From the NCBI RefSeq assembly GCF_030409055.1, contig NZ_CP116619.1:2643628-2707627 (forward strand): DNA of 64,000 nucleotides. Direction: 5' to 3'. Below, one piece after another: positions 1-64,000 of this stretch (its first letter is position 1; every line of letters begins with the position of its first letter). The translations under genes were made by a program, and so were the position numbers. This DNA is from Trichocoleus desertorum NBK24. GTDB lineage: Bacteria; Cyanobacteriota; Cyanobacteriia; FACHB-46. The notes below the pieces were generated by a model. The model saw only the letters and a program-made list of their open reading frames with translations, did not search any database and was not told the DNA's origin.

Positions 1-2210
<2,210 letters not shown>

Positions 2211-2290
2211 GAATCACACATTGGTAGAAGTCAAAAAAGACAAGGGACTATGCAGCCTTCAAGGTTTTGGACTTGAATCTGAAGCAGTAT

Positions 2291-2408
2291 TCCTGGTGTT
2301 CATGGCGCGGTGGAACCACACTGACCCATCCCGAACTCAGAGGTGAAACGCTGCAGCGGCGACGATACTTTGGGGGTAGCCCCACGGGACAATAGCTCGA
2401 TGCCAGGG
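2291..2408 (+). rRNA. rrf: 5S ribosomal RNA
   Basis: It begins 'tcctggtgttcatggcg' and ends 'atagctcgatgccaggg', so the two ends pair as the 5S closing helix. The internal 'cccatcccgaactcag' is the conserved 5S loop. The length of 118 nt fits cyanobacterial 5S. It sits 80 nt behind the 23S, as in a standard rrn operon. Confidence 0.97.
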
Positions 2409-2415
2409 CAATACT

Positions 2416-2466
2416 AACCAAAAAAGAGAGAGGAGAGAATGTAAGGCTCCTCTCTCTTTTTTGGTT
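2416..2466 (+). terminator. rRNA operon intrinsic terminator
   Basis: A perfect 20-bp inverted repeat (2416-2435 and 2447-2466) has an 11-nt loop and a descending arm rich in T. It begins 8 nt after the 5S, so it ends the rrn transcript. Confidence 0.9.
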
Positions 2467-2615
2467 GTGCCTCTTTTTGCGTACTATTCCAGTTCGTATG
2501 AGATACTCCCTACTATGATAGTTATTTCAAAAGTCCCTTCTGGCTTTTAACTGTTTGTAGGTTCTTGAATGATGAGTAAAAACTAGAATTGGGTTTTTAG
2601 TGCTTAAAGTATTGG

Positions 2616-3434
2616 ATGAACAAGCATTTTGGTTTTGTTGTAGTGGGTGTCGTGGCATTTATTCTTGCCATAGCGATCGCTGCTTGTAGTTCTACCAATT
2701 TAAACTCTGAGTTTTTAACTTCAACACCTCAAAACCAGCCCGTTGCTTTAACAATATCAGCGGCGGCTAGCCTTACAGATGCGATGGCAGAAGTCAGGCT
2801 GGCTTGGCAGCAAGAAAGCCCAAATGTTGTTTTGACCTTTAACTTTGGTTCCTCTGGCTCTTTACAGGCTCAAATTGAACAAGGAGCACCTGTCGATATT
2901 TTTGTCTCTGCTGCATCTAAGCAGATGGATGCTTTGCAACAACAGGGACTCATCCTGGCAAATACTCGAAAAAATCTTTTGACCAATCAAGTGGTTTTGA
3001 TTGAGCCGAGAAATGCGTCGGCTTTGAAAGATTTTTCTGATCTTCGCAATCCGGCTGTGCAACGGGTAGCAATTGGTGACCCCGTGAGTGTGCCAGTTGG
3101 GAAGTATAGCCAAGAAGTTTTGACTTCTCTAGAAATTTTTGAATCAGTTCAGCCAAAATTGGTTTTAACCAAAGATGTTAGGCAAGTTTTAAGTTATGTA
3201 GAAACAGGGAATGTAGATGCTGGAATTGTCTACCTAACGGATGCTAAGGGATCAGAACAAGTTAGGGTTGTGGCGATCGCACCAGAAAAGTCTCATTCTC
3301 CTGTGGTTTATCCGATCGCAGTACTGAGAGATAGTAAAAACATCAACGCTGCTCAGAAATTTGAACAATTTTTATTTGGCCAGCAGGCTAAAGCCATATT
3401 TCAGAAGCATGGGTTTGGTATTGCCAACAATTGA
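2616..3434 (+). CDS. modA: Molybdate ABC transporter, periplasmic binding lipoprotein ModA
   Basis: This is the 272-residue substrate-binding component that captures molybdate (and probably tungstate) outside the inner membrane. The N-terminus has a hydrophobic signal and a lipobox (IAAC) with Cys24 as the likely lipidated residue. After it comes the ModA pattern 'ISAAASLTDAMAEV', then 'NFGSSGSLQAQIEQGAP' and 'VDIFVSAASKQMD', which are the family's oxyanion-binding and fold signatures. It stands 33 nt upstream of the fused modBC gene, so the two form a complete uptake operon. The ATG at 2616 is the natural start because it directly precedes the signal peptide. Family assignment is firm; the choice of oxyanion is inferred from the family. 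Confidence 0.95.
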   Translation: MNKHFGFVVVGVVAFILAIAIAACSSTNLNSEFLTSTPQNQPVALTISAAASLTDAMAEVRLAWQQESPNVVLTFNFGSSGSLQAQIEQGAPVDIFVSAASKQMDALQQQGLILANTRKNLLTNQVVLIEPRNASALKDFSDLRNPAVQRVAIGDPVSVPVGKYSQEVLTSLEIFESVQPKLVLTKDVRQVLSYVETGNVDAGIVYLTDAKGSEQVRVVAIAPEKSHSPVVYPIAVLRDSKNINAAQKFEQFLFGQQAKAIFQKHGFGIANN

Positions 3435-3467
3435 TGTTTTGATGGCAGGAGGTACAAGGATCATGCG

Positions 3468-5336
3468 ATGGCGTTTGATTGGTCTCCGCTAGCGATTTCC
3501 TTAAAGACTGCCTCTGTAGCAACTGTAGTTACTGGCTGTTTAGGAACTGTAGCAGCTTGGTGGCTGTTCAACTATCAAGGTAGGGGAAAAGCTTGGTTTG
3601 ACGGTTTATTTACCCTGCCATTGGTATTGCCACCCACTGTTGTTGGTTTCTTGTTGTTGCTGTTGTTTGGTAAGCATGGGCCCATTGGTCAGGTTCTAGA
3701 ATTTTTTGGCCTGAGTATCGTTTTTTCTTGGTTTGCCACAGTGATCGCTGCGACTGTGGTGGCTTTTCCTCTGATGTACCGCACGACATTGGGTGCTTTT
3801 GAGCAAGTGGATGCTCACTTGATTCAGGCAGCACGGACGCTGGGAGCATCAGAGTGGAGAATTTTCTGGCGAGTACTCGTACCTTTGGCTTGGCCCGGTA
3901 TGATTGCAGGATTAATTTTGGCCTTTGCGCGATCGCTGGGGGAATTTGGGGCCACGCTGATGTTGGCGGGAAATATCCCAGGACAAACCCAAACGATTCC
4001 AACTGCTATTTTCTTTGCCGTAGAGCAGGGGAATCGGTCGCAAGCTTTGATTTGGGTTTTGGTTGTGGTGGCGATCGCGCTACTGACCATTGCCAACCTC
4101 AACTACTGGTCTAGCCATCGGCTTTGGTTTGCACTCCACAGCCAAGGTTCCAGGCAGACGCAATCGCTAGAGAGCTTCAAATTGGATCAAGTTAACTGGG
4201 TAAAACGATCCGCACCAGAAACAAAAACTGCGCCTCTCAAGCCAGAGTTGGCGATCGCAATTTCTAAGCAACTGGCTAATTTCTCGCTAGATATCAACTG
4301 TGCAACGGACCAGAAACCGCTGGGTTTGCTGGGTGCTTCAGGTTCTGGCAAGAGTATGACGCTCCGCTGTATTGCTGGCCTTGAGATTCCTACAAGTGGT
4401 CGTATTGTGCTCAACGGTCGAGTGTTATTCGACTCAGACCGTCAAATTAATCTTTCAAGCCAGCAGCGACATGTGGGGTTTCTCTTCCAGAACTACGCGC
4501 TTTTTCCTCACATGACAGTGGTGGAGAATATTGCGTTTGGTCTGCACAACTTACCTAAAGCTGAGCGTGGAAGTAGAGTAGCTCGACACATCAGGATGAT
4601 GCAGTTGCAAGGGTTAGAGCGGCGATATCCATATCAGTTGTCGGGAGGACAGCAGCAGCGAGTCGCACTAGCTAGGGCTTTGGCGATCGAACCACAAATT
4701 TTGCTGTTGGATGAACCTTTCTCAGCTCTGGATACGCACCTTCGTAGCCAGTTAGAAAAACACTTGCGAGAGATCCTAGCCAGTTACTCAGGTGTCACTT
4801 TGTTTGTGACTCATAACTTAGAAGAAGCTTATCGAATTTGCCAAAACTTGGTGATTTTAGACGCAGGAAAAGCGATCGCTCACGGACCTAAAGCAGAAAT
4901 TGTGGAACGTCCGACTACATTTGCGGTAGCTCAGTTAACGGGCTGTAAAAATTTCTCTCAAGTGGAAAAAGTCGGAACCCAAACCATTCGAGCCATTGAT
5001 TGGCATTGTGTGTTGCATGTGGTGGAGCCGATTCCGGCTGACGTATCGATGGTTGGTATCCGGGCGCATCACATTAGATTGATGACTGCTCTAGGGGAGG
5101 GCGATCGCAAGCAGGTTACCGATAATCAAAACATCTTTCCTTGCTGGCTAGCCCAAACTAGCGAAACGCCACACCGGATGACTCTCTACCTGAAACTGCA
5201 TACAGTTCCGACCGATGAACAGGACTACCATTTACAGGCAGAGGTGTTTAAGGAGAAATGGCTACAGCTCAAAGACCAACCCCTCCCTTGGCACATTTCT
5301 CTAGACCCATTGCGGCTGTTTCTGATGACTGGGTGA
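3468..5336 (+). CDS. modBC: Molybdate ABC transporter permease-ATPase fusion ModB-ModC
   Basis: A single 622-residue protein joins the inner-membrane permease (about 1-225, five or so hydrophobic segments, with the permease EAA-type loop near 'AARTLGASEWRIFWRVLVP') to the ATPase. The ATPase half shows Walker A GASGSGKS (289-296), signature LSGGQQQR (391-398), Walker B LLLDEP (412-417) and the H-loop 'VTHN'. About 150 further residues after the nucleotide-binding core hold the likely TOBE/regulatory region. AGGAGG at 3447-3452 serves the start, and an out-of-frame ATG lies 5 nt upstream of the chosen one. ModBC fusions are known in cyanobacteria. With modA directly upstream, the transporter is complete. 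Confidence 0.95.
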   Translation: MAFDWSPLAISLKTASVATVVTGCLGTVAAWWLFNYQGRGKAWFDGLFTLPLVLPPTVVGFLLLLLFGKHGPIGQVLEFFGLSIVFSWFATVIAATVVAFPLMYRTTLGAFEQVDAHLIQAARTLGASEWRIFWRVLVPLAWPGMIAGLILAFARSLGEFGATLMLAGNIPGQTQTIPTAIFFAVEQGNRSQALIWVLVVVAIALLTIANLNYWSSHRLWFALHSQGSRQTQSLESFKLDQVNWVKRSAPETKTAPLKPELAIAISKQLANFSLDINCATDQKPLGLLGASGSGKSMTLRCIAGLEIPTSGRIVLNGRVLFDSDRQINLSSQQRHVGFLFQNYALFPHMTVVENIAFGLHNLPKAERGSRVARHIRMMQLQGLERRYPYQLSGGQQQRVALARALAIEPQILLLDEPFSALDTHLRSQLEKHLREILASYSGVTLFVTHNLEEAYRICQNLVILDAGKAIAHGPKAEIVERPTTFAVAQLTGCKNFSQVEKVGTQTIRAIDWHCVLHVVEPIPADVSMVGIRAHHIRLMTALGEGDRKQVTDNQNIFPCWLAQTSETPHRMTLYLKLHTVPTDEQDYHLQAEVFKEKWLQLKDQPLPWHISLDPLRLFLMTG

Positions 5337-5434
5337 GCTGCATTAGCTACCACTCAGAAACACGCAGAAACGGTTGTGCTAAACGGAGCGAGGTCGGCAT
5401 GATCAGGCTACCGCTATAAAATTTGCTTGCTTCT

Positions 5435-6001
5435 ATGACTCCTGACGATATTACGAATGTTTTAACTCAGCAATTTGGCTCTATAGTGCAGCGTTTAGAA
5501 CCGGAAGCTTGGCAAGTTGAAACCGCCAAGTTTCGCCTCCTGGTGCTGCTGTCGCAAGACCACACCTGGTTGAGAGTGCTAGTACCGATCGCCCCAGCTC
5601 AAGAAGCTCAAGCTTTTACAGAACAGCTTTTAGAGGCAAATTTTGATGCGACTCAGGAGACTCGTTATGCCTTACACCAAGACGTGCTTTGGGGAGTGTT
5701 TCAGCATCATCTAGAGAGCTTAGCAACAGCAGATTTGGTGACCGCGATCGAGCGCTTGCAATCTTTACATGAGCAAGGTTTGTCTACAGCTTTCAATGAC
5801 TTGGTGGAAGTTCGCATTCGTCAAATTATTCAAGTAGCAAAGCTGCAAGGACAATCCTTAGAAGCAACTCTACAAACGCTCAATCATTTTTATGAAGAGG
5901 GAGTCATGGGAAATTTGGCTCAAGGAGCCACTAGCCGAGAAGAAGTACTGGCGGCTTGGCGGCGACAATTAGAGCGTTTGTGGCCTGAGGTGCAACCTTG
6001 A
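5435..6001 (+). CDS. Conserved cyanobacterial protein, unknown function
   Basis: A soluble acidic protein of 188 residues if it starts at the ATG at 5435; a TTG 12 nt earlier is also in frame but less likely. It has no signal peptide or membrane segment. The N-terminal half (beta strands around 'WQVETAKFRLLVLLS' and 'TWLRVLVPI') followed by helices loosely recalls type III chaperone or YbjN-like folds, but this is only an impression. Its TGA shares a base with the ATG of the next gene (TGATG), so the two are very probably translated together. I do not recognise a function. Confidence 0.75.
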   Translation: MTPDDITNVLTQQFGSIVQRLEPEAWQVETAKFRLLVLLSQDHTWLRVLVPIAPAQEAQAFTEQLLEANFDATQETRYALHQDVLWGVFQHHLESLATADLVTAIERLQSLHEQGLSTAFNDLVEVRIRQIIQVAKLQGQSLEATLQTLNHFYEEGVMGNLAQGATSREEVLAAWRRQLERLWPEVQP

Positions 6002-6402
6002 TGGATATGGATATTGTGCAAATTCTGCGCGAAGACTATCAACGATTTCCGGTTAACCAAACCTACAGCATCTACGCAGAAAAGGTTTTCTTTCAAGATC
6101 CGCTCAATCGCTTCCAAGGGGTAGAGCGCTACAAGCAGATGATTGCTTTTTTAGAGCGTTGGTTTGCCGAGCTGAAAATGGATTTGCATGATATTCGGCA
6201 AGAAGGTAACCAGATTAGAACCGAATGGACGCTCAGGTGGCGATCGCCTCTCCCCTGGCAACCGCAGATCGCAATTTCAGGTTGGAGTGAACTGCAACTT
6301 GACCCATCTGGATTGATCACCTCCCACGTCGATTATTGGCACTGTTCTCGTTGGGATGTAGTTCGGCAGCATTTTGGGGGAAGGATGAGGGATGAGGGAT
6401 GA
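6001..6402 (+). CDS. DUF2358 family protein (NTF2/SnoaL-like)
   Basis: 133 residues from the ATG at 6001. The core ('LREDYQRFP', 'YAEKVFFQDPLNRFQGVERY', then a Trp-rich strand region ending 'HVDYWHC') matches the DUF2358 family, which is shared by cyanobacteria and plastids and has a small cone-like NTF2 fold; its function is not established. Translation is coupled to the gene before it (TGATG overlap). The last residues and the stop codon come from the heptamer repeat array that begins at 6383, so the natural C-terminus has apparently been replaced or trimmed by the repeat. Confidence 0.85.
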   Translation: MDMDIVQILREDYQRFPVNQTYSIYAEKVFFQDPLNRFQGVERYKQMIAFLERWFAELKMDLHDIRQEGNQIRTEWTLRWRSPLPWQPQIAISGWSELQLDPSGLITSHVDYWHCSRWDVVRQHFGGRMRDEG

Positions 6403-6457
6403 GGGATGAGGGATGAGGGATGAGGGATGAGGGATGAGGGATGAGGGATGAGGGATG
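6383..6457. repeat. Short tandem heptamer repeat (GGATGAG)n
   Basis: There are ten perfect copies of the 7-mer GGATGAG (6383-6452) and a partial eleventh (GGATG). Heptamer arrays of this kind are known from cyanobacteria as STRR sequences. Because 7 is not a multiple of 3, every plus-strand frame meets a TGA within 21 nt, and the stop of the DUF2358 gene is one of these. On the minus strand the same array is stop-free and produces an artificial open frame. The roughly 230 bp between the array and the next gene show nothing else I can name. Confidence 0.95.
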
Positions 6458-6702
6458 CAAAGGAGGTTGGAGCGTAGGATGTAGCTTGTCTCTACGTAAC
6501 AGTGAGATGAAGTTAGGGTTTTGCCCGGATTTTTAGGACACACAGAGTAGTGTCTAATGGTTGAGGGTGCTTGAAGACGAGTTGATAGGAACAACCACAG
6601 AACTGGTTGGTCTAAGGATTGCAGTGCGTGTTATTTGCAACACCTAACAAATCCTCTGGTATCGGTTACATCTAGCCACAGTGCCCTTTGTTCTACAAAA
6701 CT

Positions 6703-8577
6703 ATGATGTGGATCTGCCGGGAGCGCCCCCTGGATTTTCCAGTTGCCGAAAATTCTGCTAAAAGCTTAAAAACTACTCAATTTAGTCACCATCTAAGTCA
6801 CCATCTAACGATTGGTTTACCGTTGGCACTAGCGGCATTACTTTATCCACAAGTAACAGTGGCACAAAACTTGAGACTGCCAGCCCCGCAAGTTTTTGCA
6901 TCCATAACTGGGCTGGCAACTTCCAACTCTACAAAAACACAATCATCTGGTCGGGTTTGTCAAACGAGCGACAATTTGAGTTCCCCCACTCAACTCACCA
7001 CTTGGGTGGGAAATTTGGTGCAGGTTTCGACTTGGGTAGGAGATCCTGAAGCGGGTCTGACGCAGCTCATCCAGAGCTTAGGCCCTCAGCTTGCGAGTTA
7101 TTTAAATCCCAGTCCTTGGCCGACGATTAGCGATCGCGCTCAACAAGCCAGAGTCCCTGTGGTCATGTATCACGATATTCTGCCAGAAAAGCAAGTCTTC
7201 TTTGATGTCACGCCAGAAGAGTTTGAGCAACATCTGCAACTGATTCAAGAACGGGGGTTAACTCCGATTAGCCTTGAGCAGTTGACCACACATCTACGAA
7301 CTGGCTTGCCTTTGCCAGAAAAGCCAATCTTGTTAACCTTCGATGATGGCTACAGCGGTCACTATAAGTACGTTTACCCATTATTAAAGAAATATGGCTA
7401 CCCTGCCGTGTTTTCTATCTATACCGCCAAAGTCAGCAAAAAATTGGGGCGCTCTAGCCTCACTTGGGAAGAGTTGCGACAAATGGCCGCCGATCCTCTG
7501 GTGACGATCGCGGCTCATAGTGTGACCCATCCTCCTGATCTAACTAAACTCACAGATGATCATTTGCAGACAGAAGTAGCCGAGTCGAAACGAATCCTAG
7601 AAGCTGAATTGGGCATACCGATTCGCTACTTTACCTATCCAGAGGGCAAATATGATGAGCGTGTTGCTAAGGTGGTTCAAGAGGCGGGCTACTTAGCAGC
7701 GTTCACAATGGATGATGTCGATGAGCGCTTTGCAGGTGAGTCTGAAAGCTTGTTGGCGATCGCTCGCTTTGGCCAGTCTCGGTTACCAGATGTGGTGGAT
7801 CAAGCTTGGGGTGGAGCACCTCTGCCCAGTTGGAATTTAGGGTTTGATTTTTCTGCACCAGTGCAACTTACCGAGACAACAATTGACGAGACACCTTTTC
7901 GGTTAATTTCCGGGGGTAAACCGATCACGATTCATGCCAAGAGCCGTTACCAAGTCCAAGAAATTCTAGAAGGAACTCAGGCGATCGCAGCGGTGGATGG
8001 TGGTTTCTTCTCGCTCAAGTACTTGGACTCCAACGTGATGATTGGCCCCGTCATGAGTCAAAGCAACGGGCGATTTGTGCCAGGAAATAAAAGCGAAAAT
8101 CGGAAGCTGGCGGGACGGCCTTTAGTCGTTATGAGCCCTCACGCTGCTAAGTTTATTCCTTTTAATGGGGAAAAACACAATAGTTTAGAGGGCGTGCAAG
8201 CCGAATTGCCAGGTGCGACAGATGCTTTCGTGGCGGCGGCTTGGTTAGTCAAAGAAAGCCAACCACAACCTGCGAGTACCTTCGGTAGCTTGTTCGACTT
8301 TGATGCCGTGCGCCACCGGGCTTTCTGGGGCATCAATCAAACAGGCCAACCCATCATCGGCGTCTCGGTAGAGCCAATCGATTCTGTTTCCTTAGGAATT
8401 GCTCTAGAGAAGGCAGGTTTTCGTGATGCCGTGATGCTGGACTCTGGTGCTAGTACTTCACTAGCTTACAAAGGTGAATCACTGGTGGGGTATATTCCTC
8501 GCCCTGTGCCTCATGTGGTCGCACTTGTGCCCTCAGACGCAGAAGCTAAAGCAGCTTGTACCTTGGCTTCTCGATAA
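6703..8577 (+). CDS. Secreted polysaccharide deacetylase fused to a phosphodiester glycosidase (NAGPA) domain
   Basis: A two-domain exported enzyme of about 624 residues. The N-terminus has a long basic/His-rich lead and a hydrophobic stretch ('IGLPLALAALLYPQVTVAQ') that looks like a late signal peptide. The NodB deacetylase domain follows (about 145-360), with TFDDGY (Asp214 and Asp215) and HSVTH (His272 and His276) as metal and catalytic residues. The C-terminal third shows the DUF2233/NAGPA signatures 'VDGGFF' (about 431) and 'LDSGAS' (about 579), typical of enzymes that cleave sugar phosphodiesters. The start is uncertain: ATG at 6703 or 6706, or TTG at 6688. The combination suggests remodelling of cell-wall or exopolysaccharide; the substrate is unknown. 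Confidence 0.88.
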   Translation: MMWICRERPLDFPVAENSAKSLKTTQFSHHLSHHLTIGLPLALAALLYPQVTVAQNLRLPAPQVFASITGLATSNSTKTQSSGRVCQTSDNLSSPTQLTTWVGNLVQVSTWVGDPEAGLTQLIQSLGPQLASYLNPSPWPTISDRAQQARVPVVMYHDILPEKQVFFDVTPEEFEQHLQLIQERGLTPISLEQLTTHLRTGLPLPEKPILLTFDDGYSGHYKYVYPLLKKYGYPAVFSIYTAKVSKKLGRSSLTWEELRQMAADPLVTIAAHSVTHPPDLTKLTDDHLQTEVAESKRILEAELGIPIRYFTYPEGKYDERVAKVVQEAGYLAAFTMDDVDERFAGESESLLAIARFGQSRLPDVVDQAWGGAPLPSWNLGFDFSAPVQLTETTIDETPFRLISGGKPITIHAKSRYQVQEILEGTQAIAAVDGGFFSLKYLDSNVMIGPVMSQSNGRFVPGNKSENRKLAGRPLVVMSPHAAKFIPFNGEKHNSLEGVQAELPGATDAFVAAAWLVKESQPQPASTFGSLFDFDAVRHRAFWGINQTGQPIIGVSVEPIDSVSLGIALEKAGFRDAVMLDSGASTSLAYKGESLVGYIPRPVPHVVALVPSDAEAKAACTLASR

Positions 8578-8610
8578 TCTGGTATCGCGATCGCCTTGAA
8601 CCTTTCCATA

Positions 8611-8649
8611 AAAAAAGCTGGATAGCATCAAAAACTACCCAGCTTTTTT
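8611..8649. terminator. Bidirectional terminator between convergent genes
   Basis: An inverted repeat AAAAAAGCTGG / CCAGCTTTTTT (8611-8621 and 8639-8649) gives a T-run on either strand. It lies between the deacetylase gene (plus) and fba (minus), and so can serve both. Confidence 0.85.
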
Positions 8650-8685
8650 AGTTAAGAGTCGAACCTGTTAATTAAAACCTGTTAA

Positions 8686-9765
8686 TTAAACAGTGACAGC
8701 TTTCTTGGTAGCGCCACCCAGTTCGCCTTTGGCATATTTAGCAGCAAAATCATCCAGAGAAACAGGCTTGATCTTGCTAGCTTGACCCGCAGCACTAAAG
8801 GCTTGGTAGCGCTCAGCACAAACGTTTTGCATGTACTTGATAGAAGGCTTGAGGAAGTGACGAGGATCGAACTCCTCAGGCTTAGAAGCTAGCGCTTCAC
8901 GTACCGCAGCAGTGATCGCCAAACGGTTGTCGGTGTCGATGTTAACTTTACGCACACCGCTCTTGATACCCTTTTGAATTTCTTCGAGGGGTACACCGTA
9001 GGTTTCAGGAATCTTACCGCCGTACTGGTTGATCAGTGCAATCAGATCTTCGGGTACAGAGGAAGAACCGTGCATTACCAAGTGGGTGTTGGGCAGACGA
9101 CGGTGGATTTCTTCGATGCGGCTGATGGCGAGGATTTCACCAGTGGGCTTACGGGTGAACTTGTAAGCACCGTGGCTGGTACCGATCGCAACTGCAAGGG
9201 CATCAACGCCAGTTTGCTCTACGAAATCTACGGCTTCATCGGGATCAGTCAAAAGTTGGTCGTGGGAGAGGGTGCCCTCAAAACCGTGTCCATCTTCCTT
9301 GTCACCTTGGCCAGTTTCTAGAGAGCCGAGGCAACCCAATTCACCTTCGACGCTGACGCCGATCGCGTGAGCAACTTCTACCACTCGGCGAGTTACTTCA
9401 ACGTTGTACTCGTAGCTGGAAGGAGTTTTAGCATCCGCTTCCAGAGAGCCGTCCATCATGACGCTGGTAAAACCATGACTCATGGCTGAGTAGCAAGTCG
9501 CAGGGCTATTGCCATGATCCTGGTGCATTGCGATAGGAATATCAGGATAGGTCTCTACCGCAGCCAAAATCAGGTGGCGTAGGAAAGCTTCTCCAGCATA
9601 TTTACGAGCGCCACGAGAGGCTTGCAAAATCACAGGGCTATCGGTTTCATGGGCAGCCTGCATGATGGCTTGAATCTGCTCCATGTTGTTAACGTTGTAG
9701 GCGGGAATGCCGTAACCGTTTTCAGCCGCGTGATCCAACAACAGCCGCATGGGTACGAGCGCCAT
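8686..9765 (-). CDS. fba: Fructose-1,6-bisphosphate aldolase, class II
   Basis: A zinc-dependent aldolase of 359 residues for glycolysis, gluconeogenesis and the Calvin cycle; it probably also makes sedoheptulose bisphosphate. Visible motifs are MHQDHG (Asp83 catalytic, His84 zinc ligand), 'VEGELGCLG', 'GTSHGAYKF' with a zinc-ligand His, 'VMHGSSS', and the substrate-phosphate motif 'VNIDTD'. Length and ends match the cyanobacterial CbbA-type subgroup. A strong AGGAGG precedes the ATG. It shares a convergent terminator with the upstream-lying deacetylase gene. Nothing unusual is seen. Confidence 0.97.
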
Positions 9766-9836
9766 AGAGAGTCCTCCTAATTACTTCGTCGTTAGCTAGC
9801 TAGTTTTAGACGAGCTCAATTCTTACGTTAATCTTA

Positions 9837-9870
9837 AGATACTTTGTACTTATAAATAGAAGAAGTATCT
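9837..9870 (-). promoter_or_regulatory. Inverted repeat in the fba leader
   Basis: AGATACTT (9837-9844) and AAGTATCT (9863-9870) are perfect 8-bp arms separated by 18 nt, about 70 nt upstream of the fba start and between it and tRNA-Lys. It could be an operator or an mRNA hairpin. There is no T-run to make it a good terminator. The role is a guess. Confidence 0.35.
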
Positions 9871-9929
9871 CAAGATTCACCTTGAACCCTTCTTACTAGG
9901 TCTATAAGATTTGTTTATCTTTCTTTTTA

Positions 9930-10001
<72 letters not shown>

Positions 10002-10139
10002 GTTGAATTGCACTTGTCTCAGCGCCGTTTACAACAATAACACACCCTTTCTAGATTTAGAAAGATATTTGCGAGAAAAATCTACAAATAATCCGGAGAT
10101 TTTTAGATTGCTTACCCAGCTTGAGATACAGCGCCTAGA

Positions 10140-11009
10140 CTACAGCAATTTGGCTATGAGCTGAACGGTTGTATCTAAGCTTGCACCGGGTGCTAACTGG
10201 GTTAGGCGATCGCCCGTATTTAAGGCATTGCGTCCCGCAGTCCAAGGCTCTAGACAATAGAACTCTTTGCCTTTTACGGTCCAGAAGACAACAGTGGAGT
10301 AGGGTGACTCGTAGCTGAGCGTCAAATGCACCCCTTGGCTGCGATCGCTGGCTGTGGCTGAGCGGCGCGAGAGTTCCCGGAACGCCACATCAATTTCGTC
10401 GCGCTCAAAATCGAATTGATTGCTGAAGGATTCGACGGTCTGCGATCGCTGATCGAGCAAGTCCGTGGCAGGAATATCGAACTGGAGCTGAGTTTTATCT
10501 GAGGTTACAAAGTAGGGATGCAGTCCTACTGAGAAGGGCATTGGCTCATTAGAGCGATTCTCAAACCGCTGATGAATCTCTAGGGTATGCCCTTGCAGTT
10601 TGTAGGTGAAGGCGACTTGAAACTGAAAGGGATATGCCGCCAGAGTTTGCTCATTGCTCTCTAACACCAGAGTAAGGCTGGCTACGTCTTGCGTTTCCTG
10701 CTCCGCCACTTGCCAAGGTAAATCACGAGCAAAGCCATGTTGCTTGAGCGTGTAGGTTTGCCCGTTGTGGTTGTAGGTGTTGTTGGGCAGATTGCCGCAA
10801 ATCGGAAACAGGATTGGGATGCCGCCCCGCACAGTTAATTCAGGATTGGTGAATCGTTCCGCATCCAGATACAGCAGCTCTTGGCCTTGCACTTGCCAAC
10901 TGGTAACAATGCCACCTCGCTCAGGCACAACTTCTAAGTGAGAGTTGGTGGCTTGGTCGGAGAGTAGATAGGTTTTGTATTGCCGCTGTTCAGTTGCGAT
11001 CGCAAACAC
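10140..11009 (-). CDS. Aldose 1-epimerase family protein (galactose mutarotase-like)
   Basis: 289 residues. The protein has the mutarotase-fold signatures 'VRGGIPILFPICGNLP', 'KQHGFARDLPW' with a likely catalytic His, 'SVGLHPYF' with the second conserved His, and a late 'YCLEPWTAGRNALNTG' carrying the catalytic Glu. This spacing is closer to the D-hexose-6-phosphate mutarotase/YeaD branch than to GalM. It interconverts alpha and beta anomers of a sugar or sugar phosphate; the exact sugar cannot be told. No signal peptide is seen, so it is cytoplasmic. The next gene (CapA-like) ends 64 nt away on the same strand, but I see no clear coupling. Confidence 0.88.
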   Translation of the reverse strand: MFAIATEQRQYKTYLLSDQATNSHLEVVPERGGIVTSWQVQGQELLYLDAERFTNPELTVRGGIPILFPICGNLPNNTYNHNGQTYTLKQHGFARDLPWQVAEQETQDVASLTLVLESNEQTLAAYPFQFQVAFTYKLQGHTLEIHQRFENRSNEPMPFSVGLHPYFVTSDKTQLQFDIPATDLLDQRSQTVESFSNQFDFERDEIDVAFRELSRRSATASDRSQGVHLTLSYESPYSTVVFWTVKGKEFYCLEPWTAGRNALNTGDRLTQLAPGASLDTTVQLIAKLL

Positions 11010-11073
11010 AGTGATTAACTCCTTAAATTTTGAATCACACCTGGCTCAGCCCTTTAGAACTTCTACAGAACTT

Positions 11074-13929
11074 CTACGGCAATTCTGTCACTGGAGACGT
11101 TACAGGTGCATCTAGCAAGAGCTGGCTACTAGGCATTAGAACTGAAGCTGGAATTGTCGCGGATGGTGCGGGGGTTGTAGAAGCTTCATGCTCTAGAAGG
11201 GCAATGCGCTCCCGTAGAGACTGTTTCGGACGCGGCGGCTGTTCCGGTGGGGGCACAGTGGGTACAGGGTCAGGAGAGGAATTCCCTTGCTGTAAATTCG
11301 GATCTGTAGCGGGTGCAATCGGGACGGTCTCGGCAGGATTAGTGATGAAAGGCTCTAAGCGATCGCTTGGTGCGGTTGGTGGCATCTCCAAGGGCTGTGA
11401 TTCCACCCCAGTCGAATCATCAGCAGGATTTTCTGGAGAGGTAGTAAACGGTTCCAGGTTGTTGCTAGGGGAAGTCGATGGCCAAGACGATGGCTCAGAG
11501 TTTGAAGGTGGATAGGCATCCTCTGTAGGTGCGTCCGCTGGAGCAGTAAAAGGTTCTAAAGTTTCACTAGAACCAGGTCTAGAGGCAGGTGCTTCATTGA
11601 GCGGTCTGGAAGGATCGTCATTGAAGGGCGACTCGAATGGTTCAGAGGTGTCTTGAGGTGCAGTAAAAGGTTCTCCCGCAGGTTGAGAATTGAGAGGGGC
11701 GCTAGGGTCTGGAGCACCGTCATTGGGAGTAAGCTCATCAGGCGGCTCTGCTGGATCTGGTGTTAGGGGTTGCCAATAGTCATCCGGTTCTTCGCGATGG
11801 GGGTAAGTGTAACCACTTTCAGGTTCTGTGGCTGGCTCTGTGATTGGTTCTGTTAGTGGCTCTGATGGCTCATCATTGAACGAGGGATTGGAGGGTGAAC
11901 CATCCCCAGAATCATCCCTGGAGTCAAAAGAGGGTGCAGTGGTTGGTTGTGAGAAGGGATCAGTGGTCGGTTCCGAGAAAGGTGCAGTGGTCGGTTGTGA
12001 GAAGGAGTCAACCGGAGGCTGAGACGGTAGCGGTTGCCAGTTGTCCGTAGGCTTTGAGTTAGGGAAGCCAGGGGTAGGCTCTGGGTTGGAGAAGCTAGGA
12101 GAGTTGTTACTGGGTGAGTTATAGGGTGCAGTATCAGGCGCAGTATCAGGCGGAAAGGCAGGTTGCGAGTTCAGCGGTGTAGAAGTGTCCCTAGGGAACT
12201 CAGGAGGCAGATCATTCGGTGCTGCGTCTGGAGCAGTGATAAAAGAGTCAGGGGATGTTGGTTGGGGTGGGGTCAGAGGCGATGGAGCCACATTGGTGGC
12301 ATCAGGACTAGGCAATGGCTCGCTGAAAACCTCTGATTCACCTGGAGCCACTACTTTAGAAGTTTGAGCATCGAGAATAACCGTGGATGGCATCGGTTGA
12401 TCAAAGAGGCTCGATCGCTCACGAATTTGATTCAAGATTTGCTCACCGCGATTGCCCGACACAATCCGGGGTTGATATTGCGCCACCTCGACAGGCAAAA
12501 ACTCCACCTTCATTTGCTTGTCGCGCAAGGCGACCTTCAGCACAGCGGTATCATAATCGCTGCGAGAATTGCCGCCAAAAATGAAGTTACCGAGCGAGTA
12601 GGCGATCGGGCGTCCTTTATAAATTTCTGCCCCTTGAAGTACATGGGGATGGTGGCCCACGACCAAATCGGCTCCTACGTCAATCGTGTGGTGGGCTAAT
12701 TGAATCTGCAAATCTGCCGGATACTCAGCTAACTCTTCGCCCCAGTGGTAATTCACCACGATCCAGTCCACTTGCTTACGAATCGCTCGAATATCCTCGG
12801 CAATGCGGTCTTTACGGGTAGAATTGGTGCCCGCAGTGGCGATGTCTGCCGCATGGAGATCTGCGTCGTAGTAACCCAGATAAGCAATCCGCTGTCCCTT
12901 AACTTCTAGAATTTCTGGGCGACGAGCTTCTTTAATGTCTCGGCCAGCTCCAATGTGATGAATCCCCGCTTGATCTAGCGTCTCCAACGTTTCCATTAAC
13001 CCAGAGGCTTCGTAATCCATCGCATGATTGTTGGCTAGCGTCACAATATCAACGCCACCATTGCTCAACACTTCCACTGATTCAGGATCGGCTTTGAAGT
13101 TAAATTGCTTATCGGGTAGCGGGGTGGTAGCGTCAGTCAAAGGATTTTCGAGATTCACCATCGCCACATCTGCTTGGCGATATTCCTTCATATCAGCAAA
13201 GGCCCAGTTGTAGTCTTCGCCGACTAAATCCTCAAAGGCATCGGCCAGAGTGACATCGCCACCAAACATCAAGGTGACGGCTGGATCGGAGGGGTTGAGC
13301 AAGTTTTGGTGCTTCACCACCGGAACCGTTTCCAAGGCAGCTCGAATCGTATTGGGTCGGTTGGATGCAGCAGTGGTGAGGGTAGATTCTGGCCTTTGTC
13401 CGTTGGCGGAGGCGATTGTGGGTGCGGTCGGAGTGTCGTTGTAGCTGAGCAGGCAACCTAAGACAAAAGCTGCCACGGCAGAACCACTGAGGAGGAGGGA
13501 GCGGGCTAGCTTGAGGTAGACGCGCTGGTCTAGGAGTTGTTTGACTGAATGTGGTTTAGCCACGGCTGGGGCGCGGCTGGATGGAGAGTGCGATCGCTTT
13601 TGGCGTCTAGCAGCATTGGCTAAACGAACCGACTGCTGCCACAAAACCTGGCTCTCATCCGTAAAGCGGGCAGTAATTCGTACCCCTTCAATGAAATCTA
13701 GGTTGAGCTTACAGAGGCGATGGCAAATGAATCGGACTAAGCGCTCGCGTTCTGGGATGCGATCGAACTCCACCGTAATATGCAGGCAATTAGAACGAAG
13801 GGGTCGAATTGAGGCGTAGATCCCTTGAGGCGCTAAGTAGCTATTCAGCCAATAGGCGATCGCTCGAACATTTCCTTCTCGCGCTAACTCCAGCACCGAA
13901 GGTTGATAAACATCATTAGAATAAGCCAT
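11074..13929 (-). CDS. Large CapA-family (poly-gamma-glutamate synthesis/metallophosphatase-like) membrane protein with a long Pro/Ser/Glu-rich tail
   Basis: 951 residues from ATG 13929, chosen because GAGGAG stands about 8 nt upstream; a GTG 9 nt earlier would be too close to it. There are four parts. Residues 1-100 form a small alpha/beta domain of a type I associate with several cyanobacterial proteins. A transmembrane segment lies near 142-162 ('LLLSGSAVAAFVLGCLLSY'). The CapA domain spans about 217-485, with 'MFGGDVTL', 'VNLENPLTD', 'LANNHAMDY', 'HWGEE' and 'VGHHPHVLQG', i.e. the metal-binding Asp, Asn and His residues. The remaining 450 or so residues are low complexity, with repeats such as EPFTAP and TTAPF. 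It is probably anchored in the inner membrane with the enzyme outside, acting on capsule or wall polymer; the substrate is unknown. Confidence 0.87.
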   Translation of the reverse strand: MAYSNDVYQPSVLELAREGNVRAIAYWLNSYLAPQGIYASIRPLRSNCLHITVEFDRIPERERLVRFICHRLCKLNLDFIEGVRITARFTDESQVLWQQSVRLANAARRQKRSHSPSSRAPAVAKPHSVKQLLDQRVYLKLARSLLLSGSAVAAFVLGCLLSYNDTPTAPTIASANGQRPESTLTTAASNRPNTIRAALETVPVVKHQNLLNPSDPAVTLMFGGDVTLADAFEDLVGEDYNWAFADMKEYRQADVAMVNLENPLTDATTPLPDKQFNFKADPESVEVLSNGGVDIVTLANNHAMDYEASGLMETLETLDQAGIHHIGAGRDIKEARRPEILEVKGQRIAYLGYYDADLHAADIATAGTNSTRKDRIAEDIRAIRKQVDWIVVNYHWGEELAEYPADLQIQLAHHTIDVGADLVVGHHPHVLQGAEIYKGRPIAYSLGNFIFGGNSRSDYDTAVLKVALRDKQMKVEFLPVEVAQYQPRIVSGNRGEQILNQIRERSSLFDQPMPSTVILDAQTSKVVAPGESEVFSEPLPSPDATNVAPSPLTPPQPTSPDSFITAPDAAPNDLPPEFPRDTSTPLNSQPAFPPDTAPDTAPYNSPSNNSPSFSNPEPTPGFPNSKPTDNWQPLPSQPPVDSFSQPTTAPFSEPTTDPFSQPTTAPSFDSRDDSGDGSPSNPSFNDEPSEPLTEPITEPATEPESGYTYPHREEPDDYWQPLTPDPAEPPDELTPNDGAPDPSAPLNSQPAGEPFTAPQDTSEPFESPFNDDPSRPLNEAPASRPGSSETLEPFTAPADAPTEDAYPPSNSEPSSWPSTSPSNNLEPFTTSPENPADDSTGVESQPLEMPPTAPSDRLEPFITNPAETVPIAPATDPNLQQGNSSPDPVPTVPPPEQPPRPKQSLRERIALLEHEASTTPAPSATIPASVLMPSSQLLLDAPVTSPVTELP

Positions 13930-14275
13930 CCTCTTCACTCCTCAACATCAACTGCCGCCGTTCTTCCAGTTGCACCCACAAATTGGCAGATGATTGACCC
14001 TATCTTATCGGCATTAAATCACTAATTACCCAAGCGGGAAACCTATTTACAGCCTTAATACAGAATAATTAGCCCTGCTAGAACTGTAGTTCACGCTATT
14101 TTGACTTCGTGGACGCAGACACTACTCTTCTCAATTGATATTAATTGTCAGTGATATTAATCACAAGTTTATGGCGTTTAAAGTCACAGGTTTTAGTCGA
14201 TCTTAATCAACTGCTAGAACTCAAAAGTATTTGATAGTAAGGGTGGAAGTACAAACGTCAGGATAATTCGTAGCT
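13930..14275. other. Divergent intergenic region with a direct repeat
   Basis: A 346-bp AT-rich gap between the divergent CapA-like and small-protein genes must carry both promoters. TGATATTAAT occurs twice in direct orientation (14136-14145 and 14152-14161), 16 bp apart, which could be a regulator site. I see no gene in it. Confidence 0.5.
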
Positions 14276-14500
14276 ATGATCCATACGCTCGTACAATCTG
14301 CTTTCCAAACAGGCTGTCTCAGCGTGGAATCTGAGGGGTTAATCCGCCAGGTATTAGCAATTAGGGGCTATAAAGCTGCTGATTTAGAAGTGCTAGAAAA
14401 GCTATATAGCGCGGTTCATTCGGGAATAATTAAGCGGGAAGCTTCTGGATCAATGGAAATGCCCTTGCAACGTCTCGGTTCTGGGGCAGGACGGGGATAA
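14276..14500 (+). CDS. Small conserved cyanobacterial protein, unknown function
   Basis: 74 residues, soluble, predicted mostly helical in the first 55 residues ('LIRQVLAIRGYKAADLEVLEKLYSAVHSGII'-like amphipathic pattern) with a disordered Gly/Arg-rich tail. The size and pattern recall small hypothetical proteins common in cyanobacteria, but I cannot attach a function. It starts at the ATG at 14276, stands alone, and is followed by a plausible terminator at 14708. Confidence 0.65.
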   Translation: MIHTLVQSAFQTGCLSVESEGLIRQVLAIRGYKAADLEVLEKLYSAVHSGIIKREASGSMEMPLQRLGSGAGRG

Positions 14501-14707
14501 CTCTCAGTTGAAGCAAAAACTAGCAGGGTAGAAGGTTTCACTGAACCCTTGCGACGGTGGTAAAGAATGCTTTAGCTTAGCAAGTCTTAAACCCTGATCT
14601 TTTGGAACCCAATTTTTATTTGACGACTCAGCGATTTTAATTCCAATCAAATTAGATTTTTATCAGCTTTGAACCAAAAGTTTCCCTCCTAATGACCTAT
14701 CAGACCT

Positions 14708-14737
14708 TAAGCTCCTAATTCAGGGGCTTATTTTTTT
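14708..14737 (+). terminator. Probable intrinsic terminator
   Basis: TAAGCTCCT (14708-14716) and AGGGGCTTA (14722-14730) pair with one G-U, followed by a run of seven T. The T-run is on the plus strand, so it ends transcription from the small gene at 14276 before it enters the opposing AAA ATPase gene. Confidence 0.7.
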
Positions 14738-16283
14738 AGTTACGGGTTCTAGATTTCTGCTGCTTCTGTTCCCAAGCTCGAAGAATATGAGCCATCGTTA
14801 CCTTAATCTCTAATGACTCTGCGGCTGCATAGAAGGTCGCAGCTTGGGCGATCGCTCGGATTTCACCCCCGCTCAAAGGCAGCTTGTGAGCCAGAAACTC
14901 CCAATCGATACTAGAGTCTAAGCTAATTGTGGCTGGAAAGACTTGGTGCCACAACTTCAAGCGATCGCCCGGAATGGGCAGCAAAAATTCTAAAATGTGG
15001 TCAATTTCCTGTCGCCAATGCCATCGAACCGATTGCAACATCGGCACACTGAATAAGGTGATCCCTCGCTGTTGCTGACGCTGGTGAATCAGTTGGTGAA
15101 GCTCTGCGCTCGCTAATGGAGCAGAACGTCCCAGCCAAAGCTGCGCTGACTTAATCAGCAATACAGTTGGGCTATGTGCGTGAATCTCCTGAAGCAACCC
15201 TGGAAATTCTGCGGGCGGAACCAATGCCAGATCAGTCCAGAATAGGGAAGTTTGTAGTTGTTGAGCGATCGCGGCGGCTGCCATTGTTTTGCCTGTACCC
15301 GCTGCTCCTACCAAAATTGCCACGGTTCCAGGTAGTGGTGGAATAGTAGAGGCATCAAGCTGTAACTGGCTCCACACTGCCTGTACATCAGACCAGAGTT
15401 CTACCCGCCGTCCCAAATGCTGCAAGGTTTCTAGGAGCGATGGCGGCAAAATTAGTTGCGTCCAATTAGGTGTAGTAGGTATAGTTTTTGCTTCATGTAG
15501 GTGGCAAGGCAGCAGAGAAGGGCTATGAGGAATTGGGGGCACCTTAGGAAGCTGAGGCGGTTGAAGCAAAATCTGTAAAGTTTGCGGTTGCGGCTGCTCA
15601 GCTAATAAGTAATTCACCAAGCTATCACTCAGCTTCAGCCGACGAGTTAGCAACGTTTCGTCGCCACAAGCCACAATTTGCAACAAACCCTGATGAATCA
15701 AGCCAGAGTTGGTAGTTAGATAAGCTCGCCCTGCTTGCCATTCCTGATCATTGCGGCATAGTAATCGCAACACCAAATCAACGGTAGGTAGGTCAGGGCA
15801 ACCACAACTACTAGAAACTTGAACCGCCACTCGCGCTGCTGAACTGGACTCTTGGCTTTGTAAATAGCTGTAGAGCTTAGCGTAGCGACGATTAATTTCT
15901 GGAGCCAAGCTAAACAGCACAAGGTTCTTCTCGAAGATCGTAAGCTTGAGGCGATCGCGCAACTGAGGTAAACCCAAAGCGACACCCTGCTGCAAACTAG
16001 CCTGAATTCGAGCTTCCATCTGCTGCTGATAGCTGGTGGCAGAGCTGCTCCGATTGGTGGGACGTGGACGAATTTCGTCGTAACCAACAGTGCTATCTAA
16101 GGTAACTAAGCCTTTCCACCAATGACTTGTGACCCGATCAGCCCGTGACTGGGCCACTCGGTCTACCGTTTTTTGCTCTTGACGTTGCCGAGCGATCGCC
16201 ACACTCAGGATGCGATCGAGCCAAGTCAGTTCTGCTTTCAGGTAGGCCCAGTTATTCTGAAACCCTTCCACTGGATCACTCAT
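14736..16283 (-). CDS. AAA-type ATPase with degenerate Walker B
   Basis: 515 residues. The N-terminal 270 residues are helical/winged-helix-like and are followed by a Pro-rich linker (232-256). The AAA module has an intact Walker A, GAAGTGKT (326-333). At the Walker B position (373-383) the sequence reads TVLLIKSAQLW, with Lys378-Ser379 where Asp-Glu is expected. Sensor 1 also lacks the usual Asn ('LFSVPML'). The C-terminal small domain is recognisable ('LSGGEIRAIAQAATFYAA'). It may bind ATP but hydrolyse it poorly. It overlaps the VOC gene upstream by 8 nt (ATGAGTGA), which indicates translational coupling. The layout resembles AAA proteins near phage-tail-like (eCIS) loci, but no such genes are in the window. 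Confidence 0.8.
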   Translation of the reverse strand: MSDPVEGFQNNWAYLKAELTWLDRILSVAIARQRQEQKTVDRVAQSRADRVTSHWWKGLVTLDSTVGYDEIRPRPTNRSSSATSYQQQMEARIQASLQQGVALGLPQLRDRLKLTIFEKNLVLFSLAPEINRRYAKLYSYLQSQESSSAARVAVQVSSSCGCPDLPTVDLVLRLLCRNDQEWQAGRAYLTTNSGLIHQGLLQIVACGDETLLTRRLKLSDSLVNYLLAEQPQPQTLQILLQPPQLPKVPPIPHSPSLLPCHLHEAKTIPTTPNWTQLILPPSLLETLQHLGRRVELWSDVQAVWSQLQLDASTIPPLPGTVAILVGAAGTGKTMAAAAIAQQLQTSLFWTDLALVPPAEFPGLLQEIHAHSPTVLLIKSAQLWLGRSAPLASAELHQLIHQRQQQRGITLFSVPMLQSVRWHWRQEIDHILEFLLPIPGDRLKLWHQVFPATISLDSSIDWEFLAHKLPLSGGEIRAIAQAATFYAAAESLEIKVTMAHILRAWEQKQQKSRTRN

Positions 16284-16764
16284 GATTCATCACCCGGATG
16301 AATTCGAGGGGTAAGCCATCCGCATCGGCAATGAAAGCAACTTCATAGATGCGATCGCCAATCATTTGTTGAGTCGGTTCCAAAAGCACCTTTAAGGGCT
16401 GGATCTGCTCTGGCTGAGTCTCCGCTGCCGCCAAAAATTTCGCTTGTAAATTCTCCAGCCACTTTGGCAAATCCGCAGTGGTATCGGTGAGGTCAAAGGA
16501 GAGGTGATAGTACCCGGTGTAGTGCTCGTCGTTAAAAGCATCAGCCACTGGACGCGGTTGCGGAATTTGGATCAACTCAATCCGTCCGTTCAAGCCTTCC
16601 ATCCAGCAAGCCAAGGTGTAGCCTGTGGTGAATCGTTCGTTAACTACAAACCCTAATTGCTCGTAAAACGCGATCGCTCGATGGATATTGGCAGTCCGAA
16701 TAGATGCGTGATGCATAGGTGATGAAGCTAAGCGCGTCGGGCCGTTAGCTAATGAATGGCTCAC
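16276..16764 (-). CDS. VOC (glyoxalase/bleomycin-resistance/dioxygenase) superfamily protein
   Basis: 162 residues. The typical VOC opening is present ('HHASIRTANIHRAIAFYEQLGF'-type, with the betaalphabetabetabeta metal-site His), then 'IELIQIP' with Glu, 'YYHLSFDL' with His, and the closing 'DADGLPLEFIR' with Glu, so the four metal-ligand positions look filled. Family members are glyoxalases, isomerases or dioxygenases; which one this is cannot be read from sequence. Its end overlaps the start of the AAA ATPase gene by 8 nt, so the two are likely co-produced. Confidence 0.85.
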   Translation of the reverse strand: MSHSLANGPTRLASSPMHHASIRTANIHRAIAFYEQLGFVVNERFTTGYTLACWMEGLNGRIELIQIPQPRPVADAFNDEHYTGYYHLSFDLTDTTADLPKWLENLQAKFLAAAETQPEQIQPLKVLLEPTQQMIGDRIYEVAFIADADGLPLEFIRVMNHE

Positions 16765-16777
16765 GGCTCAGGATGGA

Positions 16778-17287
16778 TTACTCAAACAATCGGAAATAGG
16801 GATAACGAACCGGAGCACCTGGCTCTTTTTCTAAGTCGAAATTAATTACATCCCAGCAAGGGTCTTCTTCTGGGCTAGGACTAAACTCTACGGGCAGACC
16901 GTAAAGCCGAGGTTTGGCTGAATCTGTCTGACCCCGCCAGGGAGTGCTGCGTTCTAAATAAGCGCTAATTAAATCTTTATAGCGTTGGGCAATAATGACG
17001 CGAGTCGCCCGATAGCCTTGGGTGTAAAGCCGATCTAACGCTTCGTGGATTTCAAACCGAATGCCGTCTGGATGCGTGTGCTGACGATACCATTCGTTAT
17101 TCCACTGCCTCCAGTGACGTCCTGACTGCAAGTGAACCAGTTCGCCTGTTTGTGGATCTGATTCAAAAGCACCGTGCCTCTGACACAAATAAGTATCTGT
17201 CAGGGTTAGGGCCGGAATGGTTTGACGGCAGTGCGGGCACTGAATCTCCGGACCAAAAATTGGATACTGTAAGCCATGAGTCATCAT
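16778..17287 (-). CDS. TIGR02652 family protein (cyanobacterial, zinc-ribbon N-terminus)
   Basis: 169 residues. The protein starts with 'YPIFGPEIQCPHCRQTIPAL' and then 'YLCQRHGAF', a Cys-x2-Cys ... Cys/His zinc-ribbon-like arrangement, followed by a Trp- and Arg-rich region ('HWRQWNNEWYRQH') and a conserved aromatic C-terminus ending 'PYFRLFE'. This pattern matches the family I know as TIGR02652, found throughout cyanobacteria and not characterised. Two consecutive ATGs begin the frame. It lies 13 nt upstream of the VOC and AAA genes and is likely in one operon with them. Confidence 0.8.
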   Translation of the reverse strand: MMTHGLQYPIFGPEIQCPHCRQTIPALTLTDTYLCQRHGAFESDPQTGELVHLQSGRHWRQWNNEWYRQHTHPDGIRFEIHEALDRLYTQGYRATRVIIAQRYKDLISAYLERSTPWRGQTDSAKPRLYGLPVEFSPSPEEDPCWDVINFDLEKEPGAPVRYPYFRLFE

Positions 17288-17404
17288 GAAGTGCGGATCT
17301 GCATGGTATTTCTGCGTCAGTGCCAGTTTTATTTATTATAACTAGGGAAGTCTTGCCCTAGATGTCAATTCTATGGGCATTCTGCTGATACTCTGGGCAC
17401 AATT

Positions 17405-17962
17405 TTGAGTGATTTCAACCCATCTTCTCTAATTTCGGCCTCTTATTGGCCTGCACCGGATCTTTCTCAAGCTGCCTTTGTAGCTCCAGGTGCGACGGTT
17501 ATGGGTAATGTAGCGATCGCTGCTGGGGCCAGCATTTGGTTTGGTGCAGTGGTGCGGGCTGATGTCGAGCGTATTGAAATTGGCATCTGTACCAATGTTC
17601 AGGATGGCGCTATTTTGCATGGCGATCCTGGTAAGCCCACGATCTTGGAAGACTACGTCACCATTGGGCATCGCGCCGTCATTCACAGTGCTCATATTGA
17701 GCAAGGGTGCTTAATTGGGATTGGGGCGATCGTGCTGGATGGAGTGCGTGTGGGGGCAGGCAGCATTGTGGGGGCAGGTTCGGTCGTGACCAAAGATGTC
17801 CCTCCGCGATCGCTCGTGGTCGGAGTTCCGGCAAAGCGACTGCGTGAACTCTCAGATGAAGAAGTTGCAGACTTATTTGAACATGCCCGTCGTTATGAAA
17901 GATTGGCCTTGGTTCACGCAGGCAAAGGCACAGATATTGGCTTTACCCAAGCACCTGCTTAG
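17405..17962 (+). CDS. Gamma-carbonic-anhydrase-like left-handed beta-helix protein
   Basis: 185 residues. Hexapeptide-repeat (left-handed beta-helix) protein: 'APGATVMGNVAIAAGASIWFGAVVRAD' type turns, then 'NVQDGAILHGD' and 'TIGHRAVIHSAHIEQGC', which place three His residues where gamma carbonic anhydrases bind metal. Relatives include YrdA/PaaY and the CcmM N-terminal domain. Activity is therefore possible but unproved, and it is not the carboxysome scaffold because the RbcS-like repeats are absent. The start is a TTG at 17405; no ATG or GTG in frame lies near it. Confidence 0.88.
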   Translation: MSDFNPSSLISASYWPAPDLSQAAFVAPGATVMGNVAIAAGASIWFGAVVRADVERIEIGICTNVQDGAILHGDPGKPTILEDYVTIGHRAVIHSAHIEQGCLIGIGAIVLDGVRVGAGSIVGAGSVVTKDVPPRSLVVGVPAKRLRELSDEEVADLFEHARRYERLALVHAGKGTDIGFTQAPA

Positions 17963-18125
17963 CCTCTTTTCTAGGACACTTCTTGTGAGTGATCTGCGAT
18001 CGCAGAGAGTGAGACAAAAGGCTGAGAAATTGCGATCGCTGTGAAAAAGCGCCCGTTTGGATAAATAATACAATTATGAGAGCTATTCAAAAATCTTTAA
18101 TCTCTGGTTAGAAGAGGATCGGGAT

Positions 18126-18245
18126 ATGGACTTGGATTTTCGTGTAGTGGTAGTTTTGCTGCCAGTTATTGTGGCTGGAAGCTGGGCAGCGTTCAACATT
18201 GCCAAGGCAGCCTTGGCTCAAATTCAGGGCTTTCTGACTAAGTAA
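18126..18245 (+). CDS. psbY: Photosystem II protein PsbY
   Basis: A 39-codon gene, MDLDFRVVVVLLPVIVAGSW then AAFNIAKAALAQIQGFLTK. It has a single transmembrane helix and a C-terminal amphipathic 'AFNIAKAALAQIQ' segment that matches cyanobacterial PsbY (the family pattern is roughly D-W/F-R-V, PV, AGW, FNI, QIQ). PsbY sits at the edge of photosystem II near cytochrome b559. 'agaggatc' upstream can serve as ribosome site, and an intrinsic terminator follows 42 nt after the stop. Confidence 0.93.
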   Translation: MDLDFRVVVVLLPVIVAGSWAAFNIAKAALAQIQGFLTK

Positions 18246-18287
18246 CCACAAAGTAGCGCTGAATTATTTCAGTTCACGTTATGCAAC

Positions 18288-18323
18288 AAACGACTGTCAT
18301 CCTTTATGGAACTACAGTCGTTT
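18288..18323 (+). terminator. psbY intrinsic terminator
   Basis: AAACGACTGT (18288-18297) and ACAGTCGTTT (18314-18323) pair perfectly over 10 bp, followed by 'ttgtttt'. It ends the psbY transcript. A 72-codon open frame that starts inside it is therefore not a gene. Confidence 0.88.
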
Positions 18324-18382
18324 TTGTTTTAGCGCTATGGGTGCGAGCAATTCGAGCGCTGGAGTTTTGTTGGGCTGTGGCT

Positions 18383-19123
18383 TTAATCAGGTTTTTGCTC
18401 GGTTATTTCAGACCATGCCAGCGGGTTGAAGGAAGTGTCGTAGTCGTAGACATCAATGTGTTCGGTCTGCTTGAGGAAATTCACTACTATGTAGGTTAAA
18501 GGGGTGGCGATCGCCTCGTAAGCCGTTTTGATCAACCATTGCGTCACGATTGCTGAAATCATCTGGCTAGCTGCGATCGTGCCGACAAAGGCTACCGTGA
18601 CGAAAATTAGCGAATCCAACCCTTGCCCTACAATCGTGGAACCAATGGTTCGCATCCAAAGCCACCGTCCCTGCGTGGCAACTTTCATCTTGGCTAACAC
18701 GAAGGAATTGACAAATTCCCCCACCAGATAGGCTAGAAACGAAGCCAGCAGTAACCGAGGTGTATTTCCCAGAATTCGCTCGTAAGCAGCTTGTCCATCC
18801 CAAAACGAGGCGGCTGGTAGTTGTTGACCCAGCCAAATAGCAAGCACGGCAATTAAGTTGCACAGAAACCCCAGCCAGATTGCTAGACGTGCCTGCCGAT
18901 ATCCATACACTTCAGTGAGCACATCCCCGCAGATATAGCTAATCGGAAAAATCACGATCGCAGCAGTGACGACCTGACCTTGCAGGCTCACCAGCTTAGT
19001 GGCGATAATGTTTGACACAATCAAGCAGGTCACGAATAGAACCACCACGAGCAGAAACCACCCAGAGTAACGCTCTGGTGGAGTGGGTGATGCGGCGGAG
19101 AAATGGGGTGAACGCTTGGGCAT
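18383..19123 (-). CDS. Queuosine precursor transporter (YhhQ/VUT family)
   Basis: 246 residues with about six hydrophobic segments. Family signatures are 'VSNIIATKLV', 'FPISYICGDVLTEVYGYRQAR', 'FVNSFVLAKMK' and 'STIVGQGLDSLIFV'. This family imports 7-cyano/7-aminomethyl-7-deazaguanine for the queuosine wobble modification of tRNA. The protein runs toward psbY from the opposite strand. No other queuosine gene is in the window. Confidence 0.92.
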   Translation of the reverse strand: MPKRSPHFSAASPTPPERYSGWFLLVVVLFVTCLIVSNIIATKLVSLQGQVVTAAIVIFPISYICGDVLTEVYGYRQARLAIWLGFLCNLIAVLAIWLGQQLPAASFWDGQAAYERILGNTPRLLLASFLAYLVGEFVNSFVLAKMKVATQGRWLWMRTIGSTIVGQGLDSLIFVTVAFVGTIAASQMISAIVTQWLIKTAYEAIATPLTYIVVNFLKQTEHIDVYDYDTSFNPLAWSEITEQKPD

Positions 19124-19220
19124 GATGCTTTCACAGAGAGTTTCTTGGAAAGCATTGTGGCACTGAATTTAGGAAAAGGGTTGAGATGCTGGGTTAAACC
19201 AAAAATTTGACGCTGACTGC

Positions 19221-19799
19221 CTAGCAGTCAGCGTTAGGTGATGTAGGCCCTACAGCCTGATAAAACTCCTTAGGTTTAACTTGAGTACTGTAGATTGCGC
19301 TCAGCAGCCCTGCTAAAGTTTCTGGCGTTAGCTTCTTTCTTTCTAATAACACTTGAGCGAGGATTTTTGCCTGACTCAATGGTAGCTGCGGGCTGGCAGA
19401 TAATTGTTGATTTTTCTGATTCAAGCTAGCTAAAGCTTGATAGACATGGACCAATTCTTGCTCTAGGACTTGAGTGTCGTGGTCCTTAGCTTCTAGTTGC
19501 TGCTTCAGAGACTTCAACTGTTCTTGTAACAATTCGATCGTATCTTCGAGCTTAGATTCGGTCTGATCATAAGCATCACCAATTTGCTCTAATACTTCTT
19601 GCTGCAATGATTTGCTTTGATAGACATGGACCAGCTCTTGCTCTAGGACTTGAGTGTCGTGGTCCTTAGCTTCTAGTTGCTGCTTCAAAGACTCCAACTG
19701 TTGTAGCAATTCGATCGCATCTTGGAGTTTAGATTCGGCCTGATCGTAAGCATTGCCAATTTGCTCTAATATTTCTGGCTCGAATGATTCGTTTGGCAT
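19221..19799 (-). CDS. Coiled-coil protein with an internal 60-residue duplication
   Basis: 192 residues, rich in Glu, Gln and Leu, with no signal or membrane segment. Two near-identical units occur, each opening with 'EQIG-AYDQ-ESKL', continuing through 'ELLQ...LKQQLEAKDHDTQVL' and ending 'EQELVHVYQ', followed by a short globular C-terminal part ('LSQAKILAQVLLERKKLTPE'). Long heptad patterns suggest an extended dimer. The two units are spaced 180 bp apart at the DNA level. I do not recognise a family. Confidence 0.7.
   Translation of the reverse strand: MPNESFEPEILEQIGNAYDQAESKLQDAIELLQQLESLKQQLEAKDHDTQVLEQELVHVYQSKSLQQEVLEQIGDAYDQTESKLEDTIELLQEQLKSLKQQLEAKDHDTQVLEQELVHVYQALASLNQKNQQLSASPQLPLSQAKILAQVLLERKKLTPETLAGLLSAIYSTQVKPKEFYQAVGPTSPNADC
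19438..19799. repeat. 180-bp in-frame tandem duplication
   Basis: The sequence from 19438 and from 19618 is almost identical for at least 75 bp ('tagacatggaccaattcttg' versus 'tagacatggaccagctcttg' and onward) and then diverges gradually, with one 3-nt indel. The offset is exactly 180 bp, so the reading frame of the coiled-coil gene is kept. Higher similarity at one end suggests either recent duplication or local gene conversion. Confidence 0.9.
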
Positions 19800-20008
19800 A
19801 GCTTACAGTGCCTACGGGTTTTGTTGTCAATGCATACCTCTCAAATAAAAGTTTAGAGGATGGCAAAATAGAGGACGACAAAATTCATTAAACAAGAGAA
19901 ACTAACTTTAACTAGTGATTCATCTAGCCAAGAAGCAGAGCTGCAAAAATCAAGATAGATGGCCAGGTAGCTGATGCCATTTTATAAAGTAGTGGTTGTG
20001 GTTTTGCA

Positions 20009-21421
20009 ATGAATTCGAGCAAGCAAGCGAGTGATGCAGTTCAACCTGATGATGCCAGCCAGTTCCTCAACGTGGATGCTCTGCTCAACCGCTTTGGCTA
20101 TTTTGGGGTGCATCTGGGCTTAGAGCGTATCCAGCGACTCTTGGCGAACTTAGGCAATCCGCACCAGCAAGTCCCGATCATTCATGTGGCAGGGTCGAAT
20201 GGGAAAGGCTCCGTTTGCGCTTATCTGTCAGCTGTGCTTGCGGAAGCTGGATATCGGGTAGGTCGCTATACCTCGCCGCACTTGATAGATTGGACTGAGC
20301 GAATTTGCCTGAATGAGCAACCCATTGCACCAGAAGCCTTTGCACAAGTTTTGCGGCAAGTGGAAGCCGCGATCGCCCCTGATCAACCTTCCCCTACCCA
20401 GTTTGAAGTCATCACTGCGGCCATGTGGCTGTATTTTGCCCAGCAGCAAGTGGATATTGCGGTAGTTGAAGTGGGGTTAGGGGGTCGCTTGGATGCCACC
20501 AATGTTTGCGATCGCCCCCTCGTCAGCGTGATTACTTCCATCAGCCGGGAACATTGGCAACGCCTTGGCCCCACCCTCGCAGACATCGCCGGAGAAAAAG
20601 CTGGCATTCTCAAGCCTAACTGTCCCGCTGTCGTTGGCCCCTTGCCTCCCGAAGCTCAAGCAGTGGTCGAAAAACGGATTGCAGAGCTGAATTGCCCTGC
20701 TGTTTGGCCGCAACCCGCGATCGAAATTCAATCTGGTTGGGCCGTAGTCTCCCCTATCCCTAACTTATTCAGTTCAGAATCCAAAATTCAAGATCCAAAA
20801 TCTAAAATCGAATATCCCTTACCGCTTCCTGGCGCAGTGCAGTTGAGTAACTCCGCTTTAGCGATCGCTACGTTACAGATTTTGCAGCAGCAAGGCTGGG
20901 AGATTCCCGATGAAGCCATTATTAGTGGCATTGCTAAAACGAAATGGCCCGGACGGCTCCAGTGGCTCACTTGGCGAGGTCACCGTTTGCTAGTCGATGG
21001 TGCCCACAATCCGGCGGGAGCTGAGGCATTGCGGCAATATGTCGATCGGCATGGCGATCAATCCGGAGAAGTGTACGGCGATCGCTCCATTGTTTGGGTC
21101 GTGGGCATGATCGGCACTAAAGATCACAAAGAAGTTCTGCAAGCCTTATTGCGCCCTAACGATCAATTGCATCTAGTGCCCGTCCCAGATCATGAGCCTG
21201 TGGATCTCGACCAGTTAGCTGGTGTAGCCCAGCAAATTTGCCCTCAGTTAGTGGCCTGTGAAACTTATGCAGATTTAGAGTTGGGCCTACAAGCCGCCAC
21301 CCAAAACGCCAAAGGGGTAGGCGATCAACCTACCCCCGGTGCTTTAGTTGTATTGGCTGGTTCGCTTTACTTGCTAGGTGACTTCTTTAAACGATTCCAA
21401 CAGGATTTGGGTACTGTTTAA
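20009..21421 (+). CDS. folC: Bifunctional dihydrofolate/folylpolyglutamate synthase
   Basis: 470 residues. FolC adds glutamate to dihydropteroate and extends polyglutamate tails on folates. The P-loop is 'VAGSNGKGSVCAYL', followed by 'GRYTSPHLIDWTERI', 'VEVGLGGRLDATNV' with Mg-binding Glu, 'SREHWQRLG' with the catalytic region, 'EKAGILKP' and the C-terminal 'DGAHNPAGAEALRQY'. Residues about 257-266 (SESKIQDPKSKIEYP) are encoded by a short 7-bp-period repeat that looks inserted between the domains. Its stop overlaps the stop of the opposing solute-binding gene by 4 bp. Confidence 0.95.
   Translation: MNSSKQASDAVQPDDASQFLNVDALLNRFGYFGVHLGLERIQRLLANLGNPHQQVPIIHVAGSNGKGSVCAYLSAVLAEAGYRVGRYTSPHLIDWTERICLNEQPIAPEAFAQVLRQVEAAIAPDQPSPTQFEVITAAMWLYFAQQQVDIAVVEVGLGGRLDATNVCDRPLVSVITSISREHWQRLGPTLADIAGEKAGILKPNCPAVVGPLPPEAQAVVEKRIAELNCPAVWPQPAIEIQSGWAVVSPIPNLFSSESKIQDPKSKIEYPLPLPGAVQLSNSALAIATLQILQQQGWEIPDEAIISGIAKTKWPGRLQWLTWRGHRLLVDGAHNPAGAEALRQYVDRHGDQSGEVYGDRSIVWVVGMIGTKDHKEVLQALLRPNDQLHLVPVPDHEPVDLDQLAGVAQQICPQLVACETYADLELGLQAATQNAKGVGDQPTPGALVVLAGSLYLLGDFFKRFQQDLGTV
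20779..20806. repeat. Degenerate heptamer repeat inside folC
   Basis: Four 7-mers follow one another: ATCCAAA, ATTCAAG, ATCCAAA, ATCTAAA. Heptamer repeats of this A-rich type are scattered in many cyanobacterial genomes, usually outside genes; here it is read through in frame. Confidence 0.8.
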
Positions 21422-22722
21422 GCTCCCCTGCGTTGGTTCCACTCTTTCTCGGCATCCGCGATCGCTTGATCAACGGTTTTTTCATCCAGCATGGCAGCTT
21501 GCAAATTGTCGTAAATGGTTTTTTGCAGTTGCTTCACGTCCTTCATAGCGGGCACCAACACTTCTGCGTCTTTCATCTGCTCTGCACTAATAGAGCGAGC
21601 TTTGTCTACCGGAGTAGCGTTAGTTGGTAGGGTTTTGAAGTAGCTATCCTCTAGCGCTTGTACGGTCGAGGGCAACACATTTGCTTCCTTGGCAAAGGTG
21701 AGTTGGTTGTCATTGTTGGTGACGTACAAAGCAAACTTTACGGCTGCGTCAGGATGCTTGGTGTCGCGGGGAACCACTAGATTCATCACGGCCACATTTT
21801 TCTTGCCCGTATCTCCGGTGATTTGAGGGGCAGAAGCAGAGGCTTGAGCTACAGCAGGAGCATTTTTCGCGATCGTGTTGAGGAATTCTGCGCCAGAGGC
21901 CAGGATCGCAGTCTCGCCTTGCTGATATAGGTCAATGGCGTGGCGGTGGCCTTGGGTCAGCACTTCGCGAGGTAACGCGCCACTCTTATACAAATCGACC
22001 CAATACTGAAAAGCAGCTTTACCTTGGGAGGTATTAAAAGCGGCTTTGCCTTGGTCATCGACTAACTGCACGCCCATCTGCACAAAAGATTCCATCACCT
22101 CGCCAGAGTCTTCCGGGACGACCGTGGCAAAAAAGGCGTACTTACCCGTTTTGTCTTTAATTTGTTTAGCGACTGTGGCTAGTTCAGCGTAGGTGGTTGG
22201 TGGTTGGCTAATTCCTGCTTGTTTCAACAAGTCAGTGTTGTAAATCGCCACTCGCGTCGTCAGATACCAAGGAATGCCAAAGCTTTGATTACTCAGCGTG
22301 CTGGCTTTCCAAATATTAGGAAGATATTGCTGGCGCACCTCGGCGGGAATTTTTTCATCCAAGTTTAACCAGGCATTGCGAGCGGCAAGCTGAGAGGCAA
22401 AGCCTGGATTGAGGTTGACCACATCAGGGGCAGTCTTGGCTGAAACAGCGGTGAGAATTTTGCTCTCCATTGCTGCCCAGGGCACATCGACCCAGCGCAC
22501 TTTGATATCAGGATTTTCGGTTTCAAACTTACCAATTAGTTGGTTGAAATAGTCGGTAAATTGAGGCTGCAACTGCATCGTCCAGAACTCAATTTCTTGC
22601 TTTCCTCCGGCAGTTTGATTATTGCCATTAGAGGCGGGGCCTGTGCCACAACTCACCACCCAACTCAAAAGCAAACCCAGTAAGGCAAAAATGCCAAATT
22701 GTCTCCAACGTCTCATTCCCAT
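21418..22722 (-). CDS. ABC transporter solute-binding lipoprotein, family 1 (sugar/glycerol-phosphate type)
   Basis: About 434 residues from the ATG at 22722, which gives a normal lipoprotein signal (MGMRRWRQ, hydrophobic core, lipobox VVSC with Cys25); the frame extends 27 codons further up but that would overlap purT. The mature part has the family-1 pattern 'IEFWTMQLQPQFTDYF', 'FETENPDIKVRWVDVPW' and 'YPSxxNx' style hinge regions, resembling UgpB/MalE-like sugar binders. No permease or ATPase gene is near, so it must work with transporter parts encoded elsewhere. Ligand unknown. Confidence 0.88.
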   Translation of the reverse strand: MGMRRWRQFGIFALLGLLLSWVVSCGTGPASNGNNQTAGGKQEIEFWTMQLQPQFTDYFNQLIGKFETENPDIKVRWVDVPWAAMESKILTAVSAKTAPDVVNLNPGFASQLAARNAWLNLDEKIPAEVRQQYLPNIWKASTLSNQSFGIPWYLTTRVAIYNTDLLKQAGISQPPTTYAELATVAKQIKDKTGKYAFFATVVPEDSGEVMESFVQMGVQLVDDQGKAAFNTSQGKAAFQYWVDLYKSGALPREVLTQGHRHAIDLYQQGETAILASGAEFLNTIAKNAPAVAQASASAPQITGDTGKKNVAVMNLVVPRDTKHPDAAVKFALYVTNNDNQLTFAKEANVLPSTVQALEDSYFKTLPTNATPVDKARSISAEQMKDAEVLVPAMKDVKQLQKTIYDNLQAAMLDEKTVDQAIADAEKEWNQRRGA

Positions 22723-22774
22723 AATTCCACATCGGTTGAGTACTGCCCAATCTCCTGCTTCAGGGTAGCTACCA

Positions 22775-23998
22775 CTACACCACAATTTTGACGGTAGCTG
22801 CACTAGCTTTGGCTCGTTCTCTGGCTTCGTCGGTTGTTGTCCCTAAAGCTAAAGCAACACCCATACGTCGCTGGCGATGACACAAAGGCTTACCAAAAAT
22901 CCGAATTTTACTGGTCGGCACTTGTAAAGCTGCATCTACCCCGACATAGCGCGGAGCGTCACCTGCTTCAGACGCTAAAATCACGGCGGAAGCTCCCGGT
23001 CGAATTAGTTCAATTTCGCCAATGGGTAGCCCTGCGATCGCCCGGACATGCAGCTCAAACTCTGACATATTCTGGCTAATCATCGTCACCATCCCTGTAT
23101 CGTGGGGGCGAGGGCTGACTTCACTGAAGTAAACCGTTTGCGCTCCTGCTGGATCACCTTGAATAAACAGCTCCACCCCAAAAAGGCCCCAGCCCCCCAG
23201 TGCTTCCGTGATTTGCTGACCAATTGCGTGGCACTGCTCCAACGTGTCTGGGTTCAACGGGCAAGGTTGCCAAGACTCCCGGTAGTCCCCATCTACCTGA
23301 ATGTGCCCAATGGGAGGACAAAAATGAGTGCCATCTACCGCCCGCACCGTCAGCAAGGTGATTTCCGTGTGGAACTCGACAAACCCTTCCACAATAATCC
23401 GGCGGTGTTGGGTTCGGCCTCCCGACTGGGCGTATTGCCAAGCGGCATCAATTTCAGCCTCAGTTCGGACAATACTTTGCCCCTTCCCCGAAGAACTCAT
23501 GACGGGTTTGACGACACAAGGTAGCCCCAGTTCCGCGATCGCCTGCTGATATTCCGCCTCGCTATTTGCGAAACGATAAGGCGAAGTCTTTAATCCCAGC
23601 TCCTCAGCCGCTAAGCGCCGAATGCCTTCACGATTCATGGTCAAGTTTGTGGCCCGTGCGGTGGGAATCACGCGCCAGCCTTCCTGCTCTAGCTCGACCA
23701 GGGTCGCAGTGGCGATCGCTTCTACTTCGGGCACAATCCAATCTGGTTTTTCCCGCTCAATTAAGCGCCGCAACTTCGCGCCATCTAACATATCCACTTC
23801 ATGCGATCGATGCGCTATCTGCATCGCGGGGGCGTTGGCGTAGAAATCAACCGCAATCACCTCCAGCCCCAACCGCATCGCCTCGATCGCAACTTCTTTG
23901 CCTAACTCTCCAGAGCCTAGCAACATGAGTCGTCGCCCACTTGAGGTTAATGGAGTTCCCCAGGCTTGGCTTTCCTGGCGTGATGGCACAGCATTCAT
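22775..23998 (-). CDS. purT: Formate-dependent phosphoribosylglycinamide formyltransferase PurT
   Basis: 407 residues, an ATP-grasp enzyme that uses formate and ATP to formylate GAR in purine synthesis, in place of folate-dependent PurN. Motifs: '[18 protein letters not shown]' (opening Rossmann-like loop), '[15 protein letters not shown]', '[13 protein letters not shown]' (ATP-grasp glycine-rich loop), 'GVELFIQGD' and '[16 protein letters not shown]' with the metal-binding Glu and Asn/Asp region. Length is normal for the family. The ATG at 23998 starts it, and a solute-binding gene begins 52 nt downstream on the same strand. Confidence 0.96.
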
Positions 23999-24708
23999 AA
24001 TTTAACCGTCTGTATTTTTCTCTTTTTTATATATACTTTCATCCATCCGCTCTAATTGATGCGGTAATCAAGGGTTGCTCTACGCTTTTGTGCTCTTATG
24101 GAGCCCAAGAAGGCACAGCCAAAGAAAGACTTTGTCTAGCTTGGCGGGAACAATGAACCATCAGATCAGCGTCACATCGGTGATTTGCTAGAAGGGAAAA
24201 TACCTCTTTAGTTGATGGGTTCCCCCGTTTTTTGGCGCGCCCGTCCACAGTACAAATGCCTTCTCACCGTAGCGGATTACCTCAATTTTTGAAGAGGTGT
24301 ACGCAATTTTCACAATTGTGTGTAATATCGCTGGTAAGTTGAGTTGGATTGAGATCAACAGGAGAGAGTTGCCCCCTCGCTCAGTTCCCCAAAAAAACAA
24401 ACTTTTGGCAAGTTCAAATTGAGCTTATTGGGGATAAAAAGCTAGAAACATTAGGAAAGGAAAACAACTGTTTTCTTCCCTTTGTCAAATAGTATTGCTT
24501 TAGCTGATGTTTTCTGCCGAAGACACAAGCCGCGATCTGTTGGCAGCTCGCTTTTTGTTGATGATATTTTTTAAGGTTTGTATCCTTCTAGGCAGCATGG
24601 TAATTCTGCAATAAATTAGTTACCATACATCGGCATCCATCTCACTGCAGCCATTGTCTCTGGCCTCACCTAACTAACTAAACTGATACGACTGAGTGGA
24701 TAAATGCT
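23999..24708. other. 710-bp region without a convincing gene, upstream of pilM
   Basis: No plausible coding frame is seen on either strand; a 70-codon minus frame at 24188-24400 has no ribosome site or recognisable protein features. The region must hold divergent promoters for purT and the pil operon. One inverted repeat, ATGGTAA (24597-24603) and TTACCAT (24620-24626), lies about 80 bp before pilM and could be a regulator site. Confidence 0.55.
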
Positions 24709-25818
24709 GTGGTTAACACATTGAAAGGTCTATTTTCAAAGCGTACGAAAGGGGTTGGCATAGAGATCACCCCCGAACGAGTTAATATTGCCCAAGTGCG
24801 AAAGCAGGGACAGGCATTCAAATTAGTCACTCTGTCTTCTGTAGAGGTGCCAGAGGGAATATTTCAGGAGGGCCAAATTGCTGACCCGACTGCAATGGCT
24901 GGCTTGATTCAATCTGCCTTGGCTGAAAACAAAATTAAAGTCAAGCGTGCAGCGACAGCGATCCCAGCACGGGAAGCGGTCACTCGCCTCATTCCCGTCC
25001 CGGCTGAATTGGATGACCGGGAGCTGCGGGAAATGGTCTTGAATCAAGAAGCAGGTCTTTATTTGACCTTTCCTAGAGAAGAGGCTGATGTCGATTACCA
25101 AAAGCTCGGCTTCTTTGTAGATGAGGATGGCATTGAAAAGGTTCAAGTTTTGCTCGTCGCCACGCGCAAGGAAGTTACAGATACTTATATCAGTACGTTT
25201 GAGCAAGCGGGGTTGAAACTGGACGTTTTAGAAACTAGCAGCTTCGCCTTGATCCGGACAATTCGAGAGCAACTGCGGCAATTTGCTCCTCAAGAGGCAG
25301 TAGCGATCGCTGACGTTCAGTTTGAAAGTACAGAAATTTCTATTGTGGTGGATGGGGTGCCCCAATTTTCCCGCACCGTTCCCATTGGCACGTTCCAAAT
25401 TCAGAGTGCCTTAAGTCGGGCCATGAACCTACCCCCTAGTCGCAATACTGATTTGCTTCAAGGTATGACGATTCCAATCACTCCCACCGATACTATTGGT
25501 GGCACAACTAAAATGGGGGGTACCAATCCAGGTACGGCTGCCATGCTGAGAGTTCTAGGAGAACTAGCAGATGAGCTACGTCGTTCCATCGATTTCTATC
25601 TCAACCAAGGTGAAAACTTGGAAGTGGCGCAACTCCTTTTGGCAGGCCCAGGAGGCGGAATTGGTCAGTTAGATGAATTTTTCACTCAACGACTCAGTTT
25701 GCCTGCAAGTCAGGTTGACCCAATTGCAGCGCTTTCATTAGAGGTTGAACAAGAAATTCCCCTGGTTCAACGACCTGGATTAGGGGTAGTGCTAGGTCTA
25801 GGATTGCGGGAGATCTGA
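24709..25818 (+). CDS. pilM: Type IV pilus assembly ATPase-like protein PilM
   Basis: 369 residues, an actin/FtsA-fold cytoplasmic protein at the base of the type IV pilus. 'GVGIEITPERVNIAQVRKQG' is the phosphate-1 style opening, with 'AIPAREAVTRLIPVP' and 'LLLAGPGGGIGQLDEFF' (adenosine motif) later. It starts with GTG at 24709 (VVNTLKGLF). PilN follows 4 nt after the stop, so this is the first gene of pilMNOQ. Needed for twitching motility and DNA uptake in related species. Confidence 0.95.
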   Translation: MVNTLKGLFSKRTKGVGIEITPERVNIAQVRKQGQAFKLVTLSSVEVPEGIFQEGQIADPTAMAGLIQSALAENKIKVKRAATAIPAREAVTRLIPVPAELDDRELREMVLNQEAGLYLTFPREEADVDYQKLGFFVDEDGIEKVQVLLVATRKEVTDTYISTFEQAGLKLDVLETSSFALIRTIREQLRQFAPQEAVAIADVQFESTEISIVVDGVPQFSRTVPIGTFQIQSALSRAMNLPPSRNTDLLQGMTIPITPTDTIGGTTKMGGTNPGTAAMLRVLGELADELRRSIDFYLNQGENLEVAQLLLAGPGGGIGQLDEFFTQRLSLPASQVDPIAALSLEVEQEIPLVQRPGLGVVLGLGLREI

Positions 25819-25822
25819 ACCC

Positions 25823-26608
25823 ATGTATAGTCTCGACGTTAATTTTCTCAATGACCGACCGGAATATCGACCGGATGTAGGGGGTGGGCCTGCTCGTCCT
25901 AAAGCCACGCCTGGTAGCATGGCACCCTTATTTCTAGGGGTCGCAGCGGGTGTTTTTCTTCCTGTTGCCATGGTGGTGCTGTGGCTAGTGCTACAGAACA
26001 AAAATGCAGAGCTAGTGACGCGGATTGACACTTTGAATGTGCAATTAGGGGAACTGCAAAAAGCGGATGAGAAGGTGGCTGCCATTAATGCCCAGGCAAG
26101 CCAAATTAAGGCTGAAACTGATGCGTTGGCAACAGTCTTTAATCAGATCAAGCCTTGGTCTGCTATGTTGCAGGATATTCGCGATCGCGTTCCGGCGGGG
26201 GTACAGGTAAGCACCATCCAAGAAACTGATGCTCCTGCTGCTACCCCTCAGAATCCCAGCCCTGCGCCTAGGGTGGAAATCTCAGGGGTAGCCCGCTCTT
26301 TTAACGATGTCAATGACTTCTTACTCACTTTACAGAAGTCGCCTTTTCTGAAATCCGCTGAAACGCAGTTGGTAGGCGCTGACTTAAGAGATAACCCAAC
26401 TCAAATTGAGGTTCGTCAAGACCCCACGCCCCAAACCACGACTCCTGACGTCCAGGTGAAGTTGCCACAAGTGGTGTCTTATAAAATTCAAACGAGCTTG
26501 AGCGATGTTCCTGCCTCTGACTTACTGAGAGAGCTAGATCGCAAAGGGGCTGTGGGGCTGGTTACTCGTATCAGAACGCTTCAACAGAAAGGAGTCATCC
26601 AACCATGA
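25823..26608 (+). CDS. pilN: Type IV pilus assembly protein PilN
   Basis: 261 residues. A short cytoplasmic tail holds 'SLDVNFLNDRPEY', which is the conserved peptide that docks on PilM; one transmembrane helix follows (about 37-60), then a coiled coil ('NAELVTRIDTLNVQLGELQK') and a periplasmic ferredoxin-like domain. It forms heterodimers with PilO in the inner-membrane alignment complex. The last 4 nt overlap the pilO start (ATGA). Confidence 0.94.
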   Translation: MYSLDVNFLNDRPEYRPDVGGGPARPKATPGSMAPLFLGVAAGVFLPVAMVVLWLVLQNKNAELVTRIDTLNVQLGELQKADEKVAAINAQASQIKAETDALATVFNQIKPWSAMLQDIRDRVPAGVQVSTIQETDAPAATPQNPSPAPRVEISGVARSFNDVNDFLLTLQKSPFLKSAETQLVGADLRDNPTQIEVRQDPTPQTTTPDVQVKLPQVVSYKIQTSLSDVPASDLLRELDRKGAVGLVTRIRTLQQKGVIQP

Positions 26609-27345
26609 CTATCAGTGGAGATTTTGTCCCTTCCGATGGCAGAGACTTTGGCTCCGAGCCTGCCTATCCTACAATCTTTGGCATCGCCTTAACTCCTACA
26701 GTAAGTGGAGCTCTGGTGGCTGTCTTAGGCATTGGAGCCGCTGCATATCTACTGCTTAACCAAGTGCAGCCAGCTTGGGAGCAGAACCAGAGCCTCCAAG
26801 CTGAAGTGGAGCAAAAAGAGACTCAAATTCAGCAACGAGGAAATATTCAGAAAAAAATTGATGCAGCTAACAAGAACCTAGAACAAACCCAACAACGCCG
26901 CACAGAGGTTTATGCTTTGTTTGCGGATGAAAGGACATTAGATACGTTGCTGCTTGATCTCAATCGCCTAGTCAATGCTAGACAGGCAAAGTTAAGTAGC
27001 TTCACCCCTTCTCAGGAACCAGCCACTGTGATTAGTGACGGTTCTTTGGGAGCAGCGGTGAATGGCAAACTGAAGCGGAAAGAGATCACCGTTAACTTGG
27101 AAGGCAGCTACGAACAAACTCAGTCAATTATGCGGAGTATTGAACGTTTACAACCGCTCCTACTAGTTAAGAGTTTCAACTCTCAACTAGACCAGTCAAC
27201 GCAGAAAATTACTGTAGATCGCCGAGGCCGCTTGATTCCAGTTGGACGTCCTGAAACTACATTAAAAACATCCTTTAAGTTGCAGGCACTACTGCCACTG
27301 AGTCCGCAGGAAGCAGCAGCAGCGACACCAGCACCTGCGAAGTAA
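26605..27345 (+). CDS. pilO: Type IV pilus assembly protein PilO
   Basis: 246 residues. After a 27-residue cytoplasmic segment one transmembrane helix is seen (about 28-52, 'TPTVSGALVAVLGIGAAAYL'), then a coiled coil rich in Gln and Glu (about 60-100) and a C-terminal alpha/beta periplasmic domain. It partners PilN and couples the inner-membrane platform to the secretin. Translationally coupled to pilN. No separate pilP is present before pilQ, as is usual for cyanobacteria. Confidence 0.93.
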   Translation: MTISGDFVPSDGRDFGSEPAYPTIFGIALTPTVSGALVAVLGIGAAAYLLLNQVQPAWEQNQSLQAEVEQKETQIQQRGNIQKKIDAANKNLEQTQQRRTEVYALFADERTLDTLLLDLNRLVNARQAKLSSFTPSQEPATVISDGSLGAAVNGKLKRKEITVNLEGSYEQTQSIMRSIERLQPLLLVKSFNSQLDQSTQKITVDRRGRLIPVGRPETTLKTSFKLQALLPLSPQEAAAATPAPAK

Positions 27346-27411
27346 CGTGAACGGCTTTTGAGTGTGGGGCCGAAATAGGTTGAGATTTCCATTTTTTGAG
27401 AGGAGGGAACT

Positions 27412-29601
27412 GTGAAACATCATCTCGGATTGAGCAGTCTATACATTGGTGGAGCGGTCATAGTAATGGCTGCTCAGCCTGTATGGGCTGCTCCAGCAAC
27501 GCAAGTGACTGGTGTAAAGGTGAATCCCACCAGTGGTGGGGTGGAGGTTGTACTGGAGACGCGCAATGGAGCCCGTCCTCAGGTTTTTACCGTTAGTCGC
27601 GGCAATAGTTGGGTGGCAGATGTGATTAATACCCAACTGCGCTTGCCACAAAGTGAAAGTTTTCGCCAAGACAATCCTGCCCCTGGCATTAGCTCTGTCG
27701 TAGTGCTGCCGCTGGATACTAATAGTGTGCGAGTGATTGTGGCGGGCCAAGGAGCGGCTCCCGCAGGTCAGGTAGCACAGCGCGATCGCGGTGGCTTGCT
27801 TTTCAGCCTTACCCGCCCCGCAGGAAGTGAAACGGCTCAAGCAACTCCTGCCCTTACGGCCCAGCCTGGTACAGGTACCCAGGCAACTCCTGCACCCGTA
27901 CCCCCAGCGCCTGCTGAGGATGTTCTAGTTCCTAACCCCAAAATTACAGTAGATGGGGTGCCCGTACAGCCGCAAAGCCCGAATGTAGCTCCGCCTTTCC
28001 TGCCTAGAGCAGTCGCTCCTCCAGTAGGAGATATTGTGGTTTCCAATGTAGATGCGGCGGCATCAGCAATTGATTTAGGCAGTGCTGAGCGGGTTCCCCG
28101 GCTCGTGTTAAGAGATGCGCCAGTTCGGGAAGTCCTATCTCTATTAGCTCGTGCCGCAGGACTCAATTTGGCTTTCAGCGCTGAAGGAGGTGGGCAACAG
28201 CAAGGTCAGCAAGCCCCAGCTCAGCCAGGAGCAGCGGGAGCGGGTGGGCCAACCATCTCACTAGATATTGAGAATGAGCCTGTACAGAATGTATTTAACT
28301 ATGTGCTGCGTCTGAGCAACTTAGAGGCGAACCGAGTCGGACAAACCATTTTCGTGGCTCCTCGGTTGCCCAATACTGCTAGAGATGTGGTTGTTCGTAC
28401 CTTCCGGATGAACCAGGTAAGTGCAGAGCAGGCTTCCGGCTTCTTGGTCAGTATGGGCGCAGAAAGTGCGGTTACAGTGACTCAACCCGTAACGACTGTT
28501 AACGCGATTCCTGTCCAAGGAGCTGAGGGTGCGCCACCGATTACGCAAACTAGCACCACAAACCAGACGGTCGTAAACACGTTGCGGATTGATACCGAAG
28601 ACTCAAATCCTTTGCTCAGGGGTTTGCAAGTCCTAGTGGATACCCGCCTCAACTCCGTGACCTTAGTAGGAGCTAGAAATCTGGTTGACGTGGCATCGGC
28701 TCAGTTAGTGCAACTCGACTTACGCCGTCGTCAAGTAGCCGTGAACGTCAAAATCATTGATGTAAACTTGGGTAAAGAAGAACGATTTGGCTCAAGTTTC
28801 TCGTTTGGAATTGACCAGAGCCGAGCTATTAATGCGGGTGGAATTGGAGTCGTAAATTTTGGCAGTACCAGCCCAGTGACCGCGGGCAACCTAACCACTG
28901 AAATTGTAGGCCGAGGACCTACCAATTTTGGTGGACCCTTCGGATTCAACTTCGTTAGGCAGTTTTTGCTACAGTTGCAAGCATCTGTTTCCAATGGTAA
29001 TGCAAAGATTCTGACTGACCCGACTCTAGTAGTTCAAGAAGGTCAGCAAGCAACTGTCAATTTGACTCAACAGGTAATTGGAGACGTTGAGACTACAATT
29101 TCGACTAGCACACCTCCAGTAGTCACCACAGAAATTACCAAAGAAGATACGGGTCTGATTCTTACTGTCAATGTTGAGCGAATTGATGATAACGGCTTTG
29201 TGACTTTATCAGTTGCTCCCCAAGTAATTGCATTAGCAGGCACGGACGATGTTACATTGCCAGGATCGGGTACACAGACAATTGCTTTGCTATCAGAACG
29301 ATCGCTGACTTCTGGAACCATTCGGATGCGGGATGGACAGACTTTAATTCTGTCTGGCATTATTCAAGATCAAGACAGAGCTAACGCTCAAAAAATTCCT
29401 ATCTTAGGGGATTTACCTCTTATTGGTGCCTTATTCAGAAGTACTGTAAGATCCAATACTAGAGCTGAAGTGATTGTGTTGTTAACACCGCAGATCTTGG
29501 ATGATTCCGATCTCTCTACTGTTGGTTATAACTACACGCCAAGTCCTGATGTGCGCCAGATTCTAGAGCGAGGTACCACCAGCAATCCTGAAAAAAACTA
29601 G
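27412..29601 (+). CDS. pilQ: Type IV pilus secretin PilQ with AMIN domain
   Basis: 729 residues, starting at GTG 27412 behind a GAGGAGGG site. Signal peptide with cleavage after 'VWA'; AMIN domain (about 27-125), which tethers secretins to the cell wall; a Pro-rich linker (140-200); secretin N-domains with a Gln/Gly-rich insert (about 260-285); and the C-terminal secretin core ending in 'RANAQKIPILGDLPLIGALF', the family signature. It forms the outer-membrane channel through which the pilus passes. A terminator follows 70 nt after the stop. Confidence 0.95.
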   Translation: MKHHLGLSSLYIGGAVIVMAAQPVWAAPATQVTGVKVNPTSGGVEVVLETRNGARPQVFTVSRGNSWVADVINTQLRLPQSESFRQDNPAPGISSVVVLPLDTNSVRVIVAGQGAAPAGQVAQRDRGGLLFSLTRPAGSETAQATPALTAQPGTGTQATPAPVPPAPAEDVLVPNPKITVDGVPVQPQSPNVAPPFLPRAVAPPVGDIVVSNVDAAASAIDLGSAERVPRLVLRDAPVREVLSLLARAAGLNLAFSAEGGGQQQGQQAPAQPGAAGAGGPTISLDIENEPVQNVFNYVLRLSNLEANRVGQTIFVAPRLPNTARDVVVRTFRMNQVSAEQASGFLVSMGAESAVTVTQPVTTVNAIPVQGAEGAPPITQTSTTNQTVVNTLRIDTEDSNPLLRGLQVLVDTRLNSVTLVGARNLVDVASAQLVQLDLRRRQVAVNVKIIDVNLGKEERFGSSFSFGIDQSRAINAGGIGVVNFGSTSPVTAGNLTTEIVGRGPTNFGGPFGFNFVRQFLLQLQASVSNGNAKILTDPTLVVQEGQQATVNLTQQVIGDVETTISTSTPPVVTTEITKEDTGLILTVNVERIDDNGFVTLSVAPQVIALAGTDDVTLPGSGTQTIALLSERSLTSGTIRMRDGQTLILSGIIQDQDRANAQKIPILGDLPLIGALFRSTVRSNTRAEVIVLLTPQILDDSDLSTVGYNYTPSPDVRQILERGTTSNPEKN

Positions 29602-29671
29602 TTCAGGAGTGAATACCCTCTGCATCAGTAGGGCTAGATCCTACGATTGTAATTGACTATTTTTAGCGATC

Positions 29672-29707
29672 AATCCCCTATTAATCTTGAGATAGGGGAT
29701 TTTTTTG
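29672..29707 (+). terminator. pil operon intrinsic terminator
   Basis: AATCCCCTAT (29672-29681) and ATAGGGGATT (29692-29701) pair perfectly over 10 bp and run into seven T. It closes the pilMNOQ operon. Confidence 0.92.
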
Positions 29708-29942
29708 TGGAAAAAGTTTTCAAATTTGGGTTAAATTGCCTAAAAAATCCTGAAATCTATATATCTTAAAGGTTTCGACGATCCATATGGGGCGAGTACA
29801 CCTTAGAATAAGGCATTGAAAATTCGAGTCTGTGGGACTTCCAGCCATTTTGGGCTGAGTTCCCCTCGAAGATTCACTCCACAATCTCGACTGGAGATTC
29901 AAACAGCAATATCTACCTTCTTAAAAAAGGAGATTCATACGC
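29708..29942 (+). promoter_or_regulatory. Leader/promoter region of the HU gene
   Basis: After the pil terminator about 235 bp remain before HU, without any gene. AAGGAG stands about 8 nt before the ATG and is a strong ribosome site. A weak hairpin CAGCC/GGCTG is visible near 29840. I cannot place a -10/-35 pair with confidence. Confidence 0.4.
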
Positions 29943-30227
29943 ATGAATAAAGGTGAATTAGTTGACGCGATCGCTGATAAGGCGAGTGTGACCAAAAAGC
30001 AAGCAGATGCAGTCTTGACGGCGGCCCTGGAAACGATTGTTGACGCAGTTTCCAATGGCGATAAAGTCACGCTGGTCGGCTTTGGCTCTTTTGAGTCACG
30101 GGAGCGCAAGGCTCGTGAGGGACGCAATCCCAAAACGGGTGACAAAATGGAAATCCCAGCTACCAAAGTCCCTGCTTTCTCAGCAGGTAAGTTATTTAAG
30201 GAGAAGGTCTCGCCCCCGGAAAAATAG
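29943..30227 (+). CDS. hup: HU-family nucleoid protein
   Basis: 94 residues. The HU/IHF fold is clear: 'MNKGELVDAIADKASVTKKQ', 'GDKVTLVGFGSFESRERKAR', then the DNA-binding arm 'REGRNPKTGDKMEIPA' with the minor-groove Pro, and 'PAFSAGKLFKEKV'. This is the single HU of cyanobacteria (also called HanA). A strong ribosome site fits a high-level product. cobD begins only 26 nt downstream, so part of its mRNA may come from the HU promoter. Confidence 0.97.
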   Translation: MNKGELVDAIADKASVTKKQADAVLTAALETIVDAVSNGDKVTLVGFGSFESRERKAREGRNPKTGDKMEIPATKVPAFSAGKLFKEKVSPPEK

Positions 30228-30253
30228 CTACTTTTCGTTAGCGAGGCTGCTCT

Positions 30254-31333
30254 TTGAGCCGTCCAATTCACGGGGGGAATTTAGCTTGGGCAGCGGCGCT
30301 GGCAGGCTGTCCCCCTGCGGCTATTCTCGATTTTTCTGCCAGTATTAATCCTTTAGGTCCTCCTGAGTCTGCGATTGCGGCGATTCAGACTCACTTATCC
30401 GAGCTGACAGCCTATCCTGATCCAGACTACGGTCAACTCCGATCTGTTCTTAGCCAGACTCATAGCTTACCTATAGATTGGCTTTTGCCAGGGAATGGCT
30501 CGGCTGAATTGTTGACCTGGGCTTGCTGGGATTTATCGAAGCTGGAGGTGACTGGCTTAGTTACCCCCGCGTTTAGCGACTATTCGCGGGCACTAAAAGC
30601 ATTTAACAGTTCTGTGCTTGAGTGCCCTTTCGACAATTTTGGTTGGCCGATTTTGGATGTTGGCTTGGTGCTTGAAACCCTAACATCCAAAATCTCACCT
30701 CAAACCAGCGGTTTGCTGCTCAATAATCCTCATAATCCGACCGGACAGCTATTTTCTAGAGAGAGTATCCTGCCTTATTTAGAGCAGTTTGCTTTGGTGG
30801 TGGTGGATGAAGCCTTTATGGATTTCTTGCCGCCAGGGCAGCAGCAAAGCTTGAGCGACGTAGTACAGGACTACCCCAACTTAGTGATCTTACGATCGCT
30901 GACGAAGTTCTACAGTTTGCCTGGTTTACGTTTAGGGTATGCGATCGCCCATCCTGACCGTTTGCAGCGCTGGCAGCAATGTCGTGACCCCTGGCCTGTA
31001 AATGTGCTGGCCGCAGGAGCCGCAGCCGCAGTGATGCAGGATGTCGCCTTTCAAGAGCAAACTTGGGCTTGGTTGCCAACGGCGCGATCGCAACTTTACG
31101 AAGGTTTGGCTCAATTACCAGGGCTGCAACCTTATACGGGTGCCGCCAATTTTTTATTAGTCAAGTCGGCGCAGTCGAGTGTAGAGCTGCAAAAAAAGCT
31201 GCTGCTGCGTCATCAAATTTTGATTCGGGATTGTCTCAGCTTTCCAGAATTGGGCGATCGCTATTTTCGGGTTGCCGTGCGCTTGGAGGCGGACAATCAA
31301 CGATTAATCGCAGGGTTGGCTGAGATTCTTTAA
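30254..31333 (+). CDS. cobD: Threonine-phosphate decarboxylase CobD (PLP-dependent)
   Basis: 359 residues. The 'IHGGNLAWAAALAG' and 'ILDFSASINPLGPP' opening is typical of CobD, which makes (R)-1-amino-2-propanol phosphate for the corrinoid nucleotide loop. Further signatures are 'LLPGNGSAELLTW', 'NNPHNPTGQLF', 'VVVDEAFMDF' and the PLP lysine in 'SLTKFYSLPGLRLGY' (Lys218). The close relative is histidinol-phosphate aminotransferase; the N-terminus favours CobD. The start is a TTG at 30254, and no ribosome site stands out. A corrinoid adenosyltransferase-like gene lies 3 kb away. Confidence 0.87.
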   Translation: MSRPIHGGNLAWAAALAGCPPAAILDFSASINPLGPPESAIAAIQTHLSELTAYPDPDYGQLRSVLSQTHSLPIDWLLPGNGSAELLTWACWDLSKLEVTGLVTPAFSDYSRALKAFNSSVLECPFDNFGWPILDVGLVLETLTSKISPQTSGLLLNNPHNPTGQLFSRESILPYLEQFALVVVDEAFMDFLPPGQQQSLSDVVQDYPNLVILRSLTKFYSLPGLRLGYAIAHPDRLQRWQQCRDPWPVNVLAAGAAAAVMQDVAFQEQTWAWLPTARSQLYEGLAQLPGLQPYTGAANFLLVKSAQSSVELQKKLLLRHQILIRDCLSFPELGDRYFRVAVRLEADNQRLIAGLAEIL

Positions 31334-31398
31334 GAGGTTGCTGAAGAGCTTAGCCAATCTAATAACCGATTCAAATAACTTGGTGAACGACTAAAAGC

Positions 31399-32862
31399 AT
31401 GTCAGTTGAATACGACTTGGTAGTAATTGGTGGCACCCCTGCGGGCGGGTATGCAGCGAAGATGGCTGCCGAGTTGAAAGCGCGTGTGGCTTGGGTTGTG
31501 CCCGAAACGTGGGGGGAGGTAGATTCAGAGTCATCAGGGATTACCCATTATGCCCTGGCTCATTTGGGTCAGATGTCGCAACAGTTTTACCAAAGCCAAT
31601 TCTTTTTGTCAGGGCAGGCAACTGATACAGGAGCTTTAACCCTGGCTGAGCACTGGCCGATTATGGGGCAGTGGATACAGCGAGTTGCGGCTAACTGGGA
31701 AGAACAAACATCACCCACTGTGCTGTCAGCGCTAGGAGTTGAAGTAATTTTCAGCTCAGGGCAATTTTGTCGTCGGCCTCGGTTTGCTTTTAGTGTCCGC
31801 GATCGCTTGCTCCGAGCCCGTTCTTACCTGTTGGCTTTAGAGAGTGGCCCAGTGGTGCCAGAGATTGCGGGGTTGAGCAGTACTGGATTTGTCTCGGCAG
31901 CTCAGGTTAGTGGATGGTTTGCCAACCAGAATTTGCCGAAATCGGTGGTGATTTTGGGGGGTGATCCAACCGGAATTGCTCTGGCTCAAGCTTTGGTGCG
32001 GCTGAATACTCAGGTGACGTTGGTTGTGGAGAGCGATCGCATTTTGCCCCATGAAGATGCAGAAGTGGCGTTTTTACTGCAAGCCCAGTTGGAAGCCACA
32101 GGGGTTCGCATTTTGACTGATACGCCTGTAACTCAGGTGCGGCAAATTGAGCAGCAAAAATGGGTGCAGGTGGGAAACCAGGCGATCGCTGTAGATGAAA
32201 TTGTATTGGCAATGGGGCAGCAACCGCAGCTAGAGTCTCTTAATTTAGAGGCGGCGGGAGTGCAATGGTCAGCACCGGGAATTTGGTGCAACCAAAAATT
32301 ACAAACCACAAATTCCAGGGTTTATGTCTGTGGCAACCCGATCGCAGGTAATTTGTTGCCTCATGTCGCGCAATATGAAGCCGCGATCGCCCTCAGAAAT
32401 GCGCTCTTTTTTCCGCGTTACAGGGCCAACCACCAAGGAATTCCCCTGACGTTGACTACCGCTCCAGCCTTGGCGAGAGTGGGCTTGACAGAGCAAGCAG
32501 CCAGACGACGCTATGGCAAAGCGGTGTTGGTGCTACGGCAGGACTTCAAAAGTTTGGCGCAGGCACAGATTCGCGGAGAAACCACCGGACTGTGTAAGTT
32601 GGTGGTGCATCGCAATGGCTCGATTTTGGGTGCCCATATTTTAGGGCCAGAGGCCAATGAGCTGATTGCGGTGATGGCTCTAGCTATGCGACAGCAGCTC
32701 AAGATTGAGGCGATCGCTGATTTAACGACTGCCTCCCCTACGTTTTCGGAAATCCTGAGTCAAACAGCGGCGGAATGGCAGCTCCACCGCTTTCAGCACA
32801 ACTCAATGTGGCAAAACTTTTTAGAAGCTTGGTTAAATCTCCGGCGATCTTGGTCTTCCTAG
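31399..32862 (+). CDS. FAD/NAD-binding oxidoreductase, mercuric/lipoamide reductase-like but without the redox disulfide
   Basis: 487 residues. The FAD loop 'VVIGGTPAGGYAA' (8-20), the NAD loop 'VVILGGDPTGIALAQAL', the 'VYVCGNPIAG' FAD motif and the C-terminal dimerisation domain match the pyridine-nucleotide disulfide reductase family. The normal active-site region with Cys-x4-Cys after the first FAD helix is replaced by 'ETWGEVDSESSGITHYAL', with no Cys at all. The C-terminal His-Pro of the catalytic pair is also changed ('TASPTFSE'). The protein can thus bind FAD and NAD(P)H but is unlikely to reduce disulfides. Function unknown. Confidence 0.83.
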   Translation: MSVEYDLVVIGGTPAGGYAAKMAAELKARVAWVVPETWGEVDSESSGITHYALAHLGQMSQQFYQSQFFLSGQATDTGALTLAEHWPIMGQWIQRVAANWEEQTSPTVLSALGVEVIFSSGQFCRRPRFAFSVRDRLLRARSYLLALESGPVVPEIAGLSSTGFVSAAQVSGWFANQNLPKSVVILGGDPTGIALAQALVRLNTQVTLVVESDRILPHEDAEVAFLLQAQLEATGVRILTDTPVTQVRQIEQQKWVQVGNQAIAVDEIVLAMGQQPQLESLNLEAAGVQWSAPGIWCNQKLQTTNSRVYVCGNPIAGNLLPHVAQYEAAIALRNALFFPRYRANHQGIPLTLTTAPALARVGLTEQAARRRYGKAVLVLRQDFKSLAQAQIRGETTGLCKLVVHRNGSILGAHILGPEANELIAVMALAMRQQLKIEAIADLTTASPTFSEILSQTAAEWQLHRFQHNSMWQNFLEAWLNLRRSWSS

Positions 32863-32894
32863 CGCCAAATTAGCCGATGTTTTAGACTCGCGCC

Positions 32895-33494
32895 TCAGAC
32901 TCGCGCCAGTGTCACGGCTTCTGGTTGATCTTGATATTTACCTCGACGAGTTTCGTAACTGACTGCGCAAGGCTCCCCTTCTAGAAATAGGAGTTGCACC
33001 ACGCCTTCATTGGCATAAATGCGGCAATCAGCGCTGGAAGAGTTAGAAAACTCTAGAGTAAGGTGCCCGCGCCAGCCCGCCTCAGCAGGTGTGAGGTTGG
33101 CGATGATTCCTGCTCTGGCATAGGTTGACTTGCCGATGCAAATAACCGTGACATTGGTAGGAACTTCCAACTTCTCTAGGGCGACTCCCAAAGCATAGGA
33201 GTGGGCGGGCAGTACGAAATAGCTACCATTGCTATCTGTATGCAGCTTAGTCGGCTCTAAATTTTCTGGGTTGAAGTTTTTCGGATCGATCACAGTGCCG
33301 GGAATGTGGCGGAAAATACGAAACTCGGCAGGTGATAAACGAATGTCGTAGCCATAGCTCGATAGACCATAACTAATGACAGGTCGAATTGCTAAGTTGG
33401 CATCACCGGAAACTTCCCGAACCAACTGTGGCTCAAACGGCACGATCATGCCTTTTGCTGCCATTGCTGTAATCCATGTATCGTTCTTAATCAT
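32895..33494 (-). CDS. dcd: dCTP deaminase
   Basis: About 199 residues from the ATG at 33494 (MIKNDTWI); a further 12 upstream codons are in frame but look like leader. Signatures: 'GLSSYGYDIRLS', 'GKSTYARAGIIANLTPAEAG' with the nucleotide-binding region, 'AEAGWRGHLTLEFSNSS' with the catalytic Glu, and 'ANEGVVQLLFLEG'. The enzyme converts dCTP to dUTP for thymidylate supply and is a trimer. Length and motifs are normal. Confidence 0.95.
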   Translation of the reverse strand: MIKNDTWITAMAAKGMIVPFEPQLVREVSGDANLAIRPVISYGLSSYGYDIRLSPAEFRIFRHIPGTVIDPKNFNPENLEPTKLHTDSNGSYFVLPAHSYALGVALEKLEVPTNVTVICIGKSTYARAGIIANLTPAEAGWRGHLTLEFSNSSSADCRIYANEGVVQLLFLEGEPCAVSYETRRGKYQDQPEAVTLARV

Positions 33495-33619
33495 CCCGCT
33501 TCCCCAAACTCCGAATCCCATGTTTCCCAAAGCAGAGTTAAATTACACCCATAACTGTCACCAGGGCAATATTCCGTGCTAATTCGTGATGTCTAGCTGA
33601 TAACTATGAGCTTGATTAG

Positions 33620-34201
33620 CTAAGGTTGATGGCTGCGGCGAAGTTCTGTGATTTGATCGGCAACGTCCAAGATCGCTTGCGGCATTTCTGGCCCAGTTAA
33701 AATTACATCTACATAGCTAGGCCGCTTCTGTAAGAAAGCCAGCACTTCTGTTTCTGCAATCAAGTCGAAGTTAATCGCCAAGCTTAATTCATCTAAGACG
33801 ACTAGATCATACTTGCCTTGCATCACTACGGCTTGTGTGTGGTGCCACAAATCTAGAAGCGATCGCATTTCTGTCTCGTCTAGATGAGGGGTGTCGATGC
33901 AACGAGGCAAATCGCAGCGAATCCAATCCAGATTTTGCCCTAGCCGTACTGGATGCTCGTAGCCTTGCCCAATGCCACCCTTGAGAAACTGCACTACTAA
34001 GACTGATGTGCCTTGCCCTGCGATTCTGAGTGCTTGCGCCATCACACTGGTGAAGAAGCTGCGATGCGAGCAAGTAAAAACCTGTACCAATCCTTCGATC
34101 GCGTGGGGGAATCGACGACTCACCTCTACAGCAACTCGACGTTCTCCAACACCTTGCGTTTTGAGGGGATTTAGGGCTGGGGTTTCAATTTGGGAAACCA
34201 T
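33620..34201 (-). CDS. Cob(I)yrinic acid a,c-diamide adenosyltransferase-like P-loop protein
   Basis: About 193 residues. The overall pattern is that of the BtuR/CobO family ('LRIAGQGTSVLVVQFLKGG', 'DLVVLDELSLAINF', 'VDVILTGPEMPQAILDVADQ'). The Walker A loop at 'VFTCSHRSFFTSVMAQ' lacks the Gly-Lys-Thr of true CobO/BtuR. As I recall, cyanobacterial homologues share this replacement. Walker B ('VVLDE') is intact. It could be a divergent corrinoid adenosyltransferase or a repurposed relative. ATG 34201 is preferred to a GTG four codons earlier. cobD nearby gives some support for a corrinoid role. Confidence 0.75.
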   Translation of the reverse strand: MVSQIETPALNPLKTQGVGERRVAVEVSRRFPHAIEGLVQVFTCSHRSFFTSVMAQALRIAGQGTSVLVVQFLKGGIGQGYEHPVRLGQNLDWIRCDLPRCIDTPHLDETEMRSLLDLWHHTQAVVMQGKYDLVVLDELSLAINFDLIAETEVLAFLQKRPSYVDVILTGPEMPQAILDVADQITELRRSHQP

Positions 34202-34537
34202 AAGGCACGTCACGATCCAGTCAGGGCTTTAAATCGGGCAATTCAGGCAGTAGACGCAGCGTAGAAAGCAAAATATAGCGTGTATTGCTTCCAACACCCC
34301 TCATCAAACACTAGATGTGTGAGTACGTCAATAGTTGCTAGTAGCCGTATTTCTATTACGCCAAGTCTAAGCCCAGAAAACATCTAGAGCAGGAGAGAAC
34401 TAAGGAAGCTTAACAATGAACTCTCGTCAGCCTCAACTTTGCCTTAACTCCCGCACAATGTCTTGAGTGAGATTTTTTGACCAGAGGGAATCGAAGGGAC
34501 AAAGAAGCTGGCGGTTTTCTGGAGAGAGCCAAATCCA
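34202..34537. other. Intergenic region, nothing recognised
   Basis: 336 bp with no credible open frame, RNA gene or strong inverted repeat that I can find. It lies at the left edge of the accessory region. Confidence 0.5.
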
Positions 34538-34765
34538 GTGCGTTTCTACGTCGGCTGGTACAACCTCAATAAAGCGATTGAGTCCCAAAAAAGACCAAAA
34601 TTGAGGATATATCTGGACTCCAACTTGGATAAGCTGGTGAATGCGATCGCCACCATTCGGGATGAGTCGATTAGTGCAGTTGTAGCGGAAGCACTAGAGT
34701 TATGGCTGCAACAGCCCCAACAGCAAGAAATTGTTGAAAAGCATCGATTGGATAAGTTGGATTAA
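34538..34765 (+). CDS. Small ribbon-helix-helix-like DNA-binding protein
   Basis: 75 residues from GTG 34538. The segment 'KLRIYLDSNLDKLVNAIATI' followed by 'ESISAVVAEALELWL' has the beta strand, helix, turn, helix pattern of CopG/Arc-type (RHH) proteins, which are often antitoxins or plasmid/phage regulators. No toxin gene is adjacent: the next gene is convergent. It carries a HIP1 site, so it belongs to the resident sequence rather than the AT-rich cassette next to it. The true start may be further in, near the RHH core. Confidence 0.6.
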   Translation: MRFYVGWYNLNKAIESQKRPKLRIYLDSNLDKLVNAIATIRDESISAVVAEALELWLQQPQQQEIVEKHRLDKLD

Positions 34766-34902
34766 GGCTAAGCAAGCTAATTGCGTTAGTAGCGAGCCAA
34801 TAAAAAGGGTTTTAATTAGCTGACAAAGGTGATCGTCAATGGCACCTATCTTCAGAAATATTTGTCAATAATCTTTATCAAATCTATTAAATTAGCGCTA
34901 AC

Positions 34903-35595
34903 CTACGGTTGGCGTAGGTAATGCTTGTTTTGCAAAGCTTCCAAAACTAACCGCTTTACTTCATCCATAATTTTGAATGCAGCACTTCTTAAAACCAAAT
35001 ATTCTTCCAACCCAATTCCTGATGTTGATTCGCCATGTGCAATCTTATTGCGGTAATTTAAAAGCCGATTAATATCTCCTTCAACATGCTTCAATTGCTC
35101 ATGAGAAAATCCAAGACGGTATAAATTCTTTCTTAAAACAACAGGTTTAAGGTTTGATTCAGTATCTACTAAATTCTCAGGAATCCTTACAGGTCTATCC
35201 TCAAACTTTGCAGATTGCTCCACGAATTCTCGATGTCTAGCAAACTGATGAAGCTCCGTTTCATCAGGCAGCACCTTTTGGAATTCAGGACATTTTTTCT
35301 CAGGATTTCTTAAAGCTTTAAATAAATCTGACAAGGATGCAGCAGCGATAGCATGATTTGCTTCTCCGCACTTAATATTTATAGAATTTATATTATTTAC
35401 ATAAAGAGCAAGTACAAATTTACAAAAGCCTTCGAAATGAGCATAGAGAAGTAGGACAAGAACTCTACGAAATTGATCTTGCTTATCTAGAGAAACAACG
35501 GTTGATTGATTCTGAAAGAACCTTATTTCATCATATCGCCAAGTTTGTTCAGCCTCAATTTCTGCCAACACAGTTGCAATATCTATGATACTCAT
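34903..35595 (-). CDS. MAE_28990/MAE_18760-like HEPN nuclease
   Basis: 230 residues, all-helical. The C-terminal part has the HEPN catalytic motif R-x4-H as 'NYRNKIAHGE' (Arg182, His187), the RNA-cleaving signature of HEPN toxins. 'LLLYAHFEGFCKFVLALYV' is the conserved first half of this family. It is the last gene of a three-gene operon: its ATG overlaps the DUF262 stop (ATGA). HEPN proteins of this type are reported near restriction-modification and abortive-infection genes, and a role as the killing effector is the natural inference. AT-rich and without HIP1. Confidence 0.87.
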   Translation of the reverse strand: MSIIDIATVLAEIEAEQTWRYDEIRFFQNQSTVVSLDKQDQFRRVLVLLLYAHFEGFCKFVLALYVNNINSINIKCGEANHAIAAASLSDLFKALRNPEKKCPEFQKVLPDETELHQFARHREFVEQSAKFEDRPVRIPENLVDTESNLKPVVLRKNLYRLGFSHEQLKHVEGDINRLLNYRNKIAHGESTSGIGLEEYLVLRSAAFKIMDEVKRLVLEALQNKHYLRQP

Positions 35596-36749
35596 ACTGC
35601 ATTTTCAACTCTAATGCTGACGAATTCGATACGATCTCGAAGAGGACCTCTTGAATTTTTACCTCCACCTGTTGTTAAACGAATAAACTCTGTATCGTAC
35701 TTTATTGATTCAAAAATATTTTTCAAAATTTGAATCACTTCCTCACTTTCAGGGTCGATTCGTTGTAAACTGGCTTGCAATCCAATAGTAAAAGCTTCAA
35801 AGTGGTATATGGCAAAGTTTCTCGTTAATTTATTGCGTGCTTGGTTAGCAGGAGCAAAAGCGTGCTCACCAAGAGTTTTTTGAAAAATTAAAAACGTTTT
35901 ACGAAAGACAGCTCCTTCATTCTCATAATCAAATGGAAGACTTTTTGCTGGCTCTGGATCAGAAACACGTTCCATATACTCAGTTAGAAAATCTCGTACA
36001 TCATGTGAAAAATTATCGCGATAGTTCTTAAAAGCGAAAAATCTTAATACTAATTCTTGATCATAAGAACCTAGTAACCTCTCTTGATTCAAACTGCCTA
36101 TACAATCACAGAAAACATCTTCCTTACTAAGTTCAATAATAAAATCATTAAATTTCGGATCAAGAAGTCGAATAGTACAATTGCGAAGCTGCTGATCAGT
36201 TAATAGTAATCCACCTGTATTTAGACGTTTAAACATATGATATTTAAATTTAGGATCGCTAGCTTTTCTTACTACCTCAACCCTCACAAAAGCGCGTTTA
36301 AGCCTAATTTGCAGAGCAGTTCCTAAATCATCAAAAGTTCTACCATTTAATTCTTTAACAATATCGCACTCTGACAGCATCAGCTTATCACCATGCTTAA
36401 TAGTTGGATCAAGATGCTCAGCTTCTAATTCACCCCGAAAATGTAAATAAGATGATAACCGCTGAAGCCCATCTATAAGCATGTACTTTCCATCACTACT
36501 TTCAATAACGTAAATTGGAGGAACAGGCATCTCTAATAAAAGTGACTCAATGAAACGAGAACGCGCGCCTTCAGACCACTGGAACAAACGTTGATAGTCA
36601 GGATTTATATCTAGTTCACCATTTTTATACATATCTAATAATTCATTGAAAGAAATATCAAGGCTCTGAGTATGAACTCTCTCAATCTGAGTTTCGATAG
36701 CACTAATTAGCTCAACTACCTTTTGCCCCTGGGTATCTGAAGATGTCAT
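35592..36749 (-). CDS. DUF262 domain protein (GmrSD-N/ParB-like)
   Basis: 385 residues. DUF262 marks: 'NPDYQRLFQWSEGARSRFIE' (49-68), 'EMPVPPIYV' and the nucleotide-binding/catalytic motif DGLQR (93-97; the family consensus is DGQQR), then 'LKRAFVRVEVV' and 'FKRLNTGG'. DUF262 is the N-terminal half of GmrS/GmrD-type modification-dependent restriction enzymes and of several other defence systems; here it is alone, with no HNH (DUF1524) partner domain. It is 16 nt downstream of the methyltransferase (GAGG ribosome site within that gap) and overlaps the HEPN start by 4 nt. Confidence 0.9.
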   Translation of the reverse strand: MTSSDTQGQKVVELISAIETQIERVHTQSLDISFNELLDMYKNGELDINPDYQRLFQWSEGARSRFIESLLLEMPVPPIYVIESSDGKYMLIDGLQRLSSYLHFRGELEAEHLDPTIKHGDKLMLSECDIVKELNGRTFDDLGTALQIRLKRAFVRVEVVRKASDPKFKYHMFKRLNTGGLLLTDQQLRNCTIRLLDPKFNDFIIELSKEDVFCDCIGSLNQERLLGSYDQELVLRFFAFKNYRDNFSHDVRDFLTEYMERVSDPEPAKSLPFDYENEGAVFRKTFLIFQKTLGEHAFAPANQARNKLTRNFAIYHFEAFTIGLQASLQRIDPESEEVIQILKNIFESIKYDTEFIRLTTGGGKNSRGPLRDRIEFVSIRVENAV

Positions 36750-36765
36750 TTACAACCTCACTTCG

Positions 36766-38094
36766 TTAATTATTTAAGAAACAAAGAACGCTCTCAGTCA
36801 GTTTGTTTCTTTTGTACTTATTTGATCTTGGATTGATGTATGACATTGTCCTAGTTAAGGAAAAATCAACTTTTCGTTCTAATTCCAATCCATTATTACG
36901 TGCCATTTCAATGAATATCTGAGGTAGATTGTTGTGTAGCTCTTTGTAGTAAGAATCTTGAACTACAAGAACACATATTCCGTTGTGCTGGAGTATGCGG
37001 CTAAGCTCTAGAAATGATTTGTATATTGCATCGAAATACTGAATATGATTTTTGTAATAATAGGTCTTTGAGGCTTTCGATTCGTGAGCTATTAGTTCCT
37101 CAAGGAATAGATTACATGTTTTTCCCCACGATGGTAGAGGGTCAATATATTCTGATGGAACTGTTGAAGTACCAATTAGCTTTCTACGAAGATTCCGAAA
37201 GTCGCTATCCAATCTGTATCCAAGTAAAGCAAGCTCTGGCATAGTTGCTACTGCGTAGTCAATTCGAGTGCAGTAGGGAGGCGATGATAGGATGAAATCA
37301 ACAGATCTATCGGAAATAGGTAAGGCTTCAGACGAAGCTACTTCAATTGAAGCTTTTCCTGTATTATATTTACTGTCAAAAGCTTTATTGCTCATAGCTT
37401 GTATCATTTCCTTGGTTTCTATACTAAATTTTTCAATAATCGCCTCTTTGCTTGGTTGAAGCCTATATGACGGGCTTTTAGGCTTTTTTATCCAAGTCGG
37501 ATTTGATGTAATAAAATCATTAATCAATCTGCGAGCACAACGAAAAAGAGCAGTGTAGAAGAAAGCAGCAATATCTGAAAGAGAGCTGAAGTTATTTCGA
37601 ACTATCAACGGTTTATAATCTTCACTGTCAACAAGAAGGATTTGCAAAGCCTTTTCAATTTTACGTATTATCGTTACGCTACTAGGAGTCATCCATGTGC
37701 ATAATGGATCTTCCTCATTAGCAACTAATAGATCATCTTTTAAGGCTTTGCCTATAATGTCTATAGCAATAGGCCATAAACTGGCGCTCTCTCGTACATT
37801 GAGCATACTTGCCTTTGCTGCAATAACCATCACTGGATTGAGATCATATCCCTGCGTGTGATAGCCAAGTTTGATAGCTGTTGTTGTTGTTGTTCCACTT
37901 CCATTCCAAGGATCGACAATTCTTGTCCTTTGCTGGAGATCTATTGAAGTGAGAAGTGAATATGTAAAAGATTGTGAGAATCCAGCATAATATGGATATA
38001 TGTTGGTATGTCTAACACGATTTCCACAAACTTGTTTGGGATTTTGGATGATAAGGTCGCTAATTAACTTACTCATATACCTTAAGATTTTCAT
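36766..38094 (-). CDS. SAM-dependent DNA methyltransferase
   Basis: 442 residues. Motif I is 'IVDPWNGSGTTTTTA' (from about 59, resembling DPFxGSGTT) and motif IV is 'ILSSPPYCTRIDY' (SPPY at 271-274), which favours N4-cytosine or N6-adenine amino-methylation of DNA. Motif I precedes IV, unlike the beta class of SPPY enzymes. A long helical stretch (90-250) between them could be the target-recognition region. First gene of the AT-rich operon with DUF262 and HEPN genes. No restriction endonuclease gene is present, so the DUF262/HEPN pair may replace it. The start at ATG 38094 is plausible; ATG at codon 7 is an alternative. Confidence 0.87.
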   Translation of the reverse strand: MKILRYMSKLISDLIIQNPKQVCGNRVRHTNIYPYYAGFSQSFTYSLLTSIDLQQRTRIVDPWNGSGTTTTTAIKLGYHTQGYDLNPVMVIAAKASMLNVRESASLWPIAIDIIGKALKDDLLVANEEDPLCTWMTPSSVTIIRKIEKALQILLVDSEDYKPLIVRNNFSSLSDIAAFFYTALFRCARRLINDFITSNPTWIKKPKSPSYRLQPSKEAIIEKFSIETKEMIQAMSNKAFDSKYNTGKASIEVASSEALPISDRSVDFILSSPPYCTRIDYAVATMPELALLGYRLDSDFRNLRRKLIGTSTVPSEYIDPLPSWGKTCNLFLEELIAHESKASKTYYYKNHIQYFDAIYKSFLELSRILQHNGICVLVVQDSYYKELHNNLPQIFIEMARNNGLELERKVDFSLTRTMSYINPRSNKYKRNKLTESVLCFLNN

Positions 38095-38330
38095 CGTTGA
38101 AAATCATTATTACATTGCTGCGTTAACGGGTTGATTAGCATTAGTGCCCATATCCCTTAGTAGATGAATTAATTTGTTTCACCAAGCACTCGAAAGGTAT
38201 ATCGTTCTATCACAACTGCTGCAAGTTTTTTCACTGAATGCATCCCAAATACTAATAAGGAAGCCGCACCAGTGTAGGATCAACCTAGCAGATAACTCAA
38301 AGCGATCGCCCTCTCTTTAAACTTCAATCA

Positions 38331-38912
38331 CTACGCTGCTAATATCTGAGCAACTGTTAGTTTCAGATCTGGAAATATCGGAGACTGAATTATAGATTCA
38401 TTTGTAAAGACTGCCTCATCATACCGACCTTCATTCAACTGGCAGATCGTTACTTTTGCCTCTAGCGGATCAACAATCCAATATTCAAGAATTTCTAAAA
38501 CACTATATTCGCTATATTTAGCCCGATAATCCGCCGATTTAGTAGACTCACTCACCACTTCCACAACTAATAATGGAGGCGGTTCACTCAAGTTAATCAC
38601 GGCCTCTCGATCTGCCATTGCTTCCCATTGAGCGATTGGTAAAACCGTGACATCTGGGATTCTGGACGTGTCCCAGCGCCCACCGCGAGGCGATCGTATC
38701 CCAATTCGCATATCTTTAGAAGTCCACGGTAGTCCTGCGGCTTTAATAGCAGCTCTGAACTGGTCATTCAGGAACTCTGCGATCGCTCCATGCCTACCCG
38801 TTCCCAAGCTCATTGGGCTTAACTCTCCTTCGACGAGTTCAGAGCGGGTGCCTGTACCATCGTCATAGGCGAGATAGTCTTCAAAGCTGAACTTTTGGGT
38901 GGCTGTGGTCAT
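38331..38912 (-). CDS. Uma2-family (DUF820) putative endonuclease
   Basis: 193 residues. Uma2 features are present: 'SFEDYLAYDDG' opening, 'ELVEGEL', 'DVTVLP' with the catalytic Asp, 'LLVVEVVSEST' (the E-V in PD-(D/E)xK fold) and 'YSVLEILEYWIVDP'. The family is very expanded in cyanobacteria and is a suspected restriction-like nuclease of unknown biology. Unlike the operon next to it, this gene carries HIP1 sites. A second, disrupted family member is at 51104. Confidence 0.9.
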   Translation of the reverse strand: MTTATQKFSFEDYLAYDDGTGTRSELVEGELSPMSLGTGRHGAIAEFLNDQFRAAIKAAGLPWTSKDMRIGIRSPRGGRWDTSRIPDVTVLPIAQWEAMADREAVINLSEPPPLLVVEVVSESTKSADYRAKYSEYSVLEILEYWIVDPLEAKVTICQLNEGRYDEAVFTNESIIQSPIFPDLKLTVAQILAA

Positions 38913-38937
38913 GGCAGTTAACCCTCAGCAAAAAATA

Positions 38938-39009
<72 letters not shown>

Positions 39010-39064
39010 GCGAGTTCCTAATCTAGCATAGGTAGAGGGTAGGAACAATAAGAGCCATCTAGAA

Positions 39065-39796
39065 TTAAATGCCTTGTGGGTATTCATCCCAAAGGGCCGT
39101 GGTTTGGCGCAAGCTGCGGTGATCGCCATTGCCAATGATTAAGTGATCCAGAAGGGGAATCGCTAAGAACTGTGCCCCCATCAGCAGTTGGCGAGTTAAG
39201 GCGATATCCTCCGTGCTAGGTTCAGTGCTGCCCGAAGGATGGTTATGAGCCACAATCACACGGGTTGCGCCTTGGCGAATCACTTCTCGGAAAATATCTC
39301 TAGGGTGAGCTAAAGTTTCGGTTGCAGTGCCTATGGTGATGACTTGTGTCCCCAGTAAGCGATGCTTCACGTCGAGGAGGATCACGGCAAAGCGTTCTTG
39401 GTTCTGCCACATCAAGTCGTGGCTCAGGGCAGCGGCGGCAGATTCAGGACTATCGATCACAGTGCGCTCCACAGGGCGAGATTGAAAGGCTCGCTTCCCT
39501 AGCTCGATCGCGGCCAAAATTGTGGTTGCCTTAGCAGGACCAATGCCCGGAATTTTGGTTAACTCCAGTGCATTTACATCGCGCAATACTTCGAGCGGGT
39601 CGCGTTGGTGCTGGCTGAGTTCTTGCAGAATATATTGGCCCAAGCCGATCGCTGATAGTTTTCCTGGCCCCTGACCTGTCCCCAGCAAAATAGCGAGTAA
39701 CTCGGCTGTAGCTAACCCTTTAGCCCCTTGCATCAGGAGCCGCTCCCGTGGGCGTTCATTTGTTGGTAGATCAGCAACCCTGAGGCAGTAGGTCAT
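39065..39796 (-). CDS. radC: RadC-like JAB/MPN+ domain protein
   Basis: About 243 residues from ATG 39796 ([11 protein letters not shown]); an in-frame TTG seven codons earlier is less likely. The first half contains helix-hairpin-helix features ('[22 protein letters not shown]'), the second the JAMM metalloprotease-fold motif '[17 protein letters not shown]' (H-x-H-x10-D). Family members are named DNA repair protein RadC although the repair role is unproved; some relatives occur in defence or mobile contexts. Here the neighbours are housekeeping. Confidence 0.93.
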
Positions 39797-40031
39797 AGAA
39801 ATGTTCGCATCACTCAACCATCGTCTTCTCAGTTATCCCGATTCAGGCCGCTCAATTTACACAAGAGCCTGTCTATCGGCCTTGAGACTGAGCCTACTCT
39901 GTCTAGGAACTTCCGCCTGGAGACCGAAGACCTTCGGCTGCAACTAGGGTTGAGTATAGAGAAGAGCGATCGCTTAATTTAATCGCCATCTTTTATCTCT
40001 ACTTTTTTAATAACCACTTAGGAGCCTGTTA

Positions 40032-40562
40032 GTGACCACCCAATATTCCATGCCACCAGAGGAGCTGAAGTCAGCCAACCTGCACACTCCCACAGATCTG
40101 GATGAGCAAATGATCGATAAGGTCTTGGAAGAAGCCAACCGAGCGATTGACCAAGGCAAAGCAGGCGTCGGAGCCTTGATTTTATGGCGTGGCGAAATTT
40201 TGGCTTTAGGACACAATACGTTTGAAGAAACAGGTGACATGACCGCTCATGGTGAGATGACGGTGCTACGTCAGGCGGCCAGACGTTTGAGCCAGATGAG
40301 TCCAGAGGAGAAAGCAGACCTCAGCATCTACGTCACCCTAGAGCCTTGCTTGATGTGCTTGTCAGCTATTTCGTTTGTGGGCATTAAGCGCGTGGTTTAT
40401 TCGGCCTTAGCGGAGGATGCCAATGAGGAGCAATGGGTGGCGCGTGGCATCAGTGTTGATAAGCTCAACTCTTCGCTGGTCAGGGGGCCGTTGGAGTTGG
40501 TAGCTGGAGTTAAACGGGAAGCGGGTAAAGCGATTTTGGCCCGAATGCACAAACGCTCCTAA
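40032..40562 (+). CDS. Zinc-dependent nucleoside/nucleobase deaminase family protein
   Basis: 176 residues starting at GTG 40032. The cytidine-deaminase-like zinc motif is 'TAHGEM' (His73, Glu75; most relatives have HAE) and 'EPCLMC' (Cys106, Cys109). The 'GAGVGALILWRG'-like stretch ('KAGVGALILWRGEILALGHN') matches guanine/adenosine-tRNA deaminase type proteins, but tRNA deaminase TadA usually has different flanks. A cytosine, guanine or related base could be the substrate. Stands alone. Confidence 0.85.
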   Translation: MTTQYSMPPEELKSANLHTPTDLDEQMIDKVLEEANRAIDQGKAGVGALILWRGEILALGHNTFEETGDMTAHGEMTVLRQAARRLSQMSPEEKADLSIYVTLEPCLMCLSAISFVGIKRVVYSALAEDANEEQWVARGISVDKLNSSLVRGPLELVAGVKREAGKAILARMHKRS

Positions 40563-40706
40563 GGCTAAGTTGCTTCCACTTAGGGCATCAGATTCGGGCA
40601 TAAGAGAGAAAACGTAACAAGAATTTTGTAACTTACGCAATCTGGCTCAAGCCACATCTGGTAAATTTGGGCATGCTAGGACAAGAAGCGATCGGGAGCT
40701 TTTAGC

Positions 40707-40859
40707 ATGTCTATCGTGCCCAATAGTATTAGCCGCAAGGAACTACTCAAGCTGTGGGTTGATACTCTCTCTGGTTTGACTCCAGACCAGAAAACCATTG
40801 TGTTAGATGCTTTTACCCAACTCCACCGAGTTGCTGCCCTTGAAAGTCAATTAACTTGA
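40707..40859 (+). CDS. Small 50-residue protein, unknown function
   Basis: MSIVPNSISRKELLKLWVDT then LSGLTPDQKTIVLDAFTQLH and a short tail. A ribosome site GGGAG lies at 40694-40698, 8 nt before the ATG, and the stop precedes the opposing kinase gene by 31 bp. Predicted two helices separated by a Gly-Leu-Thr-Pro turn. Ordinary codon use and a good start make it a likely gene, but I recognise no family. Confidence 0.6.
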   Translation: MSIVPNSISRKELLKLWVDTLSGLTPDQKTIVLDAFTQLHRVAALESQLT

Positions 40860-40890
40860 GTCAGCTAACTTGATGGAGTTGTTTTTGGGT

Positions 40891-41829
40891 TTAGTAACCC
40901 TGAGCCGCTACTAGCATGTGATAAGCCACCAGCAATTGTGTCAGTGCTAAGGGGTTGCTTTGTAACATTTCTCCTGTCGTTCCTGCAATCTTACCCAACT
41001 CAGGGTTAGCCTCTCGATTGCAGACATGCCAGAAATGGGGCATTTCGTGACATAAGATTTTTTCTAACTCGTAGACCTGTTCCTGGGTAGCCGCTCCTGC
41101 CACTTCCAGCACATCTACGGGCTTGCCCATATCGCGATCGAGTCCTAGGCTGACGGCAGGCATAGGATCAGGGCTGCGTTGATTCAAAATTTGGCTAAAT
41201 TCTGGGTGAGGAATTGTAGGTCTGAGGACAAGACGCACATTGAGATGTGAATTCGTCTCATCTAAGCTTGTCTCTGGATGATAGAAGCTAACCACGACAT
41301 CAGCCCATTGCCGTTGGGGTCGGATAAACTCTTCAGAGTCTGGCTCTCTTTTTTCGAGTTCAGCCATTACCTGGTCTTCTGTGTAGCCGCGTTTGAGCGT
41401 GTCTCGCTTCACCTTCCACTTTGCTCGCAGGGACTCTGGCGGCGCTAGATAAACTTTGACATCGTAGCAATCACGCGCTTCCCGAGTTGAGTAGCCCAGC
41501 AGCCCTTCTACTACGACATAGCGGCTCGGTTTGATGTAGACAGGAGCTTCGAAGGTGCCTGTTTTGTGGCTATAGATCGGCTTCAGGATCGGTTGGCCTG
41601 AGCGCAGTAGAGCGAGGTGCTGCTGCATGATGTCGAGATGGTTGCAGTCAGGATGCAGTGCAGTGATGCCCATCTCAGCTCGCTGGCGGCGATCGTAACG
41701 GTGGTAGTCATCGGTACAAATGACCGTGACATCCTCTGGGCCTAGAACTTGAGCAATTCCTTTGGTCAAGGTGGTTTTTCCGGCGGCACTATCTCCCACA
41801 ATGCCAAGGATGATCGGACGTTCTGACAT
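40891..41829 (-). CDS. Phosphoribulokinase/uridine-kinase family protein (PRK-like)
   Basis: About 312 residues from ATG 41829, which has GGGAGGAAC just upstream; a longer frame upstream is not needed. P-loop GDSAAGKT (12-19), 'VTVICTDDYHRYDRRQRAEMG', 'ALHPDCNHLDIM' and 'YVVVEGLLGY' are PRK-like. It differs clearly from the Calvin-cycle PRK of cyanobacteria that I remember: the regulatory Cys pair of that enzyme is not seen in the P-loop region, and the C-terminus ('YELEKILCHEMPHFWHVC') is different. It is therefore likely a paralogue acting on another sugar or nucleoside rather than the main Calvin-cycle enzyme. Confidence 0.82.
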   Translation of the reverse strand: MSERPIILGIVGDSAAGKTTLTKGIAQVLGPEDVTVICTDDYHRYDRRQRAEMGITALHPDCNHLDIMQQHLALLRSGQPILKPIYSHKTGTFEAPVYIKPSRYVVVEGLLGYSTREARDCYDVKVYLAPPESLRAKWKVKRDTLKRGYTEDQVMAELEKREPDSEEFIRPQRQWADVVVSFYHPETSLDETNSHLNVRLVLRPTIPHPEFSQILNQRSPDPMPAVSLGLDRDMGKPVDVLEVAGAATQEQVYELEKILCHEMPHFWHVCNREANPELGKIAGTTGEMLQSNPLALTQLLVAYHMLVAAQGY

Positions 41830-42101
41830 GGTTCCTCCCAGATAAGAGCCGCCTGTGCAGTTGCTTGAAATTGGTCTCATTGTAGGCAGGAATACTGAGG
41901 GAAGCAATGATACGCGATGCAAACACAGTTCGAAGATTTAGCTACGAAACTTTCGGTGCCAAACTTTTGAGCTGAGTGGTTCAGTACCGTACTGTCGGAA
42001 GAGGCGAGTTTCTTTCAGCCGATAGAGACTAGAAGAGATGAAAGTTTGACACTTTAAGAACAAGACTTCAGTAACTTCTTTAAAGCGGTTGGTAAAAACT
42101 T

Positions 42102-42986
42102 ATGTTTGGGGCGAATCAAATCAAGACGGCATCTCTTTTGGGTTTGCTGAGTGGGCTGATTGTTTTAGGTGCTTATTATCTAGTGGGTAATGAGCAAGGG
42201 CTGTTTTTAGGGTTGGGGATTGCTGCCTTTACCAGTTTTAGCTCTTGGTATTACTCAGATAAGGCCGCCTTGGCTGCGTACCAAGCACAGCCCTTAGCCC
42301 GTGAGGAAGCTCCAGAACTTTATGACATGGTGGCTTCGTTGAGCGATCGCGCTGAAATTCCGATGCCAAAGTTATTCCTAGTGCCGACCGAATCACCCAA
42401 TGCGTTTGCTACAGGTCGTGACCCAGAACACTCGGCGATCGCGGTGACTCAAGGCATTGTTAACTTACTCTCTCGCGAAGAACTCGAAGGGGTGATTGCC
42501 CACGAGCTGACCCATGTGCGTAACCGCGACACGCTGACTCAAGCGGTAGCAGGGACTTTGGCGGGAGCAATCACTTTTCTGGGTCGCATCCTCACCTTTG
42601 GTGCTTTGTATGGCCCTGTGACTCGTGACACTCGCCGGGGTGGCAACCCGTTTGCCATCTTGTTCTTAATTATTTTGGCTCCTTTGGCCGCAGGTCTGAT
42701 TCAGTTCGCCATTTCTCGAACCAGAGAATTTGCCGCTGACCAAGGCTCGGCTGAAATCACTGGCAACCCTGCTGCGTTAGCCAGCGCCTTACAGAAGTTG
42801 GAAGAGATGGGTCTTCGCATTCCTATGAATGGCAATCCTGCCCTGTCTCCCTTGCTGATCATCAATCCACTTTCAGCCCAAGGGTTACAGTCTCTTTTCC
42901 GCACTCACCCGCCTACCGAGGAGCGAATCAAGCGCTTGCTAGAACTAGCCCAACAAAAGCAAGCCTCAACTCCAGCCTTGGTTTAG
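42102..42986 (+). CDS. htpX: HtpX-type M48 zinc metalloprotease (membrane)
   Basis: 294 residues. Two N-terminal hydrophobic segments (about 10-28 and 33-52), the zinc motif 'AHELTHVRNRD' (His134, Glu135, His138), two further hydrophobic stretches ('LAGAITFLGRILTFGALYG', 'ILFLIILAPLAAGLIQF') and 'REFAADQGSAEITGNP' with the third zinc-ligand Glu. HtpX cuts misfolded membrane proteins under stress. A strong terminator ends the gene 60 nt downstream. Confidence 0.95.
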   Translation: MFGANQIKTASLLGLLSGLIVLGAYYLVGNEQGLFLGLGIAAFTSFSSWYYSDKAALAAYQAQPLAREEAPELYDMVASLSDRAEIPMPKLFLVPTESPNAFATGRDPEHSAIAVTQGIVNLLSREELEGVIAHELTHVRNRDTLTQAVAGTLAGAITFLGRILTFGALYGPVTRDTRRGGNPFAILFLIILAPLAAGLIQFAISRTREFAADQGSAEITGNPAALASALQKLEEMGLRIPMNGNPALSPLLIINPLSAQGLQSLFRTHPPTEERIKRLLELAQQKQASTPALV

Positions 42987-43045
42987 CCGTCTGCGCAGGC
43001 GCTGGATATTAAATTCTGCGAACCCTACAAGCAAACTCACAAAGT

Positions 43046-43089
43046 CAACAAAAAACCACCGTCTTTAAGCGAGCGGTGGTTTTTTGTTG
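43046..43089 (+). terminator. htpX intrinsic terminator
   Basis: CAACAAAAAACCACCG (43046-43061) and CGGTGGTTTTTTGTTG (43074-43089) pair perfectly over 16 bp with a 12-nt loop, giving T-rich arms on both strands. Confidence 0.92.
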
Positions 43090-43255
43090 GTCTTTTGCAC
43101 TTTCAAACTCACCTAAGTGGCTAATCTACCTTTAGATAGATAACCACCTGACGGCTGCAAAGATAAATTTTTTGTTAAATCTAGAGAGAGACAATTAGAA
43201 AAGTGCTTTCTAATTTTTAACTAGAGCGATCGCGTCCCTAAACCACCTAAAGGAT

Positions 43256-43468
43256 TTAAGGCAGTGATTGTGAGGAGTCGCTAGGATTAACCTCCGGGGG
43301 AAAGACAAACAGCTCTTTGCCCGCGAGCAAAGCTCTACGGTGTAGTGCGATCGCCTCTGCCAAACGACAAAACATAATTGGAATCCATCTGCCACTGTAA
43401 AAGTAGACAACGACTTCATTGGTTGTGTACTCTGCCAACGGGAGCGGACTTCGCCAAGGCGAAATCAC
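43256..43468 (-). CDS. Small protein of unknown function
   Basis: 70 residues from GTG 43468. What supports it is a near-perfect ribosome site GGAGGTGAT about 6-7 nt upstream, and a protein with sensible composition ('NEVVVYFYSGRWIPIMFCRL', 'EAIALHRRALLAGKELFVF'). The sequence has the look of a conserved cyanobacterial protein but I cannot name a family. An overlapping 69-codon frame on the same strand lacks such a site. The next gene (rbsK) is divergent. Confidence 0.5.
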   Translation of the reverse strand: MISPWRSPLPLAEYTTNEVVVYFYSGRWIPIMFCRLAEAIALHRRALLAGKELFVFPPEVNPSDSSQSLP

Positions 43469-43619
43469 CCTAACATCACCTCCAAAGCAATCATGCTTAG
43501 ATCTTGAACTGAAGAAATAATTTTTGTCGCCTGCCGTAAGGATTAAGTTTTAAGCTCCTAGAATAAATGGATAGCGATCGCTGCCTCAGAGTTGATGGTT
43601 CTAGCAGGATTGAGCAGCC

Positions 43620-44558
43620 ATGACACAGACAGCGATTTGGGACATTGTGGTGGTGGGTAGCGCCAACAGTGACTACTTGATTCGCGGCCCCAAACTGCCA
43701 CAACCCGGAGAAACGATTCAAGGAGAAACATTTCTAGCCGCACCTGGCGGAAAAGGCGCTAACCAAGCGGTTGCCGTGGCTCGTTTAGGTGCTCGTGTTG
43801 CCTTTGTCGCTCGCATTGGTCAAGATGAGCGAGGCCAAACCTTAATGGCAAATCTGCAAGCCCAAGGAGTTGATACTCGTTATTTAATTCAAGATCCGCA
43901 GGCTCCGACGGGAGTCGCCCTGATTATGGTAGGGCAAGGTGGTGAAAAGCAGATTTTGACTGCTCCAGGCGCGAACCATCAGTTAGCTATGGCAGATATT
44001 GAGGCCACCCAAGCCGCGATCGCCTCGACGAAGGTGGTTTTGGCCCAACTGGAATCGCCTTTAGCCGTGGTGCAGGCAGCATTTCGGCTGGCTCGTGAGG
44101 CAGGGGCGCGGACAGTCCTCGATCCTGCTCCAGCGGTGCCTCTACCGGATGAACTTCTGCAACTGATTGATCTAATTCGCCCCAATTCCTCAGAAGCGGA
44201 AGTTATTACTGGCACTAAGGTCACCGATCCAGATTCTGCCCGACAGGCGGCTGCGATCCTACTTCAGCGAGGCGTAGGAGCAGTGGCAGTGCAAGCGGGG
44301 AATGCAGGCAATTTGTTGATTTGGCCAGAGGGAGAATGCTGGTTGCCCAAAGTGCCCGTGCAGAGTATTGACGCCACAGGAGCAGGAGATGCTTTTGCAG
44401 CGGCGATCGCGGTGGCCCTAGCCGAAAATCAGCCTTGGTCAGAGGCAGGACGGTTTGCTAATGCCGCAGCGGCGATCGCTACTACAGGTTTTGGGGCGCA
44501 AACAGCTTTGCCAACTAGGGCAGCAATCATGAATTTACTAGCAACGAACTCAGCCTAA
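43620..44558 (+). CDS. rbsK: Ribokinase (PfkB family)
   Basis: 312 residues. Family signatures: 'VVVGSANSDYLIRGPKLPQPGET' opening, the substrate motif 'APGGKGANQAVAVARLGA' and the ATP/anion-hole motif 'SIDATGAGDAFAAAIA' with the catalytic Asp. It phosphorylates ribose (or a close sugar) at O5 and is cytoplasmic. It lies alone; no ribose transporter is nearby. Confidence 0.94.
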   Translation: MTQTAIWDIVVVGSANSDYLIRGPKLPQPGETIQGETFLAAPGGKGANQAVAVARLGARVAFVARIGQDERGQTLMANLQAQGVDTRYLIQDPQAPTGVALIMVGQGGEKQILTAPGANHQLAMADIEATQAAIASTKVVLAQLESPLAVVQAAFRLAREAGARTVLDPAPAVPLPDELLQLIDLIRPNSSEAEVITGTKVTDPDSARQAAAILLQRGVGAVAVQAGNAGNLLIWPEGECWLPKVPVQSIDATGAGDAFAAAIAVALAENQPWSEAGRFANAAAAIATTGFGAQTALPTRAAIMNLLATNSA

Positions 44559-44720
44559 TCTCCTTCTGAGGATAGGTGAGCCGAAACGAGAACCCCGACA
44601 AATTTGTAGACGTATAGTGCCTACTCCTGCCCAAGCTAGGAGTCACTTTAGCGTAGGGGCATGGCTTGGAGTGAGACCGACCGCAAACCACTTCTCAAAG
44701 AACTGATTCTAGAAGAACTA

Positions 44721-45101
44721 ATGAGTAAGCTACTTGGACACACGGAATGGGTGATCGCTGAGGGTTACATTCCAGCCTATGGCACCGGGCCTGAACCTCA
44801 ATTTACTAGCCATGAAACTGCTTGCATCCTCAACACCACCGACCAAGATGCCCATGTCGAAGTCATGATCTATTTCAGCGATCGCGAACCTGTAGGGCCT
44901 TACCGGGTGACAGTTCCTGCTCGACGCACCCATCATATGCGCTTTAACGACCTCACCGATCCCGCTCCGATTCCTCTAGATACGGATTACGCCAGCGTGT
45001 TTGAGTCTGATGTGCCGATTGTGGTGCAGCATACGCGGCTAGACTCCCGGCAAGCTGAGAACGCCCTCATGAGTACAGTCGCCTATGCCAGTAGTCGCTA
45101 A
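44721..45101 (+). CDS. Anabaena sensory rhodopsin transducer (ASRT) family protein
   Basis: About 126 residues from ATG 44721, giving 'MSKLLGHTEWVIAEGYIPAY', which lines up with the start of Anabaena ASRT; the frame is open 20 codons further up to ATG 44661. The whole length matches that protein closely ('GPEPQFTSHETACILN', 'REPVGPYRVTVPARRT', 'VVQHTRLDSRQAENAL'). In Anabaena ASRT is a soluble tetramer linked to a sensory rhodopsin. No rhodopsin gene is in this window. The next gene begins 17 nt before its stop. Confidence 0.93.
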   Translation: MSKLLGHTEWVIAEGYIPAYGTGPEPQFTSHETACILNTTDQDAHVEVMIYFSDREPVGPYRVTVPARRTHHMRFNDLTDPAPIPLDTDYASVFESDVPIVVQHTRLDSRQAENALMSTVAYASSR

Positions 45102-45714
45102 GCCATTCTTTTCTCGCCTGAGGTGTTTTAACCCCGTTTGGTTACTGGGCGGGGCGATCGCGTTGAGCCTAATGGGTTGCGAATCGCTCACTCAGGTTTT
45201 TCCTGACCTGCCAGTACCCTCTGGTTTTCCAATCCAGTTGCCCGATCCCTCCTCTGTTTCTCCATCTGCGGCTCCATCTGCGGCTCCATCTGCGGCGATC
45301 GCGGATATGGAAGCAACAGTGCAACAGCGCATCAACGAGATTCGGCAGGAGCAAGGATTAAGACCCCTCCAACCCAATGACCGTTTGGCTCAGGTAGCTC
45401 GCGATTACAGTCGCCTCATGGCCGAGAAAAACTTTTTCAGCCACACCGGACCCGACGGTCGTAATGTAGGTCAACGGGTGCAAGCAGCAGGCATTGTGTA
45501 TTGGATTGTGGGTGAAAACCTATTCAAAAGCGTCAATATTCCCGATCCTGGCCCGATTGCGATCAAAGGTTGGATGGAAAGCCCAGGTCATCGAGAAAAC
45601 ATCCTCAACGCCAGATATAGCGAGACAGGCGTAGGAGTTTGGCGGCAGGGCGACAGCTACTACTTCACCCAACTGTTTTTGCGATCGCCCAGTCTACCGG
45701 CATTATTTGAATAA
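45085..45714 (+). CDS. CAP/SCP-domain lipoprotein
   Basis: 209 residues. Lipoprotein signal with lipobox LMGC (Cys32), a linker with a triplicated APSA stretch (12-nt DNA repeat near 45260-45300), then a CAP domain: 'INEIRQEQGLRPLQPNDRL', 'FSHTGPDGRNVGQRV', 'GENLF', and 'WMESPGHRENILNARYSETG' with the CAP-1/2 His and Glu. Bacterial CAP proteins are exported and their activity is mostly unknown. Its ATG lies within the ASRT gene (17-nt overlap), so the two are likely co-transcribed. Confidence 0.9.
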   Translation: MPVVAKPFFSRLRCFNPVWLLGGAIALSLMGCESLTQVFPDLPVPSGFPIQLPDPSSVSPSAAPSAAPSAAIADMEATVQQRINEIRQEQGLRPLQPNDRLAQVARDYSRLMAEKNFFSHTGPDGRNVGQRVQAAGIVYWIVGENLFKSVNIPDPGPIAIKGWMESPGHRENILNARYSETGVGVWRQGDSYYFTQLFLRSPSLPALFE

Positions 45715-45761
45715 AGCCTGTCTTAAAAACTCACCGTTTCACCAATGGTTTAGCTGTGGGT

Positions 45762-46055
45762 TTAGCTGTAAGTCAGCTGCTCTTCCTCAGCAATGGTGAG
45801 TTCTTTAGGCTGGCACCATTTGACCTGAACGGTAATGCCTTTGCTGCCTTCCTTTTCTAAATCTTCCACGTAGCCCGATTCGGAGCGTCTGGCTTCTTCC
45901 GCATTGGCGAAAGGCCCAAAGTAATAAGTACATTTGGGTTGAGCCGTAATCACCTCTACCCACCAGGCAAAGTCTTTTTGATTTTGAGTTGGTTTGCGGC
46001 TAACAAACAGGAAGAGCACCAAGGCAAGAATGAGGAAAACTAAGAATCCAAACAT
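45762..46055 (-). CDS. DUF1816 protein with N-terminal membrane anchor
   Basis: 97 residues. A transmembrane segment at 2-18 is followed by a DUF1816 domain ('FAWWVEVITAQPKCTYYFGPF', 'EGSKGITVQVKWCQP'), a small domain found in cyanobacteria, sometimes as part of proteins linked to phycobilisome or photosystem linkers. Function is unknown. The frame is bordered by a long gene-free stretch on its 5' side. Confidence 0.85.
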   Translation of the reverse strand: MFGFLVFLILALVLFLFVSRKPTQNQKDFAWWVEVITAQPKCTYYFGPFANAEEARRSESGYVEDLEKEGSKGITVQVKWCQPKELTIAEEEQLTYS

Positions 46056-46654
46056 AGTGTTGAATAGCTCAATAAAAACTTTTTAACAATCAATCGCAGA
46101 AATCAAAAGCTGGTTTCTTGCCACTGAATTTATTCAGAACTCATTCAAACTTTGGCATGAAGCCTGGGATCAATTTGAATTAAGAGTTTTGCTTCAACTT
46201 CAGTCATGAATTCATTCAATTCATGGATCATCATAACCAGACAGTTTTGGCTTGGAAGTCTGATTACAAGCAAGATGGCGCGGATGAGCGTAAGAGCAAC
46301 TCCATGCATAGGGTTAGGTCAAGCTGATTTCAGGATAGGCCAAACTTTTGCTGGCATTAATCATTCTTGAGGCTAGAGTTAGTGCTAAACAGTCAACAAA
46401 GCTATTTATTGCTCAGGGTTGAAGCTGAATTCAATCTATGCTCGCTATTCTATCCAAAAATTCAGATACAACTCTGTTGAATTAAGCATCTTTTGGGACT
46501 TAATTGCCAAAACTTTAGATTGATTTTGATCCCAGAGCAGTAGCGAACAAAACAGCGAAATGTAAAACCTTGGCATACAACTCTGCGATCGCCCTCTGAC
46601 AAATCGGCTTGGCGTTCTGCAAATATCCCAAGGGTGCTGATCTGGACAAATACG
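46056..46654. other. About 600-bp stretch without a gene
   Basis: AT-rich, with no credible frame; an 80-codon minus frame at 46462-46704 runs into a terminator and lacks protein features. A short palindrome CATGAATT-cattc-AATTCATG is at 46205-46225. Nothing else is recognised. Confidence 0.5.
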
Positions 46655-46692
46655 AAAAAGGGAGCAAGTTTTTGACCTATGCTCCCCTTTTT
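46655..46692 (-). terminator. Probable terminator of prlC
   Basis: On the minus strand, a GGGGAGCA arm pairs with TGCTCCC (arms about 46655-46666 and 46680-46692 with one extra G) and is followed by 'ttttt'. It ends the oligopeptidase gene. Confidence 0.7.
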
Positions 46693-46732
46693 ATCAAAAT
46701 TCAACAGGATTCAACTAGAGCGCAACTGCTAG

Positions 46733-48829
46733 TTATGCCGCCATCAGGCCACTATGCCGTAGGAGTGGTTCGGTACTAGGTTCGCGACCCCGGAAAGATT
46801 TGAACACTTCCATCGGGTGTTGGCTGCCACCGAGAGCCAGGACTGTTTCGCGGAAACGCTTGCCTGTATCTGCGATCGCCTCTGGGTTCTCTAGTCCTGC
46901 TTCCTCGAAGGCAGCAAAAGCATCGGCACTGAGGACTTCCGCCCACTTGTAGCTGTAGTAGCCAGCGGCATATCCCCCCGCAAAGATGTGACCGAAGGCA
47001 CAGAGGAAGTCATCTTCGGGGAGTGGGGGCATGACGGTTGTAGTTTCCGCCAGACGTTGCCGCACATCCTGCACCGTTTCGCTGCCACCTGGTTGATAGT
47101 GAGCATGGAGGACAAGGTCGAGCAAGCTGAAGTGGAGTTGCCGCAACATGCCGCTCCCACTCATGTAGTTACGCGCTGCTACAAGCTTGTCGTAGTAATG
47201 CTCTGGCAGGGTTTCTCCCGTTTTGTAGTGCTTCGCCATGCTGAATAAAGTGGCGCGATCGTAGCACCAGTTCTCCATAAACTGGCTGGGCAACTCCACG
47301 GCATCCCATTCAATGTTGCGAATCCCAGCGGCTCCAGAGTAATCGACTTTGGTCAGCATGTGCTGGAGGCCATGACCGAACTCATGGAACAGCGTTTCAA
47401 CTTCCCGGAAGTTCATCAAGCTAGGTTTGCCATCAATCGGTGGGGTTTGGTTGCAGACCAGATAAGCCACGGGCAAACGAGTGCTGGCTTTTCCTTCTAC
47501 CGTAAGTTTGGCACGGTTGACGCAATCATCCATCCAAGCACCGCCACGCTTCTCGGCAGGGCGGCTGTAGGGATCTAGGTAGAAGTAGGCGATCGCGTCT
47601 CCGGTTTCATCGGAGATTTGGAAGTAGCGCACATCTTCATGCCACACCGGAGCTTGACCATCAGCAGCGGTGATCGTGACACCAAACAGTCGCTTGGCGA
47701 GACCAAACAAACCGTTTAGCGCTTGAGGTAGGGGGAAGTAGGGGCGCAGTTCTTCGTCATTGAAAGCAAATTTTTCTTCCCGCTGACGCTCGGCCCAGTA
47801 GCTCACGTCCCAATGCTTCAGCTCACCAGATTCTCCTTTGGAATCCGCATAAGCTTTGAGATCGGCTAAATCTTTGACCGCCGCATCATAACTAACGCGA
47901 CGCAGTTCTTCCATCAACTGCTCCACTGCTGCGACGTTGGGAGCCATTTTGCTCGCTAAGCTGAGTTCGGCGTAGTTGTCAAAGCCAAGCAGTTGAGCTT
48001 GTTCTTTCCGCAAGGTAAGGATGCGATCGATCAGCGGGCGGTTGTCTAGATCACCGCTGGAAGCACGACTCACAAAGGCTTTATAAAGCTTCTCCCGCAA
48101 GTCAGAACGGGTGCTGTGTTGCATGAAAGGGCCGTAGCTGGGGAAGTCGAGGGTGATTCGCCAAGGGCCATTTTCTGCGGTGGCGTTTTCTTCACCCGCA
48201 GCACGGGCAGCTTGAGCGGCAAGGCTCAACAAGCTAGGGGGCAAACCGTCTACTTCTTCTGGGGTGGTCAATGTCATGCTGAAGGCTTTAGTGGCATCCA
48301 ACACATGATTAGAGAACTGAGTAGATAGCTCAGCCATTTCCATTTGAATGGCATTGAAGCGCTCTTTGGCTTCACCTTCTAAACCCACACCCAACAGCTC
48401 AGCTTCGCGAATGGCAGCTTCAACAATTCTTTTTTGAGCGGGTTCTAAACCGTTCCAATCATCACTATCCCGCAGCGCTTTGAAGCCTTCATACACGGGT
48501 TTGCTTTGACCAAGTTTCGTCCAGAACTGCACGACATGGGGCTGCATTTGCTCATGAGCTTCCCGCATTTCTGGGCTGTTTTTCACCCCCATCAAGTGCC
48601 CCACGATTCCCCAACTCCAACCAATGCGATCGCTCAGACGGTCGAGGGGTTCAACCAAGCTGCTCCAAGTCGGTTGCACGTTCGCTTCCAGGGTCGCCAA
48701 GTCTTGCTCTAACTCTTGCAGAAGTTGGGTAATCCCTGGAACCACATGCTCTGGCTTGATGGCATCAAAGGGGGGAAGTCCTTTACCAATCAGCAAGGGG
48801 TTTTGGGTAAGGGTGGCACTTGCACTCAT
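46733..48829 (-). CDS. prlC: Oligopeptidase A, M3 family
   Basis: 698 residues. Cytoplasmic zinc peptidase that degrades short peptides and cleaved signal peptides. Zinc motif 'HEFGHGLQHML' (His482, Glu483, His486) with a third-ligand Glu about 25 residues later ('IEWDAVELPSQFMENW'). The N-terminus 'LTQNPLLIGKGLPPFDAIKPEHV' is characteristic of the PrlC/OpdA branch. Length is normal. It stands alone with its own terminator. Confidence 0.95.
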   Translation of the reverse strand: MSASATLTQNPLLIGKGLPPFDAIKPEHVVPGITQLLQELEQDLATLEANVQPTWSSLVEPLDRLSDRIGWSWGIVGHLMGVKNSPEMREAHEQMQPHVVQFWTKLGQSKPVYEGFKALRDSDDWNGLEPAQKRIVEAAIREAELLGVGLEGEAKERFNAIQMEMAELSTQFSNHVLDATKAFSMTLTTPEEVDGLPPSLLSLAAQAARAAGEENATAENGPWRITLDFPSYGPFMQHSTRSDLREKLYKAFVSRASSGDLDNRPLIDRILTLRKEQAQLLGFDNYAELSLASKMAPNVAAVEQLMEELRRVSYDAAVKDLADLKAYADSKGESGELKHWDVSYWAERQREEKFAFNDEELRPYFPLPQALNGLFGLAKRLFGVTITAADGQAPVWHEDVRYFQISDETGDAIAYFYLDPYSRPAEKRGGAWMDDCVNRAKLTVEGKASTRLPVAYLVCNQTPPIDGKPSLMNFREVETLFHEFGHGLQHMLTKVDYSGAAGIRNIEWDAVELPSQFMENWCYDRATLFSMAKHYKTGETLPEHYYDKLVAARNYMSGSGMLRQLHFSLLDLVLHAHYQPGGSETVQDVRQRLAETTTVMPPLPEDDFLCAFGHIFAGGYAAGYYSYKWAEVLSADAFAAFEEAGLENPEAIADTGKRFRETVLALGGSQHPMEVFKSFRGREPSTEPLLRHSGLMAA

Positions 48830-49004
48830 AGGTTGTCTTTATTTTCTTTGGCATTATCTATATACCCCTCACTGTAACGAATGCCTGACATAGACAACCA
48901 GTGCGGAAATCCTGCCTAACCCGTTTCAGGGTGGACAGCTAATAAATGCAGTGGCATCCTGTCCCTAGGACCGAAGTGATTGCCGAACTGCCTCTCCGAC
49001 AACT

Positions 49005-49775
49005 ATGCAACAACCAATCTCTCGCTCTCCGCTGTCAAACCCTGAGAATAGATGCCCCGATTGTGTCTGCCTGGAACTCGAAGGAATTCCAATCCAAGTA
49101 TCTGAAGGGCTTTTGAGTAAAATCTTTTCAGTTAAACCAAAAGTAGATACTAACGAACAGATCAATCTACACTTGACCATTCAATTTAATGAGCAGTGGG
49201 AGCAGTTACCCGGAGGCCGCATCAAATTTGGTTTGCGCGGAGGGGAACTGAGACTAAAGCTAGACAATGGAGAAATTTCTCTGCAAGACCGAGAGCTGGG
49301 CGGGTCATTCGACTTGGCGGTGCAAAAGGAAAGACAACAGCAAGAAGGTAGTGAAAATCAAAGCGGGATTGAGACTACGTGGGCTGATAGCAAACCTGGA
49401 GCTAAAGCAAACATTAGCGAAAAGCAAACTACTGGAAGAAGCGATAAATTTCAATTCACCTCTTGCCAGATAACAACTAAAGGCTCAGAAGAAAACCCAG
49501 CTTGGGTTTTTGAAGTTAAAACAGGTGAACCCGTTTTGAAGGGTCTGCTTAAGAGTGCGAAGATAGGAGTCCTGGGTATCGCTGGAAAACCTTGCCAAGT
49601 GGAAGCAACCTTTGGAGTTACCTTACGAGATGTCCATCTGACAGATGCAGAGGGATTGTGGTCCCCAAACATTAGCCGGGAGAAAAGAGCAGTACTAGAC
49701 AGAGCACTCGCCAAACAATTTTTGAAGCACAAGTTACAACCCTATCTCAGTCGAGTGGAGTTGCACTATGTCTAA
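49005..49775 (+). CDS. Unknown beta-rich protein paired with a pentapeptide-repeat gene
   Basis: 256 residues, soluble. Two Cys near the N-terminus ('NRCPDCVCLELEG'), then alternating hydrophobic strands ('LHLTIQFNEQWEQLPGG', 'IKFGLRGGELRLKLDNGEIS') and an insert rich in Gln and Gly (110-150). I recognise no family. Its last 8 nt overlap the ATG of the pentapeptide-repeat gene (ATGTCTAA), so the two are made together. The pair carries no HIP1 sites. Confidence 0.65.
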   Translation: MQQPISRSPLSNPENRCPDCVCLELEGIPIQVSEGLLSKIFSVKPKVDTNEQINLHLTIQFNEQWEQLPGGRIKFGLRGGELRLKLDNGEISLQDRELGGSFDLAVQKERQQQEGSENQSGIETTWADSKPGAKANISEKQTTGRSDKFQFTSCQITTKGSEENPAWVFEVKTGEPVLKGLLKSAKIGVLGIAGKPCQVEATFGVTLRDVHLTDAEGLWSPNISREKRAVLDRALAKQFLKHKLQPYLSRVELHYV

Positions 49776-51042
49776 TCAAGAATTTATTCGTTCAGCTCAA
49801 GAATTAATTGACCGAGTTGCTAGCGCAGCTACAGATAATTTTGTAGAACTCATAAAAACTGCTGAATTGAATCTTAAGGAAGATTTTGCTGGTGCCGAAC
49901 TAATTGGCATTGATCTAAGAAATATTGACCTAAAAAATGCTGACCTAAGTGGTGCGAATCTTAGTAATAGCAATTTAAGCGGTACGAATCTTGATAGAGC
50001 AAATCTCAAGGAAGCTAATTTGAGCCGAGCTAATCTCAGTGGGGCTACCTTTCGGCAAGCTGATTTAACCAACGCCAATCTCACTGAAGTACAGGCAAGA
50101 AATACTGACCTTTCTGGTGCAACTTTAACAGGTGCTTGTTTAGAAAGTTGGAGGACTGATAATACAACACAACTAGACGGAGTCCTCTGCGATTATGTTT
50201 ACTTGTTGAATGATCAACGAGAACGCCGCCCAAGTATCGGTAAATTTGTACCTGGTGAGTTTAGCAAGTTATTTCAAGAGATACTCCATACCGTCGATAT
50301 AATTTTTCGCAATGGAGTAGATTGGCAAGCTTTCGTTGCTGCTTTCAATCGGGTGCGGGTTGAGAACGAGAATATAGAACTGACCATACAAAGTATTGAA
50401 AGCAAAGGAAATGGTGTTGTTGTAGTCAAGTTCATTATTCCCCTTGATGCAAATAAAGCAAAATTTCACTATGAATTTACCCAGCAGTATGAGCTTGCCT
50501 CAGAAGAATTTAAGGCAAGATATAAGACAGAACTAAAGGTAGAGGAAAGTGAGATTACGACTTATCGTGAGCAAAGTGCAAATATGTGGACAGTGATTAA
50601 TTCACTGGCTGCTCGACCCATTCAGGTACACGCGAAGGCAATTGCAAAAGTTACAAATGACAGTATTATTAGCGAACTCAGTGGTTTAGTAAGCGGTGTT
50701 GTTAACCTCGGTGATATCAGCGGACAAGTTACTAATACTATCAATCAGTTAACCGTTTCTTCACAACCCGATGAACCTAGTATCAAAGAATTGCTGGAAC
50801 AGCTACACTGGGCAATCGTCAGTTCTGAGGAACTTATGTTAGGAGACAAAGCCGAAGCCCTTGAGCAAGTTAAAGCTTTAGCAGAAGCAGCGAAAGATCC
50901 CGCAGAAGCAGCGAAGAAAAATGTAGCGAAGTCAGCAATCCGGTGGTTCAAAGGTATGTTAACTGAACTCGCTGAACCCAGCGCGATCGTGCAAATCTCT
51001 GAACATGTATTACCCCAAATCGCTAGAGTTTTTGGACTTTAA
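49768..51042 (+). CDS. Pentapeptide-repeat protein with a conserved cyanobacterial C-terminal module
   Basis: 424 residues. About 35-125 consists of A(D/N)LxX repeats ('ADLSGANLSNSNLSGTNLDR', 'ANLSRANLSGATFRQADLTN'), forming a quadrilateral beta-helix. It continues with 'GVLCDYVYLLNDQRERRPS' and 'IGKFVPGEFSKLFQEILHTV', a block that I have seen in many cyanobacterial pentapeptide proteins, then a 100-residue helical C-terminus ('SIKELLEQLHWAIVSSEELM', 'DKAEALEQVKALAEAAKDP') that occurs in other multidomain proteins. A signalling or adaptor role is possible. Coupled to the gene before it. Confidence 0.8.
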   Translation: MSNQEFIRSAQELIDRVASAATDNFVELIKTAELNLKEDFAGAELIGIDLRNIDLKNADLSGANLSNSNLSGTNLDRANLKEANLSRANLSGATFRQADLTNANLTEVQARNTDLSGATLTGACLESWRTDNTTQLDGVLCDYVYLLNDQRERRPSIGKFVPGEFSKLFQEILHTVDIIFRNGVDWQAFVAAFNRVRVENENIELTIQSIESKGNGVVVVKFIIPLDANKAKFHYEFTQQYELASEEFKARYKTELKVEESEITTYREQSANMWTVINSLAARPIQVHAKAIAKVTNDSIISELSGLVSGVVNLGDISGQVTNTINQLTVSSQPDEPSIKELLEQLHWAIVSSEELMLGDKAEALEQVKALAEAAKDPAEAAKKNVAKSAIRWFKGMLTELAEPSAIVQISEHVLPQIARVFGL

Positions 51043-51103
51043 GAGTTCTATCCCAACTTGTTAACAGAAGGCGATCGCCCCTCAGCCAAAAGAGAATAGT
51101 TGT

Positions 51104-51991
51104 ATGGTTAACTCCACACTCCCGCAACTTGAACAAAAAGTTCAGCTTTCTGGCATTAGTTGGCAGACCTATCAAGCCTTGCTGAGTGAGTTGAGCGATC
51201 GCCGTTTGTGCCTCACCTACAATCAAGGCAATCTCGAAATTATGGTTCCATCGCCTGAACATGAGTTCTACAAAACACTCATGGGTCGCTTTGTGGAAAC
51301 CATAGCCGAAGAACTGAAAATCAAAATTCATCCCTTGGGTTCCACCACCTTTGCCCGTGAAGATTTAGGCCGAGGGTTAGAACCCGCTGAGTGTTTTTAT
51401 ATCCGTAACCAAGCTGCTGTTAAAGGCAAAAAGCGGTTAGACCCGACTCAAGATTCACCACCCGATTTAGTAGTTGAAATTGACATCACTAGTAGCTCTC
51501 GCGATCGCATGGCTTCCTATGCAGCTCTAGGTGTACCTGAAATCTGGCGCTACGATGGCAAAGTCTTCCGGGTTTATCAACTGCAAAATCAGGAATATCA
51601 ACTTTCAGAAGCAAGTCTTGCTTTCCCCAATGTTGCGATCGCCGAAATCACCCGCTTTTTAGAACAGTCCGCCACAACCGATTATTTAGTCGTCCCTGAA
51701 AAACCCCCTAATTTTTTAGGCACTCAGACACCGAGCAGCATGGTAGAAGGGGTTCAGCCGGCAAATTCGCGTGGGGCAAGCAAGCGCATCACGAAAAAAT
51801 GCGGCTTTGAGGCTCTTTGGAAACTCTTGGTTTCTCTAGAGTTTGCAAGGGAGTGAGCGTTTTCTTGCAATTTTAAAGGTATTTTAGAGGCTGAAAGCTC
51901 TGATTCTAAAAGGCTGGCGAGGTTTTTCAGGGACGACTATTTAGATCTTGTAGCCGCCTTTCGAGATTGGCTCAAAGCTCAGGTGCAATAG
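51104..51991 (+). pseudogene. Uma2-family (DUF820) gene split by a 249-bp insertion element
   Basis: The open frame 51104-51856 (250 codons) starts as a good Uma2 protein ('GISWQTYQALLSELSDRRLC', 'FYIRNQAAV', 'SPPDLVVEIDITSSSRDRM', 'YAALGVPEIWRYDGK'), but its last 55 residues come from an inserted element. Past the element the true Uma2 C-terminus is found in the same frame: DLVAAFRDWLKAQVQ, stop at 51989-51991. Taking out 51689-51943 (255 bp, 85 codons) restores a continuous 210-residue protein. The chimeric protein keeps the catalytic core and may still fold, so it could be active or not. Confidence 0.85.
51689..51937. mobile_element. MITE-like element, 249 bp
   Basis: Terminal inverted repeats of 17 bp are perfect: GTCGTCCCTGAAAAACC (51689-51705) and its reverse complement (51921-51937). 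It is bounded by a 6-bp direct repeat TATTTA (51683-51688 and 51938-51943), the target-site duplication. No transposase fits in 249 bp, so it must be moved in trans. Interruption of the Uma2 gene confirms it as an insertion. I know of no named element with these ends. Confidence 0.93.
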
Positions 51992-52155
51992 GAAGCGATC
52001 ACCCCTCCCTAAACTGAAAAATCGATCGTCATTTTGTAAAAAATCAGACCTGGCTGTTAAGAAATGCTTAGAAGTCTTCAAGCCTGTCTGAAATCACAGG
52101 GGTAGTTAGTGAAGTCACCTAGCATTGAAATTGCCTAGGTTAGCGCTTACTAAGG

Positions 52156-52953
52156 GTGAGCTTTAGGTATTTCTCCCCTGCCAATCTCAGAGATTCAGCT
52201 ATGCGATCTACCGTTACAAAAAATACTATCAAAGCATTATTGTGTCGCCCCATCATTCCAAGTCTTAAGACTTTGATAGGTGCATTGATATTAGTCGGAG
52301 CAACTGCTTTGCCCGTTTTAGCTTGTGGTGGGGGTGGAGCTGAAGGAGCGCTGATTTTACTGGCATATCCCTTAGGGGTTGTAGGGCTTTTTTATGGCTT
52401 GCCTCTACTGCTGAGCATCGTGATTGAATCAGCGATCCTTCACTATGGGGAGTCAATAGGGTGGCCCAAATCATTTGGATTATCTTTACTAACAAATATT
52501 GGCGGGTTAATCGCCGTTGTAGTTGGAACAGTGACAGCCTTTGGTCTACCAACCCCAGGCTTCACAGCTTTGGCATTTCAAGGTGGCATCCTAGGGCTAA
52601 TGCTGACCACGTTTTGCCGCCGAACAGGATACTTTTTAGGGCTAACTAAAGGTTTAGGACAAATAGGCGTTTATCTCTTTTTGATTGGAATGAGCTACGG
52701 TAGTTTGGCTTTAGACCGTCTTGTTGAGACTTCCAAAGCGCCAGACACACTTTTACCACCTATTGCAGGCTTATTATTAATTGGATTTTTGTTTAATTTG
52801 ATCGTTGAAGGCTGGATTCTTTCGCTATTAATGCCAAAATTTCGTCCTCAACTCGCTGCTACAGTTGTTTCAATGAATGTCTGGTCTTACGGGATATTAC
52901 CTGCGTCAATGCTTCTTTCTCAGTACTTTGAAGGAAAACCACTATTTGGCTAG
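52156..52953 (+). CDS. Multi-pass membrane protein, unknown
   Basis: 265 residues from GTG 52156, or 250 from ATG 52201. About six hydrophobic segments, the first near 41-56 with 'VLACGGGGAEGALILL' after it, which might form a Cys/Gly-rich loop or an odd lipobox. Conserved-looking Gly-rich helices follow ('ALAFQGGILGLMLTTF'). I do not recognise a family; it stands alone between the Uma2 gene and pepP. Confidence 0.65.
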   Translation: MSFRYFSPANLRDSAMRSTVTKNTIKALLCRPIIPSLKTLIGALILVGATALPVLACGGGGAEGALILLAYPLGVVGLFYGLPLLLSIVIESAILHYGESIGWPKSFGLSLLTNIGGLIAVVVGTVTAFGLPTPGFTALAFQGGILGLMLTTFCRRTGYFLGLTKGLGQIGVYLFLIGMSYGSLALDRLVETSKAPDTLLPPIAGLLLIGFLFNLIVEGWILSLLMPKFRPQLAATVVSMNVWSYGILPASMLLSQYFEGKPLFG

Positions 52954-53015
52954 GCTATCTCTTCAGAAACAACAGGCGACCGCCCCTCCTCACACCAAAA
53001 AAGCGATCGCCCTGT

Positions 53016-54401
53016 TTACTCCCCTGTCACCAATTGCTCGATCGCATCTGCTTTTGTAGGGAGCGCTGCCGTCAACACCTCAGAAGCCGATTCCGTCACC
53101 AACACATCATCTTCAATGCGGATGCCGCGCACATCAGCGAACTGCGCCAAGCGATCCCAATTCACCACATCTTTGTAGCGCGATCGCCGTTCGGGGTCAT
53201 TGAGAATTGCAGGAACTTGATAGAAACCGGGTTCAATCGTTACCACCATTCCTGGACGTAACGGGCGATCGAGTCTTAAATAACAAAGACCAAAGCGATC
53301 GCTGCGGCTTCTCCCTGCCTCGTATCCTGCCAAGTCGCCCAAATCTTCCATATCATGCACATCCATACCCAAGATGTGACCCACGCCATGTGGGAAGAAC
53401 AGCGCGTGAGCATCCATTGCAACGAGATCTTCAGGTTTGCCACGCAGAATGCCTAGATCTAACAGACCTGCGGCAATAATTAGGGCGGCGCTGAGGTGAA
53501 GGTCACGATACTCCACCCCTGGCTCAACTTTGGCAATGCAAATATCGTGGGCTGCTAGCACCACCTCATACAGCACCCGTTGTGTAGGTGAAAACTTACC
53601 AGAAACAGGCCAAGTCCGGGTGACATCTGCGGCCCAACCGTTAGCCGTTTCTGCCCCTACATCAGCCAAGAGCAAATCTCCTGGCTTGAGGGCGTGGTGA
53701 TACTGCTCATTGTGCAGCACCTCTCCCTGCACCGTGACGATGCTGTTGTAGGCACAGGTCATATTCTGCGCTACAAACACGCTTTCCATTGAGGCTCGCA
53801 CTGCTGCTTCGGTTTTAGCACCGGGGGTGACTGCCATTCCGACTCGATGAGCATTCACTGTTGCGAGTGCTGCTTGCTTCAACTCCGCGATCGCCGCAGC
53901 ATCATGAGTTAGCCGCAGAGTCACGATCGCCTGAGCTAGCGCTAAATCAATCCCAGTGAGTTGATTGGCTGGAGGAAGCGATCGCTTTAGAACTTCTGCC
54001 TGTTGGTGCCGAGTGGCCGTATCTTGCACCGGAATTGTGGCCGCTCCAGCCGCTCGCATCCCTAAATCAGCTAGGGGAAATGCAGCATCTGCGCCAATGG
54101 CCGTAGCAATTTCGTCACGAGTGGGGGTGGGGCCATGCCAGAGAGCGCTTGCTGGCGTACCTTCATCGATAAATAATTCCAGCTTGCCTGCTTCTAGCCG
54201 AATCGCGGCGTTTTCCAGCGGCAAGCCTGCGAAGTAGAGGAAGTGACTGCTAGCCCGAAACGGATATACGTTAGCGGGAAAATTGCGGGAACTACGGCCC
54301 CCAGACCACAGCACTACAGGGCCATTAAACAAAGCCGCTAAACGCTGACGGCGATCGCGCAAGGCAGGGGCAAGCGCTTCAGAATTGCTAGGAATTTGCA
54401 T
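53016..54401 (-). CDS. pepP: Xaa-Pro aminopeptidase (M24, PepP-like)
   Basis: 461 residues. AMP-N N-terminal domain ('FPANVYPFRASSHFLYFAGL') and the pita-bread metallopeptidase domain with all five metal ligands in order: 'LLADVGAE' (Asp), 'AADVTRTWP' (Asp), 'PHGVGHILG' (His), 'TIEPGFY' (Glu) and 'RIEDDVLV' (Glu). It removes N-terminal residues before proline. A TetR-family gene ends 18 nt upstream on the same strand, so the two may share a transcript. Confidence 0.95.
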   Translation of the reverse strand: MQIPSNSEALAPALRDRRQRLAALFNGPVVLWSGGRSSRNFPANVYPFRASSHFLYFAGLPLENAAIRLEAGKLELFIDEGTPASALWHGPTPTRDEIATAIGADAAFPLADLGMRAAGAATIPVQDTATRHQQAEVLKRSLPPANQLTGIDLALAQAIVTLRLTHDAAAIAELKQAALATVNAHRVGMAVTPGAKTEAAVRASMESVFVAQNMTCAYNSIVTVQGEVLHNEQYHHALKPGDLLLADVGAETANGWAADVTRTWPVSGKFSPTQRVLYEVVLAAHDICIAKVEPGVEYRDLHLSAALIIAAGLLDLGILRGKPEDLVAMDAHALFFPHGVGHILGMDVHDMEDLGDLAGYEAGRSRSDRFGLCYLRLDRPLRPGMVVTIEPGFYQVPAILNDPERRSRYKDVVNWDRLAQFADVRGIRIEDDVLVTESASEVLTAALPTKADAIEQLVTGE

Positions 54402-54419
54402 AACTAGACCGTAGCAGTT

Positions 54420-55034
54420 CTATTCTTTGACCAAAACCCCATTGAGGAAAATATCAGCCAAGCCTTCGGCCATTTCCTGCATGGCTTTGGGTGAAGCCTT
54501 CTCACCCATCACAGTATCTTGACTAAAACCCGCGATCGTAAACATGCCCAAGAAGATACGAGCTACTATTCTGGGATTCATGGGTCGATAAACACCGCGA
54601 TCCATTGCAGTCTGGAAAAAAGCTTCGGCCACATCCGTCATCTTATCGACCACTTCTAGCTGGATGCGATCGCGCAAATCGGGGTGAAACTGCGCTTCCA
54701 TAAAACAAACGCGCAGCATGTCCATATTTTGGTGCAGGTTCAGCATCCGTCGCCGCATCACCTGAGCTACTGCCTTATAGCTGCCCATCTCGCTCAGCTC
54801 GGTCAGCAAATCCGTCAGGATCTCTATCCATCCTTGCGTGGCAACTTCAATCAAAATTGCCTTTTTATTGGGGAAATGCCGAAATAATGTTCCCTCTGCG
54901 ACCGCCGCTGCTTGGGCTAAATCTCGCGTGGTCGTCCCGTCGTAACCTTGTCGCGAGAATAATTTCTGGGCAGCTTGCAGAATCCGAGTCCGGGTTTCTG
55001 CTTCCGATTGGGGCGGTCGATTGCCAATTCGCAT
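54420..55034 (-). CDS. TetR/AcrR family transcription regulator
   Basis: 204 residues. The N-terminal helix-turn-helix is typical ('ILQAAQKLFSRQGYDGTTTR', 'AEGTLFRHFPNKKAIL'), followed by a helical ligand-binding domain. Target unknown. Upstream it faces the hsp20 gene across 398 bp, and downstream lies pepP, 18 nt after its stop; it may control one or both. Confidence 0.9.
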   Translation of the reverse strand: MRIGNRPPQSEAETRTRILQAAQKLFSRQGYDGTTTRDLAQAAAVAEGTLFRHFPNKKAILIEVATQGWIEILTDLLTELSEMGSYKAVAQVMRRRMLNLHQNMDMLRVCFMEAQFHPDLRDRIQLEVVDKMTDVAEAFFQTAMDRGVYRPMNPRIVARIFLGMFTIAGFSQDTVMGEKASPKAMQEMAEGLADIFLNGVLVKE

Positions 55035-55398
55035 ATAGCTTAAAAAATGGAGGTCATGTTGTCAGACCAGATACCGCCATTTTCTATCAAGTGAGCAATC
55101 AATCCGCCAAAGTTTCACATAACCTTACATAAGTTGTAAGTTTGTGATTTACTGGCTAGATTTTGTGGCAATTTTACACTCTCTATAACAGCTACCGATC
55201 GCGGAAAAAATAGAATTCTTAGTAGAAATATCTTATACGATTGGAAGTACGGTAATTGCGATCGCCCTTTAGAAAACAACCGAACCACCTCAATTTTTTA
55301 CACAGTTATCTTAATACTTATAGAGCGTTAGATGAACTAGCTAAAGCCTTTTCAGAGCCGAGTGTATCGAGGTTTGTCGAGAAGCTAGTCACCATCAA
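55035..55398. other. Divergent intergenic region upstream of hsp20
   Basis: No gene recognised. A long in-frame extension of hsp20 toward 55256 has no protein features and starts inside a HIP1 site; it is leader. 'cttatacga' near 55230 could be a -10 box. I see no CIRCE-like inverted repeat. Confidence 0.45.
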
Positions 55399-55432
55399 GC
55401 TCTCCCTAAATCAAGTATTGGAGACAACTACT
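55399..55432 (+). promoter_or_regulatory. Possible RNA thermometer masking the hsp20 ribosome site
   Basis: TCTCC (55401-55405) can pair with GGAGA (55420-55424), which is the ribosome site 9 nt before the ATG, and two further A-T pairs (55408-55409 with 55418-55419) can stack after a 2-nt bulge. Similar short hairpins control hsp17 translation in other cyanobacteria. The stem is weak enough to melt at raised temperature. Prediction by eye only. Confidence 0.4.
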
Positions 55433-55879
55433 ATGGCACTCGTACGTTGGGAACCATTCCGAGAAGTTAACAGCCTACAACGAGAAATGAATCGGCTTTT
55501 CGATCGCCTTGCCAATGTAGATGAAGGTGATGTAACGAATACTGGAGCACCCTTTATTCCAGCCGCAGAAATTCATGAAACAGGAGATGCCATTCAGCTC
55601 AAAGTTGAAGTTCCTGGACTTGAAGCCCAAGATCTAGATGTACAAGTTTCTGCTGAGGCCGTTTCCATTCGAGGCGAGCGGAAATCTGAAACCAAAACCC
55701 AAGAAAAAGGTGTGATTCGCTCGGAATTTCGCTATGGTCAATTCCAACGGGTAATCCCGCTACCTAATCGCATTAAGAACGACGAAGTAGCAGCGGAATT
55801 CAAGAATGGTGTCCTCACTTTGACCCTACCGAAAGTTGACGAAGAGAAGAACAAAGTCGTTAAAGTCAACCTCGGCTAA
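55433..55879 (+). CDS. hspA: Small heat-shock protein Hsp20/alpha-crystallin
   Basis: 148 residues from ATG 55433, which has GGAG upstream and fits the family N-terminus 'MALVRWEPFREVNSLQREMN'. The alpha-crystallin domain runs about 40-140 ('IQLKVEVPGLEAQDLDVQVS', 'FRYGQFQRVIPLP', 'NGVLTLTLPK'), with a C-terminal extension 'KVVKVNLG' in place of the common I-x-I. It prevents aggregation of heat-damaged proteins and binds membranes in related cyanobacteria. Confidence 0.96.
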   Translation: MALVRWEPFREVNSLQREMNRLFDRLANVDEGDVTNTGAPFIPAAEIHETGDAIQLKVEVPGLEAQDLDVQVSAEAVSIRGERKSETKTQEKGVIRSEFRYGQFQRVIPLPNRIKNDEVAAEFKNGVLTLTLPKVDEEKNKVVKVNLG

Positions 55880-55957
55880 ACCTGGTTAAGTGATGCTAGC
55901 GCTTTGATCGCTAAGTAGAGCGAGCTAAATTCCAACAATAAAATAACTTCTTTTGTC

Positions 55958-55983
55958 AAGCCCGTAACTGCGGGCTTTTTTTG
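55958..55983 (+). terminator. hsp20 intrinsic terminator
   Basis: AAGCCCG (55958-55964) and CGGGCTT (55971-55977) with a 6-nt loop run into a T-tract. Confidence 0.88.
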
Positions 55984-56222
55984 TTGTGGGTATAGGGTAA
56001 GCAGGGCTGCGGTTCTGTCGAGAAGCGGATTTCGCGATCGCTCTCTGACCAGATGTAGAGCTTGTAATCCAGACGGGCTAAGCCTGGAAGCGGATGGCAA
56101 TCGCTGAAATATCTTTCACGATAGGAACATAGGTTACAAACTTACTCGCCTAGATTGAGTACGATAAGTATTATTAAGAAACATAAACAAATTTTCCATA
56201 CTTCGTAAGGGGACTGATTCCA

Positions 56223-56759
56223 GTGGCACCACTTCTACAGGTTGCAAAAACGACTGAGGAATCTTTGATCGCTGAGTTTTTCCGCAAATCGGAAGGTCAG
56301 TGGCGATCGGAACGGCGCTATTACACGCTCCCCGCAGGAGATACGCAAGAAATGGTGAGCTTCATCACCATTCGGTTTTTAGAAGCAGGCTGTGATGAGC
56401 TGGCACGCTTGGCAGCGTTGCATGAGTTGAGCGATGCCGTCACTCTGACTTGCGGTGCCCACGTCACTTGGGAAAGTAGAGAGTCGGTTTCGGGTCGTAA
56501 GAAGTCTAAAGGCTCAACGCTGTTTGGTGCTGCGGGCAATATCTTGTATCGCGATCGCGGTTTCGCAACAGTCAAACCTGTCACAGCGGAATATCACTTC
56601 TCGACTCCCCAAACCCTTTGCCTCAAGACCGAATACGATGGTTCAATGTTTGAGGAAGAAATAAAGTTGGTAGGTGACAGCTACCGTACTCGCCAAACCA
56701 TCATTTCCCGTGCGGGTGAACAGCAAATGATCGGTCAGTATTTGGAAAAACGTATTTAG
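56223..56759 (+). CDS. cpcS: Phycobiliprotein chromophore lyase, CpcS/CpeS family
   Basis: 178 residues starting at GTG 56223. Signatures 'EFFRKSEGQWRSERRYYTL', 'FITIRFLE', 'ESRESVSGRKKSKGSTLFG' and 'TRQTIISRAGEQQMIGQYLE' match the T-type lipocalin-like CpcS/CpeS lyases that attach phycocyanobilin to Cys-84-type sites of phycobiliproteins. Substrate breadth (CpcB, ApcA/B or others) cannot be told. No phycobiliprotein gene is in the window. A terminator follows. Confidence 0.93.
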   Translation: MAPLLQVAKTTEESLIAEFFRKSEGQWRSERRYYTLPAGDTQEMVSFITIRFLEAGCDELARLAALHELSDAVTLTCGAHVTWESRESVSGRKKSKGSTLFGAAGNILYRDRGFATVKPVTAEYHFSTPQTLCLKTEYDGSMFEEEIKLVGDSYRTRQTIISRAGEQQMIGQYLEKRI

Positions 56760-56799
56760 CATGTTTAGTAGCGATCGCTAAAAATCCGTCTGTCTAGAG

Positions 56800-56827
56800 A
56801 GAGATATCCGTAAGGGTATCTCTTTTG
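56800..56827 (+). terminator. cpcS terminator
   Basis: AGAGATATCC (56800-56809) and GGGTATCTCT (56814-56823) pair with a 4-nt loop and one G-U, followed by TTT. Confidence 0.75.
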
Positions 56828-56964
56828 GCATAGGAGTAAATTTGGTTTATGGGGTTAACATTTGTTTAATCACAGATTAATCATAGATTAAGCCATTTTC
56901 TGTTGTGCTAGCAGAAGTCTCTATCGGTGGCTACTCCTACGTTTTTGTAATAATTTCATAGCCC

Positions 56965-57705
56965 ATGATCACAATTTCCCCTAAACGAGTTGCCGCTTGG
57001 TTGACTCTAATTGTTGTTGCACTTGTTCTTGCGAACTCGGCTGTATATTTTTCTGCTTACGTTTTAGGTCATGGCCGACTGTTCGGAATTGCTAGACTCT
57101 TTAATCTTGATTATGAACGCAATATTCCTAGTTGGTATGCTTCTATTTCTCTGCTAGCTTGCTCAGTGCTGTTAGCAACGATAGCCAAAACCCAACCTAA
57201 AGAAACAAGGCCCAAAGCTGGTGATTGGTGGACTCTATCAATCATCTTTTTGTTTTTGTCTATTGATGAACTCGCTAGTATTCACGAGCTGTTCATTAAC
57301 CCTGTTAGGAATACATTGGGTACGACAGGAATCTTTCACTATGCTTGGGTCATTCCCTACGGTGGATTAGTTCTCCTTCTCGGCCTTAGATATGTAAAGT
57401 TTTTAGCTCAGTTGCCTGCTCGAACGCGGCGTTCTTTTGTTGTAAGTGGGGCTATCTATATTGGCGGTGCTTTGGGTATGGAAATGGTGGGTTCTTGGCA
57501 CGTCACCCTTTATGGCCAGCAAAACTTAGCTTATGCTCTCATAATGTCGGTTGAAGAAACTCTGGAGATGCTGGGGATTGTGGTTTTTCTCCATGCCCTG
57601 CTGACTTACTTGAAGCGGTATGTCACAACTATCCAAATTAGCATCGGCAACAACGCCTCAGAGGTGCTGCCAGAAATGACACCAGAGCGATCGCACACTA
57701 TCTAG
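56965..57705 (+). CDS. Multi-pass membrane protein with conserved acidic/His motifs, unknown
   Basis: 246 residues with about six hydrophobic segments. Between them polar residues stand out inside or at the edge of helices: 'LSIDELASIHELFINPVRN', 'IFHYAWVIPYGGL', 'GGALGMEMVGSW' and 'SVEETLEMLGIVVFLHALL'. Glu and His in such positions often form metal or quinone sites. I cannot assign a family. The C-terminal 35 residues are polar and may be cytoplasmic. Confidence 0.7.
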   Translation: MITISPKRVAAWLTLIVVALVLANSAVYFSAYVLGHGRLFGIARLFNLDYERNIPSWYASISLLACSVLLATIAKTQPKETRPKAGDWWTLSIIFLFLSIDELASIHELFINPVRNTLGTTGIFHYAWVIPYGGLVLLLGLRYVKFLAQLPARTRRSFVVSGAIYIGGALGMEMVGSWHVTLYGQQNLAYALIMSVEETLEMLGIVVFLHALLTYLKRYVTTIQISIGNNASEVLPEMTPERSHTI

Positions 57706-57740
57706 CCCCAAGGCTTAAATCAAAGTGATCGCCCTTAACC

Positions 57741-59453
57741 TCAATAATTCGTACCAGATTTGCGGTGGTGGACGGCGGTGAGGGCGTTAGATTCCAAGAC
57801 TTTGCCGCTATCCGCGATCGCATACAGCAACCAGTGATCACCACACTCCATTCGGTTTTCCACACGGCATTCTAAATAGGCCAGAGCATCTTTGAGAATC
57901 GGAGCGCCATCACTGGTGAGTTCCGTTTCTACGCCTTGAAAGCGGTCTTCCGCAGGGCCGAACGGTTTCAGGAAGTGCTTCATCAGGCCGAGGTGGTTGC
58001 CTTCTGCCAAAATATTCAAGACAAATTGGCTACCGGGATACATCAAGGACTCGATCGCCCGCTCTTTCGCAACAGCCACGGTCAAACCAGGCGGGCTAAA
58101 AGTGGCTTGAGACACCCATGAGGCCAACATTGCGCTCGCAATCTCTTCTTGCTTCGAGGTGACAATGCAGAGGGAGCCAACTAGACGACCTACGGCTTGC
58201 TCTAGGGAGGTGGCAGGTTGTCTTGGTTCCCGCACCTTCTTGGCTTTCTTCAGGGCTTGGGCGAAGTCAGTGCCTGCTTCTTCGCACATTTTGATTGTCA
58301 CTTCCGTGGGCTTGAACTTGACCCGGATAGTCTCAAAGCCTAAGCTGTACCCTGCATCCTTGAATTTGCCTTCGATCAGGTCGATCGCCTCGCCACTCCA
58401 GCCAAAGGAGCCAAATACCCCGGCGAGTTTGCTCTTTGTAGCTGTAGAGAGAACAATCCCTAGGGCAGTTTGGATCGGGGTAGGCGCGTGGCCTCCCAGG
58501 GTAGGAGACCCCATGATGAAGCCAGCACACTTCTCCACTGCTGCTTGAATTTCACCAGGCTCAGCAATTTCGCAGTTGATGGATTCTACACCAACGCCTG
58601 CTTTAGTAATGCCTCGCGCGATCGCCTGAGCCAGAGTGGCGGTGTTGCCATAAGCTGAGGCGTACAGCAGCGCCACTGAGAGTTCTTGCGACTTTTGCTG
58701 TTGGCTCCAATGCTGGTAAGCGTGGGTCAGCTCTGTGAGGCCATAGCGCACCAAAGGCCCATGTCCCGGCGCGTAGAACTTTACTGTCAGATCAGCTAGC
58801 TTATCGAGTGCTGTTTCCACCTGACGAGCATGAGGAGCCATCAAGCAGTCATAGTAGTAGCGGCGATCGTCACTAAAGACCGTCCAGCCTTCATCAAACA
58901 CTTGATCGCCACAGATGTGAGCGCCAAAGAATTTATCGGTGTAGAGAATTTGGGTGTGTGGGTCGTAGGTGCAGAGGCTGTCGGGCCAGCGAGGACTTGG
59001 GGTGGGGATGAATTGCAGATGGTGCCCTTGACCGAGATCTAAGGTTTCTTCGCCTCGAACGACGAGGATGTTGAGATCTTGATTGCCGAGGGCATTGCGG
59101 AGGGCGATCGCCCCTGGATTGGAACAAACAAAGTTGATCTGGGGTGCAATGTCGAGCAAGGTTTGTAGCGTGATGGCTCGGTTGGGGTTGACGTGCCCCA
59201 GAATCACATAATCCAGTTGTTTCAGGTTTAGACGCTTCTTTAATTCGGTGAGATAGGTTTCTGCAAAAGATTCACCGGGCGGATCAATTAGAGCAGTTTG
59301 GTCACCGCGAATCAAGAAAGAATTGGCTGTGGTGCCTCGTTGTCGGGCGTACTCAATCTCAAAGCGGAGACGAGTCCAACTGCGCGATCGCAATACGGTT
59401 GTATCAAGGGCGATCGGTAAAACTTGCACGTCTCTGGGTTTAGTTTCCACCAT
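57741..59453 (-). CDS. flv1: Flavodiiron protein Flv1 (class C, degenerate diiron site)
   Basis: 570 residues from ATG 59453 (MVETKPRDVQV); the frame runs 27 codons further but the start here matches Flv1 relatives. Three modules: metallo-beta-lactamase-like domain (1-260), flavodoxin domain (about 270-405, 'LLYASAYGNTATLAQAI') and flavin reductase domain (430-570). The diiron motif HxExDH is replaced by 'HVNPNR' (87-92), and the later His ligand by Arg ('PSPRWPD'), as in Flv1. With Flv3 it reduces O2 to water at the acceptor side of photosystem I. Its first 14 nt overlap the preceding membrane-protein gene. Confidence 0.95.
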   Translation of the reverse strand: MVETKPRDVQVLPIALDTTVLRSRSWTRLRFEIEYARQRGTTANSFLIRGDQTALIDPPGESFAETYLTELKKRLNLKQLDYVILGHVNPNRAITLQTLLDIAPQINFVCSNPGAIALRNALGNQDLNILVVRGEETLDLGQGHHLQFIPTPSPRWPDSLCTYDPHTQILYTDKFFGAHICGDQVFDEGWTVFSDDRRYYYDCLMAPHARQVETALDKLADLTVKFYAPGHGPLVRYGLTELTHAYQHWSQQQKSQELSVALLYASAYGNTATLAQAIARGITKAGVGVESINCEIAEPGEIQAAVEKCAGFIMGSPTLGGHAPTPIQTALGIVLSTATKSKLAGVFGSFGWSGEAIDLIEGKFKDAGYSLGFETIRVKFKPTEVTIKMCEEAGTDFAQALKKAKKVREPRQPATSLEQAVGRLVGSLCIVTSKQEEIASAMLASWVSQATFSPPGLTVAVAKERAIESLMYPGSQFVLNILAEGNHLGLMKHFLKPFGPAEDRFQGVETELTSDGAPILKDALAYLECRVENRMECGDHWLLYAIADSGKVLESNALTAVHHRKSGTNY

Positions 59454-60129
59454 AGATTCTCGCTTTAGGAAAATATTGCTTGAGAAAATTGGGACTACAG
59501 CCAAAGCGCAGCAGCATGTTCGGTAAATCTGCACGTCTGACGTCCATTAGTGCCAGAATAGCTTCCGCTTGCGCCGCGCGGGAATTTCGCTTCAGAACCG
59601 CATCTAACTTTTCTTGGCGATTTGCCTTTTGCTCTGCGGTCAGCGACACATCATTTCTAAAGTAATTTTCTAAAAAATCAACTCCATCAGTGAGGTCAGG
59701 GCAAAGATTTAAGATCCGTTCTACATCTGTCCAAAAGGCGGCGGTGCGACCTGTTTCTTTGGAAGCAATCAAGGCGTAGGCAACACGAATTAATCGGGCA
59801 TAGATAATCTTGATATCTAACGTAAAAAAGCCCGTGTCAGTCCGAGCATTCATCAACGTGACAAACCCCACCCCAAACCCTAACGCTTGACTCACCAAGG
59901 CCCAGTCAATGGGGAGTCGAGGGGTCATCGAAGTGGTCATCCAAAACAGGAAGCAGGGAAACAAAAACTGAGCAGTTGCCCACACCCAAACACCCCCAGT
60001 TTTGAAAGGCTCAAAAAAAGGGAGGAACTTGCAGTCGTCTGCTAGCTGTTTAAATGCCACCGCAATATTGATTAACCCTGGAATTGCCAATATTAATAGC
60101 CAGGGCAACCAAGCTATCAATTCACTCAC
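59440..60129 (-). CDS. Membrane protein of unknown function inside the flv3-flv1 operon
   Basis: 229 residues, start GTG at 60129 overlapping the stop of the winged-helix gene (GTGA). Three hydrophobic segments (about 5-25 'WLPWLLILAIPGLINIAVAF', 46-66 and 76-94) are followed by a soluble helical C-terminus ('NLCPDLTDGVDFLENYF', 'NRQEKLDAVLKRN', 'ILALMDVRRADLPNML'). Its stop overlaps the flv1 start by 14 nt. I recall that genes also lie between flv1A and flv3A in Nostoc, but not what they encode. Function unknown; acting with Flv1/Flv3 is inferred from context. Confidence 0.8.
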   Translation of the reverse strand: MSELIAWLPWLLILAIPGLINIAVAFKQLADDCKFLPFFEPFKTGGVWVWATAQFLFPCFLFWMTTSMTPRLPIDWALVSQALGFGVGFVTLMNARTDTGFFTLDIKIIYARLIRVAYALIASKETGRTAAFWTDVERILNLCPDLTDGVDFLENYFRNDVSLTAEQKANRQEKLDAVLKRNSRAAQAEAILALMDVRRADLPNMLLRFGCSPNFLKQYFPKARIYGGN

Positions 60130-60449
60130 GCTTCCTGATTCAAAGACAAAACGGGGTGTAAATGTAGGTGTCCTTTCGAGGTCAGGATGAAGTAGGTTTT
60201 AGAGTTGGAGTGAATTGCCACTGGAGCCTGCGGGTGTCCCCAAGGCAACAACTGACTCATCAGCCACTGACCATGACCGTGATGGTTTTCAGCGGTCGCT
60301 CGGCTGGTGTCAATGTAGCCCTTTTGCCAGAGCTGCTGCACAACTTCGTGCATTTCGCTGATCGGGCACCCCAAGGCATGAGCTAAATTTTCTACGGTGA
60401 GCGGTCTCCGTTCTAGCGCGCTCAAAACCCGCATTTCATCGACGTTCAT
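60126..60449 (-). CDS. Small winged-helix protein inside the flv3-flv1 operon
   Basis: 107 residues. Residues 1-50 form a winged helix-turn-helix pattern ('MRVLSALERRPLTVENLAHA', 'EMHEVVQQLWQKGYID'), the rest is rich in His ('ENHHGHGQW', 'SKGHLHLHPV') and might bind metal or haem. It begins 89 nt after the flv3 stop with an AGGTGG site and overlaps the next gene by 4 nt. It could be a local regulator of the operon or a redox/metal sensor. Not recognised beyond the HTH. Confidence 0.72.
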   Translation of the reverse strand: MNVDEMRVLSALERRPLTVENLAHALGCPISEMHEVVQQLWQKGYIDTSRATAENHHGHGQWLMSQLLPWGHPQAPVAIHSNSKTYFILTSKGHLHLHPVLSLNQEA

Positions 60450-60538
60450 AGTCCACCTGTCCGAGTGCTCTTATCGTAGCATCACTCTCTTTGCCTCACT
60501 TTAATGTTTTTGTCAACCTGGCGAAACCACCTTTCGGG

Positions 60539-62266
60539 TCAATAGTGATTGCCCACTTTGCGATGGTGTACAGCGGTGAGCGCATCAGGGTTAGAAACTC
60601 GTCCCTCTTGCACCGTGCTGTAAACGATCCAGTGGTCGTTACACTCCATACGGCTGCTGACTTCGCACTCTAAATAAGCCAGCGCTTCAGTGAGAATGGG
60701 TGAACCGTTCTGAGCGGGTTGTGTTTTTACGCCAGCAAAGCGATCGGCCCCTGGTGGGAATCGTTTCAGGAAGTGTTTCATCAAGCCCAAGTGATTGCCT
60801 TCTTCCAGCACATTAAGGACAAAGCGATCGCCTACTTGCATTAGAGATTCGATCGCCCGATCTTTTGCCACCGCAATCGTGAAACCTAGCGGAGTAAAGC
60901 TGGCCTGGGCCACCCAGGAGGCTAACATCGCCCCGCCGACATTACCTTTTTTCGCGGTGATGATGTACAAACCACCACTAATCCGCCCCAACGCTTTGTC
61001 GAGGTCGCCATCGAGCGACTTCATCTGTTGAATGGCGCGATCGCGAGTCAGCCACTGGCCTAAGTCAGTTCCCGCTTCTTCGCAAAGCTGATAAACCGAT
61101 TCGTTAGGCGTGTCTTTGATCCGCACCGCTGGGAAGGCTACGGTCAAGCCCGACTCTCTAAACCGTGTCACGAGGGGGTCAACTGGCTCGTCATCGCCAC
61201 CATAGGATTCAAAAATTCCTACGGCTTGCTTGTCTTTTGCGGCGGCTAACACCGTACCTAGGGCAGCTTGCGCGGTGGCTGCGGCTGACCCCGATACAGG
61301 GGGTGTAGCGATCGCTAAACCTGCCGAGCGACCCACCAGTTCTTGGACTTCTTGCGGGTCTGCCGATTTCAAATCCATCATTTCGACGGCAACACCTGTT
61401 TTGGTGATTCCCTTTGCCAATGCCTGCGAGAGGCGATCGCTGTAACCGTAGTCAGACACGTAAAACACGGCCACGGTTTTTTCTGACTTAGCCTTGGCTT
61501 GGCTCCAGTTGCGGTAGCGATCGACCCACTCCGCCACGTTGTAGTAAAGCAAGGGGCCGTGCCCGGTGGCAATCTGCTTCACCTCTGGCAGTTCACCCAT
61601 GCGTTTCAGGGCAGACAGTACCGAGCGAGCATTGGGAGCCATCAGACATTCGTAATAGAAACGAAAATCCGCTTCAATTTCGCTTAAGTCTTCGTCAAAG
61701 GTGCGATCGTCGCAGAAGTGCATGCCAAACGCATCGCAGGTGAAGAGAATCTGCGTCTTGGTGTCGTAGCTAAAAATGGTGTCAGGCCAGTGCAGATTGG
61801 GAGCGATCACAAACTCCAATTCGTGACCATTGCCCAAATCCAGGCGATCGCCATTTTTGACAATCTGCCGCTTAAACGGTTGGTGTACCAAATCTTCGAG
61901 AAACTGAATCGCCACCTTAGAACCCACCACGGTCGCTTGGGGAGCCAAGGCCAAGACATCGCGAACTAAACCACTGTGGTCTGGTTCCGTATGACTAATC
62001 ACCAAATAATCGATCTTGGCTGGGTCTACGACTTGAGTTAGCGTCTCTAAGTAGAGTTGGCGGAACTTTTCGTGGGACGTATCGACCAGCGCAATCTTTT
62101 CGCCTTTAATGACAAAAGAGTTGTAGGTCGTACCATTCTTCAGACCAAACTCGATGTCAAAGCGATCGCGGTCCCAATCTAATGAGCGAATCGTGGTGGT
62201 TTCCGCAGCAATTTCGCTCGTTTGTATTGTCAGTCTACGTTGAGCCCGGTCAGTCAGCACTACCAT
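60539..62266 (-). CDS. flv3: Flavodiiron protein Flv3 (class C, intact diiron site)
   Basis: 575 residues from ATG 62266 (MVVLTDRAQ), with AGGAG upstream. Diiron ligands are intact: HTEPDH (His92, Glu94, Asp96, His97), 'NLHWPD' and 'ATGHGPLL' with further His. Then a flavodoxin domain ('FYVSDYGYSDRLSQAL') and a flavin reductase domain ('GNVGGAMLASWVAQASFTPL'). It matches Flv3 along its length, including the C-terminal 'LTAVHHRKVG'. Flv3 pairs with Flv1 for light-dependent O2 reduction under changing light. First gene of the four-gene operon. Confidence 0.96.
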   Translation of the reverse strand: MVVLTDRAQRRLTIQTSEIAAETTTIRSLDWDRDRFDIEFGLKNGTTYNSFVIKGEKIALVDTSHEKFRQLYLETLTQVVDPAKIDYLVISHTEPDHSGLVRDVLALAPQATVVGSKVAIQFLEDLVHQPFKRQIVKNGDRLDLGNGHELEFVIAPNLHWPDTIFSYDTKTQILFTCDAFGMHFCDDRTFDEDLSEIEADFRFYYECLMAPNARSVLSALKRMGELPEVKQIATGHGPLLYYNVAEWVDRYRNWSQAKAKSEKTVAVFYVSDYGYSDRLSQALAKGITKTGVAVEMMDLKSADPQEVQELVGRSAGLAIATPPVSGSAAATAQAALGTVLAAAKDKQAVGIFESYGGDDEPVDPLVTRFRESGLTVAFPAVRIKDTPNESVYQLCEEAGTDLGQWLTRDRAIQQMKSLDGDLDKALGRISGGLYIITAKKGNVGGAMLASWVAQASFTPLGFTIAVAKDRAIESLMQVGDRFVLNVLEEGNHLGLMKHFLKRFPPGADRFAGVKTQPAQNGSPILTEALAYLECEVSSRMECNDHWIVYSTVQEGRVSNPDALTAVHHRKVGNHY

Positions 62267-62397
62267 GTAAAATCTCCTCGTCAAACCTGGCTGAGGCGAT
62301 CGCCTTTCCCTATTGTCACACGTTGATTTAAAAACCTGGGTTGAAAGACCTAATAGGTAAGTTAAGCAATTCTATATGTATTTATACCTAATCACCT

Positions 62398-63240
62398 GTG
62401 GATAAAAGCTGGTTAGCTTTGATGATTGGCAATTCTCGGCTGCATTGGGCTTGGTTTGATGGAGACCAATTGCAATCAGCTTGGGATAGTGAGCATTTGC
62501 CGAATTCTGAACCCCCTAAACCCCCAAATTTGGGGGGAATTTTGAAAACAGCTTCCCCTTTTCTTGAATGTCCGTTAGGGGTATGTATTGAAGGCTGGGA
62601 GGGGGCTATAGAGCGATTGCGAGAAGAGAACCTTGACGAATTGGCGATTGTCTTAGCCTCTGTCGTTCCAGCCCAAACTGCTATTTGGCAAGACTATCCC
62701 CAACTCCAAATCCTCACGCTTGCACAAATTCCCCTACAGCTCAGCTACCCCACTCTAGGAATCGATCGCGCCTTGGCTTTATGGGGAGCGGGAGAAGTGT
62801 ACGGTTGGCCTACTCTGGTGATTGATTCGGGCACGGCGCTGACATTCACAGGTGGCAACACTGAGCGACAACTCGTTGGGGGGGCGATTCTGCCTGGATT
62901 GAGTCTGCAAGTACGAGCTTTAGCTGACAAAACCGCAGCCTTACCTGCGATCGCCTTACTCGAAACCTTACCCAAGCGTTGGGCCAATGACACGCAAGAG
63001 GCGATCGCCAGTGGCATTATCCATACGGTTTTGGCGGGAGTTGTAGACTTTATCCAAGCTTGGTGGCAAGAGTTTCCGGGTAGTGCTGTAGTGATGACCG
63101 GGGGCGATCGCGTTCTACTCCACCAGTATTTGCAAGACCAGTATCCTGAACTGGCGGCTCAAATTACGGTTGACCCTAACTTAATTTTTTGGGGGATGCG
63201 AGCATGCCGAACCAAGCCTAGTTCAGCTCTAAGTGGGTGA
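62398..63240 (+). CDS. coaX: Type III pantothenate kinase CoaX with a repeat insertion
   Basis: 280 residues starting at GTG 62398. CoaX starts coenzyme A synthesis by phosphorylating pantothenate. Signatures: 'LMIGNSRLHWAWF' (phosphate loop), 'LVIDSGTALTFTGG' (metal and phosphate binding), 'GGAILPGLSLQVRALADKTA' and 'GGDRVLLHQYL'. Residues 38-53 (EPPKPPNLGGILKTAS) are coded by a Pro/Gly-rich repeat and look inserted. The last 12 nt overlap the stop of the opposing hydrolase gene. Confidence 0.92.
   Translation: MDKSWLALMIGNSRLHWAWFDGDQLQSAWDSEHLPNSEPPKPPNLGGILKTASPFLECPLGVCIEGWEGAIERLREENLDELAIVLASVVPAQTAIWQDYPQLQILTLAQIPLQLSYPTLGIDRALALWGAGEVYGWPTLVIDSGTALTFTGGNTERQLVGGAILPGLSLQVRALADKTAALPAIALLETLPKRWANDTQEAIASGIIHTVLAGVVDFIQAWWQEFPGSAVVMTGGDRVLLHQYLQDQYPELAAQITVDPNLIFWGMRACRTKPSSALSG
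62511..62545. repeat. Palindromic cyanobacterial interspersed repeat read in frame in coaX
   Basis: ACCCCCTAAACCCCCAAATT is followed by TGGGGGGAATTTTGA, containing a perfect 16-bp palindrome CCCCCAAATTTGGGGG (62521-62536). Repeats of the form CCCCCTAAA-n-CCCCC...GGGGG are common between genes in cyanobacteria; here one sits inside a gene. Confidence 0.85.
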
Positions 63241-64000
63241 GACAAACTCCCGAATTTCTTGGGCAACGGCTGCTGGAGCTGTGAGCGGTAGTTCTTCACC
63301 ACCTTGCGGCACAATCCGCCAATTTGCGGTTGGTGTAAGTTCTGCGTAAGTTTGGCTCAGCAGCTTAGCCGCAAAGGCATCTTGTTCGCTTTGCAAGACT
63401 GTGACCGGAACCTTGAGCCAATCAAGCCTTCCCTGCAATTGCTCTGCTTGAATCTCAGCCCGTCGGCGTTGAAATAGCAAGCGACAGGCTACAGGAGATT
63501 GCAGCAGTTGTTTTCGCCATTGCAAAGTGCGTCCAACCCGCTTTTGCAGACCTAATAAAGGTGCAAAGGGCTGTAGCGATCGCAGCAACCAAAACAACAG
63601 CGGCGGTCGAGCGATTAACAACTTGGCCCACCACCAACGCCGCCCCACCTTCTGCACCTGAATCCCTTCTGGAGCCAATAACACCAAGCCACGTACCTGA
63701 TCCAAATACTTCAGGGCATAGCTCGCCGCCACCCAGGCTCCCAAAGAATGACCAATCAAATACACCTGCCGCAATCGCAAGCTCTCTAAATATTCTGCCA
63801 GCGTCTCTACTTGCAGCTCAATCGAGTAGTGCACATTGGGGCGTTCCGACTCCCCAACCCCCAACAGATCAGGTGCAAAACAGTGGTACTCCGTTCCTAA
63901 CTGCTCAAGCACTGGCACCCATTGGCTGCTATCACTCCAAGAGCCATGCAGAAACACAAGTGCATCTCCCTGACCGATTTCACGCCAGAAAATTTGCCCT
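63229..64000 (-). CDS. Alpha/beta hydrolase, 5' end outside the window
   Basis: The frame stays open to the edge of the window ('IFWREIGQGDALVFLHGSWS' at the visible start), so it continues upstream; a start at 63957 would cut off the first strand. The oxyanion motif is 'LHGSWSD', nucleophile elbow 'LIGHSLGAWVA' (Ser), acid in 'LQSEQDAFAAKL', and the catalytic His should be near the C-terminus but is not obvious ('PQGGEELPLTAP'). Substrate unknown. Confidence 0.88.
   Translation of the reverse strand, partial: GQIFWREIGQGDALVFLHGSWSDSSQWVPVLEQLGTEYHCFAPDLLGVGESERPNVHYSIELQVETLAEYLESLRLRQVYLIGHSLGAWVAASYALKYLDQVRGLVLLAPEGIQVQKVGRRWWWAKLLIARPPLLFWLLRSLQPFAPLLGLQKRVGRTLQWRKQLLQSPVACRLLFQRRRAEIQAEQLQGRLDWLKVPVTVLQSEQDAFAAKLLSQTYAELTPTANWRIVPQGGEELPLTAPAAVAQEIREFVSPT

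Follow-up and report, generated by a model that had tools for sequence, protein, structure and literature searches.

A 249-bp MITE with the ends of IS5_1-type insertion sequences in an Uma2 gene of Trichocoleus desertorum NBK24

Near its 3' end, an Uma2 gene in the 64,000-nucleotide stretch of DNA analysed here (the window) is interrupted by a short element that carries no transposase and is bordered on each side by the same six bases. The features of the locus are as follows.

51104-51688, plus strand: Uma2 (PF05685) coding sequence before the insertion, 195 codons
51683-51688, no strand: left copy of the target duplication TATTTA
51689-51937, plus strand: MITE, 249 bp, without transposase
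51689-51705, plus strand: left terminal inverted repeat, GTCGTCCCTGAAAAACC
51689-51800, plus strand: left arm, conserved in the MITE family, in no full-length IS found
51707-51720: small hairpin CCTAATTTTTTAGG in the left arm
51831-51937, minus strand: right arm, like the 5' end of IS5_1-type IS as far as the transposase start codon
51921-51937, minus strand: right terminal inverted repeat, exact reverse complement of GTCGTCCCTGAAAAACC
51938-51943, no strand: right copy of the target duplication TATTTA
51944-51991, plus strand: displaced Uma2 3' end, DLVAAFRDWLKAQVQ and stop

The inverted ends of the element match at 17/17 bp in the window sequence and TATTTA stands on both sides, confirming the perfect ends and perfect target duplication reported in a first-pass annotation of this DNA. 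As that annotation had noted, the element is too short for a transposase, and the sole reading frame within it, in the ORF list of the window, is the overrunning Uma2 frame. The present Uma2 ORF enters the element and reaches a stop at 51856, giving 250 aa, whereas excision of 255 bp (the element and one duplication) restores a 210-codon Uma2 frame ending in ...TTDYLDLVAAFRDWLKAQVQ and a stop; the restored frame had likewise been noted there. The gene has thus kept 195 codons, lost 15 and gained 55 from the element. The Pfam Uma2 domain match finishes at residue 173, upstream of the insertion point, and therefore only the C-terminal tail of the protein would be altered.

Comparison with two other genomes of the genus uncovered the empty site for which the first-pass annotation had suggested looking in sister strains. 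In one of these (G002, locus L149), the Uma2 orthologue is uninterrupted and shares 92% amino acid identity across 209 residues, the flanks align on both sides, and the site reads ACAGACTATTTAGATCTCGTGGCTGAA with a single TATTTA, compared with ACCGATTATTTAGATCTTGTAGCCGCC when the window flanks are joined without the element. This is the expected pre-insertion state. G002 also carries two truncated relatives, one of the MITE and the other of an IS in the NBK24 genome that is described below.

The first-pass annotation had proposed a search for further copies both in this genome and in its relatives, and these were found in the relatives only. The NBK24 genome (5.46 Mb, single contig, 99.99% complete) holds the exact 17-mer at just two places, both being the ends of this element, and no second copy of the whole element. 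Outside it, searches of 390 sampled cyanobacterial genomes with the element itself and with sequence-only models of both arms recovered a family of nearly constant length, mostly 249–252 bp, scattered across genomes of several cyanobacterial families and sharing 50–71% whole-length identity with the window copy. Right-arm matches occurred in 25 of the 390 genomes and left-arm matches in 17; since the right-arm set includes some full IS, and the left-arm set a few weak matches that look like chance, we place the MITE in about a dozen of the sampled genomes. Copy number ranges from the single copy in NBK24 to between three and about nine related copies in G134, G221 and G203: three copies, 99% identical, lie at different sites in G134, four family copies are present in G221, and six or more, including near-identical ones at different places, occur in G203 (Leptolyngbya ULC077bin1). 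Further full-length homologues of ~250 bp were found in G188, G162, G140, G296 and G012, and plain blastn against a wider sample of the phylum added nothing convincing. A perfect duplication flanked 14 of 20 family elements checked (13 of 6 bp and one of 7 bp), mostly conforming to TANNTA. That G134 and G203 each hold near-identical copies at more than one place shows that members of the family have moved in the past, and two perfect ends with a perfect duplication, repeated in related copies, exclude chance as their source in the window. Two variants of other lengths were also observed: a 504-bp family member in G188 (L195 1501-2004) with both arms, an extra core of ~250 bp and a TAGCTA duplication, and a 276-bp element in Cyanosarcina radialis (L124 6688-6963) with a similar right arm and a TAGCTA duplication, the first 36 bp of which hold a near-palindromic repeat of its own end.

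Full insertion sequences that share these ends and have a 6-bp duplication, for which the first-pass annotation had also suggested a search, were recovered as well. The exact 17-mer is present in at least 118 stretches of GTDB contigs from many phyla; among the matches listed, TA precedes 73 of 119 occurrences with a flank and TANNTA 48 of 119, and some of the remainder look like chance matches. Loci that have both ends and a duplication fall into two kinds: elements of 1.4–1.6 kb that contain a transposase gene, and short ones of about 249–519 bp. For example, IS of 1409 bp (L185) and 1545 bp (L054) have these ends and a perfect duplication of TATTTA, and a third of 1597 bp (L079) a perfect duplication of TCAATA; the transposase of the last reaches 512 bits (cutoff 275) with the NCBIfam model NF033578 transpos_IS5_1 and contains the Pfam domains DUF772 and DDE_Tnp_1. 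The 6-bp length is common to the MITE, to these three IS and to the IS in the NBK24 genome. A 2-bp duplication, with TA forming part of the ends, was ruled out, since in copies with TCAATA, GAATTA, TTGTTA or TATTCA, for example, the outer bases are duplicated as well. Outside the cyanobacteria, the same ends occur on a 519-bp element of Candidatus Kuenenia stuttgartiensis that is flanked by a TATTTA duplication (L046 3136-3654), and many contigs of Xanthomonas cissicola end ~110–127 bp from the same 17-bp end (L047, L066, L070, L073, L077, L095, L098, L106, L130), as if the assembly had broken at a repeated IS. One IMG/VR viral contig contains TANNTA followed by the end sequence (L247 2136-2157), and no copies were found in the plasmid and phage collections.

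In the NBK24 genome, 17-mers with up to three mismatches were no commoner than a reversed control, and two of these matches are the ends of a single broken IS (G000:C1:1519619-1526488; L147 620-7489). It has near-identical ends with GAATTA directly on both sides, and pieces of an IS5-type transposase at each end, split by nested mobile elements; judged by eye from their translations, these include an ISL3-like transposase, a reverse transcriptase ORF of the group II intron type and one further transposase-like ORF. No related transposases were found elsewhere in this genome. With its only related IS broken, the window copy is probably without a working mobiliser now, and hence stranded.

The two arms of the MITE differ in their likeness to these IS. 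Read inwards from its terminus, the right arm is similar to the IS5_1 leader as far as the start of the transposase (in G172, for example, ...GCAAAAACTGGTGAAATCATGAGC). A profile built from MITE right arms minus the terminal repeat, ranked against about 2115 sequences, placed six of seven IS 5' ends within the top seven, with G172 the best (E = 1.9e-6), followed by G206 (0.011) and G269 (0.022), other IS being weaker. The 5' end of the NBK24 IS was not among these six: it gave no significant match to this profile beyond the ends and, minus its terminal repeat, scored no better than shuffles, which leaves this IS unsupported as direct parent. The left arm was absent from every retrieved locus with a transposase, and no IS with both arms was found in the 390 genomes sampled. 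Comparisons with IS gave no support to a left arm derived from an IS 3' end.

We conclude, with a probability of about 0.93, that this is a non-autonomous MITE of a ~250-bp lineage that landed in Uma2, very likely moved in trans by a DDE transposase that NCBIfam classes as IS5_1. The relatives with the same ends and duplications, the IS with the same ends and the empty site all bear out the first-pass reading as a MITE, and neither of the results that it had named as refuting was obtained. The transposase would recognise the GTCGTCCCTGAAAAACC ends and very likely mobilised the element in trans; the element would then be inserted where a TANNTA-like site had been cut with a stagger, and repair would leave the 6-bp duplication. 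The right arm may be a former IS 5' end, comprising the terminal repeat and the transposase leader, with the remainder of the IS replaced by a left arm of obscure source and the ~250-bp product spreading as its own lineage. On sequence comparison, the simplest history is an IS leader combined with a left arm that came from elsewhere or whose source has been lost. Insertion into TATTTA near the Uma2 3' end would postdate the split of the host species from G002, the last 15 Uma2 codons being exchanged for 55 read from the element.

A bolder version of this history is possible, though we hold it only tentatively, in which an old MITE lineage has outlived its parent IS, half IS5 leader and half foreign left arm with a conserved hairpin, keeping a constant length while relying, in several cyanobacterial families, on transposases borrowed from a variety of IS5_1 elements.

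Could the element instead be a relic, an IS copy in the NBK24 genome shrunk in place by internal deletion and outside any separately spreading family? Its single copy in the genome and the broken related IS elsewhere would suit such an origin, but ~250-bp full-length homologues with their own duplications in several genera, near-identical copies occupying separate sites in G134 and in G203, the clean empty site in G002 and a left arm that matches no IS make it very improbable. We give equally little credence to an element kept for a function, for instance as a regulatory or RNA module, or because it gives Uma2 a new and adaptive C-terminus. The length stays near 250 bp across families, a CAAG...CTTG motif is conserved in the right arm, and the 4-bp left-arm hairpin shows modest covariation (its count of double changes was reached in 4 of 500 shuffles). 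Against this, target duplications flank the copies as in mobile elements, an Rfam search of the element gave no match near the gathering score, and hairpins adjoining transposon ends are common. An assembly or annotation artefact, for which the single copy number is the only argument, can be dismissed given the single-contig, 99.99%-complete genome, the perfect duplication, the empty site in a relative and the related elements elsewhere.

The locus therefore contains a mobile element that is genuine, if of an ordinary kind, and we regard it with fair confidence as a new MITE family of a known kind, with the anatomy and working of an IS5_1-type MITE. The description of the element as new-looking is plausible: the 16-base end string occurred in no relevant paper of the literature searched, which took in neither ISfinder nor the papers on the Nezha and Anabaena PCC 7120 MITEs, and no published element with such ends is known to us. 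The analysis ties a cyanobacterial MITE family, apparently unnamed, to a named transposase family: the two have their ends, their target preference and one arm in common. The empty site places one insertion in time, within a genus. Across many phyla, the sites used by IS5_1 elements with these ends are 6 bp long and TANNTA-like, a pattern that should also aid the annotation of the elements' boundaries.

Among known systems, the MITE is closest to IS of the IS5 family NF033578 transpos_IS5_1 (DUF772, DDE_Tnp_1), with which it shares the 17-bp ends, the 6-bp duplication, the TANNTA preference and, in its right arm, a resemblance to their 5' end; it differs from them in its length of 249 bp, its lack of a transposase and a left arm that comes from no IS found. 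The type element IS5 makes a duplication of 4 bp, compared with 6 bp here. In accounts of Nezha (PubMed 18035045, cited in PMC10969869) and of the MITEs of Anabaena sp. 90 (PMC3542288), these elements are likewise short and non-coding with terminal inverted repeats, and lie both between and inside genes, producing pseudogenes; the likeness to Nezha is one of description. The Anabaena sp. 90 MITEs were described as type II, without similarity to IS ends in that genome (PMC3542288), whereas the MITE in the window shares its ends with IS5_1 elements.
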